Of a DNA stretch of 64,000 nucleotides, positions 1 through 64,000 are shown piece by piece. The notes under the pieces are model-generated. The model was not told the origin of the DNA, made no database searches, and was given only the letters and a program-made list of their open reading frames with translations. A program made the position numbers and the translations under genes. The stretch comes from Hyaloraphidium curvatum (lineage: Eukaryota; Monoblepharomycota; Hyaloraphidiomycetes; Hyaloraphidiales; Hyaloraphidiaceae). Position 1 is the first letter of the stretch. Each line of letters begins with the position of its first letter. The stretch covers positions 62,001 to 126,000 of the forward strand of contig JAIVFI010000021.1 in the NCBI GenBank assembly GCA_025558095.1. Reading direction: 5' to 3'.

Positions 1-345
1 GCCCGAGATGTGCGTGCTGCCCACCTTCGACGGTCGAAGGGAGGCCGGATGGCACCGGATGTGCGTCCCGCTGCTCTCGCAGCTCGTAATCATGCGAAGG
101 GGAGGGGAGGCGGCCGCCTTCCAATAGTCTTTGGCTCCAAGCTCCACCACCGCTCAATCAGCTATAGCTTCTGTCTTCATACTCAGGCGTGTACATAATG
201 GCCGGGCTACTACACTACTCTGCATAGATGTCTTGGAGCTGAAGCGAACCCGGCGCTCCTTCGGAAAGCGACTGCACTCCCGCCGTCTTGCGCAAAATGC
301 CCCTCGGCATGTTCATGCAGTGCGGTCCTGGATCACCAGCAGCGG
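1..345. other. Left edge, no gene identified
   Basis: Only short overlapping open frames with no recognisable protein or splice structure are seen here. The stretch presumably holds the 3' flank of the membrane-protein gene that ends at 346, and perhaps the end of a gene lying off the window. Confidence 0.4.
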
Positions 346-877
346 TCACCAGCGCCCGAGGAACCACGCCACGTGCACCGCGGCCATCACGGCATGCACG
401 CCAGCGTCGAACGCCGTCGACCAGAAGTGCCAGCGGTGCCTCGCCATGCCCAGTTTCCTCAGCCGCATCTTGTTGTCCGCGATCGCGCTCCACTCGACGA
501 TTTCCTTGACGTGCTTGGCCCGTACTCCCCAGTAAACCACGTACCAGGTGTGCTGGATGAGCTGCAGGCCCGAGAGGAACAGCAGGAACCTCGCCGGGCG
601 GCTCCCCGCGGCGCGGAACGGGAACCCTAGAGCCAGGGCCGAGAGGAAGACGGTCATGGCGTCCCAGATGAAGTACATGACGCGGCCGAATAACTGCTTC
701 TGCGTGTACGGTGTGCCCAGTCCGAAAAGCACCTGGATGCCGGGGGTCGGCGGGGGAGGACCAGGGTCTGCATGGCGGGCCCACCTTCGAGTGCAGGGCC
801 GCGTGCAGGGCTTCGGTGGCCAGGAGCACCCCGTGGATGGTGGTGGGCGAGAGGAGAAAGCCGGTGGTGCCCGGCAT
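346..877 (-). CDS. Small multi-pass membrane protein, tandem copy 1
   Basis: Two exons. Exon 1 encodes MPGTTGFLLSPTTIHG... and ends ...HAALHSKV. A roughly 52-nt intron (gtgggc...cag) follows, and exon 2 starts VLFGLGTPYTQKQLF and ends ...AWFLGRW. The product is about 160 aa with about four hydrophobic stretches: an N-terminal helix, FIWDAMTVFLSALALGF, FLLFLSGLQLIQHTWYVVYW and the C-terminal VMAAVHVAWFLG. Shared with copy 2 are FIWDA-TV, the Q-IQH--YV motif and HV--I-EWSA. The family is not recognised. Conservation of the intron position and of charged/aromatic residues between the copies argues strongly that this is a real gene. Function is unknown; the hydrophobicity suggests an integral membrane protein. 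Confidence 0.7.
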
Positions 878-1030
878 CTTGGATTCGAGGGCCTGGTTTG
901 GTGGTTGACCAGGGTTGACGGGACGAAGAAACGCCGCCTAGCTTTGTCTCCCATCTGATCCGAACCAAACTCTACTACTCTACATCTGGGAGAGGCGAAA
1001 CGGCCCAAGATTCTACGGCCGCCGATCCAT

Positions 1031-1623
1031 TCACCACCACCCCGCCAACCACGCCGCATGCGCCCCCGCCATCGCCGCATGCACCCCCGCATCGTACGCC
1101 GTCCCGGCCCACTTGACCGCGTGCTTGAACCCCCCGAACCTCTCCCTCCTTTCTTTCCCGGATCCCATCGCGCTCCACTCCAGGATCGCCTCGACGTGCG
1201 CGGCACCCGAGTGCCAGGAGAGGACGTAGCGGAGGTGCTGCGCGATCTGTGCGGCGGCGAGGAGGGAGAGCAGGCCGTGGGCCGCAAAAGGGGAGCGGGG
1301 CAGGGCGGGGAAGAAGAGGGAGAGGGACAGGGCGGAGAGGAGGACGGTGAGGGCGTCCCAGATGAAGCTGGGTGGCGCGGAGGGACGCCCGTCAAAAACC
1401 GTGACGTGGCTCGCAGGCGCGGGGAACGGGCACCCACTATGCCAAGCGGGAGCGGAGTTGTTGCTCTGTCATGGGTTTGCCGATGGCGAAGAGGACCTGC
1501 GGTCGGGCACCGGCTTCGCATGACGTCCCCGAGTGGCGCGCAGACCTTCGCGTGGGTCGCGACGTGGAACAGCTCCATGCCCAGGAGCACGAGATGTCGG
1601 GTGTCCGGGCCGATGTACGACAT
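1031..1623 (-). CDS. Small multi-pass membrane protein, tandem copy 2
   Basis: Three exons. Exon 1 starts MSYIGPDTRHLVLLGMELFH; an in-frame upstream ATG at 1698 is possible, but alignment with copy 1 favours 1623. After a short intron, exon 2 encodes VLFAIGKPMTEQQLRSRLA. A second intron (gtgggt...cccag) splits the Tyr codon of YFIWDALTVLLSAL, and the protein ends ...AWLAGWW. The second intron is absent from copy 1, so the pair differs by one intron gain or loss. The overall plan and the motifs FIWDA-TV, QIAQHLRYV and HVEAILEWSA match copy 1. Function is unknown; the gene probably arose by tandem duplication. Confidence 0.68.
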
Positions 1624-1785
1624 GGTGGAGCCAAATTCGGTGGAGGTTGCTGCGGGAGGGGTTGACGTGGCCTTTTGTTGTTCTGACCCACTGGCCACGT
1701 CACTTGCCGAGCGCCATCGTGCGAACCTCGTTCATAAGCTTAGCATCACAAACCTCAACAGCCGCATGGGAGCCACCCCAATGCT

Positions 1786-2958
1786 CTAAGTCCCGGCCAA
1801 CCCCTTCATCGCCCTGCGGCACTCCTCCGCCCCCAGCTTCCCCCCCGCGAGGTCCACCATCCTCCCCACCTTCTCCCCGCACCCCAGCGCCTCGTCCAGC
1901 CCCACCACCACCGCCTCCACCTCTGCCCCCGCGAGGTCGACCACCGACCCCCGCGGGCCGTACCGCTCCCCCGCGGCGACGCTCGACGCGACCTCGCGGA
2001 AGTGGTCCGCCCGCGTGCCCTGTTCGGGGAGGAAGACGAGCAGGGTGCGCGGGAAGAGGCGGATCCAGGCGTCGAGGAGGGACAGGGAGCGGGGGAAGTC
2101 CTTGAGGCCCCCGGCGAAGAGGTCCGGGCAGAACCCCGAGGTGACGCCCGGGGCGTGCTCGAGGAAGGCGACGGCGAGAGCGCGGAGGAGGTCCTGGGAG
2201 GTCTTGGAGGATGCAGCGAGGGTGCGCAGCGCGGGGGCGTCGAAGCGGTTGAAGCTCGCGAGGTCGTGCGGTGGGATGCTATTGTAGGGCACGTCGATGG
2301 TCGGGACGGCGAGGAGCGCCTCGAGGTGCTTCTGGAGGCGGGCGGAGTCCGAGACCAGTTCCATGAGCGCGTTGCCGTTACCGCCGCGGACATTGTAGCA
2401 GGCAAGGGAGTTGAGGAGGCGCACCGCAGCGGCGCAGCCCACGGGAGATTGGGATACGACCAGGACGGTATCGAACTTTCCCCGGGCGGGCTTGGTGAAG
2501 CAGTCGCCGGAAGGGGGCCCGTTCTCGGAGAGGGAACGGATCATCGGCGCGTAGAATGCCGACAGGGCTGTGCCGGATCCCTCCTTGCCGACGAGCGCGA
2601 GGTCCGTTGCAGACAGTTTGGCGCCGCCGCCTTTGGAAACGTCCATGACGCGTCGGCGCGGCCCGCCGCGGTCCCGGCCGGTCCCGGCCACGTCCACTTC
2701 GCGGAACTCCCACGCGTCGTCCTCCGGAGGCACCGGTTTGGGCTTTTCGCCGGTTTCCCGCGCGTTGTACGCGTACAGGGCCAGCGTCACGACGGCGGCA
2801 AACAGGACGAGCCGCTGGAAGAAGAGCGGGAACGCGGCTCTGCAGCGCCGCCGGAAAATGGCGGCGCGCGATGCCTCGAAGTCGGGCCGCTGCGGCAGCC
2901 GCGGGTTGGCGAAGGGAAGCGCCGGTCGAGCGGGCGGAAAGATGAGGCCGCGAGCCAT
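1786..2958 (-). CDS. Hypothetical type II membrane protein
   Basis: Single exon, 390 aa from the ATG at 2958 (CCATGG context). An in-frame ATG at 3087 would add 43 Arg/Pro-rich residues and is less likely. After a basic N-terminus there is one transmembrane segment (LFFQRLVLFAAVVTLALYAY), giving an expected type II topology with a large C-terminal lumenal domain. That domain contains TVLVVSQSPVGCAAAVRLLN and a Cys-containing segment FTKPARGKFD. The plan resembles Golgi transferases, but no catalytic signature (DXD, PAPS loop) is evident, so no activity is assigned. The next gene upstream on the other strand is the thiolase, so the roughly 570-bp gap is likely a shared promoter. Confidence 0.65.
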   Translation of the reverse strand: MARGLIFPPARPALPFANPRLPQRPDFEASRAAIFRRRCRAAFPLFFQRLVLFAAVVTLALYAYNARETGEKPKPVPPEDDAWEFREVDVAGTGRDRGGPRRRVMDVSKGGGAKLSATDLALVGKEGSGTALSAFYAPMIRSLSENGPPSGDCFTKPARGKFDTVLVVSQSPVGCAAAVRLLNSLACYNVRGGNGNALMELVSDSARLQKHLEALLAVPTIDVPYNSIPPHDLASFNRFDAPALRTLAASSKTSQDLLRALAVAFLEHAPGVTSGFCPDLFAGGLKDFPRSLSLLDAWIRLFPRTLLVFLPEQGTRADHFREVASSVAAGERYGPRGSVVDLAGAEVEAVVVGLDEALGCGEKVGRMVDLAGGKLGAEECRRAMKGLAGT

Positions 2959-3532
2959 GGCATCAGGCGATCGCGCGCGGCGGAGCGGGGCGAGGATGAC
3001 CGCCGGTCGCGTCCCGGTCCCGAGTCGCGTTCGCAGAGGCGAAGGACGGAACGCGCCGAGGGCGCGGTGAGGCGGGACTGAAGTCACGCCGTTCGCAGCG
3101 CGAAGCGAGAAAGCGTGTCGGAAACCTCATCTTTGTACGTTCATCCGCATTCGTAGGCTAGCTCTTTCCCGCATTCTGAGTTCCATCCTCTTGCGTATAG
3201 ACAGCCAGGCTCTGGTGCTGATAGTCTCCTCAGCTCCACAGCTTCCCTACTGGTGTGGCAGCGAACCCCGATGGCACTGATCTGGGACTGTGACATCGAT
3301 AGAGCACAATGTCTGGTTGCAACAGACGAGTGAGTCGTGGGCGACACCGGATCAGTCCCCGGAGTGGACCGGAGACGCGGTGGGGCCTCACCAGCCCTGC
3401 CGTGACGCCCAAAGCTCGGACCATCGGACCACTCCATCTCGAGGCCGCAGCGCACCGCGCTCGAGTCCTGCTGCCCACCACTCGCAGCCAATCGTCTCCC
3501 CTGCCCGTCGCCTGCCTTCATTTCCCGCCGCC

Positions 3533-5103
<1,571 letters not shown>

Positions 5104-5337
5104 TCTGCTGAAGATCCACTCCCCGACTCCGGCGAGAACCGCCGGCGAGGTTGCTGTTAGAGCACTTGGAAATGCTGCCATATGATCAGGGTGAAACAGA
5201 GTTGCTTCGAATCCGTGTGATGTGAGCTTCGGCGACGCCCGCGCGGTTGCCGTGCGGGTTGACTTGCCCCGTCCCACTTTGAACAGTACCCCGTTCTCCG
5301 TTCTGCACCCGGCCTCTGTGTCCTTCTTGGTTCTCCA

Positions 5338-5994
5338 ATGGCGTCTTCAGACCGCGCCCTCGAGTTCGAGCTGAAGCTCAAATCGACGGAGCTCGCGCAG
5401 GACGTGGAAATCGACCGCATCCTGACGGCCTTCGACCGCGACCCGTTCGCGCTCCTGGAGCTCGACGCCTTCTCGCGTCCCGCCTCGGACGCCAAACTGG
5501 CCGCGGGCGAGCGCTTCCCGGCGCCGTCGGACGTGAAGAAGGCCTTCCGGACAAAGTCGCTGCTGCTGCACCCGGACAAGTGCCAGCACCCCCGCGCGCC
5601 CGACGCGTTTGACCTCCTGAAAAAGGCCGAGGCGGTGCTGTCGGACGAGAACAAGAGGAAGGAGATGTTCGGGATGCTGGACGAGGCGCGGGGACAGGTT
5701 GTCGCGGAGAAGGGGGCGGCGATACAGCTGCAGGGCCGGGAGAAGGAGCTGGCGGGGCTGATGAGGATGCGGTTCCGGCGGCTGCTGGAGGACACGGACA
5801 ACCGGGCAAAGATTCTGAGGAGCAACGAGGTGGACCGGAAGGCAAAGGAACAGGAGGAGCGGGAGGCTGAACGGAAGAAGAAGGCGGAGCACGACAAGCA
5901 ATGGGAGCTCACGAGGGACGACAGGGTCAACTCCTGGAGGAAGTTCGTCCAGAAGGGGAGCGGGAAGAAGAAGCCCAAGCCGGGGCCTTATTAG
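5338..5994 (+). CDS. J-domain protein, DNAJC8/Spf31-like
   Basis: Single exon, 218 aa. The J-domain lies at about residues 35-105, with the HPDK tripeptide region in LLLHPDKCQHPRAPDAF and the preceding DPFALLELD helix. A long charged helix follows (AKEQEEREAERKKKAEHDKQ), and the end motif TRDDRVNSWRKFVQ matches the C-terminal 'DGRVDSWRNF' motif of human DNAJC8 and fission yeast Spf31. These family members are nuclear and associate with the spliceosome, where they are thought to act as Hsp70 co-chaperones. The C-terminal KKKPKPGPY tail is basic. The intronless gene starts 234 bp after the thiolase stop on the same strand. Confidence 0.88.
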   Translation: MASSDRALEFELKLKSTELAQDVEIDRILTAFDRDPFALLELDAFSRPASDAKLAAGERFPAPSDVKKAFRTKSLLLHPDKCQHPRAPDAFDLLKKAEAVLSDENKRKEMFGMLDEARGQVVAEKGAAIQLQGREKELAGLMRMRFRRLLEDTDNRAKILRSNEVDRKAKEQEEREAERKKKAEHDKQWELTRDDRVNSWRKFVQKGSGKKKPKPGPY

Positions 5995-6417
5995 CGCCTC
6001 TACGTTCCTTCTGTGGCCGATAGGAGGCAGCGAGTGTGCCAGTCGGGCCTAGCTCGGACCTCACCGGTGCGCTGCCTGACGGATCGAGCGGAGTTTGGCC
6101 TCCACCTAACGACAGAAGGGAACGTGGCCTGCTGGAGAGCTTTGGCCCCTCGATCGCAGTTCGCTTTAGCTTGTGACGCATCCTTGACTCTTGGCTAAGA
6201 TTGAAACAGGATGATGAGGCTGGGTCGTGTACAGTGATCTGCAGGTAGCGAACGTGTTCTTCTTCGGCCATTACTGCTCCCTTTACTCTCGTTCTTCGGC
6301 GACTGACCGTAGTCCTCGTTGGGGGCGCTCGTTTAGTCCGCTTGCCCGCCCCGCCGCTCTGATCAGGGACTCCACTGGACTCCACCGTCCCCGCCTTCCC
6401 GGCGCGACTCTAGAGCG
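5995..6417. other. Intergenic, promoter side of the MscS gene
   Basis: This 423-bp gap lies between the J-protein stop and the channel ATG. Short open frames occur on both strands but none shows a recognisable domain or splice pattern. It probably contains the 3' UTR of the J-protein gene and the channel promoter. Confidence 0.5.
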
Positions 6418-9400
6418 ATGGACTCCAAGAACGCGGATCCGAAAGCGGTCAATGCGGATCCCGTTTCCGAACCGGAGCCGGCGCCGCCGGAAGCCGCGCC
6501 GGGCCCGCCTGCTGTCGAAGGCCCGGACGCGGCTCCGGCTCCTTCGGCAACGAGCGTTCCGGCGCCGAACTCCTTGAAGGACGATACGGACGATGACGAT
6601 GAGGACTTCTGGACGAAGGACGACGGCGGCTTCGTGGACCGAGTGAAGGAGGACATGATTCAATCGCGCGCCGCGGACACGACCAACTTGAGCCGCGAAA
6701 AGTCCAAGTACCGGCAGCTCAATCGGATGATGGAACAGGACCATGTGGTAGTGGACATGCAGGGCGCGTCGTCGGAGCCCCCGAAGAGCCCCATGTCGCC
6801 CCCCGGGAGCGTCGTCTCGCCGGCTTCCGCGGCCCCGTCGCGGCCCGGGACCTTGAGCCGCTCCAAGACTGTGCTCCTTACGGCTTCCTTGCAGCCGAAT
6901 GTTTCTTCTTCGGACTCGGCGACGGTGATGCGCCGCGGCAGCAAGGGCACCCTGGTGACCTCCGGAACCGGTTCGACCGTGGCCCCGAAGACGCCCGGCG
7001 GCCGGCGCTCGTCGAAACCGCCTCCCCTATCGGAGGCACGGACAAAGCCCAATGTTGGCGAAGTAAAGGACTCGTTCCAGTGGCTGGACGAGGACCTGGA
7101 AGAGAAGGATCCGCTGGATTGGGACCGGAAAGACACGCGCTGCACGCGTCTCCTGGTCAAATGGAGGGCTCTGCCTCCTCTCGTGCAGTATCTGATCGAG
7201 AACGTCGTCGGCATGACTGTCTTGCTCATACCTGGTATCATCGACATCGCCTTCTTTGTTGAAAGTGGGACCCGATCGAAGCGCTACAGCAACCGTGCTC
7301 AATTGCTTCCTCCCGCCCTTCCCTAATCCCCACCCTAACCACTTGTCTCGTTCGCTCCGCATCGCGGTGGTAGATCCCGCGGCTTATTGGGCAAACTTCG
7401 TGCCCAAGACGGACGGCAACGGCAATCCAATAATGACCCTGGGGGGCTACGTGGTGTTCATATGGTTCGTTTTCGTCGTCGACAGGGCGCACCCAGCTGC
7501 TAACACCCCGCTCAAGGTCGCTGTGGGCCGCCATCACCTTCTTCGTCACCACCACCCTTCTCTACCTCGTCCCGTACTTCCCCTACGTCATCCTCCGATC
7601 CACTTACCTGGTGCTCGGAGCCGTTCCTGATGATCTTCCCACAACTGTCGTCCAATTCTCTCGCGTTCTCAACAAGTACATCGTCTGGTTTTTCGCGTCC
7701 TTCATCAGCTCCTTGACTTTTGCTGCCATGATGCCGAGCCCACAAGGCATTGGTGTCGATGTGTCGTCTCTTTTAGTACGGACGGTTGGAGTGTCGATCC
7801 TGTGGTTCGGCGTCAAGCTTTACTTGGCCTTCTTCGGGGTACGTTCAAGCAGTCGTTTGAGGCACCTCCGTCGGCAGTTCTAACGCAGGTGGCCAAACAG
7901 CGGAACTTCCAGAGGCGGATCTTCCAAGCACGGGTGGAGGCCAACCGTTTCCAGATCTACGTCTTGGAGCGTCTATACGCCGGCATCACGCAGCACCTGG
8001 ACCGAGTTCCCGACCCTGCAGCGCCAGCGACGCCAGAGTTGGACACGATGAAGCGGGAGAATGGCGGGGATTCGAGTCAGTTTATCGGCTACGCGTACTA
8101 CAAGGCTCGACCTGAGGCGCAAAGGCTCGCTGAGGACGACACCGGCCCGGCAGCTGAAATTGGAAACGGGGGCCCGAATGTTCCCGCGTCCGCAGCGCCT
8201 GCGCCGTCCCAGCAATCGATACCAGCGGCGGAGGGCGCGCGAGATCTCGCGTCTAGCCCGGATCCGGGAGCTCCCGCGGACCTTCCCGCGCCTCTGCCGC
8301 CCAAGCCTCAGCTTCTTTCAACGAGCAAGAAAGAGGATGGTAACGAAACAATGGCACCCATCGTCAAGTCCATGCGGGAGGCGCTGCAGGTCGTCCTCGT
8401 GGGTGGAGAGCAGGTTACAGAAGTGGCTGCAGAGATGCAGGGCATCCCCTTGTCGAGCTTGAAGGAGGCCAAGATGCTCGCTAGGGATCTTTACGTCGGT
8501 CTCTTGGACGTGAGGGTGCACCAGGAAGAGCTCTATCAGAAGGCCGTCGCTGAAGGGAAAGCGTCGGGGCCGCCGCCCGTCGCCCTGGCCAGGGGAATCA
8601 TCGGCATCGAACAGTTCAAGCCTTTCTTCTCGAGCCCTGTGCTGGCGCAAAAGGCTTTCGAGATCTTCGATACGAATCTCAACGGACAGATCTCGCGCCA
8701 GGAGATGAAGGAGTGCGTCATCGACACCTACAACACCCGCGTGACGCTCTCCAAATCGATGAAGGACAGCCTTGCCGCGATCGGCAAGTTAGATGGCTTG
8801 GTTGGCTCGATCGCATGGGTGATTACCATCCTCATCTACGCGGGACTGTTCATCGACATCTCGGAGTACATCGCGGCCTTCGCCGCTTTCTGGGCTGGTT
8901 TCGCTTTCGCGTTTCAGAACACCATCAAGAACATTGTGGAGAGCATCATTTTCCTTTTCATGGTTCGCAGCTGAAGCTCATTGAGCCTGCAGTGCTTGAC
9001 GTGCGCTTTGTTTCAGACCCATCCTTTCGACGTCGGTGACCGGGTAATGATCGACAACGAATCCTACTTCGTGAAGGAGCTTGGTCTCATGAGCACTATC
9101 TTCACGCACGTTGACGGCCGTGGTGAGTTGTGCCACATGAGAATCAATGGCCAGCGATCTGACCTCTTGCGTCTTCAGAGATGTACGCCTCGAATCCGCA
9201 GCTCGCTCAAAAGGCCATCTACAACGTCTTCCGCTCCGGAGGTCAAACGGAGATCATCGATTTGCGCGTGGCTCTCAAGACAAGCACGGATCAACTGAAG
9301 CTGCTGGGGCAAAAGCTGAACGAGGGCATCCGAGAGAAGTTCATGAAAGATTTCCATCCCGACATCGAAATTTACATTATCCAAGTCGACTGGGACGCGG

Positions 9401-9797
9401 AAACGTGGGTCGAGCTCATCTAGCTGGGAGGAGAATCGCGGTTCCTGACGCGCCGTTCAGAATGACGATCGAGCTCTGGCTCAATCACAGGCAGAACTTC
9501 CAAAACGGTCGGCAGCGGTGGATACGCTCGACCAATTTCGCGAAGCTGCTCCGACATTGCGTTGCGGAAGTTGGCCTGGAGGGCGGCAAGATGGAAGTTA
9601 TCAATTTGGTCGGTGTGAGCGATTGGTTCGCAGCACTCATGAAGGGGACTGGGAGCAATCAAAGTCCCAAGGGCGGACGAGGACGAATGATCCCGGAAGA
9701 GTTCCACGACGTGGATGCGCCTCTGATCACGGTTGATGAGGACGATTTCGAAGACGATGAAGAAGAGCAAAACAGAAGGGTTATGCTTGGCGATTGA
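6418..9797 (+). CDS. EF-hand mechanosensitive channel, MscS family (Msy1/Msy2-like)
   Basis: Seven exons (6418-7264, 7374-7464, 7517-7838, 7889-8962, 9017-9122, 9179-9404, 9461-9797) sum to 3003 nt, 1000 aa. In order: a disordered Ser/Pro-rich N-terminus (about 1-225), several transmembrane helices (LIENVVGMTVLLIPGIID; WSLWAAITFFVTTTLLYLVP; others to about 420), a cytoplasmic linker, one EF-hand (FDTNLNGQISRQEM), then the pore-helix region and the MscS signature THPFDVGDRVMIDNESYFV. The C-terminal beta domain ends with NSMT-like WDAETMTIELWLNHRQNFQN. Fission yeast Msy1 and Msy2 share this architecture and regulate ER calcium during hypo-osmotic shock, so ER/endomembrane location and stretch-gated ion release are likely. 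An acidic tail closes the protein. The last intron hides the final 337-nt exon behind an apparent stop at 9421. Confidence 0.93.
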
Positions 9798-9824
9798 GTC
9801 GTTCATTATCTACATTGCTGGATA

Positions 9825-12800
9825 TCACAGGCTGTATCTCCTGGACCTCGAAAAGCTGTCCGAACTGCCCATCCGTGCTTCGCCGTCTTCGTCGCCCTCA
9901 CCCCGGTCGGCCGTCGGCGTCGCACTCCGACCTGCTTCTGACGTGCCCGTGCCCTCCATCGCCACGGGGACCGTGCTACCTCGAGAAAGCTTTGCTGCGC
10001 TGGACCTCGTGCCGCTGGGGGTTGCGACGACGCTCCCTGACGAAGTCGGCGGCACTCCGTGGCTCGCTCTGCGGTGCCTCGGGTACGGCCGCCCATCCAC
10101 GATGCCAAAAGAGGCCAGTGTCCCGTCCTCCCGCCACTTCTTGATTATGGAGCGGCCGAAGTCGTAGCCCAGGGCCACAATGTCCTCGCCCTTGCCGAAC
10201 TCCAAGATGCCATACTTGGCGGTCGGCGGGTGCAAGTAGAAGACCCCGTCCATGCGCTTCACTTCCTCCAGCTGCTGCACCTGCGACACGTACGCAACCC
10301 GAGACTGCAATTCGGTCATGGACGGGATTCGCTGGTATCGCTTGTCCTTGAACGGGTTCCATCTGTCCCAAAGATAGGTCCTGGTTGGCCGGGAAAGATG
10401 GTCAGCGAAGTGCAATGGGACCGTCGTCGTCGCAATGGGGCCTACCAGCCGCTGATGTGATCGCCAAAGCTGACGGGAGAAGTGTCGTCGACGCCACCAA
10501 CATCCACCGCAATGATCTTGGCGGCTCCGAGGCTCCTGGCCACATCAGCGGGCAAGTTATTGATGTAGCCGCCGTCCACGAGCATGTCTCCGTTCGAATT
10601 CATGGGCGGCACCAGGCCCATCAAGCTCATCGAGGCCCGTACGGACCGCCAAAGATAGCCGGAACGCTCAATGTCGAGCCGCGACCAGGTGACGTTCACG
10701 GCCGTGCAGAAGAAGGGAATCCAGGTGTCCTCAATGTGCGAATCGGAGAATGTCTTCCATACCGTACGGTTGAACCTGAAATGAGGCGTCGAGTCAAATC
10801 CATCCTTTCGTAGCCTCCAGAGGAACCCACTCGTGACCGGTGAAGTACGCCACGCCCGGGTACGTGACGTCCATCAGGTAGCTGACCGTCGACGACATGC
10901 GGCTCGCAAACGACTTGGATCGCGCAATCACGGCCACCGAGTTCCCTTCTCGCGCCAGGATGCCGCCAATGAAGGCACCCTGTGAGGTCCCACCGATCAT
11001 ATCGAACTCGATACCTGCCTCCTCCAGAGCCTTGATCATGCCGACGTGCGCGAGACCACGTGCACCGCCGCCTCCGAGCACGAGACCGATGGTCTTGGCG
11101 AGCATTCTCCGCGCTAGTCGCCGGAAATCGGCCGTGATCTGGTTCGCCTGAACGTCCGTCTGCGCCGCAGCTGCAAGCAGACTAGGTTCCAGATGGTCGA
11201 AAGACTTGAGCCGAGCAAAAGTCGGACGGGCTGGCACGGTCCGGATCGGGTTGACGATCGACGAAGGCCTGAGGAGGCGCGTTACGCCGTCGAAGATGGT
11301 CGATCCATGGGCGTTCCGCGAGAACGAGTTACGGTGAGGGACGTGCATTTGCACCTGAGCAAAGACAGTCAGCATGAGCATTAGGCCCCGCGGGGTGTCG
11401 TGACTCACATGATGATGGGCGTTCACCCAGTTGCGTGTTCGAAGCCATTTTGCGGTGCTACCTTGGATGACATGCCTCTCGTTGTGCAGCAGCACCAGGT
11501 CCTTCCGCGCAGTCGTGAGCTTGAGAAGCTCCTCGAAATCTCCCTCCGGCCGCGGTCGGTCTTCAAGCCCTGCTGGTTCTTCGTCCCCGAGTCCGACAAC
11601 CAAGACCGCGTCGGCCTGTCGAATGCACCGCTGGGTCCATGGCGCTCTCGGCTGCCCGTCTGCGACGTAGAGCACGAGCCGCGACGTCTCCTCCTGCTCA
11701 GCAAGCCAGTTCATGAGCTTGAGCTTGCCGAGCCGCGTAAAGGCGTGCTTGCCGAGCACCGACAGAACTGCTGCGGTGTTGAGAACGGCTGCAGAGGCCC
11801 CTTCGATCTGCAGGGCGTCGCGGAGTCTTTCCGCAAACTCTTGCACGGGCACGAGGCTTGGCAGACCGTGAGAGATGTGGGCACTGTTCTCCGTCACGGA
11901 TGCCCTTACCTGTTGACGGGAATGATTGCCACCGTCTTGAGGTTCGCTCCGCCAAGCATTCCTCGGTCCGGTACCGACCGGAGAGACGGGTCCGTCTCCG
12001 CTCCCTGATCACCGGCCTTCGTAGCACCGCCGGCGATGACGCGCCCCAGCTGGACCATGATCTCGGGGTTGTTTCTCGCGAGCGCCGAAAACAGCGTCGC
12101 CGGCACGGCCGCGACTTCCGAATCTCGGATCGCGTGAACGGTGGCCGGGAACGGACGATCCATGACGACCTCGACTTCACCAATAGACTCTCCCGGCGCG
12201 TGCTCTCCGAGGATCTCGAACGACACTTTGCGTTCACTTGGATGATCGACCTGAGCTTTTCGGCGCCGCCGCGGAAGAAAAGACGAGCCCAGGTTCGCAA
12301 ACACGAGCTTCGAGAGGCCACCAAATCCAAAGGCATTCGCGTCTTCGTCCCCGATCCCGCCGTCCGAATCGAGGAGCGTCGCCCATTCAGTCCCGCTGGA
12401 GCGACTGCGTTCCTGGGCTTCTGACCCCGGTTCCTGCTCCCGAATGCTCCGCAGACGACCTTGAAGCACGACAAACACCCTTCCCGGGAGATCGCCCTGC
12501 CGAACCACAACCTGCGAGGCCCTGGGTTGCAGCCACTCCATCGCGAGATCCACATGGAGGCTAAGGGGTGGCAATCGCGAAAGCAGACGCCCCGAAAGCC
12601 AGGCCAAGACCCGCGGATGCGACGAAAGCAGCTTCTGGCAAGCAGAAAGAGGGAAACGCGCGACGATGGAGGGTACGGCGGCGCGGGCGGTTGCAAATGA
12701 CGGGTAGCCTGTCATTGCCGGCACGTAGCCCAGGACAGCACCTGCAGCCGCCGTGCCCAGAACGTCTCGCTTCTCGTCCGCCGGATCCACTTCGTCCCTC

Positions 12801-14802
12801 GCGAGCGGCTTGTCCAGGAAGCTGATGTGCCGTTCGCCCTGGTTGGTTTTCGCGTACTGCCGCAGGGGATCCCATACAGCCGCTTCCTCTGGGCGTCCGT
12901 AGCTTCCATGAGGCTCACGTCCAGTGGACGTAACGGTGAAAGCGCCGTCCACGACAAAGTACAACCCGGCCGGCTGCCTGCCTTGTTTCAAGAGCACCGC
13001 AGAGGGCGAAAAGGACAGCAGTTGGATTCCCTCCGGCGGCGCCGAAGGCGGGGAACCAAGCACGGTCAGCAGCGCGTCCCATGCGGCGTGCCTGACACGG
13101 TTCAAATCGTCAGCCGCCACCGCCGCCGCCTGTGGCGACACGGGCGAAGGATCGTCACCGTCCTCGCCGTCGGCAGAGACATCGAAGAGGGCACGTTTGC
13201 CAGGAGAAGGAGGGGTAGGAACTTTGCCCAGTGAGACAAGGAGCGAGCATGAAGCGTTTGCAGTGTTCTTGGAGTGACAGGCCCGTAATCTGTCGACGAG
13301 GGTGTAAGGCAGGGACAGGGGACCAAAAGACGGAGTGTGGTTCAGCGCTCTGGAAGGCGAAAGCCGTGTCAAAAGAAATGGCGTGGCACAGGCGATAGAA
13401 CTCACCGCACGACGCCCCAAGCGCCTTCCTCGAGCCCCAGATAGCCTCTCATGACCCTGCCAGCGGACCGCGAGAACCGCGCCAGAATGACATGCACGAG
13501 CGATTGCTTGGCTTCGGGGCTCATCCGCAAAAATGCCGAAGCTGGAAGCACGGCCAATGCGGCCGGTGTTTTGGCGACGGCGGAAAGATTCGGGAGCAGG
13601 CGCTTGATAGCGACCGCCGGCGGTGGCGTTGCTGCTGACGGCGGGGATGGCGGATGCGATGGCGTGGGGAACCTCCCTGGAGCTTGCGGAGGGGAACGTC
13701 CGTCTGGCTGATCTCCTTCGGGAACGTGCCCGTTTGCTCTGGGCACTGGATCCGGTGAAGCAAGGGGAATCTGGGTTTCGAAGTCTTCAACACCGAGACC
13801 GGCGAGCGGCTCCTCCGCTTCGGAAGCAAAGACGGCGAGGATCCCTAGCAAGCTGGTGACGGTGCCTCCGCGTCGAACCAGCTTGAGAAGCGTGCGCCTC
13901 TCGCGGCCCGTTCGAGGAGCTTCCTCGGGTCCCGCTAGAGCATCGGGGAACGGATCAGCAGCCCCAAGCGCCGATTCCGTTGTTCGGCTCTTTCGAAGTG
14001 TCCCGAAACCAGGATTCGGCGTTGCCCACCCGGTGCTCGCAGGATCGACGTTCTCCGTCGGGTCCGACAAGAAGAGCTCCACCTCGCCGTTGATGACGAC
14101 AATGAGGTCGCCTTCCGCCCCGTCGCGTCCCTCAGGGATGATGGTCTCGCCGGCTTCAACAGTTCGCGTGGAGAAGGACTTCAGCAGCTCAAAGAAGACG
14201 CGCGGATCCAAGTACTTGAAGACCTTTATGCCGGATAGCAAATCCGCGAGGGCGCGCAGCTGGTGCTCCGGGTCGTCCTCCAAATCCGAGTCTTCGGCTT
14301 CGGCTGGAGCCGCCTCCGGTTTGGAACCGGGTGCGAGCTTGTCCGGCTGGAACTTCAGGACCTTCGGGTCGGTGGGCGGAAGCCTCGAGTACCTTCCGCC
14401 CCAAACATATCGCCAGGTGTAGAAGATTGCCGTTGCGAGCGACGCGTAGGTCGCCCAACGTACCAGCCACGCCAGGTCGAAAGAGAGGGAGAGGGAGATA
14501 TGGCGGGGCGAAACGAGGCCGAGAAGAGGCATGAGCGCATGAGACAGGAGGCTAGCAAGGGGTGACAAGAGCGTTCCGAGGAAAAGGATGAGGGAGAACG
14601 CCAGCCGCAACAGTAGCGCAGCGAACCGCACGAGTTGGGCGGGCAAAGTCACCGCCGCAAAGTAGACTGCAGACAGCAGGATTGAAGGCGCAGCATCGGG
14701 AGGAACTGGCGGGTCCATCCCCGGATTTGCGCCGAAACCGTGGGCAATGAGCGGGGTCGAAGCCCCCGCTGCGGCCCCAGCGGCGGCAGTCGCGGCAGCC
14801 AT
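9825..14802 (-). CDS. NTE1: Lysophospholipase NTE1 (neuropathy target esterase homolog)
   Basis: Six exons (13406-14802, 11910-13349, 11409-11856, 10831-11354, 10446-10775, 9825-10380) give 4695 nt, 1564 aa. The product deacylates phosphatidylcholine to glycerophosphocholine at the ER. The N-terminus has several hydrophobic helices (LVRFAALLLRLAFSLILFLG). Cyclic-nucleotide-binding-like regions follow, with FKYLDPRVFFELLKSFS, VVVRQGDLPGRVFVVLQG and the PGESIGEVEVVMDRPFPATV loop. The patatin domain carries the oxyanion loop LVLGGGGARGLAHVG, nucleophile elbow GGTSQGA (Ser) and catalytic Asp in MLVDGGYINNLP. Length and plan match fungal NTE1. The intron after PVN was resolved by phase as 53 nt (gtaagg...ccaag), joining PVN to SLVPVQEFAERL. 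In yeast, Nte1 activity influences Opi1 localisation; an OPI1-like gene lies at 55 kb. Confidence 0.95.
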
Positions 14803-15007
14803 GCGGTCGGCTTGACGCGCAGCACCTGCTCCGCGGTCTGCCGGTGAGGTCCGATATGCGCTTTACGCTTTCACCGGGGCGGGGCGGTCCCACGGAGTTT
14901 GGTGTTCTTTGACGGTCATGCACGGCCACGCACCGCGCAGCTGAAACCACGATCAGCTGGCAATTCGGACGCTGCGAAGCGCAAGCAAATCTCCATTGCC
15001 ATTGAAG

Positions 15008-16171
15008 CTACGTAGGGATGCCCTTCGCGGTTTCCATCGCCATCCAGAGCTCTTTCTTGTACCGCTCGCAGTTCTTCATACCCTCAAACATTCCGGTCGT
15101 GCGGATGGCGCGGGCGCACGTCATCCAGCTCTTGAACTCGACTGGAGACAGCTTGGCTCCTGCGCATGTTACTACAAAGGGCGCGAACGTAAATCAAGAG
15201 CGCCGGCAACGAAACGTGTCACGTACGAAAGCTCTCTTCCTTCTCAGCGCAGCCCCTTTCCGGGTTCTCCGAAAGGCACCTCTCGTAGTCCGCCTTTACG
15301 CGAGCGCAAAGGCGCTCCGCCCTGGCCCACGGGGTTTCTTCCTCCAGGCCTTTTGACTTGGCCGATCCGTAGATCTCCGTGTCAAAGTGACGCTGGTTTA
15401 TCAGATCCTCCGGCGTCTGTCGCCGTACGTTCTTGATCCCGAAAGCGCTGAGGCAAGCGGCATATAACCCTTGCCCGATCGTCGCCGAAGCAGCGGAAAC
15501 ACTCACGCGAGCCCAACGAACGCCGACAAGGCACCGCCTTGCCCGACCAATCGGGCGTAGATGAGCTTTTGAGCCATGGGCATTCGTTTGTTGGCAAACA
15601 CGACGATGAGCGTCGACGAAACGAGCGTCCCCCAGAGAGAGAAAAGGATCTTGTACTGGTTCGCGTGAACGTACTCTATCAGACTTTCGCGGGTCACGAG
15701 CGGGCCGTCGAGAGCCTCTGGAGGAGTTTCGTCCCCATTGTCGAACCCCAACATCCCGGGCACCTTCACGTAGCTCCTCTCCAGCGCAATCTGCCGCTCC
15801 AGCCGAAGGGCTTCGTGTTCGCCCCCGATTGTGAACCCGACCATGGGAAACGTGAGGCCGAAAATGGTCTTCAGCGTCCGGGGACGTCGGGCGAACCATG
15901 GCGAGAGGTAGCTCAGCGTTGCTACCGTCCCTATGCCCAGAAGAGCACCGCGGAACGCGAAGTTGAGGGCGCGTTCCGTGGCCTGCTTCTGGATAATGTC
16001 CTTCACTTCCGAGGATCGCATTGTCCGCGTCGGGATGTGCCGATAACGGCTTCGCTCGCGCTTCTCGGCTCCCTCCGCTTCGCTAACTGCCACGTCGACG
16101 GCCGGCGAGACATTATGAGCCGAGGTTTCTTGTGCCGGTGGTGCCGTTGGTGCCGCCGGCGTCGAGCCCAT
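15008..16171 (-). CDS. RCF2/HIG1-type mitochondrial protein with Cys-rich C-terminal extension
   Basis: Three exons (15507-16171, 15227-15447, 15008-15159) total 1038 nt, 345 aa. The middle of the protein matches yeast Rcf2 in layout: two hydrophobic segments (FRGALLGIGTVATLSYLSPW, IFGLTFPMVGFTIGGEHEA), then the HIG1-like block NQYKILFSLWGTLVSST followed by MPMAQKLIYARLVGQGGALS. Rcf2 supports cytochrome bc1-oxidase supercomplexes in the inner membrane, and a similar role is inferred. Unusually, about 110 residues follow, with five cysteines (ERLCARVKADYERC, NPERGCAE, WMTCARAIR, GMKNCERYKKEL). That pattern resembles small Cys-helix mitochondrial proteins but is not standard twin-CX9C. The extension is joined by introns in consistent phase, so it is likely genuine rather than a neighbour. 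Confidence 0.8.
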
Positions 16172-16379
16172 CTCAACGAAAGATACCCCCGGAAAACGAT
16201 GGTTCCCACCCGCCGGCCCTCAGAAACGCGCTTCAAGTAACCGGGAAAGAGACGCAAGGGGGTTTTCCGTAGGCCGGATCGCCTAATATCTGGTCGTGAG
16301 CGATTGGAGATCGGAAGCTGGCCTGCCGACGATCGTGATGGACGACTATCGTGAGCAGACAGAGCAAGAATCTCATTCG

Positions 16380-16550
16380 ATCTCCGTGAAGTTTTGGCGC
16401 TAAAGAACTTGAAGACTCGATCCCTCGTCGGCGCCTGCACCTTCTTGTCGCCTCCGCCCGCGAAGCCCAGCTCCTTGTGCTTTTCCGCCGTTTCCGGTTC
16501 GTCATTCAAAGGCCGCCCTCCTGACTGCGGTAGATCAGGGGTATGTCTAA
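16380..16550 (-). pseudogene. Broken partial copy of dienelactone hydrolase last exon
   Basis: On the minus strand this stretch reads LIYRSQEGGL, a stop, then, one frame over, NDEPETAEKHKELGFAGGGD, KKVQAPTRDRVFKFFSAK. The intact gene at 19150-19455 has FIYPGQGHAFMNDEPEMAGK and KELGFAGGGDKKVQAQAWER. Similarity continues past the functional stop codon into the 3' flank (both have a ...GAATGAGA-TTCTTGC sequence). The catalytic-His block GQGHAF is replaced and the frame is shifted, and no upstream exons are seen. It is therefore a partial duplication about 2.8 kb from its source. Confidence 0.8.
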
Positions 16551-16996
16551 ACCGTTTGAGATTACGGGGAGAATGCTCGGGCAGGATATGGTCAAGTTGG
16601 TGCGAAGGGGTCCCAAGTCCAAGTCGTGCAGGAGCCGAAGCGATGTGAGAGTGGCGGCGGGAAGCTGAAGGGGAAGCGCGGGCCGCGCTGGAGGACCGAC
16701 TGGACGACGGATGGGCGGCGTCGCTGTCCGATCTCCGTCCCCGGCGTCCGCATCCCCCCGGTCGGCGTCCCCAGCGTGCTCGCCGTCCCCCGCAAACGGG
16801 GCCGCGTCGGCCGCGAGCATGTCTGCGAGCGCGCCGCCATCGGCACGCACTCCATCCGACGCAAACGAGACGTCCAAAGCGTCGCTTTAGCCGTAATCGA
16901 AATTCTGGCACAGCTCGCCGGCGCACCCGTCGGCGTGGGGGGGGTGATGATTTGGCGATTCCACGGGATCCGCGAAAGAAGCACACCACCAACGCC

Positions 16997-17611
16997 ATGA
17001 CGGCCACTGTCACGTTTGCGTGGAACGCACGCCGGTACCATTTCGATGTTCCAACGGTTGCGGCGCTGCGTCAGTGCGCAGTTCTCGTCGATCCACTCGC
17101 TGCGCAATCTGAGGTCTTTACCGTGACCGGCCCTCTGGGGGTCACACCTGCCTTGGGTCCCCTCGAGGACTCGAAAGCAGTCAACGGAGGCAGCTACGAG
17201 CTGCGCGTGAGGAGCGGCGCTCAACGGCCGGAAGGGGTCGAGTTGCTCAGAGTCAAGATTGAAGCGTACGACCACCTCGCGACCCTACCGACCCTCGGGC
17301 ACGACTGGCGGTTTCACGCCGCCTACAGGAACATCAAGGATCAGCTCTCCATGTGGGAAACAATGGTGGCAAAGGATGCCGCCCGGGAAGCGGAGCTGGA
17401 CACTCTCCAGACCACCGTTGACGTCATGAAGAAACGCGGAAATCGCGATCTCGGTTACTCGATTGGGCTGCAGCTGGCTGCTCTGCTGGGAACTGCTCTC
17501 AGCACCGTGGACCCTTCGGAGAACGGTCGTGTGTTCGCCGGTGGGATCATCCAAATCGTGGCCCTAGTCGCCGCTCTGGCCTTTGCTGGCATGCGGGGCT
17601 GGCAGAGTTGA
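16997..17611 (+). CDS. Small protein with beta-rich N-terminus and two C-terminal TM helices
   Basis: Single exon, 204 aa from the ATG at 16997; an in-frame ATG at 16952 is less likely. Residues 1-75 (VTFAWNARRYHFDVPTVAAL ... GGSYELRVRSG) alternate like a ubiquitin-type beta-grasp fold. A helical segment follows (NIKDQLSMWETMVAKDAARE, probably coiled coil), then two hydrophobic helices at the end (GLQLAALLGTALSTV; FAGGIIQIVALVAALAFAGM). This looks like a tail-anchored hairpin protein exposing a Ubl-like domain. The fold assignment is inference from pattern only and the family is not recognised. The next gene downstream also carries a Ubl-like segment. Confidence 0.6.
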   Translation: MTATVTFAWNARRYHFDVPTVAALRQCAVLVDPLAAQSEVFTVTGPLGVTPALGPLEDSKAVNGGSYELRVRSGAQRPEGVELLRVKIEAYDHLATLPTLGHDWRFHAAYRNIKDQLSMWETMVAKDAAREAELDTLQTTVDVMKKRGNRDLGYSIGLQLAALLGTALSTVDPSENGRVFAGGIIQIVALVAALAFAGMRGWQS

Positions 17612-17965
17612 TAAAGGAAGCGCTTTGTTCGCGCCTGCATGTACACTCATGCTCTCTAAATGGCTACGGCCAGCGGGAAGTCTATAGGGAGTCGACTTTC
17701 CCCCGCCCTCTTCCCCTTCCCCCGCACGCCACGCCTTTCCGTGGCGTGCATGAAGGGCAACGCGGCCATCTATACCGCCTTCAAGGAGAAAGGATACCAA
17801 GTTCCGGCGGCCGCCGACGTGGCCTAATTTATTGGAGCGGCTAGCGTGTATTAGATCCGTTATGCAGTGGAAGCAACCAGTAGTGGTGACCGCAGAAATG
17901 ATCTGAACCGAACCGGCACAACTCCTGACCACCCTAAGGACGTGCGTCGTTTTCATTGGGGGTCA

Positions 17966-18682
17966 ATGGTGGACAACGACCCTTATGCACCGGTAGCGTA
18001 CGTCTGCGTGCCGCAGCGCAGCTGGCGGTGGCACCGCATCGACCTCCGCGGAGTGACGAGCGCAGGGGACCTCCGCGAGCTGGCGGCCGCGGCGGTCGGC
18101 AACATGCCGCCGCCGCTCAGCAGCGTCCTGGAGCTGCGCAACGCGGGCCCGCTACCGCCTGACGACCCGGCGTCGGACGGCGTGTGGGCCGCCGCGGCAC
18201 CGGTGGACGCGGTTGCCGGGCTGGCGGGCTGCCACCTCGTCGGCCGTACGCCGCTGTTCGGCCGCCGCCCGCTGGCTGATCGGCACGTGGAGCCGCCGAC
18301 GGTGCGGCCGTCGGACCCGCGGGCGGAATGCAGGCGCAGGGAGGGCAGGGGCGCCCCGCCGCCGCCGCCGCAGATGCCCGGTCCGTGCGCACGCGTCACT
18401 CTGGACGGCCGGGCGCTCCAAGTACCCGTCGGGGACGTTGCGTCGGGCGCTGGCCTCGCGGCGCGCGTCAGGGAGGCGTTCGGGTTGGCCGCAAAGGAGT
18501 TTGGAGACCTAGTGCTGCTGGACCGCGCCGGCCAGCCGGTGCTGCCGGCGGACACGTTCCCGGACCCGGACAGGGGTCTGGCGCCGGGTTGCGAGATCCG
18601 GGCGGGGTTTCGCGGCGCCGTGGGCAAGGAAGCGGGCCCGCTGGTTTTGCTCGAGAGGTGGTGGGGCGCCGTCTCGGGTTGA
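17966..18682 (+). CDS. Hypothetical protein with repeated beta-grasp-like segments
   Basis: Single exon, 238 aa from the ATG at 17966; an in-frame ATG at 17867 exists, but its leader looks non-coding. The N-terminal half (YAPVAYVCVPQRSWRWHRID ... LREL) and the C-terminal half (ARVTLDGRALQVPVGDVASG ... GCEIRAGFRG) both read like short beta-alpha-beta segments, separated by a Pro/Arg-rich linker. No signal peptide or membrane helix is seen, and the family is not recognised. It follows the Ubl-like membrane protein on the same strand by about 350 bp. Confidence 0.45.
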   Translation: MVDNDPYAPVAYVCVPQRSWRWHRIDLRGVTSAGDLRELAAAAVGNMPPPLSSVLELRNAGPLPPDDPASDGVWAAAAPVDAVAGLAGCHLVGRTPLFGRRPLADRHVEPPTVRPSDPRAECRRREGRGAPPPPPQMPGPCARVTLDGRALQVPVGDVASGAGLAARVREAFGLAAKEFGDLVLLDRAGQPVLPADTFPDPDRGLAPGCEIRAGFRGAVGKEAGPLVLLERWWGAVSG

Positions 18683-18869
18683 GCTGCGAGCGTTTCGGAT
18701 GCTTTTGCGGGGTCTTTGTCGATCTTTTCCATGGCGACGTGTTTTGTGGACCATTCTTCGGCAAAAGCAGGCACGACACTACCTGTTCTGGTCGGGAATT
18801 GCCCGCACGTGCTTCGTCCTCTCCTCCACGAACGCCACCAGCTCCTATACCGCCTCCCCAAACCCTCCC

Positions 18870-19115
18870 CCGCGTGCAGACACACACCGCCGCGCGCTTC
18901 CTGATCCACCCGAATCACCTCCTTACGAGACAGCGGCCCCTCGAACGCCTGCGCGATCATCGCGACTTGGCGCCTGCAGTACACCGGGTCGTCCATTGGT
19001 ATCGCACCAGCGGCAGGCCCTCGGGCACGCCCCGGCGGTCCAGGGGCGTCTCCACCTTGTGCGCGGTGCCGAATACCGAATGCGGGATCGGCCAGCTACC
19101 GTTTTATGTCGTTGC
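18870..19115 (-). pseudogene. Possible degenerate gene fragment
   Basis: The minus strand shows protein-like text in two frames: VFGTAHKVETPLDRRGVPEG LPLVRYQ, then, one base out of frame, MDDPVYCRRQVAMIAQAFEG PLSRKEVIRVDQEA. A single-base shift would join them. No splice sites explain the shift and no family is recognised. The fragment could be a decayed gene or a spliced exon of a gene I failed to resolve. Confidence 0.3.
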
Positions 19116-19149
19116 TTCCAGCAGATGATTGAGAGCATCCGCAAGATTC

Positions 19150-20338
19150 TCATTCAACCTCCTTCAAGTGCTGGCTAAAGAACCTGAACACCCGCTCCCA
19201 CGCCTGCGCCTGCACTTTCTTGTCGCCTCCCCCCGCAAAGCCCAGCTCCTTGCGCTTTCCCGCCATTTCCGGCTCGTCATTCATGAAGGCGTGGCCCTGT
19301 CCGGGGTAGATGAAGAGGGCCTCTTCCAAGCGATGCAGACCGCGAGCGTGGCTTCCTCCGGCCGCCTTGATCGTTTCGAGCATCGACGCGTGGAGTTTGC
19401 TGAAGGTCTCGGGGTCGGAGAAGCCTTTCAGGTTGTCCAGCTCGCCGGTGTGAAGCTGAAATAGCGGAGAACGACCATGAGCCCGCATCTACTCCATCTT
19501 TAGCTGCAACGAACCTGCACGGGTGTTGACAGCGGGATCTTCTGCAGCGAAATGCCCAAGTTGGGCGACGGTACTCCGTAGAAGGACACCGCCGCTTCCA
19601 AAGCCGACTTGGTTCCTTGCAGCTTGCCCGCCAACGCCAGGCTCAACGCGCCACCCTGGCGAGAATGAGTTCTCAAGCCTCACTGCCGGCGGCGAGACTT
19701 CATCCCACCATGCAAAAGCCCACACTCCCGATCTTTCGACGATTCCTCTTGGCGGCAGGATCGTGGTGGCCTTCCGATCTCAAGTGGTCCACCAACGCAG
19801 CGAGCCTTTCGAGTCCCTCATTCCAGTCCAGGTTGGACATGAGGTGCGACGCCTCCTCCCTGTCCAGTCCGACCTTGCCGTTATACATGTCCGGCACCAC
19901 TGCGACGCAGCCGGTTCCGTTGGCAATCCGCTGGGCATGGGCCTTGATTTGGTTGTTCACGCCCCACCACTCCTGGAGCACAAGGACGGCGGGCAGAGGG
20001 AGATCAGGGTCCACCGCTGACGACTTCATCGGGTGAGGCGTAGCGTCCGGAGACGGGTTGAACGACAGGAAGGGCGGCAGCTTCGTGGCCCCGGTCGTGT
20101 AGAGACGGCGGCCAAGTCCACGCCAGACGCGGAGCCCGCCAGCAGTCCCAACGGTAGCCAGCATCATGAGGAGCCCAGCAAACCGTAGAGAAGACGGGAA
20201 ACGGCTTCCGCTCGGGCGTGATGGCGGCCCGGAATGTGACTCGACACGCAACTGCGTGTCGATGCGGCGTCGCAAACGCGAGGCGCGCAGTTCCCCGCCC
20301 GGAGCCCCCCTCCCGTTGGCCGACATCTGCTCTAGCAT
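19150..20338 (-). CDS. Dienelactone hydrolase family protein
   Basis: Three exons (19709-20338, 19515-19655, 19150-19455) total 1077 nt, 358 aa. The first intron falls inside the nucleophile elbow; splicing creates GSVGFCMGGALSLAL with the catalytic Cys of this alpha/beta-hydrolase family. The catalytic Asp is probably in HTGELDNLKGFSD and the His is in YPGQGHAFMND. The domain starts at about LPAVLVLQEWWGVNNQIKAH. The N-terminal 75 residues include a hydrophobic segment (FAGLLMMLATVGTAGGLRVW) and basic residues, which could be a mitochondrial or membrane anchor; ATG 20326 is an alternative start. Family members hydrolyse cyclic esters, but the substrate is unknown. A broken copy of exon 3 lies at 16.4 kb. 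Confidence 0.88.
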
Positions 20339-20455
20339 CGCCCCGTAGCAGCCTACAATGACGCGAAAAACAGCCGCGCTCGAGGCCGGTGCGTCTCCAC
20401 CGAGATTCGGGCACCGGCTCGACTTGACGCGTGTTCGCGTTGCCGTTGCCTCCCA

Positions 20456-21161
20456 ATGCCTCCATACCTCTTCGGCTCGCTTCTGGACGTGTTGGCGCTT
20501 CTTTCCTTTGTGCTCCGTGCCCGGATACCAAAGCCACGCGGTATCTGCACAAAATGCAGCAAGCGGGAGGCCTTGACGCGACCATCCTCAACGCCCTGTT
20601 GGTCTGCCTCCTCTTCGGCGCAAGGGTTTCGGCTGAGGACCCGAATCTGCAGGACCATCAAGGATGCCGACGATGGCATGGTGCGATTGAGCCTCCCGGT
20701 TGAGAAGAAACACGCCAATACCGTTGGAACACTGCACGGCGGTGCGGAACCGCAACCTCTTGACGGATCTTGTCCCTGATCCATGAGCCAGGCGTCAGCT
20801 GCACTCTCGTCGACATTGCCGGGTCTCTTGCCATATCGAGCATGGGCGACAACTATCAGAAACACGTTTCGATCGGTGGGCTCGGTCGCTGTTATTGGCT
20901 TCGCTCAACTGAACCCCTGCAAAGACATCAACACGACGTTCCTGAAGCGTACGTCCCCCGAGAATGACCGCGAACTCAAGCTCTAACCACGCCGCAGCCG
21001 CACCGATCGGATCAACAATCACCGTCGTCTCCAAGGCAGATAAGGTTGGCAAGACGCTTGGATTCACCACCACCACGATCCTGAACGGGACAGACGTTGT
21101 GTGCCGAGGAAGCCATACCAAATACCTCTTCTTCCCGAAGCCAGACAAGTCGGACAAATGA
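20456..21161 (+). CDS. Hotdog-fold acyl-CoA thioesterase (ACOT13/PaaI-like)
   Basis: The three 3' exons are well supported: IKDADDGMVRLSLPVEKKHA NTVGTLHGG, then VSCTLVDIAGSLAISSMG, then DINTTFLKPAPIGSTITVVS KADKVGKTLGFTTTTILNG. The second and third joins cross introns with consistent phase and restore the ACOT13 pattern (TLHGG; lid VDIAGS-A; D-N-TFLKPA-GSTI; GSHTKYL). The enzyme hydrolyses acyl-CoA to fatty acid and CoA. The 5' end is uncertain: the frame is open from the ATG at 20456, but an alternative model begins at about 20555 with an intron ending ...atcaag before DADDGMV. It is divergent from the dienelactone hydrolase, about 118 bp away. Confidence 0.8.
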
Positions 21162-21195
21162 TACCAAACATGTAGCCATTCCACATTCGCGAATT

Positions 21196-22752
21196 CTAGC
21201 GAGGAGACATCAACCGCATGGCAGCCCCCCACCAAGACACCGCATCATCTTCCACGGCCGGGCCCGTGAAACCTCCGGGTCTTCCCTGGACCGAAAACTG
21301 TTCCGCCGGTCCGCCCATCCAATAGATGCCCGCTGCCGTCTTCTCGCTCTTGATTATGGCGTGGGCAACGGCCAGCGATGGATTCGCCAGGTGCGGCTGA
21401 TGCGGCATCCTCGACGACGGTCCTGGAAGCGACGGCGGAACGTTCGGAGTGGCCGCCGTCGGCCGGGAGACGATAAACCGCTTGGCAAAGGAGTACTTGT
21501 AGGCCGCATGTGTTGGATGAGGCTCCATTCGCTGCTTCCCGAGCGCAGTGCCGGGTGACGGGTTGCGAAGAAAGTGGAACAGCAGAGCCCGCGGCGTAAC
21601 GCAGGCCTTCGGGAGCTCCAGCGAGGTGCTTCCAGTAGCCATGGCTGAATCGTCCAGAAGAGCAGCAGTGTAACGCAGAACACCTTCCTCCGCGGGGTCG
21701 AACAGAAACTCAGTCTCGCCCTCGCTGTGGCTCGCAGCCATTTCCATCCCGCGGCGCAGCGAAAGCTCCTGATCCGCCGTCAGCAAGCCGCCGCGGCTGA
21801 CCCAGCGCTGCTCATTGGGCTGACCATAGCCTAGCGAGAGAAAAGAAAGGGTCACCTTGGCGGAATGAATGCGGACAGAGCGGTGGCCCTGAACCGGCTC
21901 CGCGTCGCGAAACTCCACGAGCACGTCGCTGTCTCCGAAGAATCGCTTCTTCTCTCGAGCCTCAGCATCAGGGACGACGAAGATCCTGTCCAGGCCGATG
22001 TTGAAGCCCGAATGGAATGCCTGAGCGGCCCTCCGAACAGCTTCCATCGGCTCGAGCACGGCGCCACCGCCTCCATCGATCCCGAACGGCAATTGGATTG
22101 GCGACGCGGGACCACTTTCCGCGGCGTTCTGAGGAGGAAAATCGCCCAGCCACATCTTTGCCGAGTTGAGGCTCGCGACGCGCGGAAGGAGCAGCTGTCC
22201 GGTTGCTCGTTCAAGCCACGGAAGTCCTGATGGTTGGCCCCCGAGAACCGAGTTTTGCGAGATTGCAATTGTCAGCTGCGACAGCATCGCGGATTCCGGT
22301 GCCACCGCCTCGAGGCGAGCACGCAGGAGCTGTGAATCCGGCAAGCCCATCCAGGCAGGTGCCGGAGGTTCGTTGCCCATCCAAGGCTCCCAGGGACCGA
22401 ATTCGATGAGCCGCCTCCCTTCATCGAAAGATCGCGCGAAAAGCTGGAGATGGAACAGGTGCCTCGCGTCCGGCTGTCCCGGATCGGGAGCGGCGACCGA
22501 TTTGAAGCCCTCGGACCGGACCACGAGGGGTACACGGCGCCGTAGAAGCAGCTGATAGACAGCACGCGGTACTAGAATATAAGCAAAAGTCGAGCAGGCG
22601 CGCGAGAGGCGCAGGAGCTGAGGGAGGAGGCCACCAATGCCGTGCGATCCGGCGTCTCCCGCGCCGGTCGGCACGACGCAGAGGAGGCACTCCACCACGA
22701 GCTCCGGCGGGAGACTGTCCAAGAGCGATGGCAAGTCGCTCGGAGCCTCCAT
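21196..22752 (-). CDS. F-box-like hypothetical protein
   Basis: Single exon, 518 aa from the ATG at 22752; the frame is open to 22986, but a start there would overlap the next gene's stop. The N-terminus (LPSLLDSLPPELVVECLLCV) resembles an F-box: LPPEL followed by a Leu-rich helix and RLSRACSTFAYILVPRAVY. F-box proteins recruit substrates to SCF ubiquitin ligases. The remainder is a soluble domain with no recognised repeats; it contains FNIGLDRIFVVPDAEAREKK and a Pro-rich C-terminus. The F-box call is moderate and the downstream domain is unassigned. It is convergent with the thioesterase. Confidence 0.6.
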   Translation of the reverse strand: MEAPSDLPSLLDSLPPELVVECLLCVVPTGAGDAGSHGIGGLLPQLLRLSRACSTFAYILVPRAVYQLLLRRRVPLVVRSEGFKSVAAPDPGQPDARHLFHLQLFARSFDEGRRLIEFGPWEPWMGNEPPAPAWMGLPDSQLLRARLEAVAPESAMLSQLTIAISQNSVLGGQPSGLPWLERATGQLLLPRVASLNSAKMWLGDFPPQNAAESGPASPIQLPFGIDGGGGAVLEPMEAVRRAAQAFHSGFNIGLDRIFVVPDAEAREKKRFFGDSDVLVEFRDAEPVQGHRSVRIHSAKVTLSFLSLGYGQPNEQRWVSRGGLLTADQELSLRRGMEMAASHSEGETEFLFDPAEEGVLRYTAALLDDSAMATGSTSLELPKACVTPRALLFHFLRNPSPGTALGKQRMEPHPTHAAYKYSFAKRFIVSRPTAATPNVPPSLPGPSSRMPHQPHLANPSLAVAHAIIKSEKTAAGIYWMGGPAEQFSVQGRPGGFTGPAVEDDAVSWWGAAMRLMSPR

Positions 22753-22985
22753 GTGAAGGATTCTCGAGGGAACGTAGAACGAGAGACCAATGGACGTGGC
22801 AACGAATGAAGTCGCTTGCCCTGGAGGGCAACTTCTCTTCCCAGGGGACATCATCTCTTCATACGATAAAGGTAGAATAACAAACGGGTCGACATCCACC
22901 TCAACCGGTGATTTCGAAAGTCGGCTTTTCGCCACTGGCACCACCCTCGACGGGAGCCCCGGCCTCGAGCTGCGGTCAAGATCCA

Positions 22986-23691
22986 TCAGTGTCGCAAGTC
23001 CCGAGCGAGGCCGGCCAAACTGACCATCTTGAGAAGGCTTCCGAGGCTGCCAAAAGAGCTGCCACCGCCACCGCCACCGCCGCTGCCCATAAGCCCGCCG
23101 ATCAAGGACCCAAGGCCTCCTCCCGAACTTCCACCGCCGCCCCCTCCACCCATCTTGCCAAGGAAGCCACTAAGGGCGCTTCCGAGGCCACCGCCGGAAC
23201 CTCCGGATGCTCCAGGCATAAATGAGGCGAACTGGATGAATTCGCGGTACGTAATTGGCTTCCCACATCGCTCCAGACACACCCACTGGGTTGCTTCCGG
23301 CGCTCTGACTGAGTCTACCGCCGTACATCTGTTGGTACGGGTTGCCCGAAGGCGGCGGGCCGCCCATGGAAGGCATCATGGACGAGGCCGAGCCGAGAAG
23401 GGGGCCAAGCAGAGACTTCGCGCTGTCGAAGATGCCCAGTGCCTGCACGCCCTCCGGGGGGTTGGCCTTGATATCCTCCTGAATCTTGACCAGCTCCTCG
23501 CTGAGAACGCGATCCAATGGGGCGGCAAACAAGGCGTGGGAGGCAAGTAGCGCCCCGGTCATCACAAAAGACAAAAGGGTCGCGACGTAGTGCGGCAGCA
23601 AGGTGTGGGAGGCAGGTGGCGCCGGGGTCGTCGAAAAGGACCAAAAAGGTTGTGGTGCGACGGCGCGGCAAGGACGTGGAAGGCGAGGCAA
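22986..23691 (-). CDS. Secreted glycine-rich protein
   Basis: Two exons. A probable signal peptide (VATLLSFVMTGALLASHALF, ending ...FAAPLD) is followed by LSEELVKIQEDIKANPPEGV and a Ser/Met-rich stretch. A gtgggt intron of about 57 nt joins QSAGSNP in phase 0 to FASFMPGASGGSGGGLGSAL. The C-terminal half is low-complexity Gly/Ser with poly-Gly runs and LGSL(I/L) spacers, ending SLAGLARDLRH. The exact start is unsure: ATG 23691, or a Met just before the signal core. Such proteins are usually extracellular or wall-associated; no enzyme is implied. Confidence 0.6.
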
Positions 23692-23746
23692 CGATGGAGC
23701 AATATCGTCAGCTTCCGTATCAGGCGGAACCAGGGTTGCGAACGCA

Positions 23747-24184
23747 CTAGACCTCGGGAGCGCCAGTTTTGATTTCCTCGAGTGCCTTGGCGAACAGGTC
23801 GTTGCCGGCCTTCCGGCGCGTCAGTTCTCAAGCTGGAGCGTTGCTGGGGGAGCGACCTACAATTTGGACGGAACCGTCGGCCATTGTTGAGGTTGGTCGG
23901 TCCGGGAAAGACGACGAAGCACGGACCAATCCAGGCGCAAGCCTCCGCGGGTCGGACGGACCCTGAGGACCCCCAAACCGATCGACGAAGCTGTCGACTG
24001 GTAAATCTAGAAGCTCGTGCCAGTCATTCGGTGTCCCTTCTGCTCTTTTTTGATCGGTGAAACGTCGCGGCAAGTGCCCGCCACCCGTAGGAGCGGAAAG
24101 CGAGTCTACAAGGTGTGGATCCGGGGAGAAGCCCAGTTCGGCCAGTTCGGAATCCTTGATCGAGAGGTAGCAAAGGAAGAGCAA
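23747..24184 (-). CDS. Small hypothetical protein
   Basis: The frame from ATG 24184 reads MLFLCYLSIKDSELAELGFS ... and runs to MADGSVQI. A 54-nt intron (gtaggt...ggaag) then joins in phase 0 to AGNDLFAKALEEIKTGAPEV, stop. The splice and the sensible C-terminal helix support a real gene, but no family is recognised. A shorter start at MADGSVQI is possible. It is divergent from the phosphotransferase gene at 24360, so the start may lie in their shared 175-bp promoter. Confidence 0.45.
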
Positions 24185-24359
24185 TAGACTGAGATGGCAG
24201 CGCTACATTTTTGGCGAGGACCTCGCTTCCGTGAGAGATTCTCGAACAGCAGGCCCGTGGTGGGGGATCGATCGCGCACCGTCAGCGCCACCGCGGCCCC
24301 AACTTCCGTTGACCCCATAGACCGCCGCAGTTGCGGGACAAGACCATCGCGACGCGGCG

Positions 24360-26111
24360 ATGGCACCGAAATCCGCTAATGGCGCGGGTGTTTCGGGCCC
24401 CACCGCGTCCGCCGACGCGCAACCGGGAAGCGCGTCCCCCTCCCTCCTGGACTACATCCTGCTGCGTCGCCGCGTGCCGCCGGAGGCGCTATCCAACCTG
24501 AAAAACTACAAATACGCGGCCGTGGACTACTCCATCATGTCGAAATACGTTCTGAAAAAGTACTGGACGTGGCTCCTCGGCTTCATGCCAATGTGGCTGG
24601 CTCCCAACGCGATTACCCTCATCGGACTTCTCTTCATCATCGGAAACTGTGGCTTAGTGACGCTGTTGGACGGCCATCTGGACGGCGAAGGTCCCAGATG
24701 GCTCTATCTGAGGTGAGTTCGCTGGGGTACAATGTGGACTGGGGAGGCGGTCTCCTGGACATGTGGTGACCCCTTGTCCTGCCTTTCAGCCTTGCTTTCG
24801 GCCTTTTCGCCTACCAGTCAATGGACAACATTGATGGCGGACAAGCGCGAAGAACGGGTGTAAGTTTGGGCAGGTTTCAATCTCTGCGGCTGTTCAGTAA
24901 CGGCTCAACCGGATAGTCGTCGTCACCACTTGGGGAGCTGTTTGACCACGGGTGCGACGCGCTCAACGCAAGTGGGTCATTCTTTGGATCAGGTCACTTT
25001 CGAAAGTGCTGACCTGCAGTGACCAGCATTTGGCACGATTCTCCAGGCGTGCGCCATGTCCCTTGGCTTCACGTGGCGTGAGCTGTCTGCCGCTGTCCCT
25101 TGATCTCCGAGCACTTGACGTCCCTATCCGCAGGCACGCTTCTTCTTGTCGTGCTCACGACGGTGCCATTCTACACTTCTACCGCCGAGGAGTACCACAC
25201 CCACGTCATGTACTTCGGATTCATCAACGGTCCCGTCGAGGGCGTGCTTATTGGTGTGGTTTTGATGGTGGCGACATGGGTTGTTGGTGAGTTTCTTGAT
25301 GCAACTTGCGTCCACCCCCCTGATTGTTCTCTGTAGGACCTCAAGTCTGGCAGACGCCGCTGCCGTCCCTGCTGCCTGGTTTGGGCCTGCCGGAATGGTC
25401 CATCATCACGGACGCCATCCTTTTCCCCATGCTGGGGCTAGTGCTGTTCCAGCACATCCCTCTTTGGCAAGTCTTGGCCGCGATTCCTGTTCTGTTGTCA
25501 TCTGACCTCTTGTTGTGCCGCAGCTTTAACAACCTGTACCGTTCCCTTCCCGCGGAGCTCAGACGATCCCCACTGGCTGCAGCCTGGCAGATCTTTTGGG
25601 ACCACATCCCGCTCCTGCTCTTCCACTTTGCCTGCGGCTTGTGGACGTTTGGACCCGGATCAAACATGCTCGACCGACCCGGAACGAAGGGGAAAGGTCT
25701 CATTCTCTGGCTGGCGAGCGTCGGCATGGTCTTTGGCAGGGTTTGCGTGAGTTCCTCGACGGACTGTTCGGCACAGCCTCACCAAACTCGTCGCCGCAGA
25801 CGGAGATCATCGAGTGCTACTTGACGCAGATGCCGTTCCCCTTCTGGCGGATGGCGAGGCTGTCTGTACCTTTCTGGATCGGCGCTGCAGGAGCCTGGCT
25901 GGCGTGGGTAGTGCGCACTCGTCTCAATCTCATCGAAAGCTCAATGTTTGTCTACAGGCCAGACACCTTTGTGGCATGGGAAGGAACTTACCTTGCCGTG
26001 CTGTGTCTTTGGAGCTTGGCCATGTACCTCCGGTGGGCAACGGGCACAATCCAGGACTTCTGCGGCGAGCTTGGGATTATGTGCCTTCGTATCAAGCCAA
26101 AGGCCAAGTAG
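24360..26111 (+). CDS. Choline/ethanolamine phosphotransferase (CDP-alcohol phosphotransferase)
   Basis: Seven exons (24360-24712, 24790-24859, 24917-24971, 25027-25077, 25134-25286, 25337-25746, 25800-26111) give 1404 nt, 467 aa. The enzyme transfers phosphocholine or phosphoethanolamine from the CDP-alcohol to diacylglycerol, the last Kennedy-pathway step, in the ER/Golgi membrane. The diagnostic CDP-alcohol motif is complete: NIDGGQARRTGSSSPLGELF then DHGCDALN, with all Asp residues. About eight to ten hydrophobic helices follow, and the C-terminal FGRVCTEIIECYLTQMPFPF block matches yeast Cpt1/Ept1. Headgroup preference (CPT1 or EPT1) cannot be told from sequence by eye. Confidence 0.95.
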
Positions 26112-26213
26112 GCACAAAGTGTCTCGCAGCTAGAGCTACAGATGTGGCCTATTTGGGTTCATCCACAATAGAGCTCCCTTCGGACAAGCTCTCTCTCTGT
26201 CCAACAACATGGA

Positions 26214-28121
26214 TCAGCACGAAGCGTGAAGCCTGTGATCCTCGTTCTCCACCACCCATGCCATCGATCCCATGCTCCGCATCGACCCACGGCTCGACTT
26301 CACCGTAAGCTGCTCGTAGCTCGAAGCCCTGAGCGTGTCAAGCGAGCCAAAGGCATCGGCGGTCTCGCCGGCCTTGACGCCGATCGCGGGAAAGACCCAG
26401 CTCAACGCCTGCTTCCAGTAGGTCCAGGATTGTCCGTTGGTCCCTCCTATCACGTTCTCATCCTCCAAATTCATGACCGTCAGGATGTGAACCGCTTTTC
26501 TTTCCTCGGGGCTGGACGCAAGCGCCTCCCTGACAAAGGCAGCGGCTTCGAAAAGCAGAGGGGCCGAATCGGGGTTCAAGCTCATCAGAGCTCCAAAGGC
26601 GCCGATTTCTGCCTCGGTGGGAGGCCTGATTTGGTTGCCTGCGAGACCGACAGTGAGACGAATCGGTCAGTCCAGCGCAATCCGGTCCCACCCTCAGCCG
26701 TCTCAATCGCCCTGGCGTAGCAATCCAGAATAGCCTCCCTGACCACCTCGGTAATGAGCCCACCCCGTGCAGCCCTGAAGACCTTGAACTTGACGAAGTT
26801 GGCGACGTCCCTTGGCCTCGGATCCCCTTCGAGAAAGACCGACGGTGCCATCTTGGACATGATCTCGATCATGGTCTTGTCGCCACTCAGCCTGAACCAC
26901 TCGACAGCGTCTTGCACCCCTGGCGTGGAGCTGTCAGCGTCCGACCCCTCGCACGGTGCTCTCGGCTCCGAAGACACACCCGGCAAGGCTGCTCGCGCCC
27001 TCAGCCACCTCATTGCCATCATGCCCTTCTCCATCACGTCCAGGCCCGGTGCGAAGCGAGCGGAAACAACCTCGGTCCAACGCTCCATGAACTTGAGCAG
27101 AGTAACCTCGCTCAGTGACCCGGCATTGGTTGCCGCCTTCGAGGGCAGCGGCAAGGCCATCGGGGCCACCATTTGCGGCATCGGGTACGCAGGGGCTGCC
27201 ATCGTCGGGAGAGGCGGGAGGCCGTTGATGTGCGAAGAGGTGGTTGGCTTTTGTTCGAGGAGGAAGGGGCTGCGGACAGGTCAAACAGGAGCCCACCCCG
27301 CAAGCAGCCGCCGGTCGTACCCCAACACTTCCGAAAAGAAAGCGATGCACGGCAGTGGCTTGCTCTTGTCTCCGTCCCTGATCCGCGCGAGAGCACGGCT
27401 CCCGAGGGACTCGTCCTTTTGCAGCAACATGTACGGCCTTTCCGCGAGGTGCTTGGCCCTGGCGATGACCTCGTCGGCGAGGGCCAGGTCCTTCACGAGC
27501 TTGTCGGCGCCGGACTTGAGCCTGAACGCGGCGGCGAACCCCAGCGACTCCGAGTCCTTGGGCACCTGCGCGAGCGCCTCCTCGGGGAGCAGGAACGTCC
27601 TCGCGAGCTGGGCGTAGGCCAGCACGGCGCAGACGATGCCCTTGGTGGCCACCATGCCGACTTCGCGGTGGTTGAGGATGCCCTTGAAGTAGGTGAGGGT
27701 GTTCAGGATGTCCTGCCTGCTCGTCGAGCCGTGTCCGAGCCGGGCCAGCGCCGACTTCCCGATCCGGTCGTCACCCCGTTCCTGGCCGATGCGGGACCAC
27801 AGCTGCGGTCGGGCCGGTTAGCAGTCAGCACCATTTTCCTCAGCAAACCGCCCTTACCGTCGAAATGGTGGCGTTGGCGTCGAAGAATGCCTCCACTCCG
27901 TAGGCGTGGACGAACGGCGCGGTGGCCTCGCAGAACCTGCGCGTCTGGTCCCTCGCCGCTTTCGGCATGTCCCTCTGCAAACTAGCGACCTCCAGCAGTC
28001 CGTCGTACCCGTGGTCCTGGCCTGGAAGTGAGCGACATGCCGGCTGGAGTGCGGCCGAATGAAACCTCACCGCCTTCGTGCCGAGGCACGGCGCCATCAT
28101 CATCGCGGCGAGCTGTGCCAT
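26214..28121 (-). CDS. Unknown conserved-looking 582-aa protein
   Basis: Four exons (27858-28121, 27321-27802, 26692-27269, 26214-26638) total 1749 nt. The third intron (55 nt) joins IETAEG to NQIRPPTEAEIGAFGALMSL, and the second (51 nt, donor gtacga) joins SEVLG to PFLLEQKPTTSSHINGL. The protein is soluble and largely helical, with blocks such as LNTLTYFKGILNHREVGMVA, LADEVIARAKHLAERPYMLL and WFRLSGDKTMIEIMSKMAPS. I recognise no catalytic signature, signal peptide or membrane helix. The clean phase of all introns supports a functional gene. It is convergent with the phosphotransferase (about 100 bp). Confidence 0.7.
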
Positions 28122-28536
28122 GTTTGCAAACTGTTATGCTCCAGTTCCGTGCCGCTGACTCTCCGGGTGCGGGCCGTTTGCCGCGTCCGCGTGCTGGTGC
28201 GCCGGGGCGAGCGCGGTCCCCCGACGGGCTCGGATTCGCCGTCCCGCCCGCGATGCGGGGAAGCAGCGGAATGGCCAAGCCTGGCGACCCGGGACGGAGC
28301 TCTCGCAGTGCTTCCTTGAGGCGTGAGCGGGGGTACAATTCAGGTTGTTTGTTGGTCTCTCCTGGGTCTCTCCCCGAGTGCTCCGCTCCGAATCCCACCC
28401 AGCCGAGTTCAAGTTGGCGATAACGACCCATCAAAATACGTATGGCAGTCTCCGGCCCACCGCCGGTTTACACACTTGGTCCGAATCACGGCATGGCGCG
28501 CTGCGCACCGGCAGTAACACCAACGGAACGGCCCCC
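28122..28536. other. Intergenic gap, no gene seen
   Basis: This 415-bp gap lies between the start of the 582-aa protein gene and the end of the kinase gene, both on the minus strand. Only very GC-rich shadow frames are present. It should contain the promoter of the upstream-reading gene and the kinase 3' UTR. Confidence 0.5.
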
Positions 28537-30620
<2,084 letters not shown>

Positions 30621-31049
30621 GGCGGCCGGCGGGAGAGGTGGCGGGGACGGGAGTTTGGAGAACTCAATCCTGTGGGAGCCTGACCGCGAACTGACTCAAC
30701 GCCGGAGATACCGATTCCACACGCCGAGGAGGCAACCCGGGCCGCAGCAGGCAAGGAAAAATAGCTTTGAATTGCCTGGATGGACGTCCACCCGGGTCCA
30801 TAAAGTTGAAAGCATCGCTGGGACAGCCCGCGCCCCGGCTCACCACGGCACTGCTCGAGTCCGCACAACGCCGCACTCGCAATACTCCCATCATCGAAAA
30901 CTACCTTGCATCACCTAGGTATCCGGCTCTGGCCGGGCCGCGGCGCCTGCGGCTGTCAGTGCGTGACCGGGGGATCGCGGGGGTGTTTTGCTCTTTCGAG
31001 CGGGTGCGTCGGCCCATATTCTCCCGCCTTCTCCTGCCCCGCGCCGCCG

Positions 31050-32979
31050 ATGGAGCCTCCGCCGGGGCCGCTCGGCCGGCTGGCGTCGCTGTTCTCGCCG
31101 GGCGCATCGGGCGCGACGGCGTACGCGGTGCTCGGCGACGTGCCGCTCGGGGCGCGCGACGCCGTGTTCGAGCTGGACTCGGACGCCGACTCGGACGTCG
31201 AGGCCGCGACGGCCGCGGGCTCGCCGCCCGGCGAGACGCTGTCGGACGGCGGCTCCGCGGACACGCCGGGGCGCCCGTGGGCGGCAAAGGGCAACGGCTG
31301 GCTCTCGCAGCAACCGCCCACGCCGCCCGCCCCGCGCCGCGCGCCGTGGCTGTGCTTCCTGCTGGGCGCCCTGCTGGCTGGCGCTGCCGCCGTGGTGGCC
31401 GGGCTCGCATTCAGCTCGCCGTGCCGGACTCCCGCTCCTCCCGCGGCGTGCCCACCTCCCGCGGCATGCCCACCGGCTGCCGCCTCCCCCGCAACCGCCG
31501 CCGTTGCTGCGACAAACAACACGGCTCCCCCCGCAAACCCCTTCGAACTGCCCCCGCGGGACGACCTCTTCTCGCTCTCGCACGCCTTCCCCATCCTCAT
31601 CCGGCCGCCCCCGGCCCCCATGCCCCGCGTCCCGCCCGCCATCCCGCGCTCCTTCTGCCCCACGGCGCAGTTCGACGCGTACGCGCGGTGGCACGCTGAG
31701 ATCCTCTCGGGCAACTTCTCCTCGCTGCAAAAGTACAAGATGGCCGAGCACCGCGTCCCGCAGTTCATCATCTACACGTGTAGGCCGCACGTCGAGGGCC
31801 AGCAGGACCCGTGCGGCGGGCTGGCGGACCGCATCGTGGGGATCGTCACCACGGTCATGTTCGGGATGCTGAGCAACAGGGTGGCGCTGGTGGACTTCCA
31901 GCGGGGCGTCAAGGCCCACGACGTCTTCTCGCCCGTGTCGCTCGACTGGACCGTCGACATCGACCAGTGGGTCGCCAAGCACGGCGTCAACGCCACGGGG
32001 AACTACACAACGCTGGAACTCAACTACCACACCCCGAGCAAGTGGGGCCTGCACGGGCTGCTCAACAGCAAGTGGGACGACTGGTGGCACGACGCCGTCG
32101 TGCGGCTGGAAATCAACCGCGGGCTGACGTACGGCATGTTCAACCACTCCGTCTACGGGCCGAGGTTGAAGGAGTGGGGCTGGACCCCCGAAACGTCCTT
32201 TGCCTGCCTGTTGGACTGTGGGTCCGCGCGGCCGGCTCCCGCCGACCTTGCCTCACCTTTGCGTTCCCGCTCCCCTCACAGACATCCTCACGCCCGCGCC
32301 CCAAATAGCGGAGCGCGTCAACGCCGCCATCGCCCCGCTGCTGGATCCGGCGCACCTGGTGGTCGGCCTGCAGATCCGCGCCGGCGACATCGCCGCCTTC
32401 TCCCCCCTGGAGGACAAGACCACGGTCGCGGACCACTATCCCATGTTCCTGTGCGCGGAGCGGTTGGGAGAGCGGTGGGGATTCGGCCGCCCGCTGCGCA
32501 TCTTCGTTGTCTCGGACTCGCTGGCGCTCAAGAAGGACGCGGCGGCAAAGTACGGGTCCACGCTCGTCACGACCCCCACCGTCCCCGCGCACGTCTCCAT
32601 CAGCAACAAGCTCGAGGCGTACAAGGAGACCATGTTCGGCCCGCACAGGAAGAACGCCACGATCCAGGAGGCCCTGGCCAAGCTCAACGGGAGCATGAAC
32701 GCGACGGCGGAGCTCGAGGCCTACGAGGGCGCCATCATGGACATGTGGACGCTGAGCTACGCGCCGTACCTGGCGATTTCGCAGCGCTCGGGGTTCGGCA
32801 ACATCGCCGCGTTCCGGGCCTACTGGCGCAACCCCGTGGCCGTCGTGCGGCGGGACCCGGATTTCACGGGGGACGGGTGCGGCACCCCCGCGGGCGCCAA
32901 GACGTACGAGGACCTGGCGATGCATTGGAGCATGGGGAGGAAGAGGGCGGCGGAGGAGTGGGAGAGCATGTGGGATTGA
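31050..32979 (+). CDS. Fucosyltransferase-like Golgi type II membrane protein
   Basis: Two exons (31050-32217, 32282-32979), 621 aa. A cytoplasmic acidic N-terminus is followed by one transmembrane anchor (WLCFLLGALLAGAAAVVAGL), a Pro/Ala-rich stem and a lumenal domain with several N-glycosylation sequons. GGLADRIVGIVTTVMFGMLS resembles the GG-GDRI-G motif of GT37/GT23-type fucosyltransferases, and VVGLQIRAGD matches their GDP-fucose-binding V-V--R-GD motif; SDSLALKKDA matches the third block. A Golgi glycosyltransferase using GDP-fucose is the best guess. Linkage is unknown, and GT37 (xyloglucan-type), NodZ-like or POFUT-like members cannot be separated by eye. Confidence 0.75.
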
Positions 32980-33264
32980 GCGAAACGGGGCGGAGCCTGC
33001 GGGCCTGGTGGTGCGGAGAGTGTGGGTCGTATGTAACGCGATTTGTGTGGACGTTGCCCCGGGAACATGAGACGTCGCCCGATGTTCATGCATGGCTGAT
33101 TTCACCCGGACCCAGAGCAGACGATCACCGCGGGGCATGCGGGCGCGCGGCAGAGTACAAGCGGGGCTGTATTCTGTCCTTTTCGATCCAATCTCCTCCA
33201 ACAGCCTCCTAATGAAAGGGTGCCAACGACCGGCGTCGCGGAACCCGACTGCGATGCCCGTCCA

Positions 33265-35040
33265 TTAGGCGTTGAAGTCGATGATCTGCGGGAGGGCGCG
33301 TCCGTCAGGATCGGAAGGTCAACGGCAAGCGATCAACCCACGGCGCGGCCGGCAACCTGGAAGCTGCGGAGAAGACCCGGGGATCAGCGGACGCCCCAAC
33401 CAGAGGCACGATGCGGACCCACTTCTTGAGCTTGTTGGCGGCGGTGGCAAAGTCCTTGAAGGGGAACACCTGGTAAATGGGCTTGACCAGGCCGCGGGCG
33501 GCGAACTGGAGGGCCTCGTCGGTCTCGGACATGGAGCCGACGAGCGAGCCCTTGATGGTGAGGCGCTTCATGCTGGAGGCCGGGCGGATGGATCAGTCGG
33601 GTGCGCGGGAACCAGCTGCGGGGCAGACACGCACCACATGTACTGGTTGATCGCGGCGAAAAGTCGCGAGAAAGGAACACGGGCGACGTAGCGTGGAAGC
33701 AATGAGTCAGATCCTGCCCAAACCGTGAAGCGATCCGGCAACGCACCATGGGGTCGGCACCGGCGATGGCGGTTCCGGCGGTGGGCAGGCCGACGCAGAC
33801 CATGGTGCCGGCGGTCCTCAGGAAGAACGGAGCCGGGTCGTAGGCGCTCTTGGTGCCGCCCGTGACGATGACGGCGTGCGCACCGCCGCCGGTGATCTCG
33901 TGGACCTTGGCGGGGATGTCCTTGACCTCCTTGAAGTCGATGAAGGCCACGGCGCCGAGCTTCTTGCAGAGCTCCTCCTTGTCCTTGCCGCTGTCGATGG
34001 CGACGACCTGGAGGCCCATGGCCACGGCGTACTGATCCGCGATCGAATCAGGAAAAGAACAAGATCGATCGAAGCACGGCAACGAACCTGGACGGCCATG
34101 TGGCCGACACCGCCACCAGCGCCGGGGATCACAACCCAGTCGCCTGCCTAAATAAAAGAAAAGGTGATGAGCGCAGACCGGAGAGCGGGGGCGGAGGCGC
34201 CTACCTTGGTGTTGGACTTCTTGAGCGCGGCCCAGGTGGTGGCGCCGGAGCACATGATGGGGCCGGCAATCAGGTCAGACACGCCCTCGGGGATGCGGGT
34301 CGTGTAGCGGGCGGGCGAGAGGACGTATTGGGCGTAGCTGCCGTTGACCGTCACGCCGGTGAGGACCTCCTTGGCGCAGTGGGTCTCGAGGCCGTTGCGG
34401 CACTCGTAGCACTCGTGGCAGACGTCCATGACGGGCTTGATGCCGGCGCGGTCACCGACTTTCCAGCCCTGGACCTCGGGGCCGACGGCGACGACGACAC
34501 CGGCGCCCTCGTGGCCGGTGCTATTCGAAGTCAGCGACTGATCGGCTTCCGACGACAGGACGAAGCCGACTCACCAGTCGCAGCCCATGGGCATGCCCCA
34601 GTCGCCGAGCATGACGTGGATGCTTTCGGGAGAGGAGTGTCAGGAGGGAGACGAGGTACGTGAAAGGCGCAATCCTCACTCTGTCGAGAGAAAGTGATCA
34701 GTTCCACGATCGGAGTCCGTTTCCAGGAATCGACTTACCGCTGTGGCAAAGACCTGAAGGCGTAGCGGGGAAGGAATGGAGAGGGGAACGGGTGGAGACA
34801 TTTGTTGGCGTTCCCGGTCGGGGAACAACGGCGGGACCGACCGGTGGCGTTGAGCCTCAGAAGCAGTTCGCCCTTCCCGGGAGTAGGCACCGGGTAGTCC
34901 TCCTTCGCCTCGAGCACGAAGTTCTCGCCCTTGACGGTGCAGACGCCGGCGCGTCCGACCTTGGGGATGGGCTGGTCAGCGGGGGGGGCTGGGCCGCGCG
35001 AACGGGACACGGTCAGCACGCAGGCGGCTAAAGAAGTCAT
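33265..35040 (-). CDS. Zinc-dependent alcohol dehydrogenase with multiple microexons
   Basis: Recognisable MDR/ADH parts: GRAGVCTVKGENFVLEAKED, LNATG + LCHS (15-nt exon 34739-34753, catalytic-Zn Cys), GDWGMPMGCD, TGHEGAGVVVAVGPEVQGWK (Zn His), structural-Zn cysteines in DVCHECYECRNGLETHC, NAD-binding VIPGAGGGVGHMAVQYAVAM, MKRLTIKGSLVGSM and C-terminal FQVAGRAIIDFNA. At least nine introns are present, with 8-nt (33635-33642) and about 22-nt exons near the 3' end. It resembles yeast-type ADH1 (NAD, ethanol/acetaldehyde). The join between the LCHS microexon and IHVMLGDWG does not close in phase with canonical sites, so one exon boundary is unresolved or the locus is damaged. Confidence 0.82.
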
Positions 35041-35380
35041 GGCGAAACCCACCGGGAGCCTGGCCGGACATGGCTGCGTTCTGCGAGTGCGTGGGCGGCA
35101 GGGAGACAGTGGATCGTCGGGTGGGTCGGTCGTACGGGGTCCGAGCGCCGCCCGAAACAAAGGCGTTTGCCACAATGGACGCCAAAGGGCAACGACGAAA
35201 GGGAAACGGTCTTCGAATGGCTTCAATGATATATTTGGACGTCCATCCATGTCGATCCAGGGTTCCGGGCACAGGAACGCCGCAGCGCTCGTATCACAGC
35301 TTCGCAACAAGGCCGATTCATGCCAAGCTTCATTCTTTTCAGAAGAGCACAGAATAAGATGCGTGTACAATGATGATATA

Positions 35381-37620
35381 TCAGAGCTTCGCAGGAGGCA
35401 GGTTGATGCCCAGCTTGCCCTCCTTCAGAAGTGCAACGACCTCGGTCTTGAGATCCTTCTGCACAAGGAGACAAACATCGGCACAAGCAAAGGCGGAATC
35501 AACGCCATCCTTACCTTCAAGACCTTCTGAGTAGCGTTCTTGGGCAAGCTCTCCGTCTTGAAATGGACGTAGGTCGGCACCTTGAACTGGGCAATCCGCG
35601 ACTGGCAGTGGCGGATCACAGCTTCCGCGTCGGCCTTGTATCCGTCCTTCATCTTGACGATCGCGGCCACCTCCTCGCCCAAGCGCGGGTGCGGAACCCC
35701 GACGACCGCAGCTTCCTCTACTCCCGGCATCAGCATGATCGCATCCTCGACTTCAACGGAGTAAATCTGTGGGAAACGGATGAGAGCGAGCAGAAGCGGT
35801 TCACCGGCACCACTCAAATTCTCTCCAGCTCTGATGAGCACGTCTTTTGCGCGGTCCAGCTGGCGAACGAAGCCGTCAGAATCCATGGTGCCGAGGTCCC
35901 CGGTCCTCAGCCAGCCCGTCGGCGTGATCGTCTCGGCCGTCGCCTTCGGGTTCTTGTAGTACTCCTTCATGACGTTCACGCCGCGTACCCAGATCTCCCC
36001 GATCGTGCCGAGGGGCACGGAGATTGGGGGCTCGGCGGTGAGGGCGCCGGGCGGCAGGTCCGTGGGGGCGATGACGACTTCGTTCACGGGGGAGGCCAAT
36101 CCGATCGAGTCTTGCCGGATGAAGTAATCCTCAGCTGGCGGATAAGATCGTAGTCAGAAACTGATGGTGCGAATAGCACAGGGTGCGTCCTAGCCGGCCG
36201 CGGCGCGCCTCTGCCCACCCTCCCGCCGGAGTTGAAGACGCACATCGTCGCGGACGCCGACAAGCGCGCAACAACTTACCAGCGTTCATTATAACAAAAC
36301 CATTTGTCTCCGTCAATCCGTATCCGTTCAGGCCCTTGTACCCGTCTCCGACCCAGCGCTTGTCGACCTTTGGCAGCAGCCGCTCGACGGTCTCGACCAG
36401 CTCTTTGGGCGCCGGCGCCCCGCCGCCTCCAACCGACTCGATCCGCGCCAGCAGCTCCGGGTTGTTGAGGAGCTTCGGGTGCGACAGCAGAGTCAAGCTT
36501 TGGTAAGGCACGCCGCCGAGCCCCGTGAGCTTGTGCTTGACGGCAATGTCGAGCACGACCCCGGCGTCCCATCGGCTCATGATGATCACAAGAGATCCGG
36601 CCAGCGTGTTCGGAATCAGATTGCAATGGAGCCCCCCGACGTGGAACATGGGCGTGCCGATCAGCGAGGCGCGCTGCTCCGTCACGGGGGCGGGCGGCGC
36701 CTCGCCGCGGCGGAGGAAGCCGCGGAGCGGGAGGGCCGCCATCGTGAAGATGTTGGTCAGGGCTCCCCGATGGGTTTGAACGGCTCCCTTTGGGAAGCCA
36801 GTAGTGCCTGAAGTGAACAGGATCACGGCTTCATCGTCTTCGGCGATGCTGGCCTCCGGCGGGTCGGCAGAGGGACCGGGTTGGGCCACCAGGTCGCCGT
36901 ACGGGGCAACCTTGGCCCCAAACCCGTGCTTGGGGATGCTGCCGGTGACAAAGACCTTTTCCAGCTTCCCCTTGAAGAGCGCGTCCAGGTAGCTGCCGCT
37001 GCCGTCCTCCTGCTTCGTCAGCAGCCGTTCGAGCCGTTCGTCGTCGGCGAGGAGGATCTTGACGTCCGCCAGATCGATGCAGTAGTGCAGCTCCCGTGCC
37101 AGAAGCCAGGAATTCACGGCGACGAGCACAGCTCCGATCGACGTGGCTGTCGGCGCGAGACAGTCGGTAACTCCTTGACGAACAGACCGCGCAAGGACGT
37201 ACCGGCCCAGAACCAGAGCGCCCACTCGATGCTGTTCTTGCTGCACACGGCGACCTTGTCGCCCTTCTTGACGCCGAGCCCCTTCAGCGCCCACATGAGC
37301 CGGACGACCTCTTCTTTGGCCTGGGCGTAGGTCACGGTCCGGAGCGACCCCCTCGCCGCTTCCTCGTCGAACGCCCGGGGATTCCCGCTGTACAACTTCA
37401 GGTACGCCCGGTCCGCGAACGCCGCCGTGGCACCAAAGAACACGGCGCGCATCGTCGGCGGCAGGTTCTTGTAGGCCTTCAGCGGGGGGCAGAGCGAATC
37501 GCGGAAGGGCAGTTTGACCTGGTGCGTCTCCAGGGGGCTGCCGGGCGCAGTGATGATCGCGTTGGCCTGCGCCGGGGTGACTTTCGGCTGGAAGGGCGGG
37601 AGGCTCGCGTTCGCAGCCAT
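35381..37620 (-). CDS. Peroxisomal acyl-CoA synthetase / AMP-dependent ligase
   Basis: Four exons (37203-37620, 36280-37146, 35515-36134, 35381-35458), 1983 nt, 660 aa. The enzyme activates a carboxylic acid to acyl-AMP and then acyl-CoA. Motifs: P-loop ILFTSGTTGFPKGAVQTH, GYGLTETNG, hinge WLRTGDLGTMDSDGFV and the catalytic Lys in LPKNATQKVLK. The last exon ends PPAKL; AKL is an accepted PTS1, so peroxisomal import is likely. The protein resembles fungal 4-coumarate-CoA-ligase-like or medium-chain synthetases; substrate unknown. Between RAGEN and IYSVEVEDAIM there is a 51-nt in-frame insert (35767-35817) that looks like an intron with a damaged donor (see findings). Confidence 0.92.
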
Positions 37621-37918
37621 CGTAATCCCGGGATTCGCGCGGAGACTCGGGGGATCGCCTGAGAAGTTATAACCCTTGCTCGGGGGAGACGGGGGTTCGC
37701 GAGGCGGGAGAATTGACTTCCCGATCGCCCGGAACATTCCACCTCACAGTCCAGACGAGCCTCCTCCGGCAAAGGCAATCCAGCTGATGCTCAGTGGTTT
37801 CTTATCATCATCCGTTCCCATCTGCCTTCTTCCGGTGGCAGTTCGGGGACGATTCCACCAAGAGCCAATCATGTAAACACCACGACGCCACCGGCCACCC
37901 GCTCAACCTTCAGACGCG
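37621..37918. promoter_or_regulatory. Divergent promoter region
   Basis: The 298 bp between the acyl-CoA synthetase start and the next plus-strand ATG must hold promoters for both genes. The sequence is less GC-rich than its flanks. No specific box was assigned. Confidence 0.4.
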
Positions 37919-38882
37919 ATGGGCAACCCCGCTCCCCCTCCATCGCCCACCTTCCCGGCCAGCCTGGGCCCGTACCCCTCCGAATCCCTCTGGGAGCGCG
38001 CGTGGGAGTTCCACGGCAAGCACGGTGGGCCTCGCGCGCCGTCCTCGGCGGAGCGGCGCGCTGACGCGGTGCAGCGCCGGGCGTGGCAAAGTACCTCTCC
38101 GCGATCGTGCTGCTGCCTCCCAACGCGAGGAACGCGGGGCTGCACCCGGCGGTGCTGGCCCGTTTGGCGGGCAAGTTCGCGGAGGTGCGGATCGTCGCCG
38201 CCCCGGGCACTGGACCCCTGCCGTCAGAGCTGCCGGGCAACGCGGCCCTCGATGCGGACTTTGCGCAGTGGGAAAATCTCTCCGAGCACGCCGGCTTGCG
38301 GCGGTGGGACGTGGCGGTGGTCCCGGAGTGCTGGGAGGCGCTGGATCCCGGGATGCTCGCCCGGGGGGGCACGTTCGAGGGCGAGGGGGTGCTCCTGCGG
38401 TGCGTCTAGCTGCGCGTCGAGCGGAAATGCGATTCGCGGTCTGACCCCGCGGCAGCGAGATCCGCAGGCTGCTCCGGCCCGCCCCCGAGGGCACCCTGCT
38501 CGCCTACTCGCACCCCTTCCCACTCTTCCACGGGGACCAGAAGCTCTCGGACCTCGTTGTTGCGCTGTTTGCGCTGTGGTACCCCGAGCAGCCGCCGTGG
38601 AGGTCGGCTTTGGAAAGGCTTTGGGATGGTCTGCCGGTCGCGCGCGCGTGGACGAGGGGGGTCGAAGAGCGGTGGGAGTTTCCGACCGAGGTGAGGACGC
38701 CGCTGTTCGCGCCGGAGCGGTACTCCGCGCGGGAGGTGGAGGAGTGGGCGCGGGGCAGGCCGGAGTGGAAGGGGAGCGAGGCCGAGGAGGGCATTTTGAG
38801 GCAGATGCTGGATGCGGTCGGGGACGAGGGCGCGGAGCTCGAGATCCCGTGCATGCTGTGCGCGGCCAAGTACGAGAGATGA
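37919..38882 (+). CDS. Hypothetical soluble protein
   Basis: Three exons (37919-38024, 38075-38399, 38456-38882) total 858 nt, 285 aa. The N-terminus is GPYPSESLWERAWEFHGKH, joined to VAKYLSAIVLLPPNARNAG, a Rossmann-like VRIVAAPGTG and WDVAVVPECWEAL. The last exon has GTLLAYSHPFPLFHGDQKLS and an acidic helical C-terminus. The alternating strand-helix pattern suggests a small alpha/beta enzyme, but no family is recognised. Intron phases agree. It is convergent with the F-box-like gene at 38984. Confidence 0.6.
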
Positions 38883-38983
38883 TGCGGGTATTCTATACAG
38901 CTAGCTACACGGTCAGAGACGCGTCAAAGATGTCTCGATGCCCAGATGGATGCCCAAAAAACCCCAGTAACGCAATCCCCCGA

Positions 38984-40663
38984 TCACCACCTCCTCGTCT
39001 TCCTCTTCTTCTTGGCGGGCCCGGCCTGCCGCTCCTTCTGCTCCTTGCTCCCCGCCAGCAGCGCCCTCTGCACCGCCGACACCCTCCTCCTCCCCCTCTG
39101 CCGCTCCCCCACGGACCGCTCCTGCAGGAGCTCCTTCCACCCCGCAAAGTCCGCGTCCGAGAACCCGCCGGGCCTGATCGTGCGGAAGAAGGGCAGGAAC
39201 TCGCCGTGGTTGGGCGTCGCCAGGGCGACGCAGAAGACGGTCTCCATGGAGAAGCACTGCAGCGGGAGCAGCTCCTCGAGGTTCCAGCGCGAAAGCGGAC
39301 CCATGCCCGCGCCCCGCTCCGCGACCCACGCGTCCGCGAGCCGCGCGACGAACCCGGCAAAGTACCGCGGGAGGTGCCTCCCCCTGTCCACCGCCGCGAT
39401 GCACCTCTTGAGCTCCTCCGCCCCTTCGTCCCCGGGGTCCGCGAGCACCGCCGGCACCACGCTCCCCTGGAACAGGTCCGCCACCCTCGCCGCGGCCTCG
39501 AACCCGTGCCGGCGGTACCCCATCCCCAGCTCCGCCGCGTGCATTGCGATGCGCGCCAGACGCTCGTATCCCCCGGGCAGCGGGAAGTGCTCCCTCGTCG
39601 CGATGCCGCGGAGGATGTCGGCCGTGGGGGCGGCGTCGTCCTCGGCCTCCGAGTCGCTGTCGTCCCCGCGGATCTGGTCGGCGGCGGCCTCGACGATGGC
39701 GGCGATGGTGTCGGGGGCGACGGCGCCGGGGTCGCGGAGCAGCGGGAGGAGGAGGGCGGGGAGGCGGTCCGGCTGGAGGTGCCATGCGCGCACGGTCGAG
39801 AGAACCTGCCAGTACTGCGAGGCCGAGAAGCCCGGCACGGGGCCGGCGGTCGGTGCAAGGAGGGGCACGGGGAGCGGGTGGTGCGGGCGCAGCGAGTGCA
39901 GCAGGCCTTCGAGCTCGGGCGAGGCCGAGAAGAGCGGGAAGCGCCGGAGGAAGGCGGCCAGGTGGTCCGGCGGGGGCTCGTAGCGCCAGCGGTAGCGGTG
40001 CGACGACTCGGGGGCCCACAGCGAGCGGCCGAGCTCCAGGAAGGCGCGCATGGGGCCTTTGGAGAGGCGGCCGTCGAAGCGGGCGACGAGGTCGATGGCG
40101 CACTCGCGGAAGCGCGACGGGCCGGGCTCCGAGTACGAGGCGGGCTCGGACTCTGTCCAGCCGCAGCGGTACAGACGGGCGGCGAACTCGACGAGGAATG
40201 CGACGGCGTTCCTGCCCGCGGGGTCGAAGCCGGCCGCGTCGAGCACGCGGGCGGCGGCGGCGGGCACGGTCACGTCCGGCGGCGGGATGCGCGGCTCGGG
40301 GGCGTCCTCCACGTCCTCCCAGTACTCGCGCACGGCGGTGTGCGTGATCGGGTGCGGCGACGCCCAGAAGCCGCGGTGCAGCGGGTGCGCGCGGGCGGCG
40401 GCCTGCAGCTCGCGGAGGTCGTCGGCGAGGGCGTGGGCGCCGCCCGCCGCCAGCAGCGCCCGGAAGCGGGCATTCGCGTAGGCAACAACCAAACAACGCA
40501 TGCCGCGCGAGGCGAGCCGGGTGTCGAGGTACAGGTCGGGCAGCGCCGCGTGGTGCAGCACGCGGAAGAGCACCGCGGGCGGGAGCGCGGACAGCGCCCC
40601 GCAGCCCGGCGCGCCGGCCCGCGCCGTGTCGGCGGGCACCGTCGGCACAGGCATGGCGTCCAT
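38984..40663 (-). CDS. F-box-like protein, inverted paralog A
   Basis: Single exon, 559 aa. N-terminal F-box-like segment GALSALPPAVLFRVLHHAAL followed by LYLDTRLASRGMRCLVVAYA. It aligns along its whole length with the gene at 40863 on the other strand: DDLRELQAAARAHPLHRGFW ASPHPITH versus DDLREIQAVARLHAVHARHW ASPNPVTH; both share VEFAARLY-(T/C)-W, SRFRE-A-DLV-RFDGRL and the C-terminal block. The end is highly basic (PAKKKRKTRRW), consistent with a nuclear localisation signal. SCF adaptor function is suggested only by the N-terminal motif. Confidence 0.72.
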   Translation of the reverse strand: MDAMPVPTVPADTARAGAPGCGALSALPPAVLFRVLHHAALPDLYLDTRLASRGMRCLVVAYANARFRALLAAGGAHALADDLRELQAAARAHPLHRGFWASPHPITHTAVREYWEDVEDAPEPRIPPPDVTVPAAAARVLDAAGFDPAGRNAVAFLVEFAARLYRCGWTESEPASYSEPGPSRFRECAIDLVARFDGRLSKGPMRAFLELGRSLWAPESSHRYRWRYEPPPDHLAAFLRRFPLFSASPELEGLLHSLRPHHPLPVPLLAPTAGPVPGFSASQYWQVLSTVRAWHLQPDRLPALLLPLLRDPGAVAPDTIAAIVEAAADQIRGDDSDSEAEDDAAPTADILRGIATREHFPLPGGYERLARIAMHAAELGMGYRRHGFEAAARVADLFQGSVVPAVLADPGDEGAEELKRCIAAVDRGRHLPRYFAGFVARLADAWVAERGAGMGPLSRWNLEELLPLQCFSMETVFCVALATPNHGEFLPFFRTIRPGGFSDADFAGWKELLQERSVGERQRGRRRVSAVQRALLAGSKEQKERQAGPAKKKRKTRRW

Positions 40664-40862
40664 TCTGCCCGCGCGGGCCGGTGATGGCGCGCCGGGGTTT
40701 GCGGTGATTGGACGCCGAGTTCGCTCTAAGTGGTCTAAGCGCGGGGGCTAGGACTTCTGGGTTGAGAGGTCATTCGCTCGATTTGTGTTAGGCCTCTCAA
40801 CCAGTTCGCTAATCACTGCCCACCCTGAATCAATCTCCGGCTCCCTCCCGCGCCGCACCACG
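40664..40862. promoter_or_regulatory. Bidirectional promoter between paralogs
   Basis: This 199-bp gap separates the ATGs of two divergent paralogous genes. It contains a relatively AT-rich core (about 40740-40800). It is likely to drive both copies. Confidence 0.45.
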
Positions 40863-42587
40863 ATGTCCGAGCACCGCTACCCCACGCGGTCGCGGGCCAA
40901 GCTCCTCCGCGCCGCCTCTCCCGCCCCCGCCGCGGCCCCTCCGCCGCCCCCTTTGGAGCCCGGCCCGCCGTTCGGCACGCTCTCCGTCCTCCCCGCCGAG
41001 CTGCTGCACCGCGTGCTCGCCTTCCTCCCGCCCTCATCGACCTACCTCGACCTCCGCCTGGCTTCCCGCGCCCTCCGCGCCCTCGCCGTCGCGCACCTCG
41101 AATCGCGCTGGCGGTCCTCGCTGGCCTCGCCCGACCCGACCGTGCTCCCCGACGACCTGCGCGAGATCCAGGCCGTCGCACGCCTGCATGCGGTGCACGC
41201 ACGGCACTGGGCCTCGCCCAACCCCGTCACGCACCGCACCGAGACGGGGGGCTACGGCACGGATCCCCTGGCCGACTGCGGACCCGCACCCCGGCCGGAC
41301 GTGACCCATCCCCCCGTCGCCGCCGCCATCCTGAGAAAATGCGGGTTCCAGCCGGAGGCCCCGGGCGGCGTGGGCATGCTCGTGGAGCTCGCGGCGCGGC
41401 TGTACGCGACCGCGTGGCACCACACCGAGCAGGGCTACAGCGGCACCCTCGCAAGGTCGAGGTACAGGGACAGGGCGATGGCGCTGGTGGGCGAGTTCGA
41501 CGGGTGCTTCGGGAGGAGGGGGATGCGGGCGCTGCTGGAGCTGGCGAGGCCGATGTGGGCGCCCGAGGGGAGCGGGTACGGCAGGAGGAGGGACCAGGAC
41601 GCCGCGTCTGCCTTGGTCGGGTTCCTGGGGCGGTTTCCCAAGTTTGTGGCGGATGCACAGGGGCTGGAGGCCGTGCTGCGCGGGTGCACGGGTTCGGGGT
41701 TCACCGCGAACCAGCTGTGGCTCACCCTGGCGGGCGTGCAGCGGTGGTCTCCGGAGGGCAGCGCGACGCATTTCGCACGCATGCTGGCCGACGCACCCGC
41801 CGTGGGGCCCGAGGTCGTCTCGCGCATCGTGCAGCAGACGGTGGGCGCCAAGCGCGCCGGGATCCACTCGACCGTGACCACGGGCGAGGACTGCGCCCTG
41901 TTCGCCGCCGCGAGAGACGCGCTCGCGGGCTTCGCAACCCGCGCCAACTTCCCCGGCGAGGGCGGGCTCGTCCGCCTCTCCCACATCGCGATGCTCGTCT
42001 CGGACACGGGGGCCGGGTTCCGCCGCCCCGGGCTGGGCATGGAGCGGTTCGCGGAAATGTTCGCCGAGATCGTAGCGCCCTGCCTCGACGGCGAGCCCGT
42101 TGAAGAGGCGGCGGAGGAGCTGCGGAGGTGCACGGCCGCGGTGAGGGAGATCCTCCACGGGACGGGGGGCCGCGTCGCGCCGCGGGTGCTCGGCGGGGCC
42201 GTCAGGGCCTACGGGAGCTTCGCCGCCAGGCTGCTCGACATCTTCGCCGCCCTCCCCCCGCCCGATCCGGACGTCCCCGCGCGGGGCGTCGCCCGCTTCC
42301 GCCCCGCGGACCTCTTCCCCGCCGCCGCCTTCACCTCCGACGCCATCTTCCATACCGTCTCCCAGACCGACGCCTGGCCCGCCCTCGCGGACCTGTGGCG
42401 GGGCAACCGCCCCGGCGGGGGCGCGTGGTCGCGCCCCGATTTCGGCACCTGGCGGGCGCAGGTGATGGACCTGGCCCCCGAGGTCAGGAAGGAGGTGAGG
42501 AGGAGGCTGCCGCTGCTGCAGGCGGCGCTGATGGGGGAGGAGCCGAGGGTCAGGGCGGTGGCGCAGGGGAGGAGGGGCAGGAGGTGA
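40863..42587 (+). CDS. F-box-like protein, inverted paralog B
   Basis: Single exon, 574 aa from the ATG at 40863 (an upstream ATG at 40785 is less likely). N-terminal RYPTRSRAKLL basic patch, then FGTLSVLPAELLHRVLAFLP and YLDLRLASRALRALAVAHL, an F-box-like helical pair. The rest aligns with paralog A: DDLREIQAVARLHAVHARHW, MLVELAARLYATAWHHTEQG, RDRAMALVGEFDGCFGRRGM, ALAGFATRANFPGEGGLVRL. It ends with a basic RRGRR tail. The two genes are head to head, 199 bp apart. Intronless structure in a region of split genes is notable. Confidence 0.72.
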   Translation: MSEHRYPTRSRAKLLRAASPAPAAAPPPPPLEPGPPFGTLSVLPAELLHRVLAFLPPSSTYLDLRLASRALRALAVAHLESRWRSSLASPDPTVLPDDLREIQAVARLHAVHARHWASPNPVTHRTETGGYGTDPLADCGPAPRPDVTHPPVAAAILRKCGFQPEAPGGVGMLVELAARLYATAWHHTEQGYSGTLARSRYRDRAMALVGEFDGCFGRRGMRALLELARPMWAPEGSGYGRRRDQDAASALVGFLGRFPKFVADAQGLEAVLRGCTGSGFTANQLWLTLAGVQRWSPEGSATHFARMLADAPAVGPEVVSRIVQQTVGAKRAGIHSTVTTGEDCALFAAARDALAGFATRANFPGEGGLVRLSHIAMLVSDTGAGFRRPGLGMERFAEMFAEIVAPCLDGEPVEEAAEELRRCTAAVREILHGTGGRVAPRVLGGAVRAYGSFAARLLDIFAALPPPDPDVPARGVARFRPADLFPAAAFTSDAIFHTVSQTDAWPALADLWRGNRPGGGAWSRPDFGTWRAQVMDLAPEVRKEVRRRLPLLQAALMGEEPRVRAVAQGRRGRR

Positions 42588-42891
42588 TCTTCAAGGAGGG
42601 GGATGGTTGGTTGATGGAGTGGCGTTGGGCTTTCGACTGGGGGGATAGAGCGATGGATCACTGGGAGATCCACGGACAATGGTGGCACGCGACCATACCC
42701 ACAGATAATGAAATACAATCTTTCTTGAGTCCCGAGTGAGCGATCGGTGCTTGTTGCGGTGCCAGCATCGGAGCTGTGTCCGGCGGGGCTTGGAGCGTGC
42801 GCCGCCGCAGCGCCCCACTCGCAAGATCCCTTCCACCCCCCTGTCCTCAGCAACGTTTAAGAGCCCACCGCGGTCCTTTCCAAACACCGCG
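42588..42891. other. Intergenic, kexin promoter side
   Basis: This 304-bp gap lies between paralog B and the kexin ATG. No ORF of interest is seen. Confidence 0.45.
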
Positions 42892-45431
42892 ATGGCCGGC
42901 TCATCTTCCCGGACTGTGTTTAGCGGCGCGCCGCCGCCCGCGCCGCGGCTGCTGCCCGTGCTCGGGCTGCTGCTCGCGGCGCTCGCCGGCCTCGCGGCGG
43001 CCCAGCAGGTCGCCCCGGCAGACGCGGACGCCTTCTCCCGGCCGTACTACCTCGCCGTGGCCGCGCGCGCGCAGACCGCCCGCCGCGCGGGGCAGTCGTT
43101 CGCCGCCGCCGCCGCCCGCGAGACCTTTTCGGTGCGCACGGCGGGCGACCCGCGCGAGGCGCTCAAGGGCCTCGAGGCGCTCGGCTGCGACGTGCTCGGC
43201 ACCGTGGCCAACCTGGCCGACCAGTTCGCCGTCGAGTGCCCCGCGGGCATGCTGCAGAGGCGGGACGGCGCGGCGCCGGCGGGCATCGCGGAGATGGAGC
43301 TGCAGGTGCCCGAACAGCGCCTGTTCAGGCGGCGGCCCGTGCCCGAGAAGGACCAGTCGCGCTTCGATGCGCTGTCGGACGAGTGGAAGGAGCACCTGCG
43401 CGGGCGGATCGAGGAGATGGAGCGGGACGCGGCGCCGGTGCCTGCCGAGCGCCTCGCGAAAAGGACGGTGCTCTCGTCGGCGCAGGTGCAGGATGCGTGG
43501 ACGACGCTGGGGATCTCGGACCCGGGAATCAGGAGGCAATGGCATATCGTGCGTATCCCTTCGAACTCGCCTTCCTGTGCCTGCGGCTAACTGTCGCTCC
43601 TCCCTATGTGTTAGTACAACAACAACACGCCCGCGGCCGACATCAACGTCACGTCCGCCTGGGTCTCCGGCATCACCGGCACGGACTCGATCGTCTGCAT
43701 CATCGACGACGGCCTGGACAGCACCAACCCGGACCTCAAGGACAACTTCTACGTCGAGGGCTCGTGGGACTTCAACACCCCGTCGCAGGCCCCCCTCCCG
43801 CAGCCGCAGTCGGCAGAGGACAACCACGGCACGCGCTGCGCGGGCGAGGTGGCCGCGGTGCGCAACGACGTCTGCGGCGTGGGGGTGGCCTACGACGCCC
43901 GCGTCTCGGGCGTGCGCATCCTCTCGGGGCCGCTGACCAACGCCGACGAGGCCGCGGCGACAAACTACGAGTACCAGAAGAACCAGATCTACTCGTGCTC
44001 GTGGGGGCCGCCCGACGACGGGGAGAGCCTGGACAGGCCGACGTCGCTGTCGCAGAGGTCGTACATCGAGGCCGTGACAAACGGCCGCGGTGGCAAGGGG
44101 AACATCTACGTGTTTGCCGCTGGCAACGGAGGCGAGAAGTTCGACCACTGGTGGGTGGCCGGTTGCTTGCCGCTCTAGCTCGTCGAGCTAATGCCGACAT
44201 CACCCACAGCAACTTTGACGGCTTCGTCAACCAGATCTACACCATCGCCATCGCCTCGGTCGACTACATGAACCGCCACCCCTCGTACTCCGAGGCCTGC
44301 ACCGCGGTGCACGCCGTGGCCCCCTCCTCCCCCTCGCCCCAGTCGGGCCCCTCCATCTACACCTCGGACGCCATGCCCTCGCAGTGCACGGGCCAGCACA
44401 CGGGCACCTCGGCCTCGGCGCCGTTGGTCGCCGGCATCATGGCCCTGGCCCTGCAGGCCAACCCGGACCTGACCTGGCGCGACGCGCAGTACCTGATCGC
44501 CGAGACATCGGTCCCCGTCAACACCGCCGACGGCAGCTGGGACACCCTCGCCTCGGGCAAGCGATACTCGCCCAAGTACGGTTTCGGCCGCGTGGACGCC
44601 TTTGCGATGGTCGACACCGCGCGCAACTGGAAGAACGTCCCCGCGCAGACCTCGATCCCATACATCGGGCAGCAGGTCGGCAAGAGGATCCCGCACGGCG
44701 CGACCGGCGTCAGCGAGACCATCACCATCACCCCCGGCGCCGTCGCCGCGGCGCGCCTGGGGACGGTCGAGCACGTCCTCGTCTACGTGACGGTGACGCA
44801 CCCGACGCGCGGGCAGCTCAGCTACGAGATCGTTTCCCCCTCGGGCATCCGCTCGATCATCGGCGAGGCGCGGCCGTACGACGTCAGCTCCCAGGGCTTG
44901 TCCAACTGGACCTTCATGTCGCTCAAGTACTGGGGCGACCAGGCCGCGGGCGACTGGACCTTCACCATCCGTGACGAGATCGACGAGAGCAGGACTGGCG
45001 AGCTGGTCAGCTGGGGGCTGAAGATCTACGGCGCCCAGGGCGAGGGCGTCGTCTCGAGCGCCAGCACGCGGACGGCGGCCACCTCGTCGGGCTCGCTGAG
45101 CCGGACGACGACCAAGCGCGGCACCGTCATCGTGACCTCCGTCTCCAGCTCCGCCGCCGCGACGACCAAGAGCACCACGCGGAGCACGACCCGCAGCCGC
45201 ACGACCACCACCACCACCACGACCGAGGCCTCGCTGACCCCCACGCTGGCCGAGACCTCCACGACCACCAGCCGGACCACGCGGACGATCAACGTGACGA
45301 GCCCGATCGTGCCGACGACGGCGTCGCCGTCGCCGACGAGCAACAGGCCGAGCTCGTCGTCGGGGTCCAGGGCCGGGGTTGGGGGCGTGCTGCTGGCGGC
45401 GGGCGCCGCCGCGCTGGCTCTTGGGCTGTGA
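42892..45431 (+). CDS. Kexin-like proprotein convertase with GPI-type C-terminus
   Basis: Three exons (42892-43548, 43615-44150, 44210-45431), 2415 nt, 804 aa. A signal peptide (LPVLGLLLAALAGLAAAQ) is followed by a prodomain ending AERLAKR, a plausible autoprocessing site. The S8 catalytic domain has Asp in VCIIDDGLDSTNPDL, His in DNHGTRCAGE, oxyanion Asn in FAAGNGGEKFDHCNFDG and Ser in GTSASAPLVAGIMALALQA. The P-domain follows (ETITITPGAVAAARLGTVEH ... GDWTFTIRDE). The stalk is very Ser/Thr-rich, and the chain ends in a short hydrophobic tail (GVGGVLLAAGAAALALGL) with no cytoplasmic residues. Kexins cleave after KR/RR in the late Golgi. The ending predicts GPI anchoring instead of the usual TM plus tail. 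Confidence 0.93.
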
Positions 45432-45616
45432 GAGGCAGAGGAGAGGGGCGGGATGTGGTCTGTATCTGCTAGAATCTTTGTCATGGAGACGCATAGACTT
45501 GCACAGAATCGCACATGATGCTTCTGCGGCGTTCCAAGAGTCCGCGCCCAAAGATCATCCACTGCCGAGGGGCCTCGTGGTCCACTGCCGCCGGGCTAGT
45601 GCCACGTAGGAATCGT

Positions 45617-46122
45617 TCAGCGAGCTTTGATGATCCACTGCTTCTTGATTTCCTGCAGGACAAGCGAAACAACATCAGCGGGCAACCCGACTGACGGCGC
45701 CTCGCAGGCCCGCCTCCTTCCTCTTGGCCTTTTCCTCAGGCGTCATGCTGTCGTCCAGCTCCTTGTAGTCGATCCGCGAGCCGACGCGGAGGGTCCGGTC
45801 GTTGGCCAGCTGCTCGGCGAAGGTAGACGCGGCGCGTCGCCGGCGGCGGGCGGGATGCTCAGACCACGCGTCCTGGCGGCCGCCTGTGCCCCGTACCTTC
45901 TCGTACATCTTCCAGAGTCCGAGCGAGGCTCCGAAACCGACGGCGGCGAGGCTAAAGAGACGGCTTTAGACCTTCGAAGGGGCACCCGGCACGGTGAAGC
46001 CCCACAGAGCGGTGAGCTCCCAGTTCCTGTGCCCGAGGAGCGGCGTCAGCGGGACGGGGAGGAGGATAGAAAGCTTGTGAAACGTACTTGCGGAGGGCAC
46101 TGCGGGTGAGTATCCCAGGCAT
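45617..46122 (-). CDS. 86-aa single-TM protein from five short exons
   Basis: Exons 46088-46122, 46006-46026, 45897-45951, 45696-45809 and 45617-45652 sum to 261 nt, 86 aa. All junctions use GT-AG and close in phase: MPGILTRSALRKNWELTALL AAVGFGASLGLWKMYEK, then LANDRTLRVGSRIDYKEL, then GLRGAEIKKQWIIKAR. The N-terminus is basic and amphipathic, followed by one transmembrane helix and a charged C-terminal helix. That layout is typical of small inner-membrane mitochondrial assembly or accessory subunits, but I do not recognise the family. No single open frame reveals this gene; exon 2 is only 21 nt. Confidence 0.6.
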
Positions 46123-46560
46123 TTGAGCGGGTGTTGTTTGTAGCAGTTTCAACGGTGCCAAGTCTTTGATTGCTGACGTGGCACGCCTTCGATCCACCGG
46201 GCCATGACGACGCCTGCACTGGCGTTTGCCCTGACACAGTTTGCCATCTAATTCACCCGTGAAGATAAAGGCTCGCCGCCTTGGAAGGAAGCAGAAGCTC
46301 GCCTGCCACGGCATGTCTCACATCCGCTGCACCCGTGCATTGTCCCTTATCGCTGCAACGAATTCCGGCAACATCCATCTAGTTCTGCGCGCTCCTGAAT
46401 GCTTTCCCTCGAAGGGGATTGCGGAAAGGTATGCCCGACGGCCGTGGATCCAGACCAGCAACGACAGCGGCATACACAGCCAAACGGCATGCCTCCGACG
46501 GGATCACCCGCCGGAGCGCCAACGGTGCGCCCAGGGCCTTTCCGTCGCCACGCACGCCGC
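46123..46560. promoter_or_regulatory. Divergent promoter region
   Basis: This 438-bp gap lies between the 86-aa protein gene and the sugar-dehydrogenase fusion gene, which point away from each other. Short shadow frames only. Both promoters should lie here. Confidence 0.4.
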
Positions 46561-49143
46561 ATGACTCCCGCGATGCGCGCGCTGCGGCCCCGCGTGGGGC
46601 CCCTGCTAGCCATCGCGGTCCTGTGCGCCGCGGTCCCTGTCGCGTACGCGATTTCGGGACTTCCCGCAGGGCTGGCGTCCCAGCTGGTTTCTTCCGAGAC
46701 CACCGTCGTCGATGTTTGTACGATTGACTCTGTAAGGGGCTTCGTGGTCAAGAAGTCGGGCACGCTGCTGTTCTGGAACGGCACAGGCCTGTCGACCTCG
46801 CTCGACCTCCTCGCAAACTCGTTGGAGCCTCTCCTGGACTCGGGCGAAAGCGGCTTCCTCTCCTGTCTCGCGACTTCGAACACCGTCTTTACCTTCTACA
46901 CAAGTCCGTTGCCTCGCTTGCGAGGGTGGCATCTCTGCTAACCGCTGGCGGCATTCGCAGCTACCAAGCAATTTGCTCTCCTGACCAAGTGGACCTTCGA
47001 CAGTGCCACCGGCATCACCAATCCCGCTTCAGAGGTGCGGTTGCTGACCTTTCCGGGCGTCTCGCGGACGAACCGTAAGTATCTGCTGCGCCGTACCTCG
47101 AATTGCCACTAAGGGTTGTTCGTTCCAGACAATGGCGGCGCCATGGCCTGGGACGGCACCGCCATCGTCATCTCCCGCGGAGACGTAGCATCGTGCGACG
47201 CCGGGGACAGCGCCGGGTGCGCGCTGGTGCAGAGCCTCGATTCGCAGTGGGGCAAGATCCTCCGCGTGGATCAGGCGGGCAACGGGCTCCCCGACAACCC
47301 GTACTGGGATGGGAACGCATCTTCGGTGCGGAGCACGGTGTGGGCCGTGGGTCAGCGGAACCCGTGGACGATGACATTCGATCCCAACAACCCATCGGAT
47401 CTGTTCATCTTTGACGTCGGAACAGTAGGCGCTCTACTTCAGCTCACCTTGCATTCGATCTGACGGGGCACGGTGGATTTGCAGCGCGACAAGGAGTGCG
47501 TCAAGAGGCTGACCAAAGGCGGCCAGGGCAACTACCCGTGCCTCGAAGGCACCAAGGACATGGGCAAATGCAGCTCGATGCTCACGCCGGCCAACGCATC
47601 CGTCGTGGTGTACGAGTATGACCACGCCGGCGGCGCATCGATCATCGGTGGCGCGTTCATGTCCCCGTCGCAGTACGGGCCGCAGTTCGCCAACGCTGTG
47701 CTCTTTGGCGACTGCAGCAAGGGCATCCTGAAGCTTGCCGCTCCGGGGTTCTCCAGCGTCGGACCGGCCGGCTCGGAGTCGTGCCCTACGAGGATCAAGG
47801 TCGCACCTAACGGCAGGGTGTGGATCCTCACCTTGTTCGACGGGATTTGGGTTTGAGCAATGCCGAAAATCCAAGTTTCCCTCTCATCGTGCGTCTTTCC
47901 AGGAGGTGACAGGCCCGGCCTTCACGACAACGATGGTAAGGTAGCTCTCGCTTTTGCGTCCCGTGGAAGGAAGATTCCTCACCGACTGTCCACTGCAGAC
48001 GTCGACGACCTCTGTCTCAACCACGTCGCTGACTCCGATCACCTCCACCTCCGCGACCACGCTCACGTCCTCGACATCCCTGACATCTACATCGCAGACT
48101 ACGCAGTCGATGATTACGCCAACGACCTCCACCGCCACGCAAAGCGCCACGCGCACGACCACGATCGCCCGCTGCGTGATTCCCACCTCCCGCGGCACCG
48201 TGCCGCCCCTCGTCCCCCCATTCCGCGCCCTCTCCTGGGCTAGCAGCTCCTCCAACCCCGCATGGACGTGCCGCCTCGACAACAGCCTCCCCTGCATCCG
48301 CAACGGCCGCCTGGTGGGCAACCGCCGCGGCGCGGCGCAGCCGATCCGGATCGGAGGGAGGCGGTACTCGCGCGGCTTTGGAATCCGCGGCAGAAGCACC
48401 GTCTCCGTCGACCTGGGGCGGAGATGCGGCAGCCTGTCGGTCGGGTTCGGTCTGGATGACAGCACACCGACGCTGGTTCCCCAGCTCGTGTTTTTCGTCG
48501 TCGCGGACGGGCGGACAGTGTTCACCAGCATGCCGTGGGTCGCATGCGCTTTTAGTGATTGCCCTTCTCACGCCTTCTGCGCGCACGCCAGGCGGAACCG
48601 GAATCATGGCGTCAGGTTCATCACCGTGTCCCTCGTTGGCGTGCGCAACCTGCGCCTCGTCACCCGCCAGACCTCCCCCGGAGTGCATAACGCGGCCTGG
48701 GTGGAGCCCCTGCTCGCATGGCAAGTCGATGCCTCGTCAGCCGTATGCACAGACATTGACGCCTCCGACCCGCCAGTGGTCCCAACTCACTCTACCTCCC
48801 CACCATCGAGCTCTCTCACTTCGGCTTCAACGGGCGCACCGCCGAACCCGGCACCCGCGTTCGCTTCCGTGCCTCGGCGCGGGACTACCTCTCCCGCCCC
48901 ATCCCCTCCGGCGTCTTTGCATGGCAGCTCTCCGTGGGAACGTGCACCCGCGCGGGATGCTCGATCGCGGGCGGGATTGCACGTTCGTCGGGCGCGCCGA
49001 ACGCAACGTTCGTGCTGCCGAGGAGGCTGGGATGCATGTGGTACCTCGTGGAGGTCGAGGTCGGCGACGGGTGCGGCGGACGGAACAGGGCGGTTTCGAG
49101 CCTCTTGGTGCCGAGCAGGGAGGGCGTATGCAGCTCTTTATGA
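46561..49143 (+). CDS. Secreted sugar dehydrogenase-like / NPCBM / PKD-like fusion
   Basis: Eight exons (46561-46903, 46961-47074, 47129-47424, 47485-47850, 47903-47935, 47999-48534, 48592-48720, 48777-49143) give 2184 nt, 727 aa. A signal peptide (VGPLLAIAVLCAAVPVAYA) is followed by a glucose/sorbosone dehydrogenase-type propeller (TNHNGGAMAWDGTAIVISRG; AVGQRNPWTMTFDPNN; FIFDVGT). A Thr/Ser linker, highly O-glycosylatable, follows. The NPCBM-like module reads IRIGGRRYSRGFGIRGRSTV SVDLG ... LVGVRNLRLVTRQ. The last block, GPNSLYLPTIELSHFGFNGR TAEPGTRVRFRASARD, looks like the PKD/Ig-like repeats on bacterial sugar dehydrogenases. An extracellular carbohydrate-binding oxidoreductase is likely; PQQ use is unproven. 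Intron 7 has a GC donor. Confidence 0.82.
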
Positions 49144-49248
49144 TGGATTAATTGCATTCTTTGTCATCGGTATCTCACGTCAATTGTCATTCATCCTCGG
49201 TCGACAACATTTCAGATATACTGATTTAGCACTCCGCGCAAGCGAACA

Positions 49249-50322
49249 TCAATCCTGATAGATCCGCCTCCAGCTCCTCTCACCACCCTGCTTCTCCACC
49301 TTCTGGAGCCAGTCACCCCAATCCCCCCAAAGCTGCTCCCAGGTCCGCCCCGTGATCCTGGCCGCCAGGTCGCGCGGCTGCCCCCTCGAATCCTTGAAGA
49401 AGGTCTCGATCCCGCACACCCTGTTGACCTCCTCCACGAAGCCCGGGTAGCGCCTGTCCAGGAAGCAGAAGAAGAGCGTGCAGCTCTCGTCCGTCCACTT
49501 GGTCGCGCGGACGTGCGACGAGGCCGGCAGGTGCCAGTGGTCCGGCGCGTATCCGAGGTTGGTCCGCATCCAGTCCGCCACACCCTCGATGCAGGACCCG
49601 GGCATGGTGCCGAAGCCGTCGTTCTGCCACGCGTGGGTGAACTCGTGCACGATCACGCCTGATGGCAAGGGAAGGGGGTCAGCCAAGCCCGGCGGGGAGG
49701 AAGAGGTGCACCGACCTGGGTAGTCGTCAGCGAGAGCTTCCAGCGACCCGCCGAAAGCGCCGCGGAGCAGTCCATTCAGGAACGATGTCGAGAAGTGCAG
49801 GTGCGAGGTCGTCTTGCGATCGTGCGCCGGGCCATAGGTCCACCCCACCCCGTCCGAGGGGTCCGCGAAGCAGACCATGGTCTTCCTCCCCGGGGGCCGG
49901 GCAACGTCTTCCGGCACGTGGTCGGGAGGGAGGCCGGCGTCGACTGCGGCAAAGAACTTCGAGTAGAGCTTTCTGACAACCTGGCACGACAGGTCGTGGA
50001 AGAACCGCGGGATGCTCCCGTAGCCCGCCGCGGAGCACATGTCCGGGATAATGCGCGCGGTCTCGGCGCGGGAGCAGTCGAGGTTGTGGAACACGTAGTC
50101 GACGTGGAGCGGGGCGTGGTGAGACGCGCCGGGGCCGAGGGAGCGCTTCCGCGGGGCAGCCGACGGCCCGTCGGCGGGGCAAGTGTCGTGAAAGGCGGTC
50201 TCGCTGCAGAAGGTGGCGGTTTTGACGCCGAATGCCGGTTCAGGTGCGCTCCCGAGTTGATTAATCATGGTGTATCCGTTGGCGTCGCGGGTGTGGGCGA
50301 CGCGGATCGCGGGGGCGGCCAT
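49249..50322 (-). CDS. Basic secretory protein (BSP) family peptidase
   Basis: Two exons, joined across a 54-nt intron to give ADDYPGVIVHEFTHAWQNDG FGTMPGSCIEGVADW. HEFTH is the HEXXH zinc site, and the following E-G-ADW motif matches the BSP family (plant basic secretory proteins and bacterial/fungal relatives, PF04450). The N-terminal part (VDYVFHNLDCSRAETARIIP, WTYGPAHDRKTTSHLHFSTS) fits the family. About 339 aa. No signal peptide is obvious at the annotated ATG, which is odd for a secreted family, so either the start lies upstream or this member is intracellular. It is convergent with the sugar-dehydrogenase gene. Confidence 0.85.
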   Translation of the reverse strand: MAAPAIRVAHTRDANGYTMINQLGSAPEPAFGVKTATFCSETAFHDTCPADGPSAAPRKRSLGPGASHHAPLHVDYVFHNLDCSRAETARIIPDMCSAAGYGSIPRFFHDLSCQVVRKLYSKFFAAVDAGLPPDHVPEDVARPPGRKTMVCFADPSDGVGWTYGPAHDRKTTSHLHFSTSFLNGLLRGAFGGSLEALADDYPGRCTSSSPPGLADPLPLPSGVIVHEFTHAWQNDGFGTMPGSCIEGVADWMRTNLGYAPDHWHLPASSHVRATKWTDESCTLFFCFLDRRYPGFVEEVNRVCGIETFFKDSRGQPRDLAARITGRTWEQLWGDWGDWLQKVEKQGGERSWRRIYQD

Positions 50323-50663
50323 GGCGGAGAGCAGGGCTTCGAGAGCGCCGCTCGGCTGCCGAGCTCTTTGCGGGACTTCGGCGCGGTTGCGTGGAGCTCA
50401 GCTCCGGCGAGTGTTTATGGCGGTGCGCGTCCCCGCTCCGCCGCATGGATCCAGCACGGGCCTGTCACGCAACCTGAAGCGGCGTCCGGCCCGAAAAACT
50501 CCTGATGGATTGTGAATCTTCTTCTACAGACATGTCAGATTGAGCGCCGAAAGCCCGCTCGTTTGCAGCCCAGAGGGAAAGAGAGCGGGGATACCGGGGA
50601 TGATTTCGCCCGCGCCGGCGTGGGGCATCGAAATCGGATCGTCACGATGCAGCAGCCTCAGAA
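50323..50663. other. Intergenic gap
   Basis: 341 bp between the peptidase start and the LRR remnant. No coding signal is recognised. Confidence 0.4.
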
Positions 50664-51683
50664 TCATGTGCTGGAAGAAGCAACCTTGACGGAGTCTGGT
50701 CCGATGTAGACGTCCATCCCGGGCTTCAGTGCCGCGAACCTCTCGAACATGGATGCATCGTCGGCGCTGTCGATGCGGAGCTCTCGGAGGGCAGGGAAGG
50801 ACCCCGGCAGTGTAAACATGCCCTCGAGAAACACGGTCGTGAACGTGCACCTGCCCGACAATCGCAGCACCGTGAGCTCGGGCAGCTCTGCGATCGCCCG
50901 CCAGTCGTTCGCGTCGATCGGCCCGGAGACGGCAAAGTCGACGCGCAGGGTCTGCACGCGCGGCGCCCAGGAGAGCAAGAAAGGCAGGCCGTCGCAGTCT
51001 TCCGCAAATTACAGCTCGCGGAGGTCCGCCCTGGGGCCCAAGGCCGCAGGATCGGGGAACGGCTGGCCGTCGCTCGGGTCTAGCGAGACCCCGCGCAACA
51101 CGAGGGATTCCAGGCAGGAGCGGACGTTCAGAGCTTGCAGGATGCTGGAAACCCCGTGCGAATCGAAGTACAAGTTCTCCAGGTAGAGGACCTTTGCTGG
51201 AAGCAGGCGCACGAGCTTCAGGAATAACCACGGATCGACGTAAACCCCTTCGCGAAGCCCGAGGGACAGGTGCTCCAGGCTCGCAAGTCCGCGCACAATG
51301 CTCTTTGTCGCCCTTTCCGTGGTCTTCGGATCCAGCAGCATCTGGAGGCGCTTGACCCTGGCCAGGCCCGGCAGGAGGCTGGCGAGGTTGGCCGGCGCTT
51401 TGTAGCTGCCGTCCCGTTCAGGCGGAACGACGCCCAGGTGTTCCAAGGGCCAGGTTCGCATGCTCGCGAGGAGGGCGGGTGCCTCCAGATCCGTGCAACC
51501 GCAGCCGCGAACCACGACGCCCCGACCGTCAGCAGCGGGACGAGTTCCGCGCGTCTGCAGGTGCAAGAGAAGGGCGTCGTGTTCCGGAAGTCCGCCGGGG
51601 GCGCGGCGCGCAGAGGCCGGGGGGAGGGCGCTGGAGGTCAAGCTTGCGCGCACGGAGAAGGAGCGCGACAAGCTCCAACACAT
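50664..51683 (-). pseudogene. Leucine-rich-repeat-like protein interrupted by a TAA stop
   Basis: Two blocks lie in the same frame: LASLEHLSLGLREGVYVDPW ... LYLENLYFDSHGVSSILQAL ... ADLREL, then a TAA at 51009-51011, then FAEDCDGLPFLLSWAPRVQT LRVDFAVSG ... LPELTVLRLSGRCTF ... FPALRELRIDSADD. Leu periodicity suggests irregular LRRs of the kind found in F-box/LRR proteins. I tested GT-AG introns around the stop and none restores phase, so a true premature stop is the simplest reading. The downstream part could be reinitiated at Met 50978. The 5' end is not defined. Confidence 0.55.
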
Positions 51684-51715
51684 TGCGAAGAATTACTTTC
51701 GCGGCGTCGGTGATC

Positions 51716-52279
51716 CTATCGACCATTCATTGCCCGGCTGGCAAACTCCATAGTGGACTGTATCTTTCGGAAGGCAACATCGGACATCAGTGTGACCAGC
51801 AGGACGATCTTGGTCTCTGGCCCGGCGGGGAAGAGGCGTCCAAACTCCGCCACGAACGGCAGAGCCCCAGGAGGCGGTGCCGTCCTGGACTTGAGCAGGT
51901 CGCGGATCTGCTCGACGGACGCATTGATCCACTCGCTCTCCTGGACGACGCTGTCATTGTAGACGTCCGGCGGAATCGAGTTCCCTGCGGCCGCCCACAG
52001 CCGGTCCGCCTCCTCCGACCCAAGATGCTGCCGCATGACGGCCACGACGTGCCGGTCGATCTTCTGGGCGTAGTTGTCCTGGCCCAGCTGCCTCCGCAGC
52101 GCCGGCCCGTACTCCGACCCGGCCATGTCCACGAGACTGAGTTCGCCGCCGACTTGCCGCCCGCCCGCGTCCCGGACGACGACCGAACACATTAGCTGGG
52201 CCCGCGAGGACGTCGGATTGTTGGGCGTCGCCTTCACAAACCCAAGCAGCAAGCGGACGAGCTCCAGCGTGCGCATCAT
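51716..52279 (-). pseudogene. C-terminal half of a kinesin-like motor domain
   Basis: The frame from MMRTLELVRLLLGFVKATPN NPTSSRAQLM contains a Switch I-like NPTSSRA (kinesin N-x-x-SSRSH), then GGELSLVDMAGSE (Switch II, consensus LVDLAGSE), ESEWINASVEQIRDLL (consensus E...IN.SL..L) and KIVLLVTLMSDVAFRKIQST MEFASRAMNGR (consensus K..MI...SP....ET.STL.FA.RA). The P-loop half (GQTGSGKT) is not found on either strand upstream, so motor activity is not expected. It may be a gene fragment or the remnant of an exon shuffled into the F-box region. Confidence 0.55.
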
Positions 52280-52299
52280 GTCGCGGAAGGGGCAGGTGC

Positions 52300-52448
52300 G
52301 CGCGACACGTGGCGTTGCTGGCGTTGCCCGGCGCGACGAAGTGCAGGATGCGGTCCACGATCTCCACGGGCAGGCGCGGTGTGAGACGTCGCGCGGGGGC
52401 TTCCTCCGGTTTGGGAGCGCGACCGTGCTGGCTGTGACGCGGCGGCAT
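52300..52448 (-). pseudogene. Isolated F-box-like exon
   Basis: From the ATG at 52448 the frame reads MPPRHSQHGRAPKPEEAPAR RLTPRLPVEIVDRILHFVAP, a good F-box start (LP-EI-DRIL-F), then degenerates after GNASNA. It sits directly upstream of the kinesin-like fragment and an LRR-like remnant, as if an F-box/LRR gene had been broken. I could not find a phase-consistent splice linking it to either downstream block. Confidence 0.4.
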
Positions 52449-52653
52449 GTTGGGAGTGGGGTGGCGGTGCCGCGGGCTCGAGGCCCGGGTCCGGTTGGCG
52501 CGCGAGTTGCGAGGCGCCGACGTCGCACCAAAGACCAGAACCATCGACCACGCGGAGGACCCAAGCCCAATCGGCCAAAAGCCTTTGAAGTACGACCGGA
52601 CGGTCATGACGACAGATTGCTGGCCGCATGAACGCCTTGTCACGGCCCAAATC

Positions 52654-53526
52654 TCAAGGCGGAGACCCGAAGCCGTTGAGCGCCGTCGCCAGCCCAGCGG
52701 GCTCCCCCTCGTACGTCGCATCCCGATACATCTCCCCCAGCACCTCCAAGCATTCCGCAATCGCCCCCCGCGACCCATCCCCCACGTTCGCCGCCGCCAC
52801 CCCGCATCCGGGCACCCCGGGGTTGACGTCGCACTGCCCGTTCCGCCGCATCGAAACCTGCCACGCCTCCGCGCATAGCACGTGTACGTCACTGCGCTCC
52901 GCGATCTCCCGCAGCCGTGCCCGAGTCCTCCCCTGGGTGTCCAGGTCGTCGTAGCCGTACCACATCAGCGCCGCCGCCCCCCGCGCAACGCAGGTGTCGA
53001 ACACGTCCAGGAACGACACGCCGGATGCGTTGGCATCGAAGGGCGTGTACGGGTCGAGGAAAACAAAGTCGCCCGGGCCGATGGACGCGTCGGCGGCGAA
53101 GCACGCGAGCGCGTCGCCGACCACCGTCTCCACGCGGTCCTTTGACAGCCGCAGTTCCTCCCTGGCGAACCGCGCCACGTCCTCCAGCGCATCCGGTTCC
53201 AGATCGTGGAACCGGAACGCCGTGCCCGTGTCGCGCAGCAAGGCCATCGCGAGCCCGGGGGAGCCGAGGTGGCGCCCCGTCTCCCCCGTTCTTTCCCGCT
53301 CCAGCGCCTCCAGGTACGCGTCCCCCCTACCCGGGAACCGTGCCTGCATTTCCAGGAACCGCACGGCGCCGTACCGCACCCGCGGGGCGGCGAGGTCCAG
53401 GGCATGAACCGCGCGCGCCGAGTTGGTTTCGAGGTACCGCCGCGGCGGAGGCTCGCGGGAGAGGACGGCGAGGAGGGGCCAGTGTTTCCAGACGTCGCCG
53501 ATCTCCCCCGCGTGCGCGTACGGCAT
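52654..53526 (-). CDS. RlmJ-like rRNA adenine methyltransferase (bacterial type)
   Basis: Single exon, 290 aa. The N-terminus YAHAGEIGDVWKHWPLLAVL matches the bacterial RlmJ pattern (Y-H---AGN-ADVLKH--L). ETNSARAVHAL resembles the SAM-binding D-HAG-G block, and GDFVFLDPYTPFDANASGVS carries a DPPY-like active-site motif (here DPYTPF). RlmJ methylates N6 of A2030 in bacterial 23S rRNA. A fungal copy could act on mitochondrial rRNA or something else. The first motif position is altered (HAGEIGDV rather than HAGNFADV) and DPPY is imperfect, so activity is uncertain. An intronless, bacterial-type gene among split fungal genes suggests horizontal transfer. Confidence 0.7.
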   Translation of the reverse strand: MPYAHAGEIGDVWKHWPLLAVLSREPPPRRYLETNSARAVHALDLAAPRVRYGAVRFLEMQARFPGRGDAYLEALERERTGETGRHLGSPGLAMALLRDTGTAFRFHDLEPDALEDVARFAREELRLSKDRVETVVGDALACFAADASIGPGDFVFLDPYTPFDANASGVSFLDVFDTCVARGAAALMWYGYDDLDTQGRTRARLREIAERSDVHVLCAEAWQVSMRRNGQCDVNPGVPGCGVAAANVGDGSRGAIAECLEVLGEMYRDATYEGEPAGLATALNGFGSPP

Positions 53527-54591
53527 CGCGGAGGGGGGCGGATGTGGAGATTGTATGCGGTGGGCCGGTTGCGGAGAGGCCGATCAAGTTGACTTGCATA
53601 CGCTGCGGGGGAGGATGTTGGGGACAAGTCGACGCCGCGGAGGGCGTTCGTGACGCTCTTTACGCTGTGCATCGGGCTGTGGACGGTTCTGAGGGGGTCG
53701 GGGGTGTTTGTGACCCCGGAGAGCGTGTGCCCCGGCGGGAGTTGAGAAGGACGGGTGGACCCCGTGTATGCACGTTGCACCACGGCTACCGGGGCCTCGG
53801 ATGCAATGCGTACATGCATCGACCCCCGATCGCAGATCCGGCCCGGTGCCCGTGCGGTGGCCCAACAGGTGGGGGGCGAGGCGGCCGGCCCGGGGCGGCG
53901 AGACCCAGCAACCAGATCCGGCCCCCTCGCGGTCCCTGCAGCGCCAACATAGTGCCCGGATGGTCCCTGTCCGCCGATGCGCCGATGGGGGGGGGGGGGG
54001 GCATTGGCGCCGGGGGGACGCGCGCCCCCCGTCCCCCAGCCCTTGGACCATCGCCAAAAGCACGTGCTTCCCTGCCCCGCTCCACCCCCCGAGGGCGACC
54101 TCGGCGGCCCCCATCCTGCGTTCCGGTGAGCATTCTCGCCGCGGCGGCGCGGCGTGCGGGGCGCTTTGCGGTCTGCGGCGGTCTGCCGCGGCCTCGAGCG
54201 GTGCCGGCGCACGTCCCCCCACCCGCGCCGTGCGCCGCCGCCGAGGAGCCCGCGGGCACGCGATGCTGACCGTTCCGCCCGCGATGCCGTTTTGCGCGCC
54301 CGTCCGCGCCCCGTCGCCCGCCGAATGGCACTGCAACGCAGGCCGCGCGCCGTCGAACGCCGCGCGGAAAAAGGCCTCCCGCTGACAGAGGCGGCTCGGG
54401 CAGCCGCAGCTTCCCCGCGGCCTGCTTGCAGCGGACGTCGGAGCGAGGAGCCGCGGCGGCCGGTGATTGCCGGCTGCCGTTTGGCGTGCAGCGTCGAATC
54501 ACCGCCTTTCACGTGGGTCTCCCGCTGTGGCGAACTGCGGGCCGAACGGGGGCCGCGGAGCCATCGGCCGCAAGCCGCCGCGCTCAGAGCG
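53527..54591. other. GC-rich intergenic region with a 15-G run
   Basis: No supported gene. Both strands are open for long stretches only because the sequence is extremely GC-rich. A run of 15 consecutive G lies at 53987-54001. The rest may be promoter and 5' leader for the OPI1-like gene. Confidence 0.5.
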
Positions 54592-55143
54592 ATGCGCACG
54601 GACGGCGACGAAATGCAGGGCGCCGCGGCCGGCCCGCCGGGCCCCGCCGCCGCCGCCGCCCGCCCCGCCCCGCCGCTTCCCGCGCTGACCGTCCCGCCCG
54701 CCCTGTCGCTGCTCGCCGCCGTCGCCGCCGACGCCCCGCGCACTCCGTCGCCCGCCCTCCCCCTCGCAGAGCCCCGCAGTCGCTCGCGGACGCCGGGCAG
54801 CGCCCCGAACGCCGCCGCCCCGCATCCCCGGCACTCCGCGAGGCGGGCCACTCCGGGCCCACTGCGCGTGCCGCGGACCCGCTTCGCCTCGGAGCAGCTC
54901 CAGCTCGCCGCCCTCGCCGGCAGCTGGTGCCAGGGACGCGCTTCCCCCACCCCAAACGCTGACACGTGTCGGGGCTTTCCCCCCCAATCGCCCTCCCCAT
55001 CGCCGGCGGCTGCCCCGGAACACGCGTGGCAGCACCGCCGCTCCGTCTCTGAGGACATACCGCCGCCGCGGCCCTTCTTTTCCGAGGATCGCGCCGCCGA
55101 CCTGACCCTCGCGCCTCTGCACCTGGGCACCCTCCTCCCCGCC

Positions 55144-56629
55144 ATGGCCGACCCCGCGGCGCAACCGAGCGCCGAGCACCGGCACAAGCACTCCAACGGG
55201 CACTCGCTGCACGACCTGCCGCCGGAGGACCTCCCGCACAAGCCCGCCAACGGCATGCACCACGCCGACCCCGAGCTCGAGGCCGCCGAGGCGCTGGGCG
55301 GGCTGCGCCACGCCGTGTCGTCGCCCGTCCCCGCGTCGCCGCAGATGGCGCCCGAGGCGATGCCCCCGGCGTCGACGAGCCCCAAGCCGAGCAACGACTT
55401 CATCTCGCGCGTGTCAAACTACCCCGTCGTCAACTCGGGCATCCAGCAGATCAGCAGGATCTACGAGGCCGGCAAGGAGTCGCACGCCATCGTCAAGGTA
55501 CGCCGCTGCGGTGCCGTCGCCCGTCCCGTCTCCCGCTGATTCATCCCCCGCGCCCCGTTCCGCAGTTCGGCGCCGAGACGGTGGAATCCGTCGGCACCAC
55601 CGTCATCAAGAAGCTCGAACCCACCCTCGGCCCCCCCCTCCGCTCCCTGGACCGCTTCGCATCCACCTCCCTGGACCGGCTGGAGCAGTATGTCCCCGGC
55701 TTCCGCTCCGCCTCGGGCTCTCCGCCCCGCGACCCGCTCCCCCCGCCCGCCGAGCCGGAACCGGCACCGGTCCCGCCGCCGAGCCCGGGGCTCGCGCGCG
55801 CCGAGGGCGGCTACGGGGGGACGCAGCCGCTGGTGCAGCGCAAGCCGCGGAGCACGTGGTCGGCCATCGTGACCAACGTGGGGGGGTACGTGGTGAGCGA
55901 GGAGACGATGCGGGGGCTGCGCTATTGTTTGCAGTGGCTCCAGGTGGGTCGTCGCGTGCTGCTGGTCTGGTGCACCGAACTGACCAAGGCGTGATGGGTG
56001 CTGTTTTACAGTACGCCACGCAGCTCATCGACAGCCGCATCCAGCTCCTCCGCTCGTACCTCGCCCGCCTCGTCCCCTCCTCCTCCTCCACCGCCGTCTC
56101 CACCACCACCGGCGAACCCGTGCCCGACGACACGGTGGTCGCCGCCGTACGGCGGGACCTCGTCGAGACGCTGCGCGGGGTGGTGGACGTCGTCGGCAGG
56201 TACGCGGCCGTGGTGCTGCCGACCGAGTCGAGGGAGAACGTGCGGCGTTTTGTGCTTTCGCTTCCCGGACGGTGGGTCTCCCTCGCCGCATCGCGGACCG
56301 AAACGGAAGGGGCTGACGGGCACGGCACGGACAGGTTCTCCAAGCTCTCGGCGGCCGGCCCCGCGCCCGCCCCCGCGGACGACGCGCGCACGGTGCTCGC
56401 GTTCGCTTCCGAGTCGCGCACGGTGTTGGGGGGCGTCGAGAACGTCTTCCGGCAGTCGTTCGAGCGCGCCGAGGGGGTCCTGTCGCGGATCGGGTTTTCC
56501 ACGGCCGGGTGGGGGGAGAGGCCCGAGGGGGAGGGGGGACCGGGAGCGGATGGAGGTGAGGGGGCCGGGGAGGAACAACAAGGGGAAAGGGAGGATGGTG
56601 GGGGGGATGAGATGGAGGTGGACGGGTGA
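55144..56629 (+). CDS. Opi1-like transcriptional repressor of phospholipid synthesis genes
   Basis: Three exons (55144-55497, 55566-55943, 56012-56629) give 1350 nt, 449 aa. The Opi1 domain is clear: DFISRVSNYPVVNSGIQQIS RIYEAGKESHAIVKFGAETV ESVGTTVIKKLEPTLGPPLR SLDRFASTSLDRLEQYVPGF, then RSTWSAIVTNVGGYVVSEET MRGLRYCLQWLQYATQLIDS. In yeast, Opi1 represses INO1 and other UASINO genes when phosphatidic acid in the ER falls. Here an acidic C-terminus (DGGGDEMEVDG) is present. The frame is open upstream to a Met at about 54592, which would add about 184 Pro/Ala-rich residues; the CCATGG at 55144 is preferred. FFAT-type ER tethering was not identified. Confidence 0.88.
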
Positions 56630-56693
56630 TTGGGAATGCACGGGTTCTTTTTCCGCACACGGGCACGCACGGAACGCAAAACGGCGGGGGTGG

Positions 56694-57715
56694 CTAGTCC
56701 AGGAGGCGCACGCGGTCCCCGCCGACGTTGGCGACGAACTCGCGGATGCCGGCGCCGAAGGCCGGGTCGTCGAGCTCGGCGAGGTCCTCGAGGGAGAAGA
56801 CGAGGGCTGCCGGGGGGTCAGCACCGAACGGAGGAGGGAACAGGGCGAGGGACATACCGCCACCAAGCCTGCGGTCCGAGCGGCGCGGGGAGCGTCCCGT
56901 TTCGGGTGCGGGTTCCTTGCCCTTGCCCTTTGCCTTGTCCTTCTGCTTGCCCCTGCGCGCGCGGGGGGATTCCTCCTCCTCCTCCGGCACGGGTTCGGGG
57001 ACGGGATCGTCCTGTTCCACGGCCTCGACCTCGATCGCCTCCAGCACCACGACCCGGGGTTCGGGGGCGGGCGAGGGCTCGGTGATGAAGGCGTCCCAGT
57101 CGGGCCTGCGCTTCTCGCGCCGTGGGGGCGAGGCGGAGGGTTGGGTGCCGGCCGGGGCGGAGGCTTGCGGGGGCCGATGCCGTTCCTGCGACGCCGCGGG
57201 TTGCCCCGGCTCCGCGCGCTGGCTCTGGCTCGCCTGCGTCGCGAGCAGCGCCTCCCTCCAGTCCCTCTCCGCCTCGGGATCCCAGTCCGTCACCCGCGAC
57301 CCCGCGTGCCGCACTTCGCCCGCGGCTCCGGGCTCCCCGGGGCGGTCCTGCACGGGCGGCGGGCGCGGGGGCTGCGGGCCGGCGGCGGGGTGCGGGAGGA
57401 GGTACGCGTAGGCTGGCTGCAGTGCGCGGCGGCGGACGGAGTCGCTGACGAAGGCGGGGGAGAGCGCGGCGCGGTCGTTCTCCAGAAGCCTGGGTGGGGC
57501 GGTCAGAGCTCGGGGAGGCGGCAAACGAGGGGGGAGCAGGCGTACTCCAGGGCATTCCGGTCCTCGGCGTCCGCCGTTATGAAGTAGTCGGCTCGGTCCC
57601 GCGACTTGACGGGGAGCACCGTGCCGCCGTTGTCCCGGAAGGCCTGCTTCCAGTAAGCGTCGACCGACGCCGAAAAGGCCGCCGAGAGGCCGTCGAAGAG
57701 GGCGGCGGGGGGCAT
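56694..57715 (-). CDS. BRCT-like domain protein with disordered C-terminus
   Basis: From ATG 57715: MPPAALFDGLSAAFSASVDA YWKQAFRDNGGTVLPV, then ADYFITADAEDRNALEYACS PLV, and in the next exon RLLENDRAALSPAFVSDSVR RRALQPAYAYLLPHP. Order and spacing (GG-V, ADYFIT, A---PLV, FV-DSV, YAYLLP) fit a BRCT phosphopeptide-binding fold. The remaining roughly 230 residues are charged and disordered (PDWDAFITEPSPAP, EEEEESPRARRGKQKDKAKG), ending FGAGIREFVANVGGDRVRLLD. BRCT proteins act in DNA-damage or chromatin contexts. The exon junction near 57500 does not close in phase with the obvious GT (39-nt gap), so it is unresolved. Confidence 0.55.
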
Positions 57716-57829
57716 TTCGTCGGAGGTTGCGCAGCCGGGACCGTCGTCCCGGGAGCTCCCAGCGACTTTCGGGGCAGATCTCTGGCCTACTTTGTCTCGC
57801 TCAGCAGCACTCGACAGGCGAGCTGGCAA

Positions 57830-58700
57830 AATCGACGCTGAATGTTGCTACATGTTGCATAGATCTAGATCACTCGTCGACCGTGTGCACTACGTCGTTG
57901 CCGTCCGGGACCCACAAGCCAGCGACCTCCTGGCCTTCAAGTTCGACCACCTCCGCCTCGTGCTCGAACGTCTGCTCGGCATATGGTTGCTCCGCAGCGT
58001 TCATTCCATCTTCGAAATTCTTCGCCCCCCTCGACAGCGCTGAGTTCGACGCCTCGGCAACCAATTCGATCTTTCCGCGACAGGAGCACCTCGTTCTTCT
58101 TCACAGGCGGATGATATACAGGCCCTAAACTAGGTACTACCTCACGTCTCTAGGGAATATTCAATTATCTCTTGGCTCAAGCTCAGGGGCAATGTTTGAT
58201 GCGAGGTCACACGTGCCTCGGGCGTGTGGGGTGTCTGGACGGTCAAACGCAAAAAACGCTGGACCTGGACACGTATCGTCGGAATCCGGCAGGGCGAGTT
58301 CGGACAGCTGTGTCGGCTCAACTCCACTCTGCTTCGCCAAGTCCACTTCTCCGAATAGACTTCCGTTCGGGCACTGTACTTCAAGTCTACTTCGCAAAAA
58401 AGTTCCCGAACAGCTAGTGAAATATACTTCCGGCGACAAACATGTCACTCCATTTGCTGCAAGAGTACGGGTGAGCTCCACTTCAGTTCCCCAAGCACGT
58501 TCAGCTGTGTTCGCCCAAGCACGTTCAGCTGTGTTCGGGACACTTTTTGAGGTGCACTCTACTCTACTCTACTACACCCCGCAGCGGAGTTGAGTTTTTG
58601 GCGAGATAGAGTTGCAACGAAAACGAGTGTCCGAACTCGCCCGCAGATATCGTAGGAATCGTTGTATATCGCTCCTCGCGGCACGTTTACTTAGGGCTCC
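57830..58700. other. Low-coding region with short tandem repeat
   Basis: GC falls relative to the rest of the window. A minus-strand frame at 58161-58481 (MELTRTLAANGVTCLSPEVY ...) and another at 57870-58064 (...NFEDGMNAAEQPYAEQTFEH) read somewhat protein-like, but no domain or reliable splice was found. A two-copy 24-nt repeat lies at 58490-58537. Confidence 0.35.
58490..58537. repeat. 24-nt tandem repeat, two copies
   Basis: The unit begins cccaagcacgttcagctgtg and is perfectly duplicated head to tail (58490-58513 and 58514-58537). A CTACT microsatellite-like tract (ctactctactctactac) follows within 40 bp. Confidence 0.9.
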
Positions 58701-58890
58701 GCTGCGCGGCCATTTCCGGGAAAACCATCCGGCCGGCTCTAGCTAGCTATAGACCACATCTAGCGAGTGACGCAATTTTGGGGAGAGTTTACGAAGATAG
58801 GCGCGCGTGCGGGCGCCGGCCTTCTGGCGATCGGTTTTGTCTCCCGCGGGCCCTCCCTCCATTACCCCTTGTCCTCCGGGCGAGGAAGCC

Positions 58891-59640
58891 ATGGACGGCG
58901 ACATCGTCGCGCTCGAAGACGTCTAGAAGATCCTCTTGAGCACGGATGCTTGCGTCCCGGGGTACAAGGCGCTGGTGATGACGGCGTTCATCAACCTCCG
59001 CACCCTGGAGCGGGAACAGGAGCTGCTCCGGCGCGAGGACGACGGCGGAGATCCCGATCACCGCGCGTCGTCGATCGGACGCGGAGGAGGAGATTGCTGC
59101 CGCGAGGAAGAAGAAGCAGGTACTGGTGCGCAAGGCCTTCGACGTCGGCGAGGCACACGCGTACATGGATATATTGAGGGAGGTTCTGCTTCTGGAACAG
59201 CCGATCAAGCTCGAGAGCGTGGTCCTGGTGAGGCATCTCTAGATCCACGTGATGTCGGGGAGGATGGGCCAACCCGGCACCGCACCTTCAAAGCCACGCT
59301 CGAGTTCTTGAGCTCCAAGTTCCGGAATTCTTGAGCTCCAAGTTCCGGAAGGCCAAGGACAAGGCGGCGTTCATGTTCAAGAACAACACGTGAGACTGGC
59401 GCACTGTATTGTGAGCAGGAACTCATCCCGCGCATTCCACGCTCGCACAGGCGCGACACATACTTTGTGCCGCGCAACCTCCGCGAGCGGTACGTGGCGT
59501 ACCTCGTCGGCAAGGTCGACGGGGTCGCCGAGGCGCAGAGGGAGGCCAAGCGCATGTTTGCCGGCCGCGCCGTCAAGTCAGGAGGCGTCGCCAACGTCGC
59601 GAGTAAGAAGAACAGGGAACGAGTTCGGACCCGCCCTCAT
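58891..59640 (+). pseudogene. Decayed gene with stops and a frameshifting duplication
   Basis: Protein-like text continues across frames: MDGDIVALEDV, an in-frame TAG at about 58924, KILLSTDACVPGYKALVMTA FINLRTLEREQELLRRED; then in another frame ARKKKQVLVRKAFDVGEAHA YMDILREVLLLEQPIKLESV; then TFKATLEFLSSKF, a tandem 23-nt duplication that shifts frame, FRKAKDKAAFMFKNNT; and finally HTYFVPRNLRERYVAYLVGK VDGVAEAQREAKRMFAGRAV. Lys/Arg-rich helical character is retained. The family is not recognised. Introns could explain some shifts, but the internal stop and the duplication argue for inactivation. Confidence 0.55.
59305..59350. repeat. 23-nt perfect tandem duplication
   Basis: The unit starting ttcttgagctccaagttccg occurs twice in direct succession (59305-59327, 59328-59350). 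Because 23 is not a multiple of three, it shifts the reading frame of the surrounding remnant; each copy separately encodes FLSSKFR. Confidence 0.92.
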
Positions 59641-59648
59641 ATCCACGC

Positions 59649-60935
59649 ATGAGCCCGCACCCCCCGCTCACGGAACGCCGTGAAGAGCGCATAGCTGTCC
59701 CCCAGCGTCGGGCAGTTCTCCCTCGGCTTGCACCATTCGGGCCCGATGACCTCGTAGATGTCGCTGTGGTGCTCGAAGAAGAACTCGTGCACCTCCAGCT
59801 GCCCGTTGCGGGAGGCGTTCCCCCCGGGGAGCAGCTCCAGGAGGCGCGCCGCAAGCGGGTTCTCCACCGTGGGGGTGTCGATGTCCAGCTTGAAGACGAC
59901 GTACACGTCCGGGCTGCCGGAAACGCCGCGCCGATCGCCCGGGGACGGCTTAGATCCGAGCATCCGGTGCAGGTGGCCCACCCTGCCCCGCAGCGCCGCG
60001 ATCGCGTTGTACTCCTTCCCGTCCGCGTCGGCCCACGCCGCCGGCACCGGCATCCTCGCCACGGGCACGTTGAAGTACTGGTACCCGCCCAGCAGCTCCG
60101 CCGGCACGTCCTTGAAAACCCGCTCCGGCCGGTGCTCCTTGGCCTCCCACATCGCCATGGAGGAGATCTCCATGCCGAGTGTTTCGTACACGCCCGGAAA
60201 CAGGCCCTGCGAGGTTCCCCACGACTCCTTCGGCGCGCCGTTGGAAGCGTAGAGCGTCGCGCCGAGGTCAAAGTACAGCGCCGTGCGCGGGCGCGGCGGT
60301 ACGGGGACGTCCCGCAGCGCGCCGTCCGTCCGCCGGTCGAAGAGGAGGTAGCTCGTGTCGATGAGGCCCAGCCGGGTGCGCGAAAAGCAATGGTACGGGT
60401 GGCGCAGGTGCCCGACCAGGGGTTCAATGAAAGCCCCGACCTCTGTCCCCTCTCCCTGGCCATCCACAACCGAGTAGACGAGCTTCGACATGACAGGGTG
60501 CTCCCCAGCGTCCTCCGTCCACAGCGGATCCCAGTCCCCCCCTTCTCCGCCGCGCTGATCGGCCACAACCCCCTTCATCCACTGGCTCATGTTCCACGGC
60601 ATCTCCCACGGCATCCTCCTCCCCACGAACTCGAGCATCTCGCCCGCCCGCGCCGCATCGCGATCCCGCCACAGCCGCCTGCACACGGGCAGCTTGTCCG
60701 GTTCCCGGGCCAGCTTCGCGTATTCTTCCGACGCGACGAACGATGTCCATTCGCGCTCCCAAGTCGAGGGGACGTAACGCGCGAAGCGCCACTCGGGCGC
60801 GACGAGTGGCGGGTCGGAGGTCCGCGGGCGCACGGTGGGGGGAGCGGGCGGGCCCGCGGCGGGGATCAGGAAAGCCGCCGCGGGGAGCAGCACGAGGAGT
60901 GCCGCGAGCGCCATCATGAGGCGATGGGGCTCCAT
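59649..60935 (-). CDS. FkbM-like methyltransferase family protein, tandem copy 1
   Basis: Single exon, 428 aa from ATG 60935 (in-frame ATG 60995 possible). An N-terminal signal/anchor (MMALAALLVLLPAAAFLIPA) precedes a lumenal domain. Key blocks: FIEPLVGHLRHPYHCFSRT, TALYFDLGATLY (SAM motif-I-like strand-loop), SMAMWEAKEH, GGYQYFNVPVARMP, VYVVFKLDIDTPTVENPLA and LEVHEFFFEHHSDIYEVIGP. The DLGA, ExKEH and KLDID elements follow FkbM-type methyltransferase layout. The acceptor is unknown; a secretory-pathway sugar or lipid is possible. About 70% of conserved blocks are shared with copy 2, 300 bp away. Confidence 0.72.
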
Positions 60936-61231
60936 CGGCCCGTTTCGTGCCTGGGGTTGTTTGAGGATTTCGTTTCCGGCCCAGCCGCCTCCCACCGTCC
61001 CTCAAGGACGCAGGACGACCACTGCCCATCCCACGTCGGATTCCGATTGGACCTCCCGAGAAAGGATGAGATGGATCGGAAAGGCAGTTTCGTGACCGTT
61101 GCGGATGCGCCGTGTGCGGACAGTTATGATGGAAGTCGGACCGCCTTGGAGACCAATGTCGCTCCGACACACCACGCATACCACGAACTACAGTCGACAG
61201 ATGACAGAGCAAGCCAGCAGCGCGCCCTCCC

Positions 61232-62569
61232 TCACACCCACGCATGCGCCCGCACACCCCGCTCCCTGAACGCCTTGAAAAGGGCGTAGCTGTCCGCGAG
61301 AGGACGGCAGCTTTCCCTTGGAATGCACCACAGAGGCCCGATCACGTCGAAGATGTTTGTGTGGTGCTCGAAGAAGAACTCGTGCACCTCGAGCCCCCCG
61401 CCGCTGGAGGCGTTGCCCCTGGGGAGCAGTTCCAGCAGCCGCGCCGCCAAAGGGTTCTCGATCGACGCCGTGTCGATGTCCAGCTTGAAGACCACGTACA
61501 CCTCGGGGCTCCCGGTGACACCCCGATGCTCGCCTCCCGGCATGGTGGCGCGGTCCGTCCCGAGCATCCGGCGTAGCTCGTCGAGCTTGCCCCGCAGCGC
61601 GGCGATCGCATTGTACTCCATGCCGTCCTTGGCGGCCCAGGGTTCCGGCGCCGGAATCCGCGCCACGGGCACGTTGAAGTACTGATAGCCCCCGAGCACC
61701 TCGGCAGGCACGTTTGCAAAGACCTCGCCCGGCTTGTGCTCGCTCGCCTCCCACATCGTCATGGACGAGAAGGGGATGCCGAGGCTGCGGTACATGCCCG
61801 GGAACCACCCCTGCGAGGAACCCCAGATGTCCGCCTCGGCGCTGGGGTCGGGGAAAAGCGTCGCGCCGAGGTCGAAGTACAGCGCCGCCCGCGGCCGCGG
61901 GGGAACCGGGACGCCATCCGAGCCTTTCGAGGGGTCCGTTCGCCGGTCCAGGATGAGGTAGCTCGTGTCGAGGACCCCGTGAACGTCTAACGTGAGGTGG
62001 CCGGCCATGACACCCGTGGCGCTGCAGTGGTACGGGTGACGCAGGTGCCCGACAAGAGGTTCGATAAAGGCCGCGACCTCCATCTCTCCTCCCTGGCCGT
62101 CCTCGATCGCGTAGACGAGCTTGGACATGACGCGGTGCTCCGCCGTGTCCCTCGTCCACAGCGGCTCCATCGCCTCTGTCCGCGGAACGTAAACCGGCCC
62201 CTCCAACCACGCGCTCAGGTTCCACGATGCTCCGCCGGGCATCCTCCGCCCCACGAACTCGGCCGCTTGCCGCGCTTTGGCCATCTCGCGCGGTCTCCGC
62301 ATCCTCGCGCAAACGTGCAGCCCGTCCGGCTCGATTCTCATTAGCCGCACGAACTCGTCCGAATTGGCCCACGCGGTCCATTCGCGCTCCCACGCCGACG
62401 GGATGTAGCGCACGAACCGCCATTGCGGCGCGCGGGGGATGATGTCCGCCGGGCGGGCGCACGAAGCGGCGGGCGCCGGAGCGTCCGCGGGGGCCCGCAG
62501 CACCGAACAGGTGGAGAGCAGCACGAAGAGCGCCGCCCCGAGAGCCGGGAGAGTGCCGTGGCGCCACAT
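61232..62569 (-). CDS. FkbM-like methyltransferase family protein, tandem copy 2
   Basis: Single exon, 445 aa from ATG 62569 (frame open to 62638). Signal/anchor (LPALGAALFVLLSTCSVLRA), then WRFVRYIPSAWEREWTAW, FIEPLVGHLRHPYHCSATGV, AALYFDLGATLFPDPSAEAD, SMTMWEASEHKPGEVFANVP, GGYQYFNVPVARIPAPEPWA, VYVVFKLDIDTASIENPLAA and GLEVHEFFFEHHTNIFDVIG. It ends RGVRAHAWV, nearly identical to copy 1 (RGVRAHAWI). Copy 2 has an extra segment (MAGHLTLDVHGVLDTSYLIL) where copy 1 has a shorter loop. Tandem same-strand duplication. Confidence 0.72.
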   Translation of the reverse strand: MWRHGTLPALGAALFVLLSTCSVLRAPADAPAPAASCARPADIIPRAPQWRFVRYIPSAWEREWTAWANSDEFVRLMRIEPDGLHVCARMRRPREMAKARQAAEFVGRRMPGGASWNLSAWLEGPVYVPRTEAMEPLWTRDTAEHRVMSKLVYAIEDGQGGEMEVAAFIEPLVGHLRHPYHCSATGVMAGHLTLDVHGVLDTSYLILDRRTDPSKGSDGVPVPPRPRAALYFDLGATLFPDPSAEADIWGSSQGWFPGMYRSLGIPFSSMTMWEASEHKPGEVFANVPAEVLGGYQYFNVPVARIPAPEPWAAKDGMEYNAIAALRGKLDELRRMLGTDRATMPGGEHRGVTGSPEVYVVFKLDIDTASIENPLAARLLELLPRGNASSGGGLEVHEFFFEHHTNIFDVIGPLWCIPRESCRPLADSYALFKAFRERGVRAHAWV

Positions 62570-62639
62570 GGCCGCTTTCCGGCGCGATGCTGGCCGTTGG
62601 TCCGATGGGGCAATCGGGGGTCGCCACGGTGGTCCCACG

Positions 62640-63516
62640 GGCGGCCTACTGACTGGCGGCGGATTATGCGCTCACCCCGCACAACGCCCAATGCAGAGCA
62701 GGCGGGCTTCAAGGCGGGCATTTCAGTAGCTGCGATGTACAACGGGATTCTTCTGGACGCACTGGACAGGACGCAGCCGATGGGTCCACTTTTCCAGACC
62801 AACGGCGCCAATGTCCAATTAACTAGGAGCTCACACTTTGCTCTTGAGAGAATCCTGGCCTCAAACGAGCAGAAAGGGAGAGAAGCGCGATTCGACGGCC
62901 GCATCCGGGGAAGCATGGACCTTGCCTGGGTCCTCGGGCCAGAATTTGAACTCGGGTTTCTCCCGCAGGATGGCGAGAAACTTGGCGGCGCGAGAAGGGT
63001 GATGACGGCCCGGTATCGGCACGAGGATCTGAAACGTTGGCACGTCGGCCTCTAACGGCCTCTATCGCTTGGGAGGCGAGCTTCGTGCGGCGATGTTTGA
63101 TCTCTCGGACGGGACGTGAGCGACGTACAACCCGACGATCGGGAGCGAGCACCGGACGAAATGCTCCTGGCCTTGGGCTTGGACACTGGAGTAGCGGCGA
63201 TCGGTTCCGCGGAAACGATTGTGCTTGGGGCGCGGTGAAGAGTTCAGCGGAAAGACACGTCAGAGCTCGCGGTGATGATTAGGGTCCCGTTCTATCCATC
63301 GAGGTCGCAAATCACATGGGATCAATCAATGTGAAATCCATAGTTATCTGTATCCGCATTGGAACTGCTTCTCGCTCAGGAGCGCGAGTGGCTGCGGAGT
63401 TTCCAAAGGGGCTCGGGCCACCCGCGCCGCCTCCGTCGGCCACAACAACAGACCACGCGGCCCGAATCCCAAACACCTCTCCGCCCCATCTCCGACCGCC
63501 GGCCGCACCGGGCACC
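62640..63516. other. Intergenic region with a possible 60-aa ORF
   Basis: The minus-strand frame 62861-63043 reads MPTFQILVPIPGRHHPSRAA KFLAILREKPEFKFWPEDPG, which is protein-like, but it has no homology I can name and no splice support. The rest should include the MAP kinase promoter and 5' leader. Confidence 0.3.
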
Positions 63517-64000
63517 ATGCCCGCCCCGCCGCTCCAGTCGGCGCCGGGCGGCGAGCCCAACCCGCTCCCCCCCTTCCTCCGCGCCCGCTACGAGTGGTCC
63601 GAGACGCTCGGCAACGGCGCCTACGGTACCGTCTTCAAGGCGCGCCAGGTGTCGACGGGCCGCAGCGTGGCTATTAAGCACCTCAGCAACATCTTTGTGG
63701 ACCGCATTCGGGCGCGGAGGGCGCTCCGGGAGATTGTCCTGCTCACGCACCTGCACGGGCACGACAATGTGGGTGGCCCGCGCACTTGGGGCATCCCGCC
63801 GAGCGCCCGGCCCAACCTCCTTCCAAACAGATTGTGCGCATTCTGGACGTCGAGCTGCCGCCCGGCCGGGCCTGGACGGACGTCTTCGTTGTGCTGGAGC
63901 TCATGGAGACGGACCTCCACGCCATTATCAAGTCGGGCCAGAACCTGAGCGACCAGCACCTGCAGTACTTCATCTACCAGACCGTGCGCGGGCTCAAGTA
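63517..64000 (+). CDS. MAP kinase, 5' part (runs off the window)
   Basis: Exon 1 (63517-63768) and exon 2 (63831 onward). Glycine loop ETLGNGAYGTVFKARQ, Lys in SVAIKHLSNIF, then RALREIVLLTHLHGHDNIVR ILDVE after a 62-nt intron, and hinge VFVVLELMETDLHAIIKSGQ NLSDQHLQYFIYQTVRGLKY. LMETDLH-II-S-Q-LSD-H-QYF-YQ is diagnostic of fungal MAPKs of the Fus3/Slt2/Hog1 type. The TXY activation loop lies beyond the window, so the subfamily is undetermined. A longer open frame starts at 63316, but the ATG at 63517 (ACCATGC) fits family length. Confidence 0.92.

Follow-up and report, generated by a model that had tools for sequence, protein, structure and literature searches.

A probable G-to-T change at an intron donor in an acyl-CoA synthetase gene of Hyaloraphidium curvatum and possible retention of the intron as an insert in the hinge loop

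An acyl-CoA synthetase gene of the fungus Hyaloraphidium curvatum carries a segment of 51 nt, beginning TTGAGT and ending CCCACAG, that lies exactly between RAGEN and IYSVEVED in the hinge region of the enzyme. This segment almost certainly originated as an intron in which the first donor base (+1) changed from G to T. The most likely outcome, to which we assign a probability of about one half, is that the changed intron stays in the mRNA and adds 17 residues to the A8 hinge loop. The gene lies in a window of 64,000 nt (contig JAIVFI010000021.1, positions 62,001 to 126,000), and positions below are those of the window unless a contig handle is given. The features are as follows.

37620-35381, minus strand: acyl-CoA synthetase gene (AMP-binding and AMP-binding_C), from the spliced open reading frame and Pfam
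37620-37203, 37146-36280, 36134-35818, 35766-35515 and 35458-35381, minus strand: the five exons of this gene
37202-37147, minus strand: intron 1, GT-AG, 56 nt, phase 1
36279-36135, minus strand: intron 2, GT-AG, 145 nt, phase 1
35817-35767, minus strand: intron 3, TT-AG, 51 nt, phase 0, giving the insert LSGAGEPLLLALIRFPQ if retained
35514-35459, minus strand: intron 4, GT-AG, 56 nt, phase 0
35817, minus strand: donor +1 of intron 3, T on the coding strand (A on the plus strand)
35780-35784, minus strand: branch-point-like motif CTCAT, with A 14 nt before the end of the intron
35803-35841, minus strand: candidate cryptic donors, from donor scoring

Excision of the 51-nt segment together with the three GT-AG introns yields a 643-codon open frame for an acyl-CoA synthetase, a gene model that was obtained twice, the second time with a purpose-written spliced aligner. 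The 643-residue spliced product matches PF00501 (1.8e-60) and PF13193 (9.7e-18) in Pfam. It has both domains, the motifs of the A3, A8 and A10 regions and the position of the catalytic lysine in common with ANL acyl-CoA synthetases of the fatty-acyl or feruloyl-CoA synthetase type, such as 8wev and 3r44 (FadD13). It differs from these enzymes in the context of the catalytic Lys, TQK rather than TGK, and, if unspliced, in an A8 motif split by 17 residues; the motif is unbroken only when the 51 nt are spliced out. Among 40 positions that are near-invariant in paralogs and bacterial homologues, 39 are kept. The sole exception is G614Q, directly before the catalytic Lys, at a position that is variable elsewhere (Arg in two paralogs, Phe in a third). 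A long-standing pseudogene is ruled out by this conservation. In the genome assembly (31.9 Mb in 55 contigs) the locus matches only itself, with no further copy or allele found. A family 1 chitin synthase match in this genome points to a fungus.

Read on the minus strand from 35817 to 35767, the segment is TTGAGTGGTGCCGGTGAACCGCTTCTGCTCGCTCTCATCCGTTTCCCACAG; it is in phase 0, has no stop codon and translates to LSGAGEPLLLALIRFPQ. A sequence-only reading had described it as an apparent intron with a mutated donor, and its coordinates, its two ends, its length, its divisibility by three and its open frame all proved exact on re-reading. The same reading held that acyl-CoA synthetases run through RAGEN and IYSVEVED without a gap, which the homologues bear out. 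The 17 residues are absent from the five best PDB matches, those displayed as alignments, from 13 bacterial homologues and from each of the 15 fungal paralogs that were aligned here; in the PDB and bacterial sequences the gap is exactly 17 residues long, and homologues match without gaps on either side of it. Thus no relative with the same residues appeared among the PDB, bacterial and paralog sequences compared. The insert has a GC3 of 0.53, against 0.84 for the gene (binomial p of about 0.003, worked by hand), which suggests that it has not been coding for long. Its codon composition is not adapted to coding, although such adaptation is to be expected of an old insert only.

A reference set for the signals within the segment came from the acyl-CoA synthetase paralogs in this genome: 74 GT-AG introns of high confidence, collected by spliced alignment with no consensus bonus besides a preference for GT/GC and AG. 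These reference introns have a GTRNGT-like donor and, with few exceptions, lengths of 47-70 nt (smallest 47), a range that includes the 51 nt of the segment. Scored without +1, the donor reaches 9.2 bits (92nd percentile of the 74 introns), a level matched at 1.0e-4 of window positions; restoring G at +1 would bring it to 10.8 bits, whereas the median is 8.0. The acceptor, a YAG with a pyrimidine-rich tract, scores 9.3 bits (86th percentile; 1.9e-4 of window positions match). A CTNAH motif stands 10-25 nt from the acceptor in 62 of the 74 introns and in 10% of random 26-mers, and CTCAT itself is the motif of eight reference introns. In length, branch-point-like motif, acceptor and donor positions +2 to +6, the segment is therefore like the short U2-type GT-AG introns of fungi, and it is unlike them in its first donor base, which is T and not G. 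With TT in place of the GT or GC of U2-type donors but the consensus from +2 to +6 intact, it falls into the "other" non-canonical class of Frey and Pucker 2020 (PMC7072748).

Two variants of this origin were considered and set aside. A [D1,2] stwintron is ruled out, since no AG precedes TGAGT (the preceding bases are GAGAATT). Loss of a single base would imply an original donor GTTGAG, with an A at +5 that occurs in about 2% of introns, and substitution therefore fits better than deletion.

The introns of related genes place the segment in a familiar context. The genome holds several dozen paralogous acyl-CoA synthetase genes or gene parts, of which the best-scoring (L017, C24:28116-28757) is 46% identical to the window gene and has a 59-nt GT-AG intron exactly between GEN and IY, in phase 0 (gaac/GTGGGT...TTGCAG/atct). 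At least six further paralogs have introns no more than two codons from the site: between GE and N at C35:548250 and C33:464790 (phase 0) and in a paralog on C18, and within two codons in paralogs on C22, C38, C45 and C4. An intron at this place is thus normal for the acyl-CoA synthetase family. GEN/IY is the one intron position that the window gene and L017 have in common, and a single shared position fits shared ancestry and repeated insertion into a favoured site equally well. The claim of an intron with its first base changed from G to T was accordingly upheld by the splice-signal scores and by the paralog intron of identical position and phase. The divisibility by three and the open frame, which had been taken as a hint of an insert, proved weak evidence: 16 of the 74 ordinary introns share this property, as do 9.2% of fungal GT-AG introns (PMC7072748). 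The open frame is also what a genuine coding insertion of 17 residues without an intron origin would show. Such an insertion is very improbable, however, given the intron-like edges, interior and GC3 of the segment, the paralog intron at the same site and the want of any homologue with the insert.

Several paralogs show peculiarities of their own. In many of them (L017, L019, L021, L026, L028, L032, L033 and L039) the A8 hinge (xxIRGGEN) is encoded by a micro-exon (about 18-28 nt) with a short intron on either side; the exact intron positions vary by a few nucleotides from one paralog to the next. At the corresponding intron, L032 (C18:607154-607520) has an odd donor, GGCGAG followed by GGTAACGG, where use of the GT would add one base and shift the frame, so that either the donor is of GG-AG type or one base has been inserted in the G run. 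Two probable GC-AG introns, with donors GCATGC and GCACGT, occur in L021/L027 (C4:845469, C4:844423), and a GCACGT donor at the corresponding site is also found in the L032 paralog. In L013, an acyl-CoA synthetase paralog on C8 near 635186-635340, a two-nucleotide exon "GA" is predicted between introns of 92 and 58 nt and is needed to keep the hinge sequence AKDM.

The proposed course of events begins with an ordinary spliceosomal intron whose GTGAGT became TTGAGT by a change of the first donor base. At TTGAGT, pairing with U1 and the first step of splicing would then fail, or nearly fail, and the whole 51 nt would remain in the mRNA, the usual result in a fungus with short introns. As the segment is open and a multiple of three, the predicted product would keep its full length and gain 17 residues, probably disordered, in the A8 hinge loop. 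Known donor +1 mutations with intron retention likewise combine a single +1 substitution, a short intron and no good frame-keeping donor. Here, in contrast to the usual case, the open, in-frame segment means that no premature stop is expected, and retention is a prediction. Retention appears the likeliest outcome because there is no good GT donor nearby, the U1 genes are standard and no TT-AG intron occurs among about 95 introns. A literature search for G-to-T donors returned no match.

Donor scoring bears on the doubtful prospect that a cryptic donor has taken over. The GT at 35841 (offset -24), which is in frame, scores 3.3 bits and so lies within the range of real donors, at their 8th percentile, but its use would remove VLIRAGEN. 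The GT donors at 35813 (+4), 35810 (+7) and 35804 (+13) do not keep the frame; their scores are -1.0, -0.4 and 1.1 bits, at the bottom of the donor range, and their use would give frameshifted, short-lived transcripts. Every one of these donors is weak, use of those downstream would yield introns of 38-47 nt, no larger than the smallest seen (47), and the A8 motif is destroyed in every outcome. Pairing of the +4, +7 and +13 donors with a downstream GAAG acceptor was rejected, as the conserved IYSVE strand would be lost. A GC donor at +9, in frame and adding LSG, was set aside as weak, being absent from the above-zero scores. No frame-restoring GT donor that spares the hinge was found around the segment, and the family sequence is restored only by exact TT-AG excision.

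Such excision, as a rare TT-AG intron aided by GAGT at +3 to +6, the branch-point-like motif and the strong acceptor, is unlikely, though less so than use of a cryptic donor. The preserved signals and the intact coding sequence are what working splicing would leave, and dinucleotides of the "other" class make up 0.257% of annotated introns in the fungi surveyed, beside 98.7% GT-AG, 1.0% GC-AG and 0.019% AT-AC (PMC7072748). Against it, about 95 introns of high confidence, drawn from two gene families of this genome, are GT-AG with a few GC-AG candidates and include no TT donor. A search for an adapted U1 snRNA likewise found none: the 5' end, ATACTTACCTTG, is the standard one in both of the U1 genes found. 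Both of the chemical steps in splicing involve the donor +1 base, where T is poorly tolerated. That the fungus splices a TT-AG intron efficiently with a standard U1 is improbable; if it did, a near-perfect donor context would be able to rescue T at +1. The two U1 snRNA genes, L122 (C2:67851-68014) and L123 (C2:73103-73266), are near-identical, lie about 5 kb apart and score below the Rfam gathering threshold.

A stronger competitor to retention, with perhaps one chance in four, is that the T is a wrongly assembled base or comes from a collapsed or minor allele; the genome or its other allele would then have G on the coding strand at 35817, and splicing would be normal. A lone substitution that turns a near-perfect donor into TT while all other signals stay intact is what such an error would look like, and the assembly offers no second copy of the locus for comparison. 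On the other side, at most two weak frameshift candidates occur in about 9,700 aligned codons from 19 paralogs, so that gross accuracy is good, and polished long-read assemblies contain fewer substitution errors than indels. The branch-point-like motif, the acceptor and the rest of the donor show no decay, and the enzyme is otherwise intact; together these suggest that the change is recent, that the intron is still spliced or that the base is in error. The intact motif and acceptor are equally expected of a sequencing error or of a still-spliced TT-AG intron, and a stop-free length divisible by three is common among normal introns. If the intron is retained, the change would be recent, as a long-standing inactive product is unlikely in an enzyme with 39 of 40 near-invariant residues.

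The earlier suggestion that a translated insert could alter activity can be narrowed: activity is likely to be lost, not just modulated, because the insert lies within the A8 loop. It is placed after the glycine of the A8 motif (RAGEN), a residue that contacts the beta-alanine part of the CoA pantetheine in the thioester-forming state (PMC4667280). When the C-terminal part was modelled by AlphaFold with the insert included, pLDDT fell below 50 at residues 106-123, which comprise most of the insert, and confidence was good over much of the remaining C-terminal domain; Foldseek matches this model to ANL enzymes such as 8wev. Since the A8 glycine contacts pantetheine in ANL enzymes, a product with the insert would most likely be unable to complete the CoA step. 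A disordered loop of 17 residues in this position should prevent or impair the transfer of the acyl group to CoA, and adenylation by the insert-bearing enzyme might survive.

Another splicing peculiarity is found nearby, in an alcohol dehydrogenase gene that starts near 34971 on the minus strand. Here a one-nucleotide exon, "A" at 34680, is predicted; it would provide the second base of the codon for the conserved Asp of LCHSDIH. The introns that flank it, 34738-34681 (58 nt, acceptor 9.6 bits) and 34679-34623 (57 nt), are both complete. The closest paralog (C6:132109-133042) reads LCHSDVH and has a single 56-nt intron. The alternative to such an exon is one intron of 116 nt combined with a one-base deletion. 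This predicted exon may be more interesting than the TT donor.

The case has no bearing on a large open question. Should the change prove not to be real, it would still serve as a caution for annotation, as gene finders limited to GT/GC donors would report a 660-residue enzyme. If real, it would be a clean natural example of a lost donor in a single-copy gene whose enzyme is otherwise intact, and it could help to show whether T at donor +1 can be tolerated at all and how a 17-residue insert in the A8 loop affects the two half-reactions of the enzyme.
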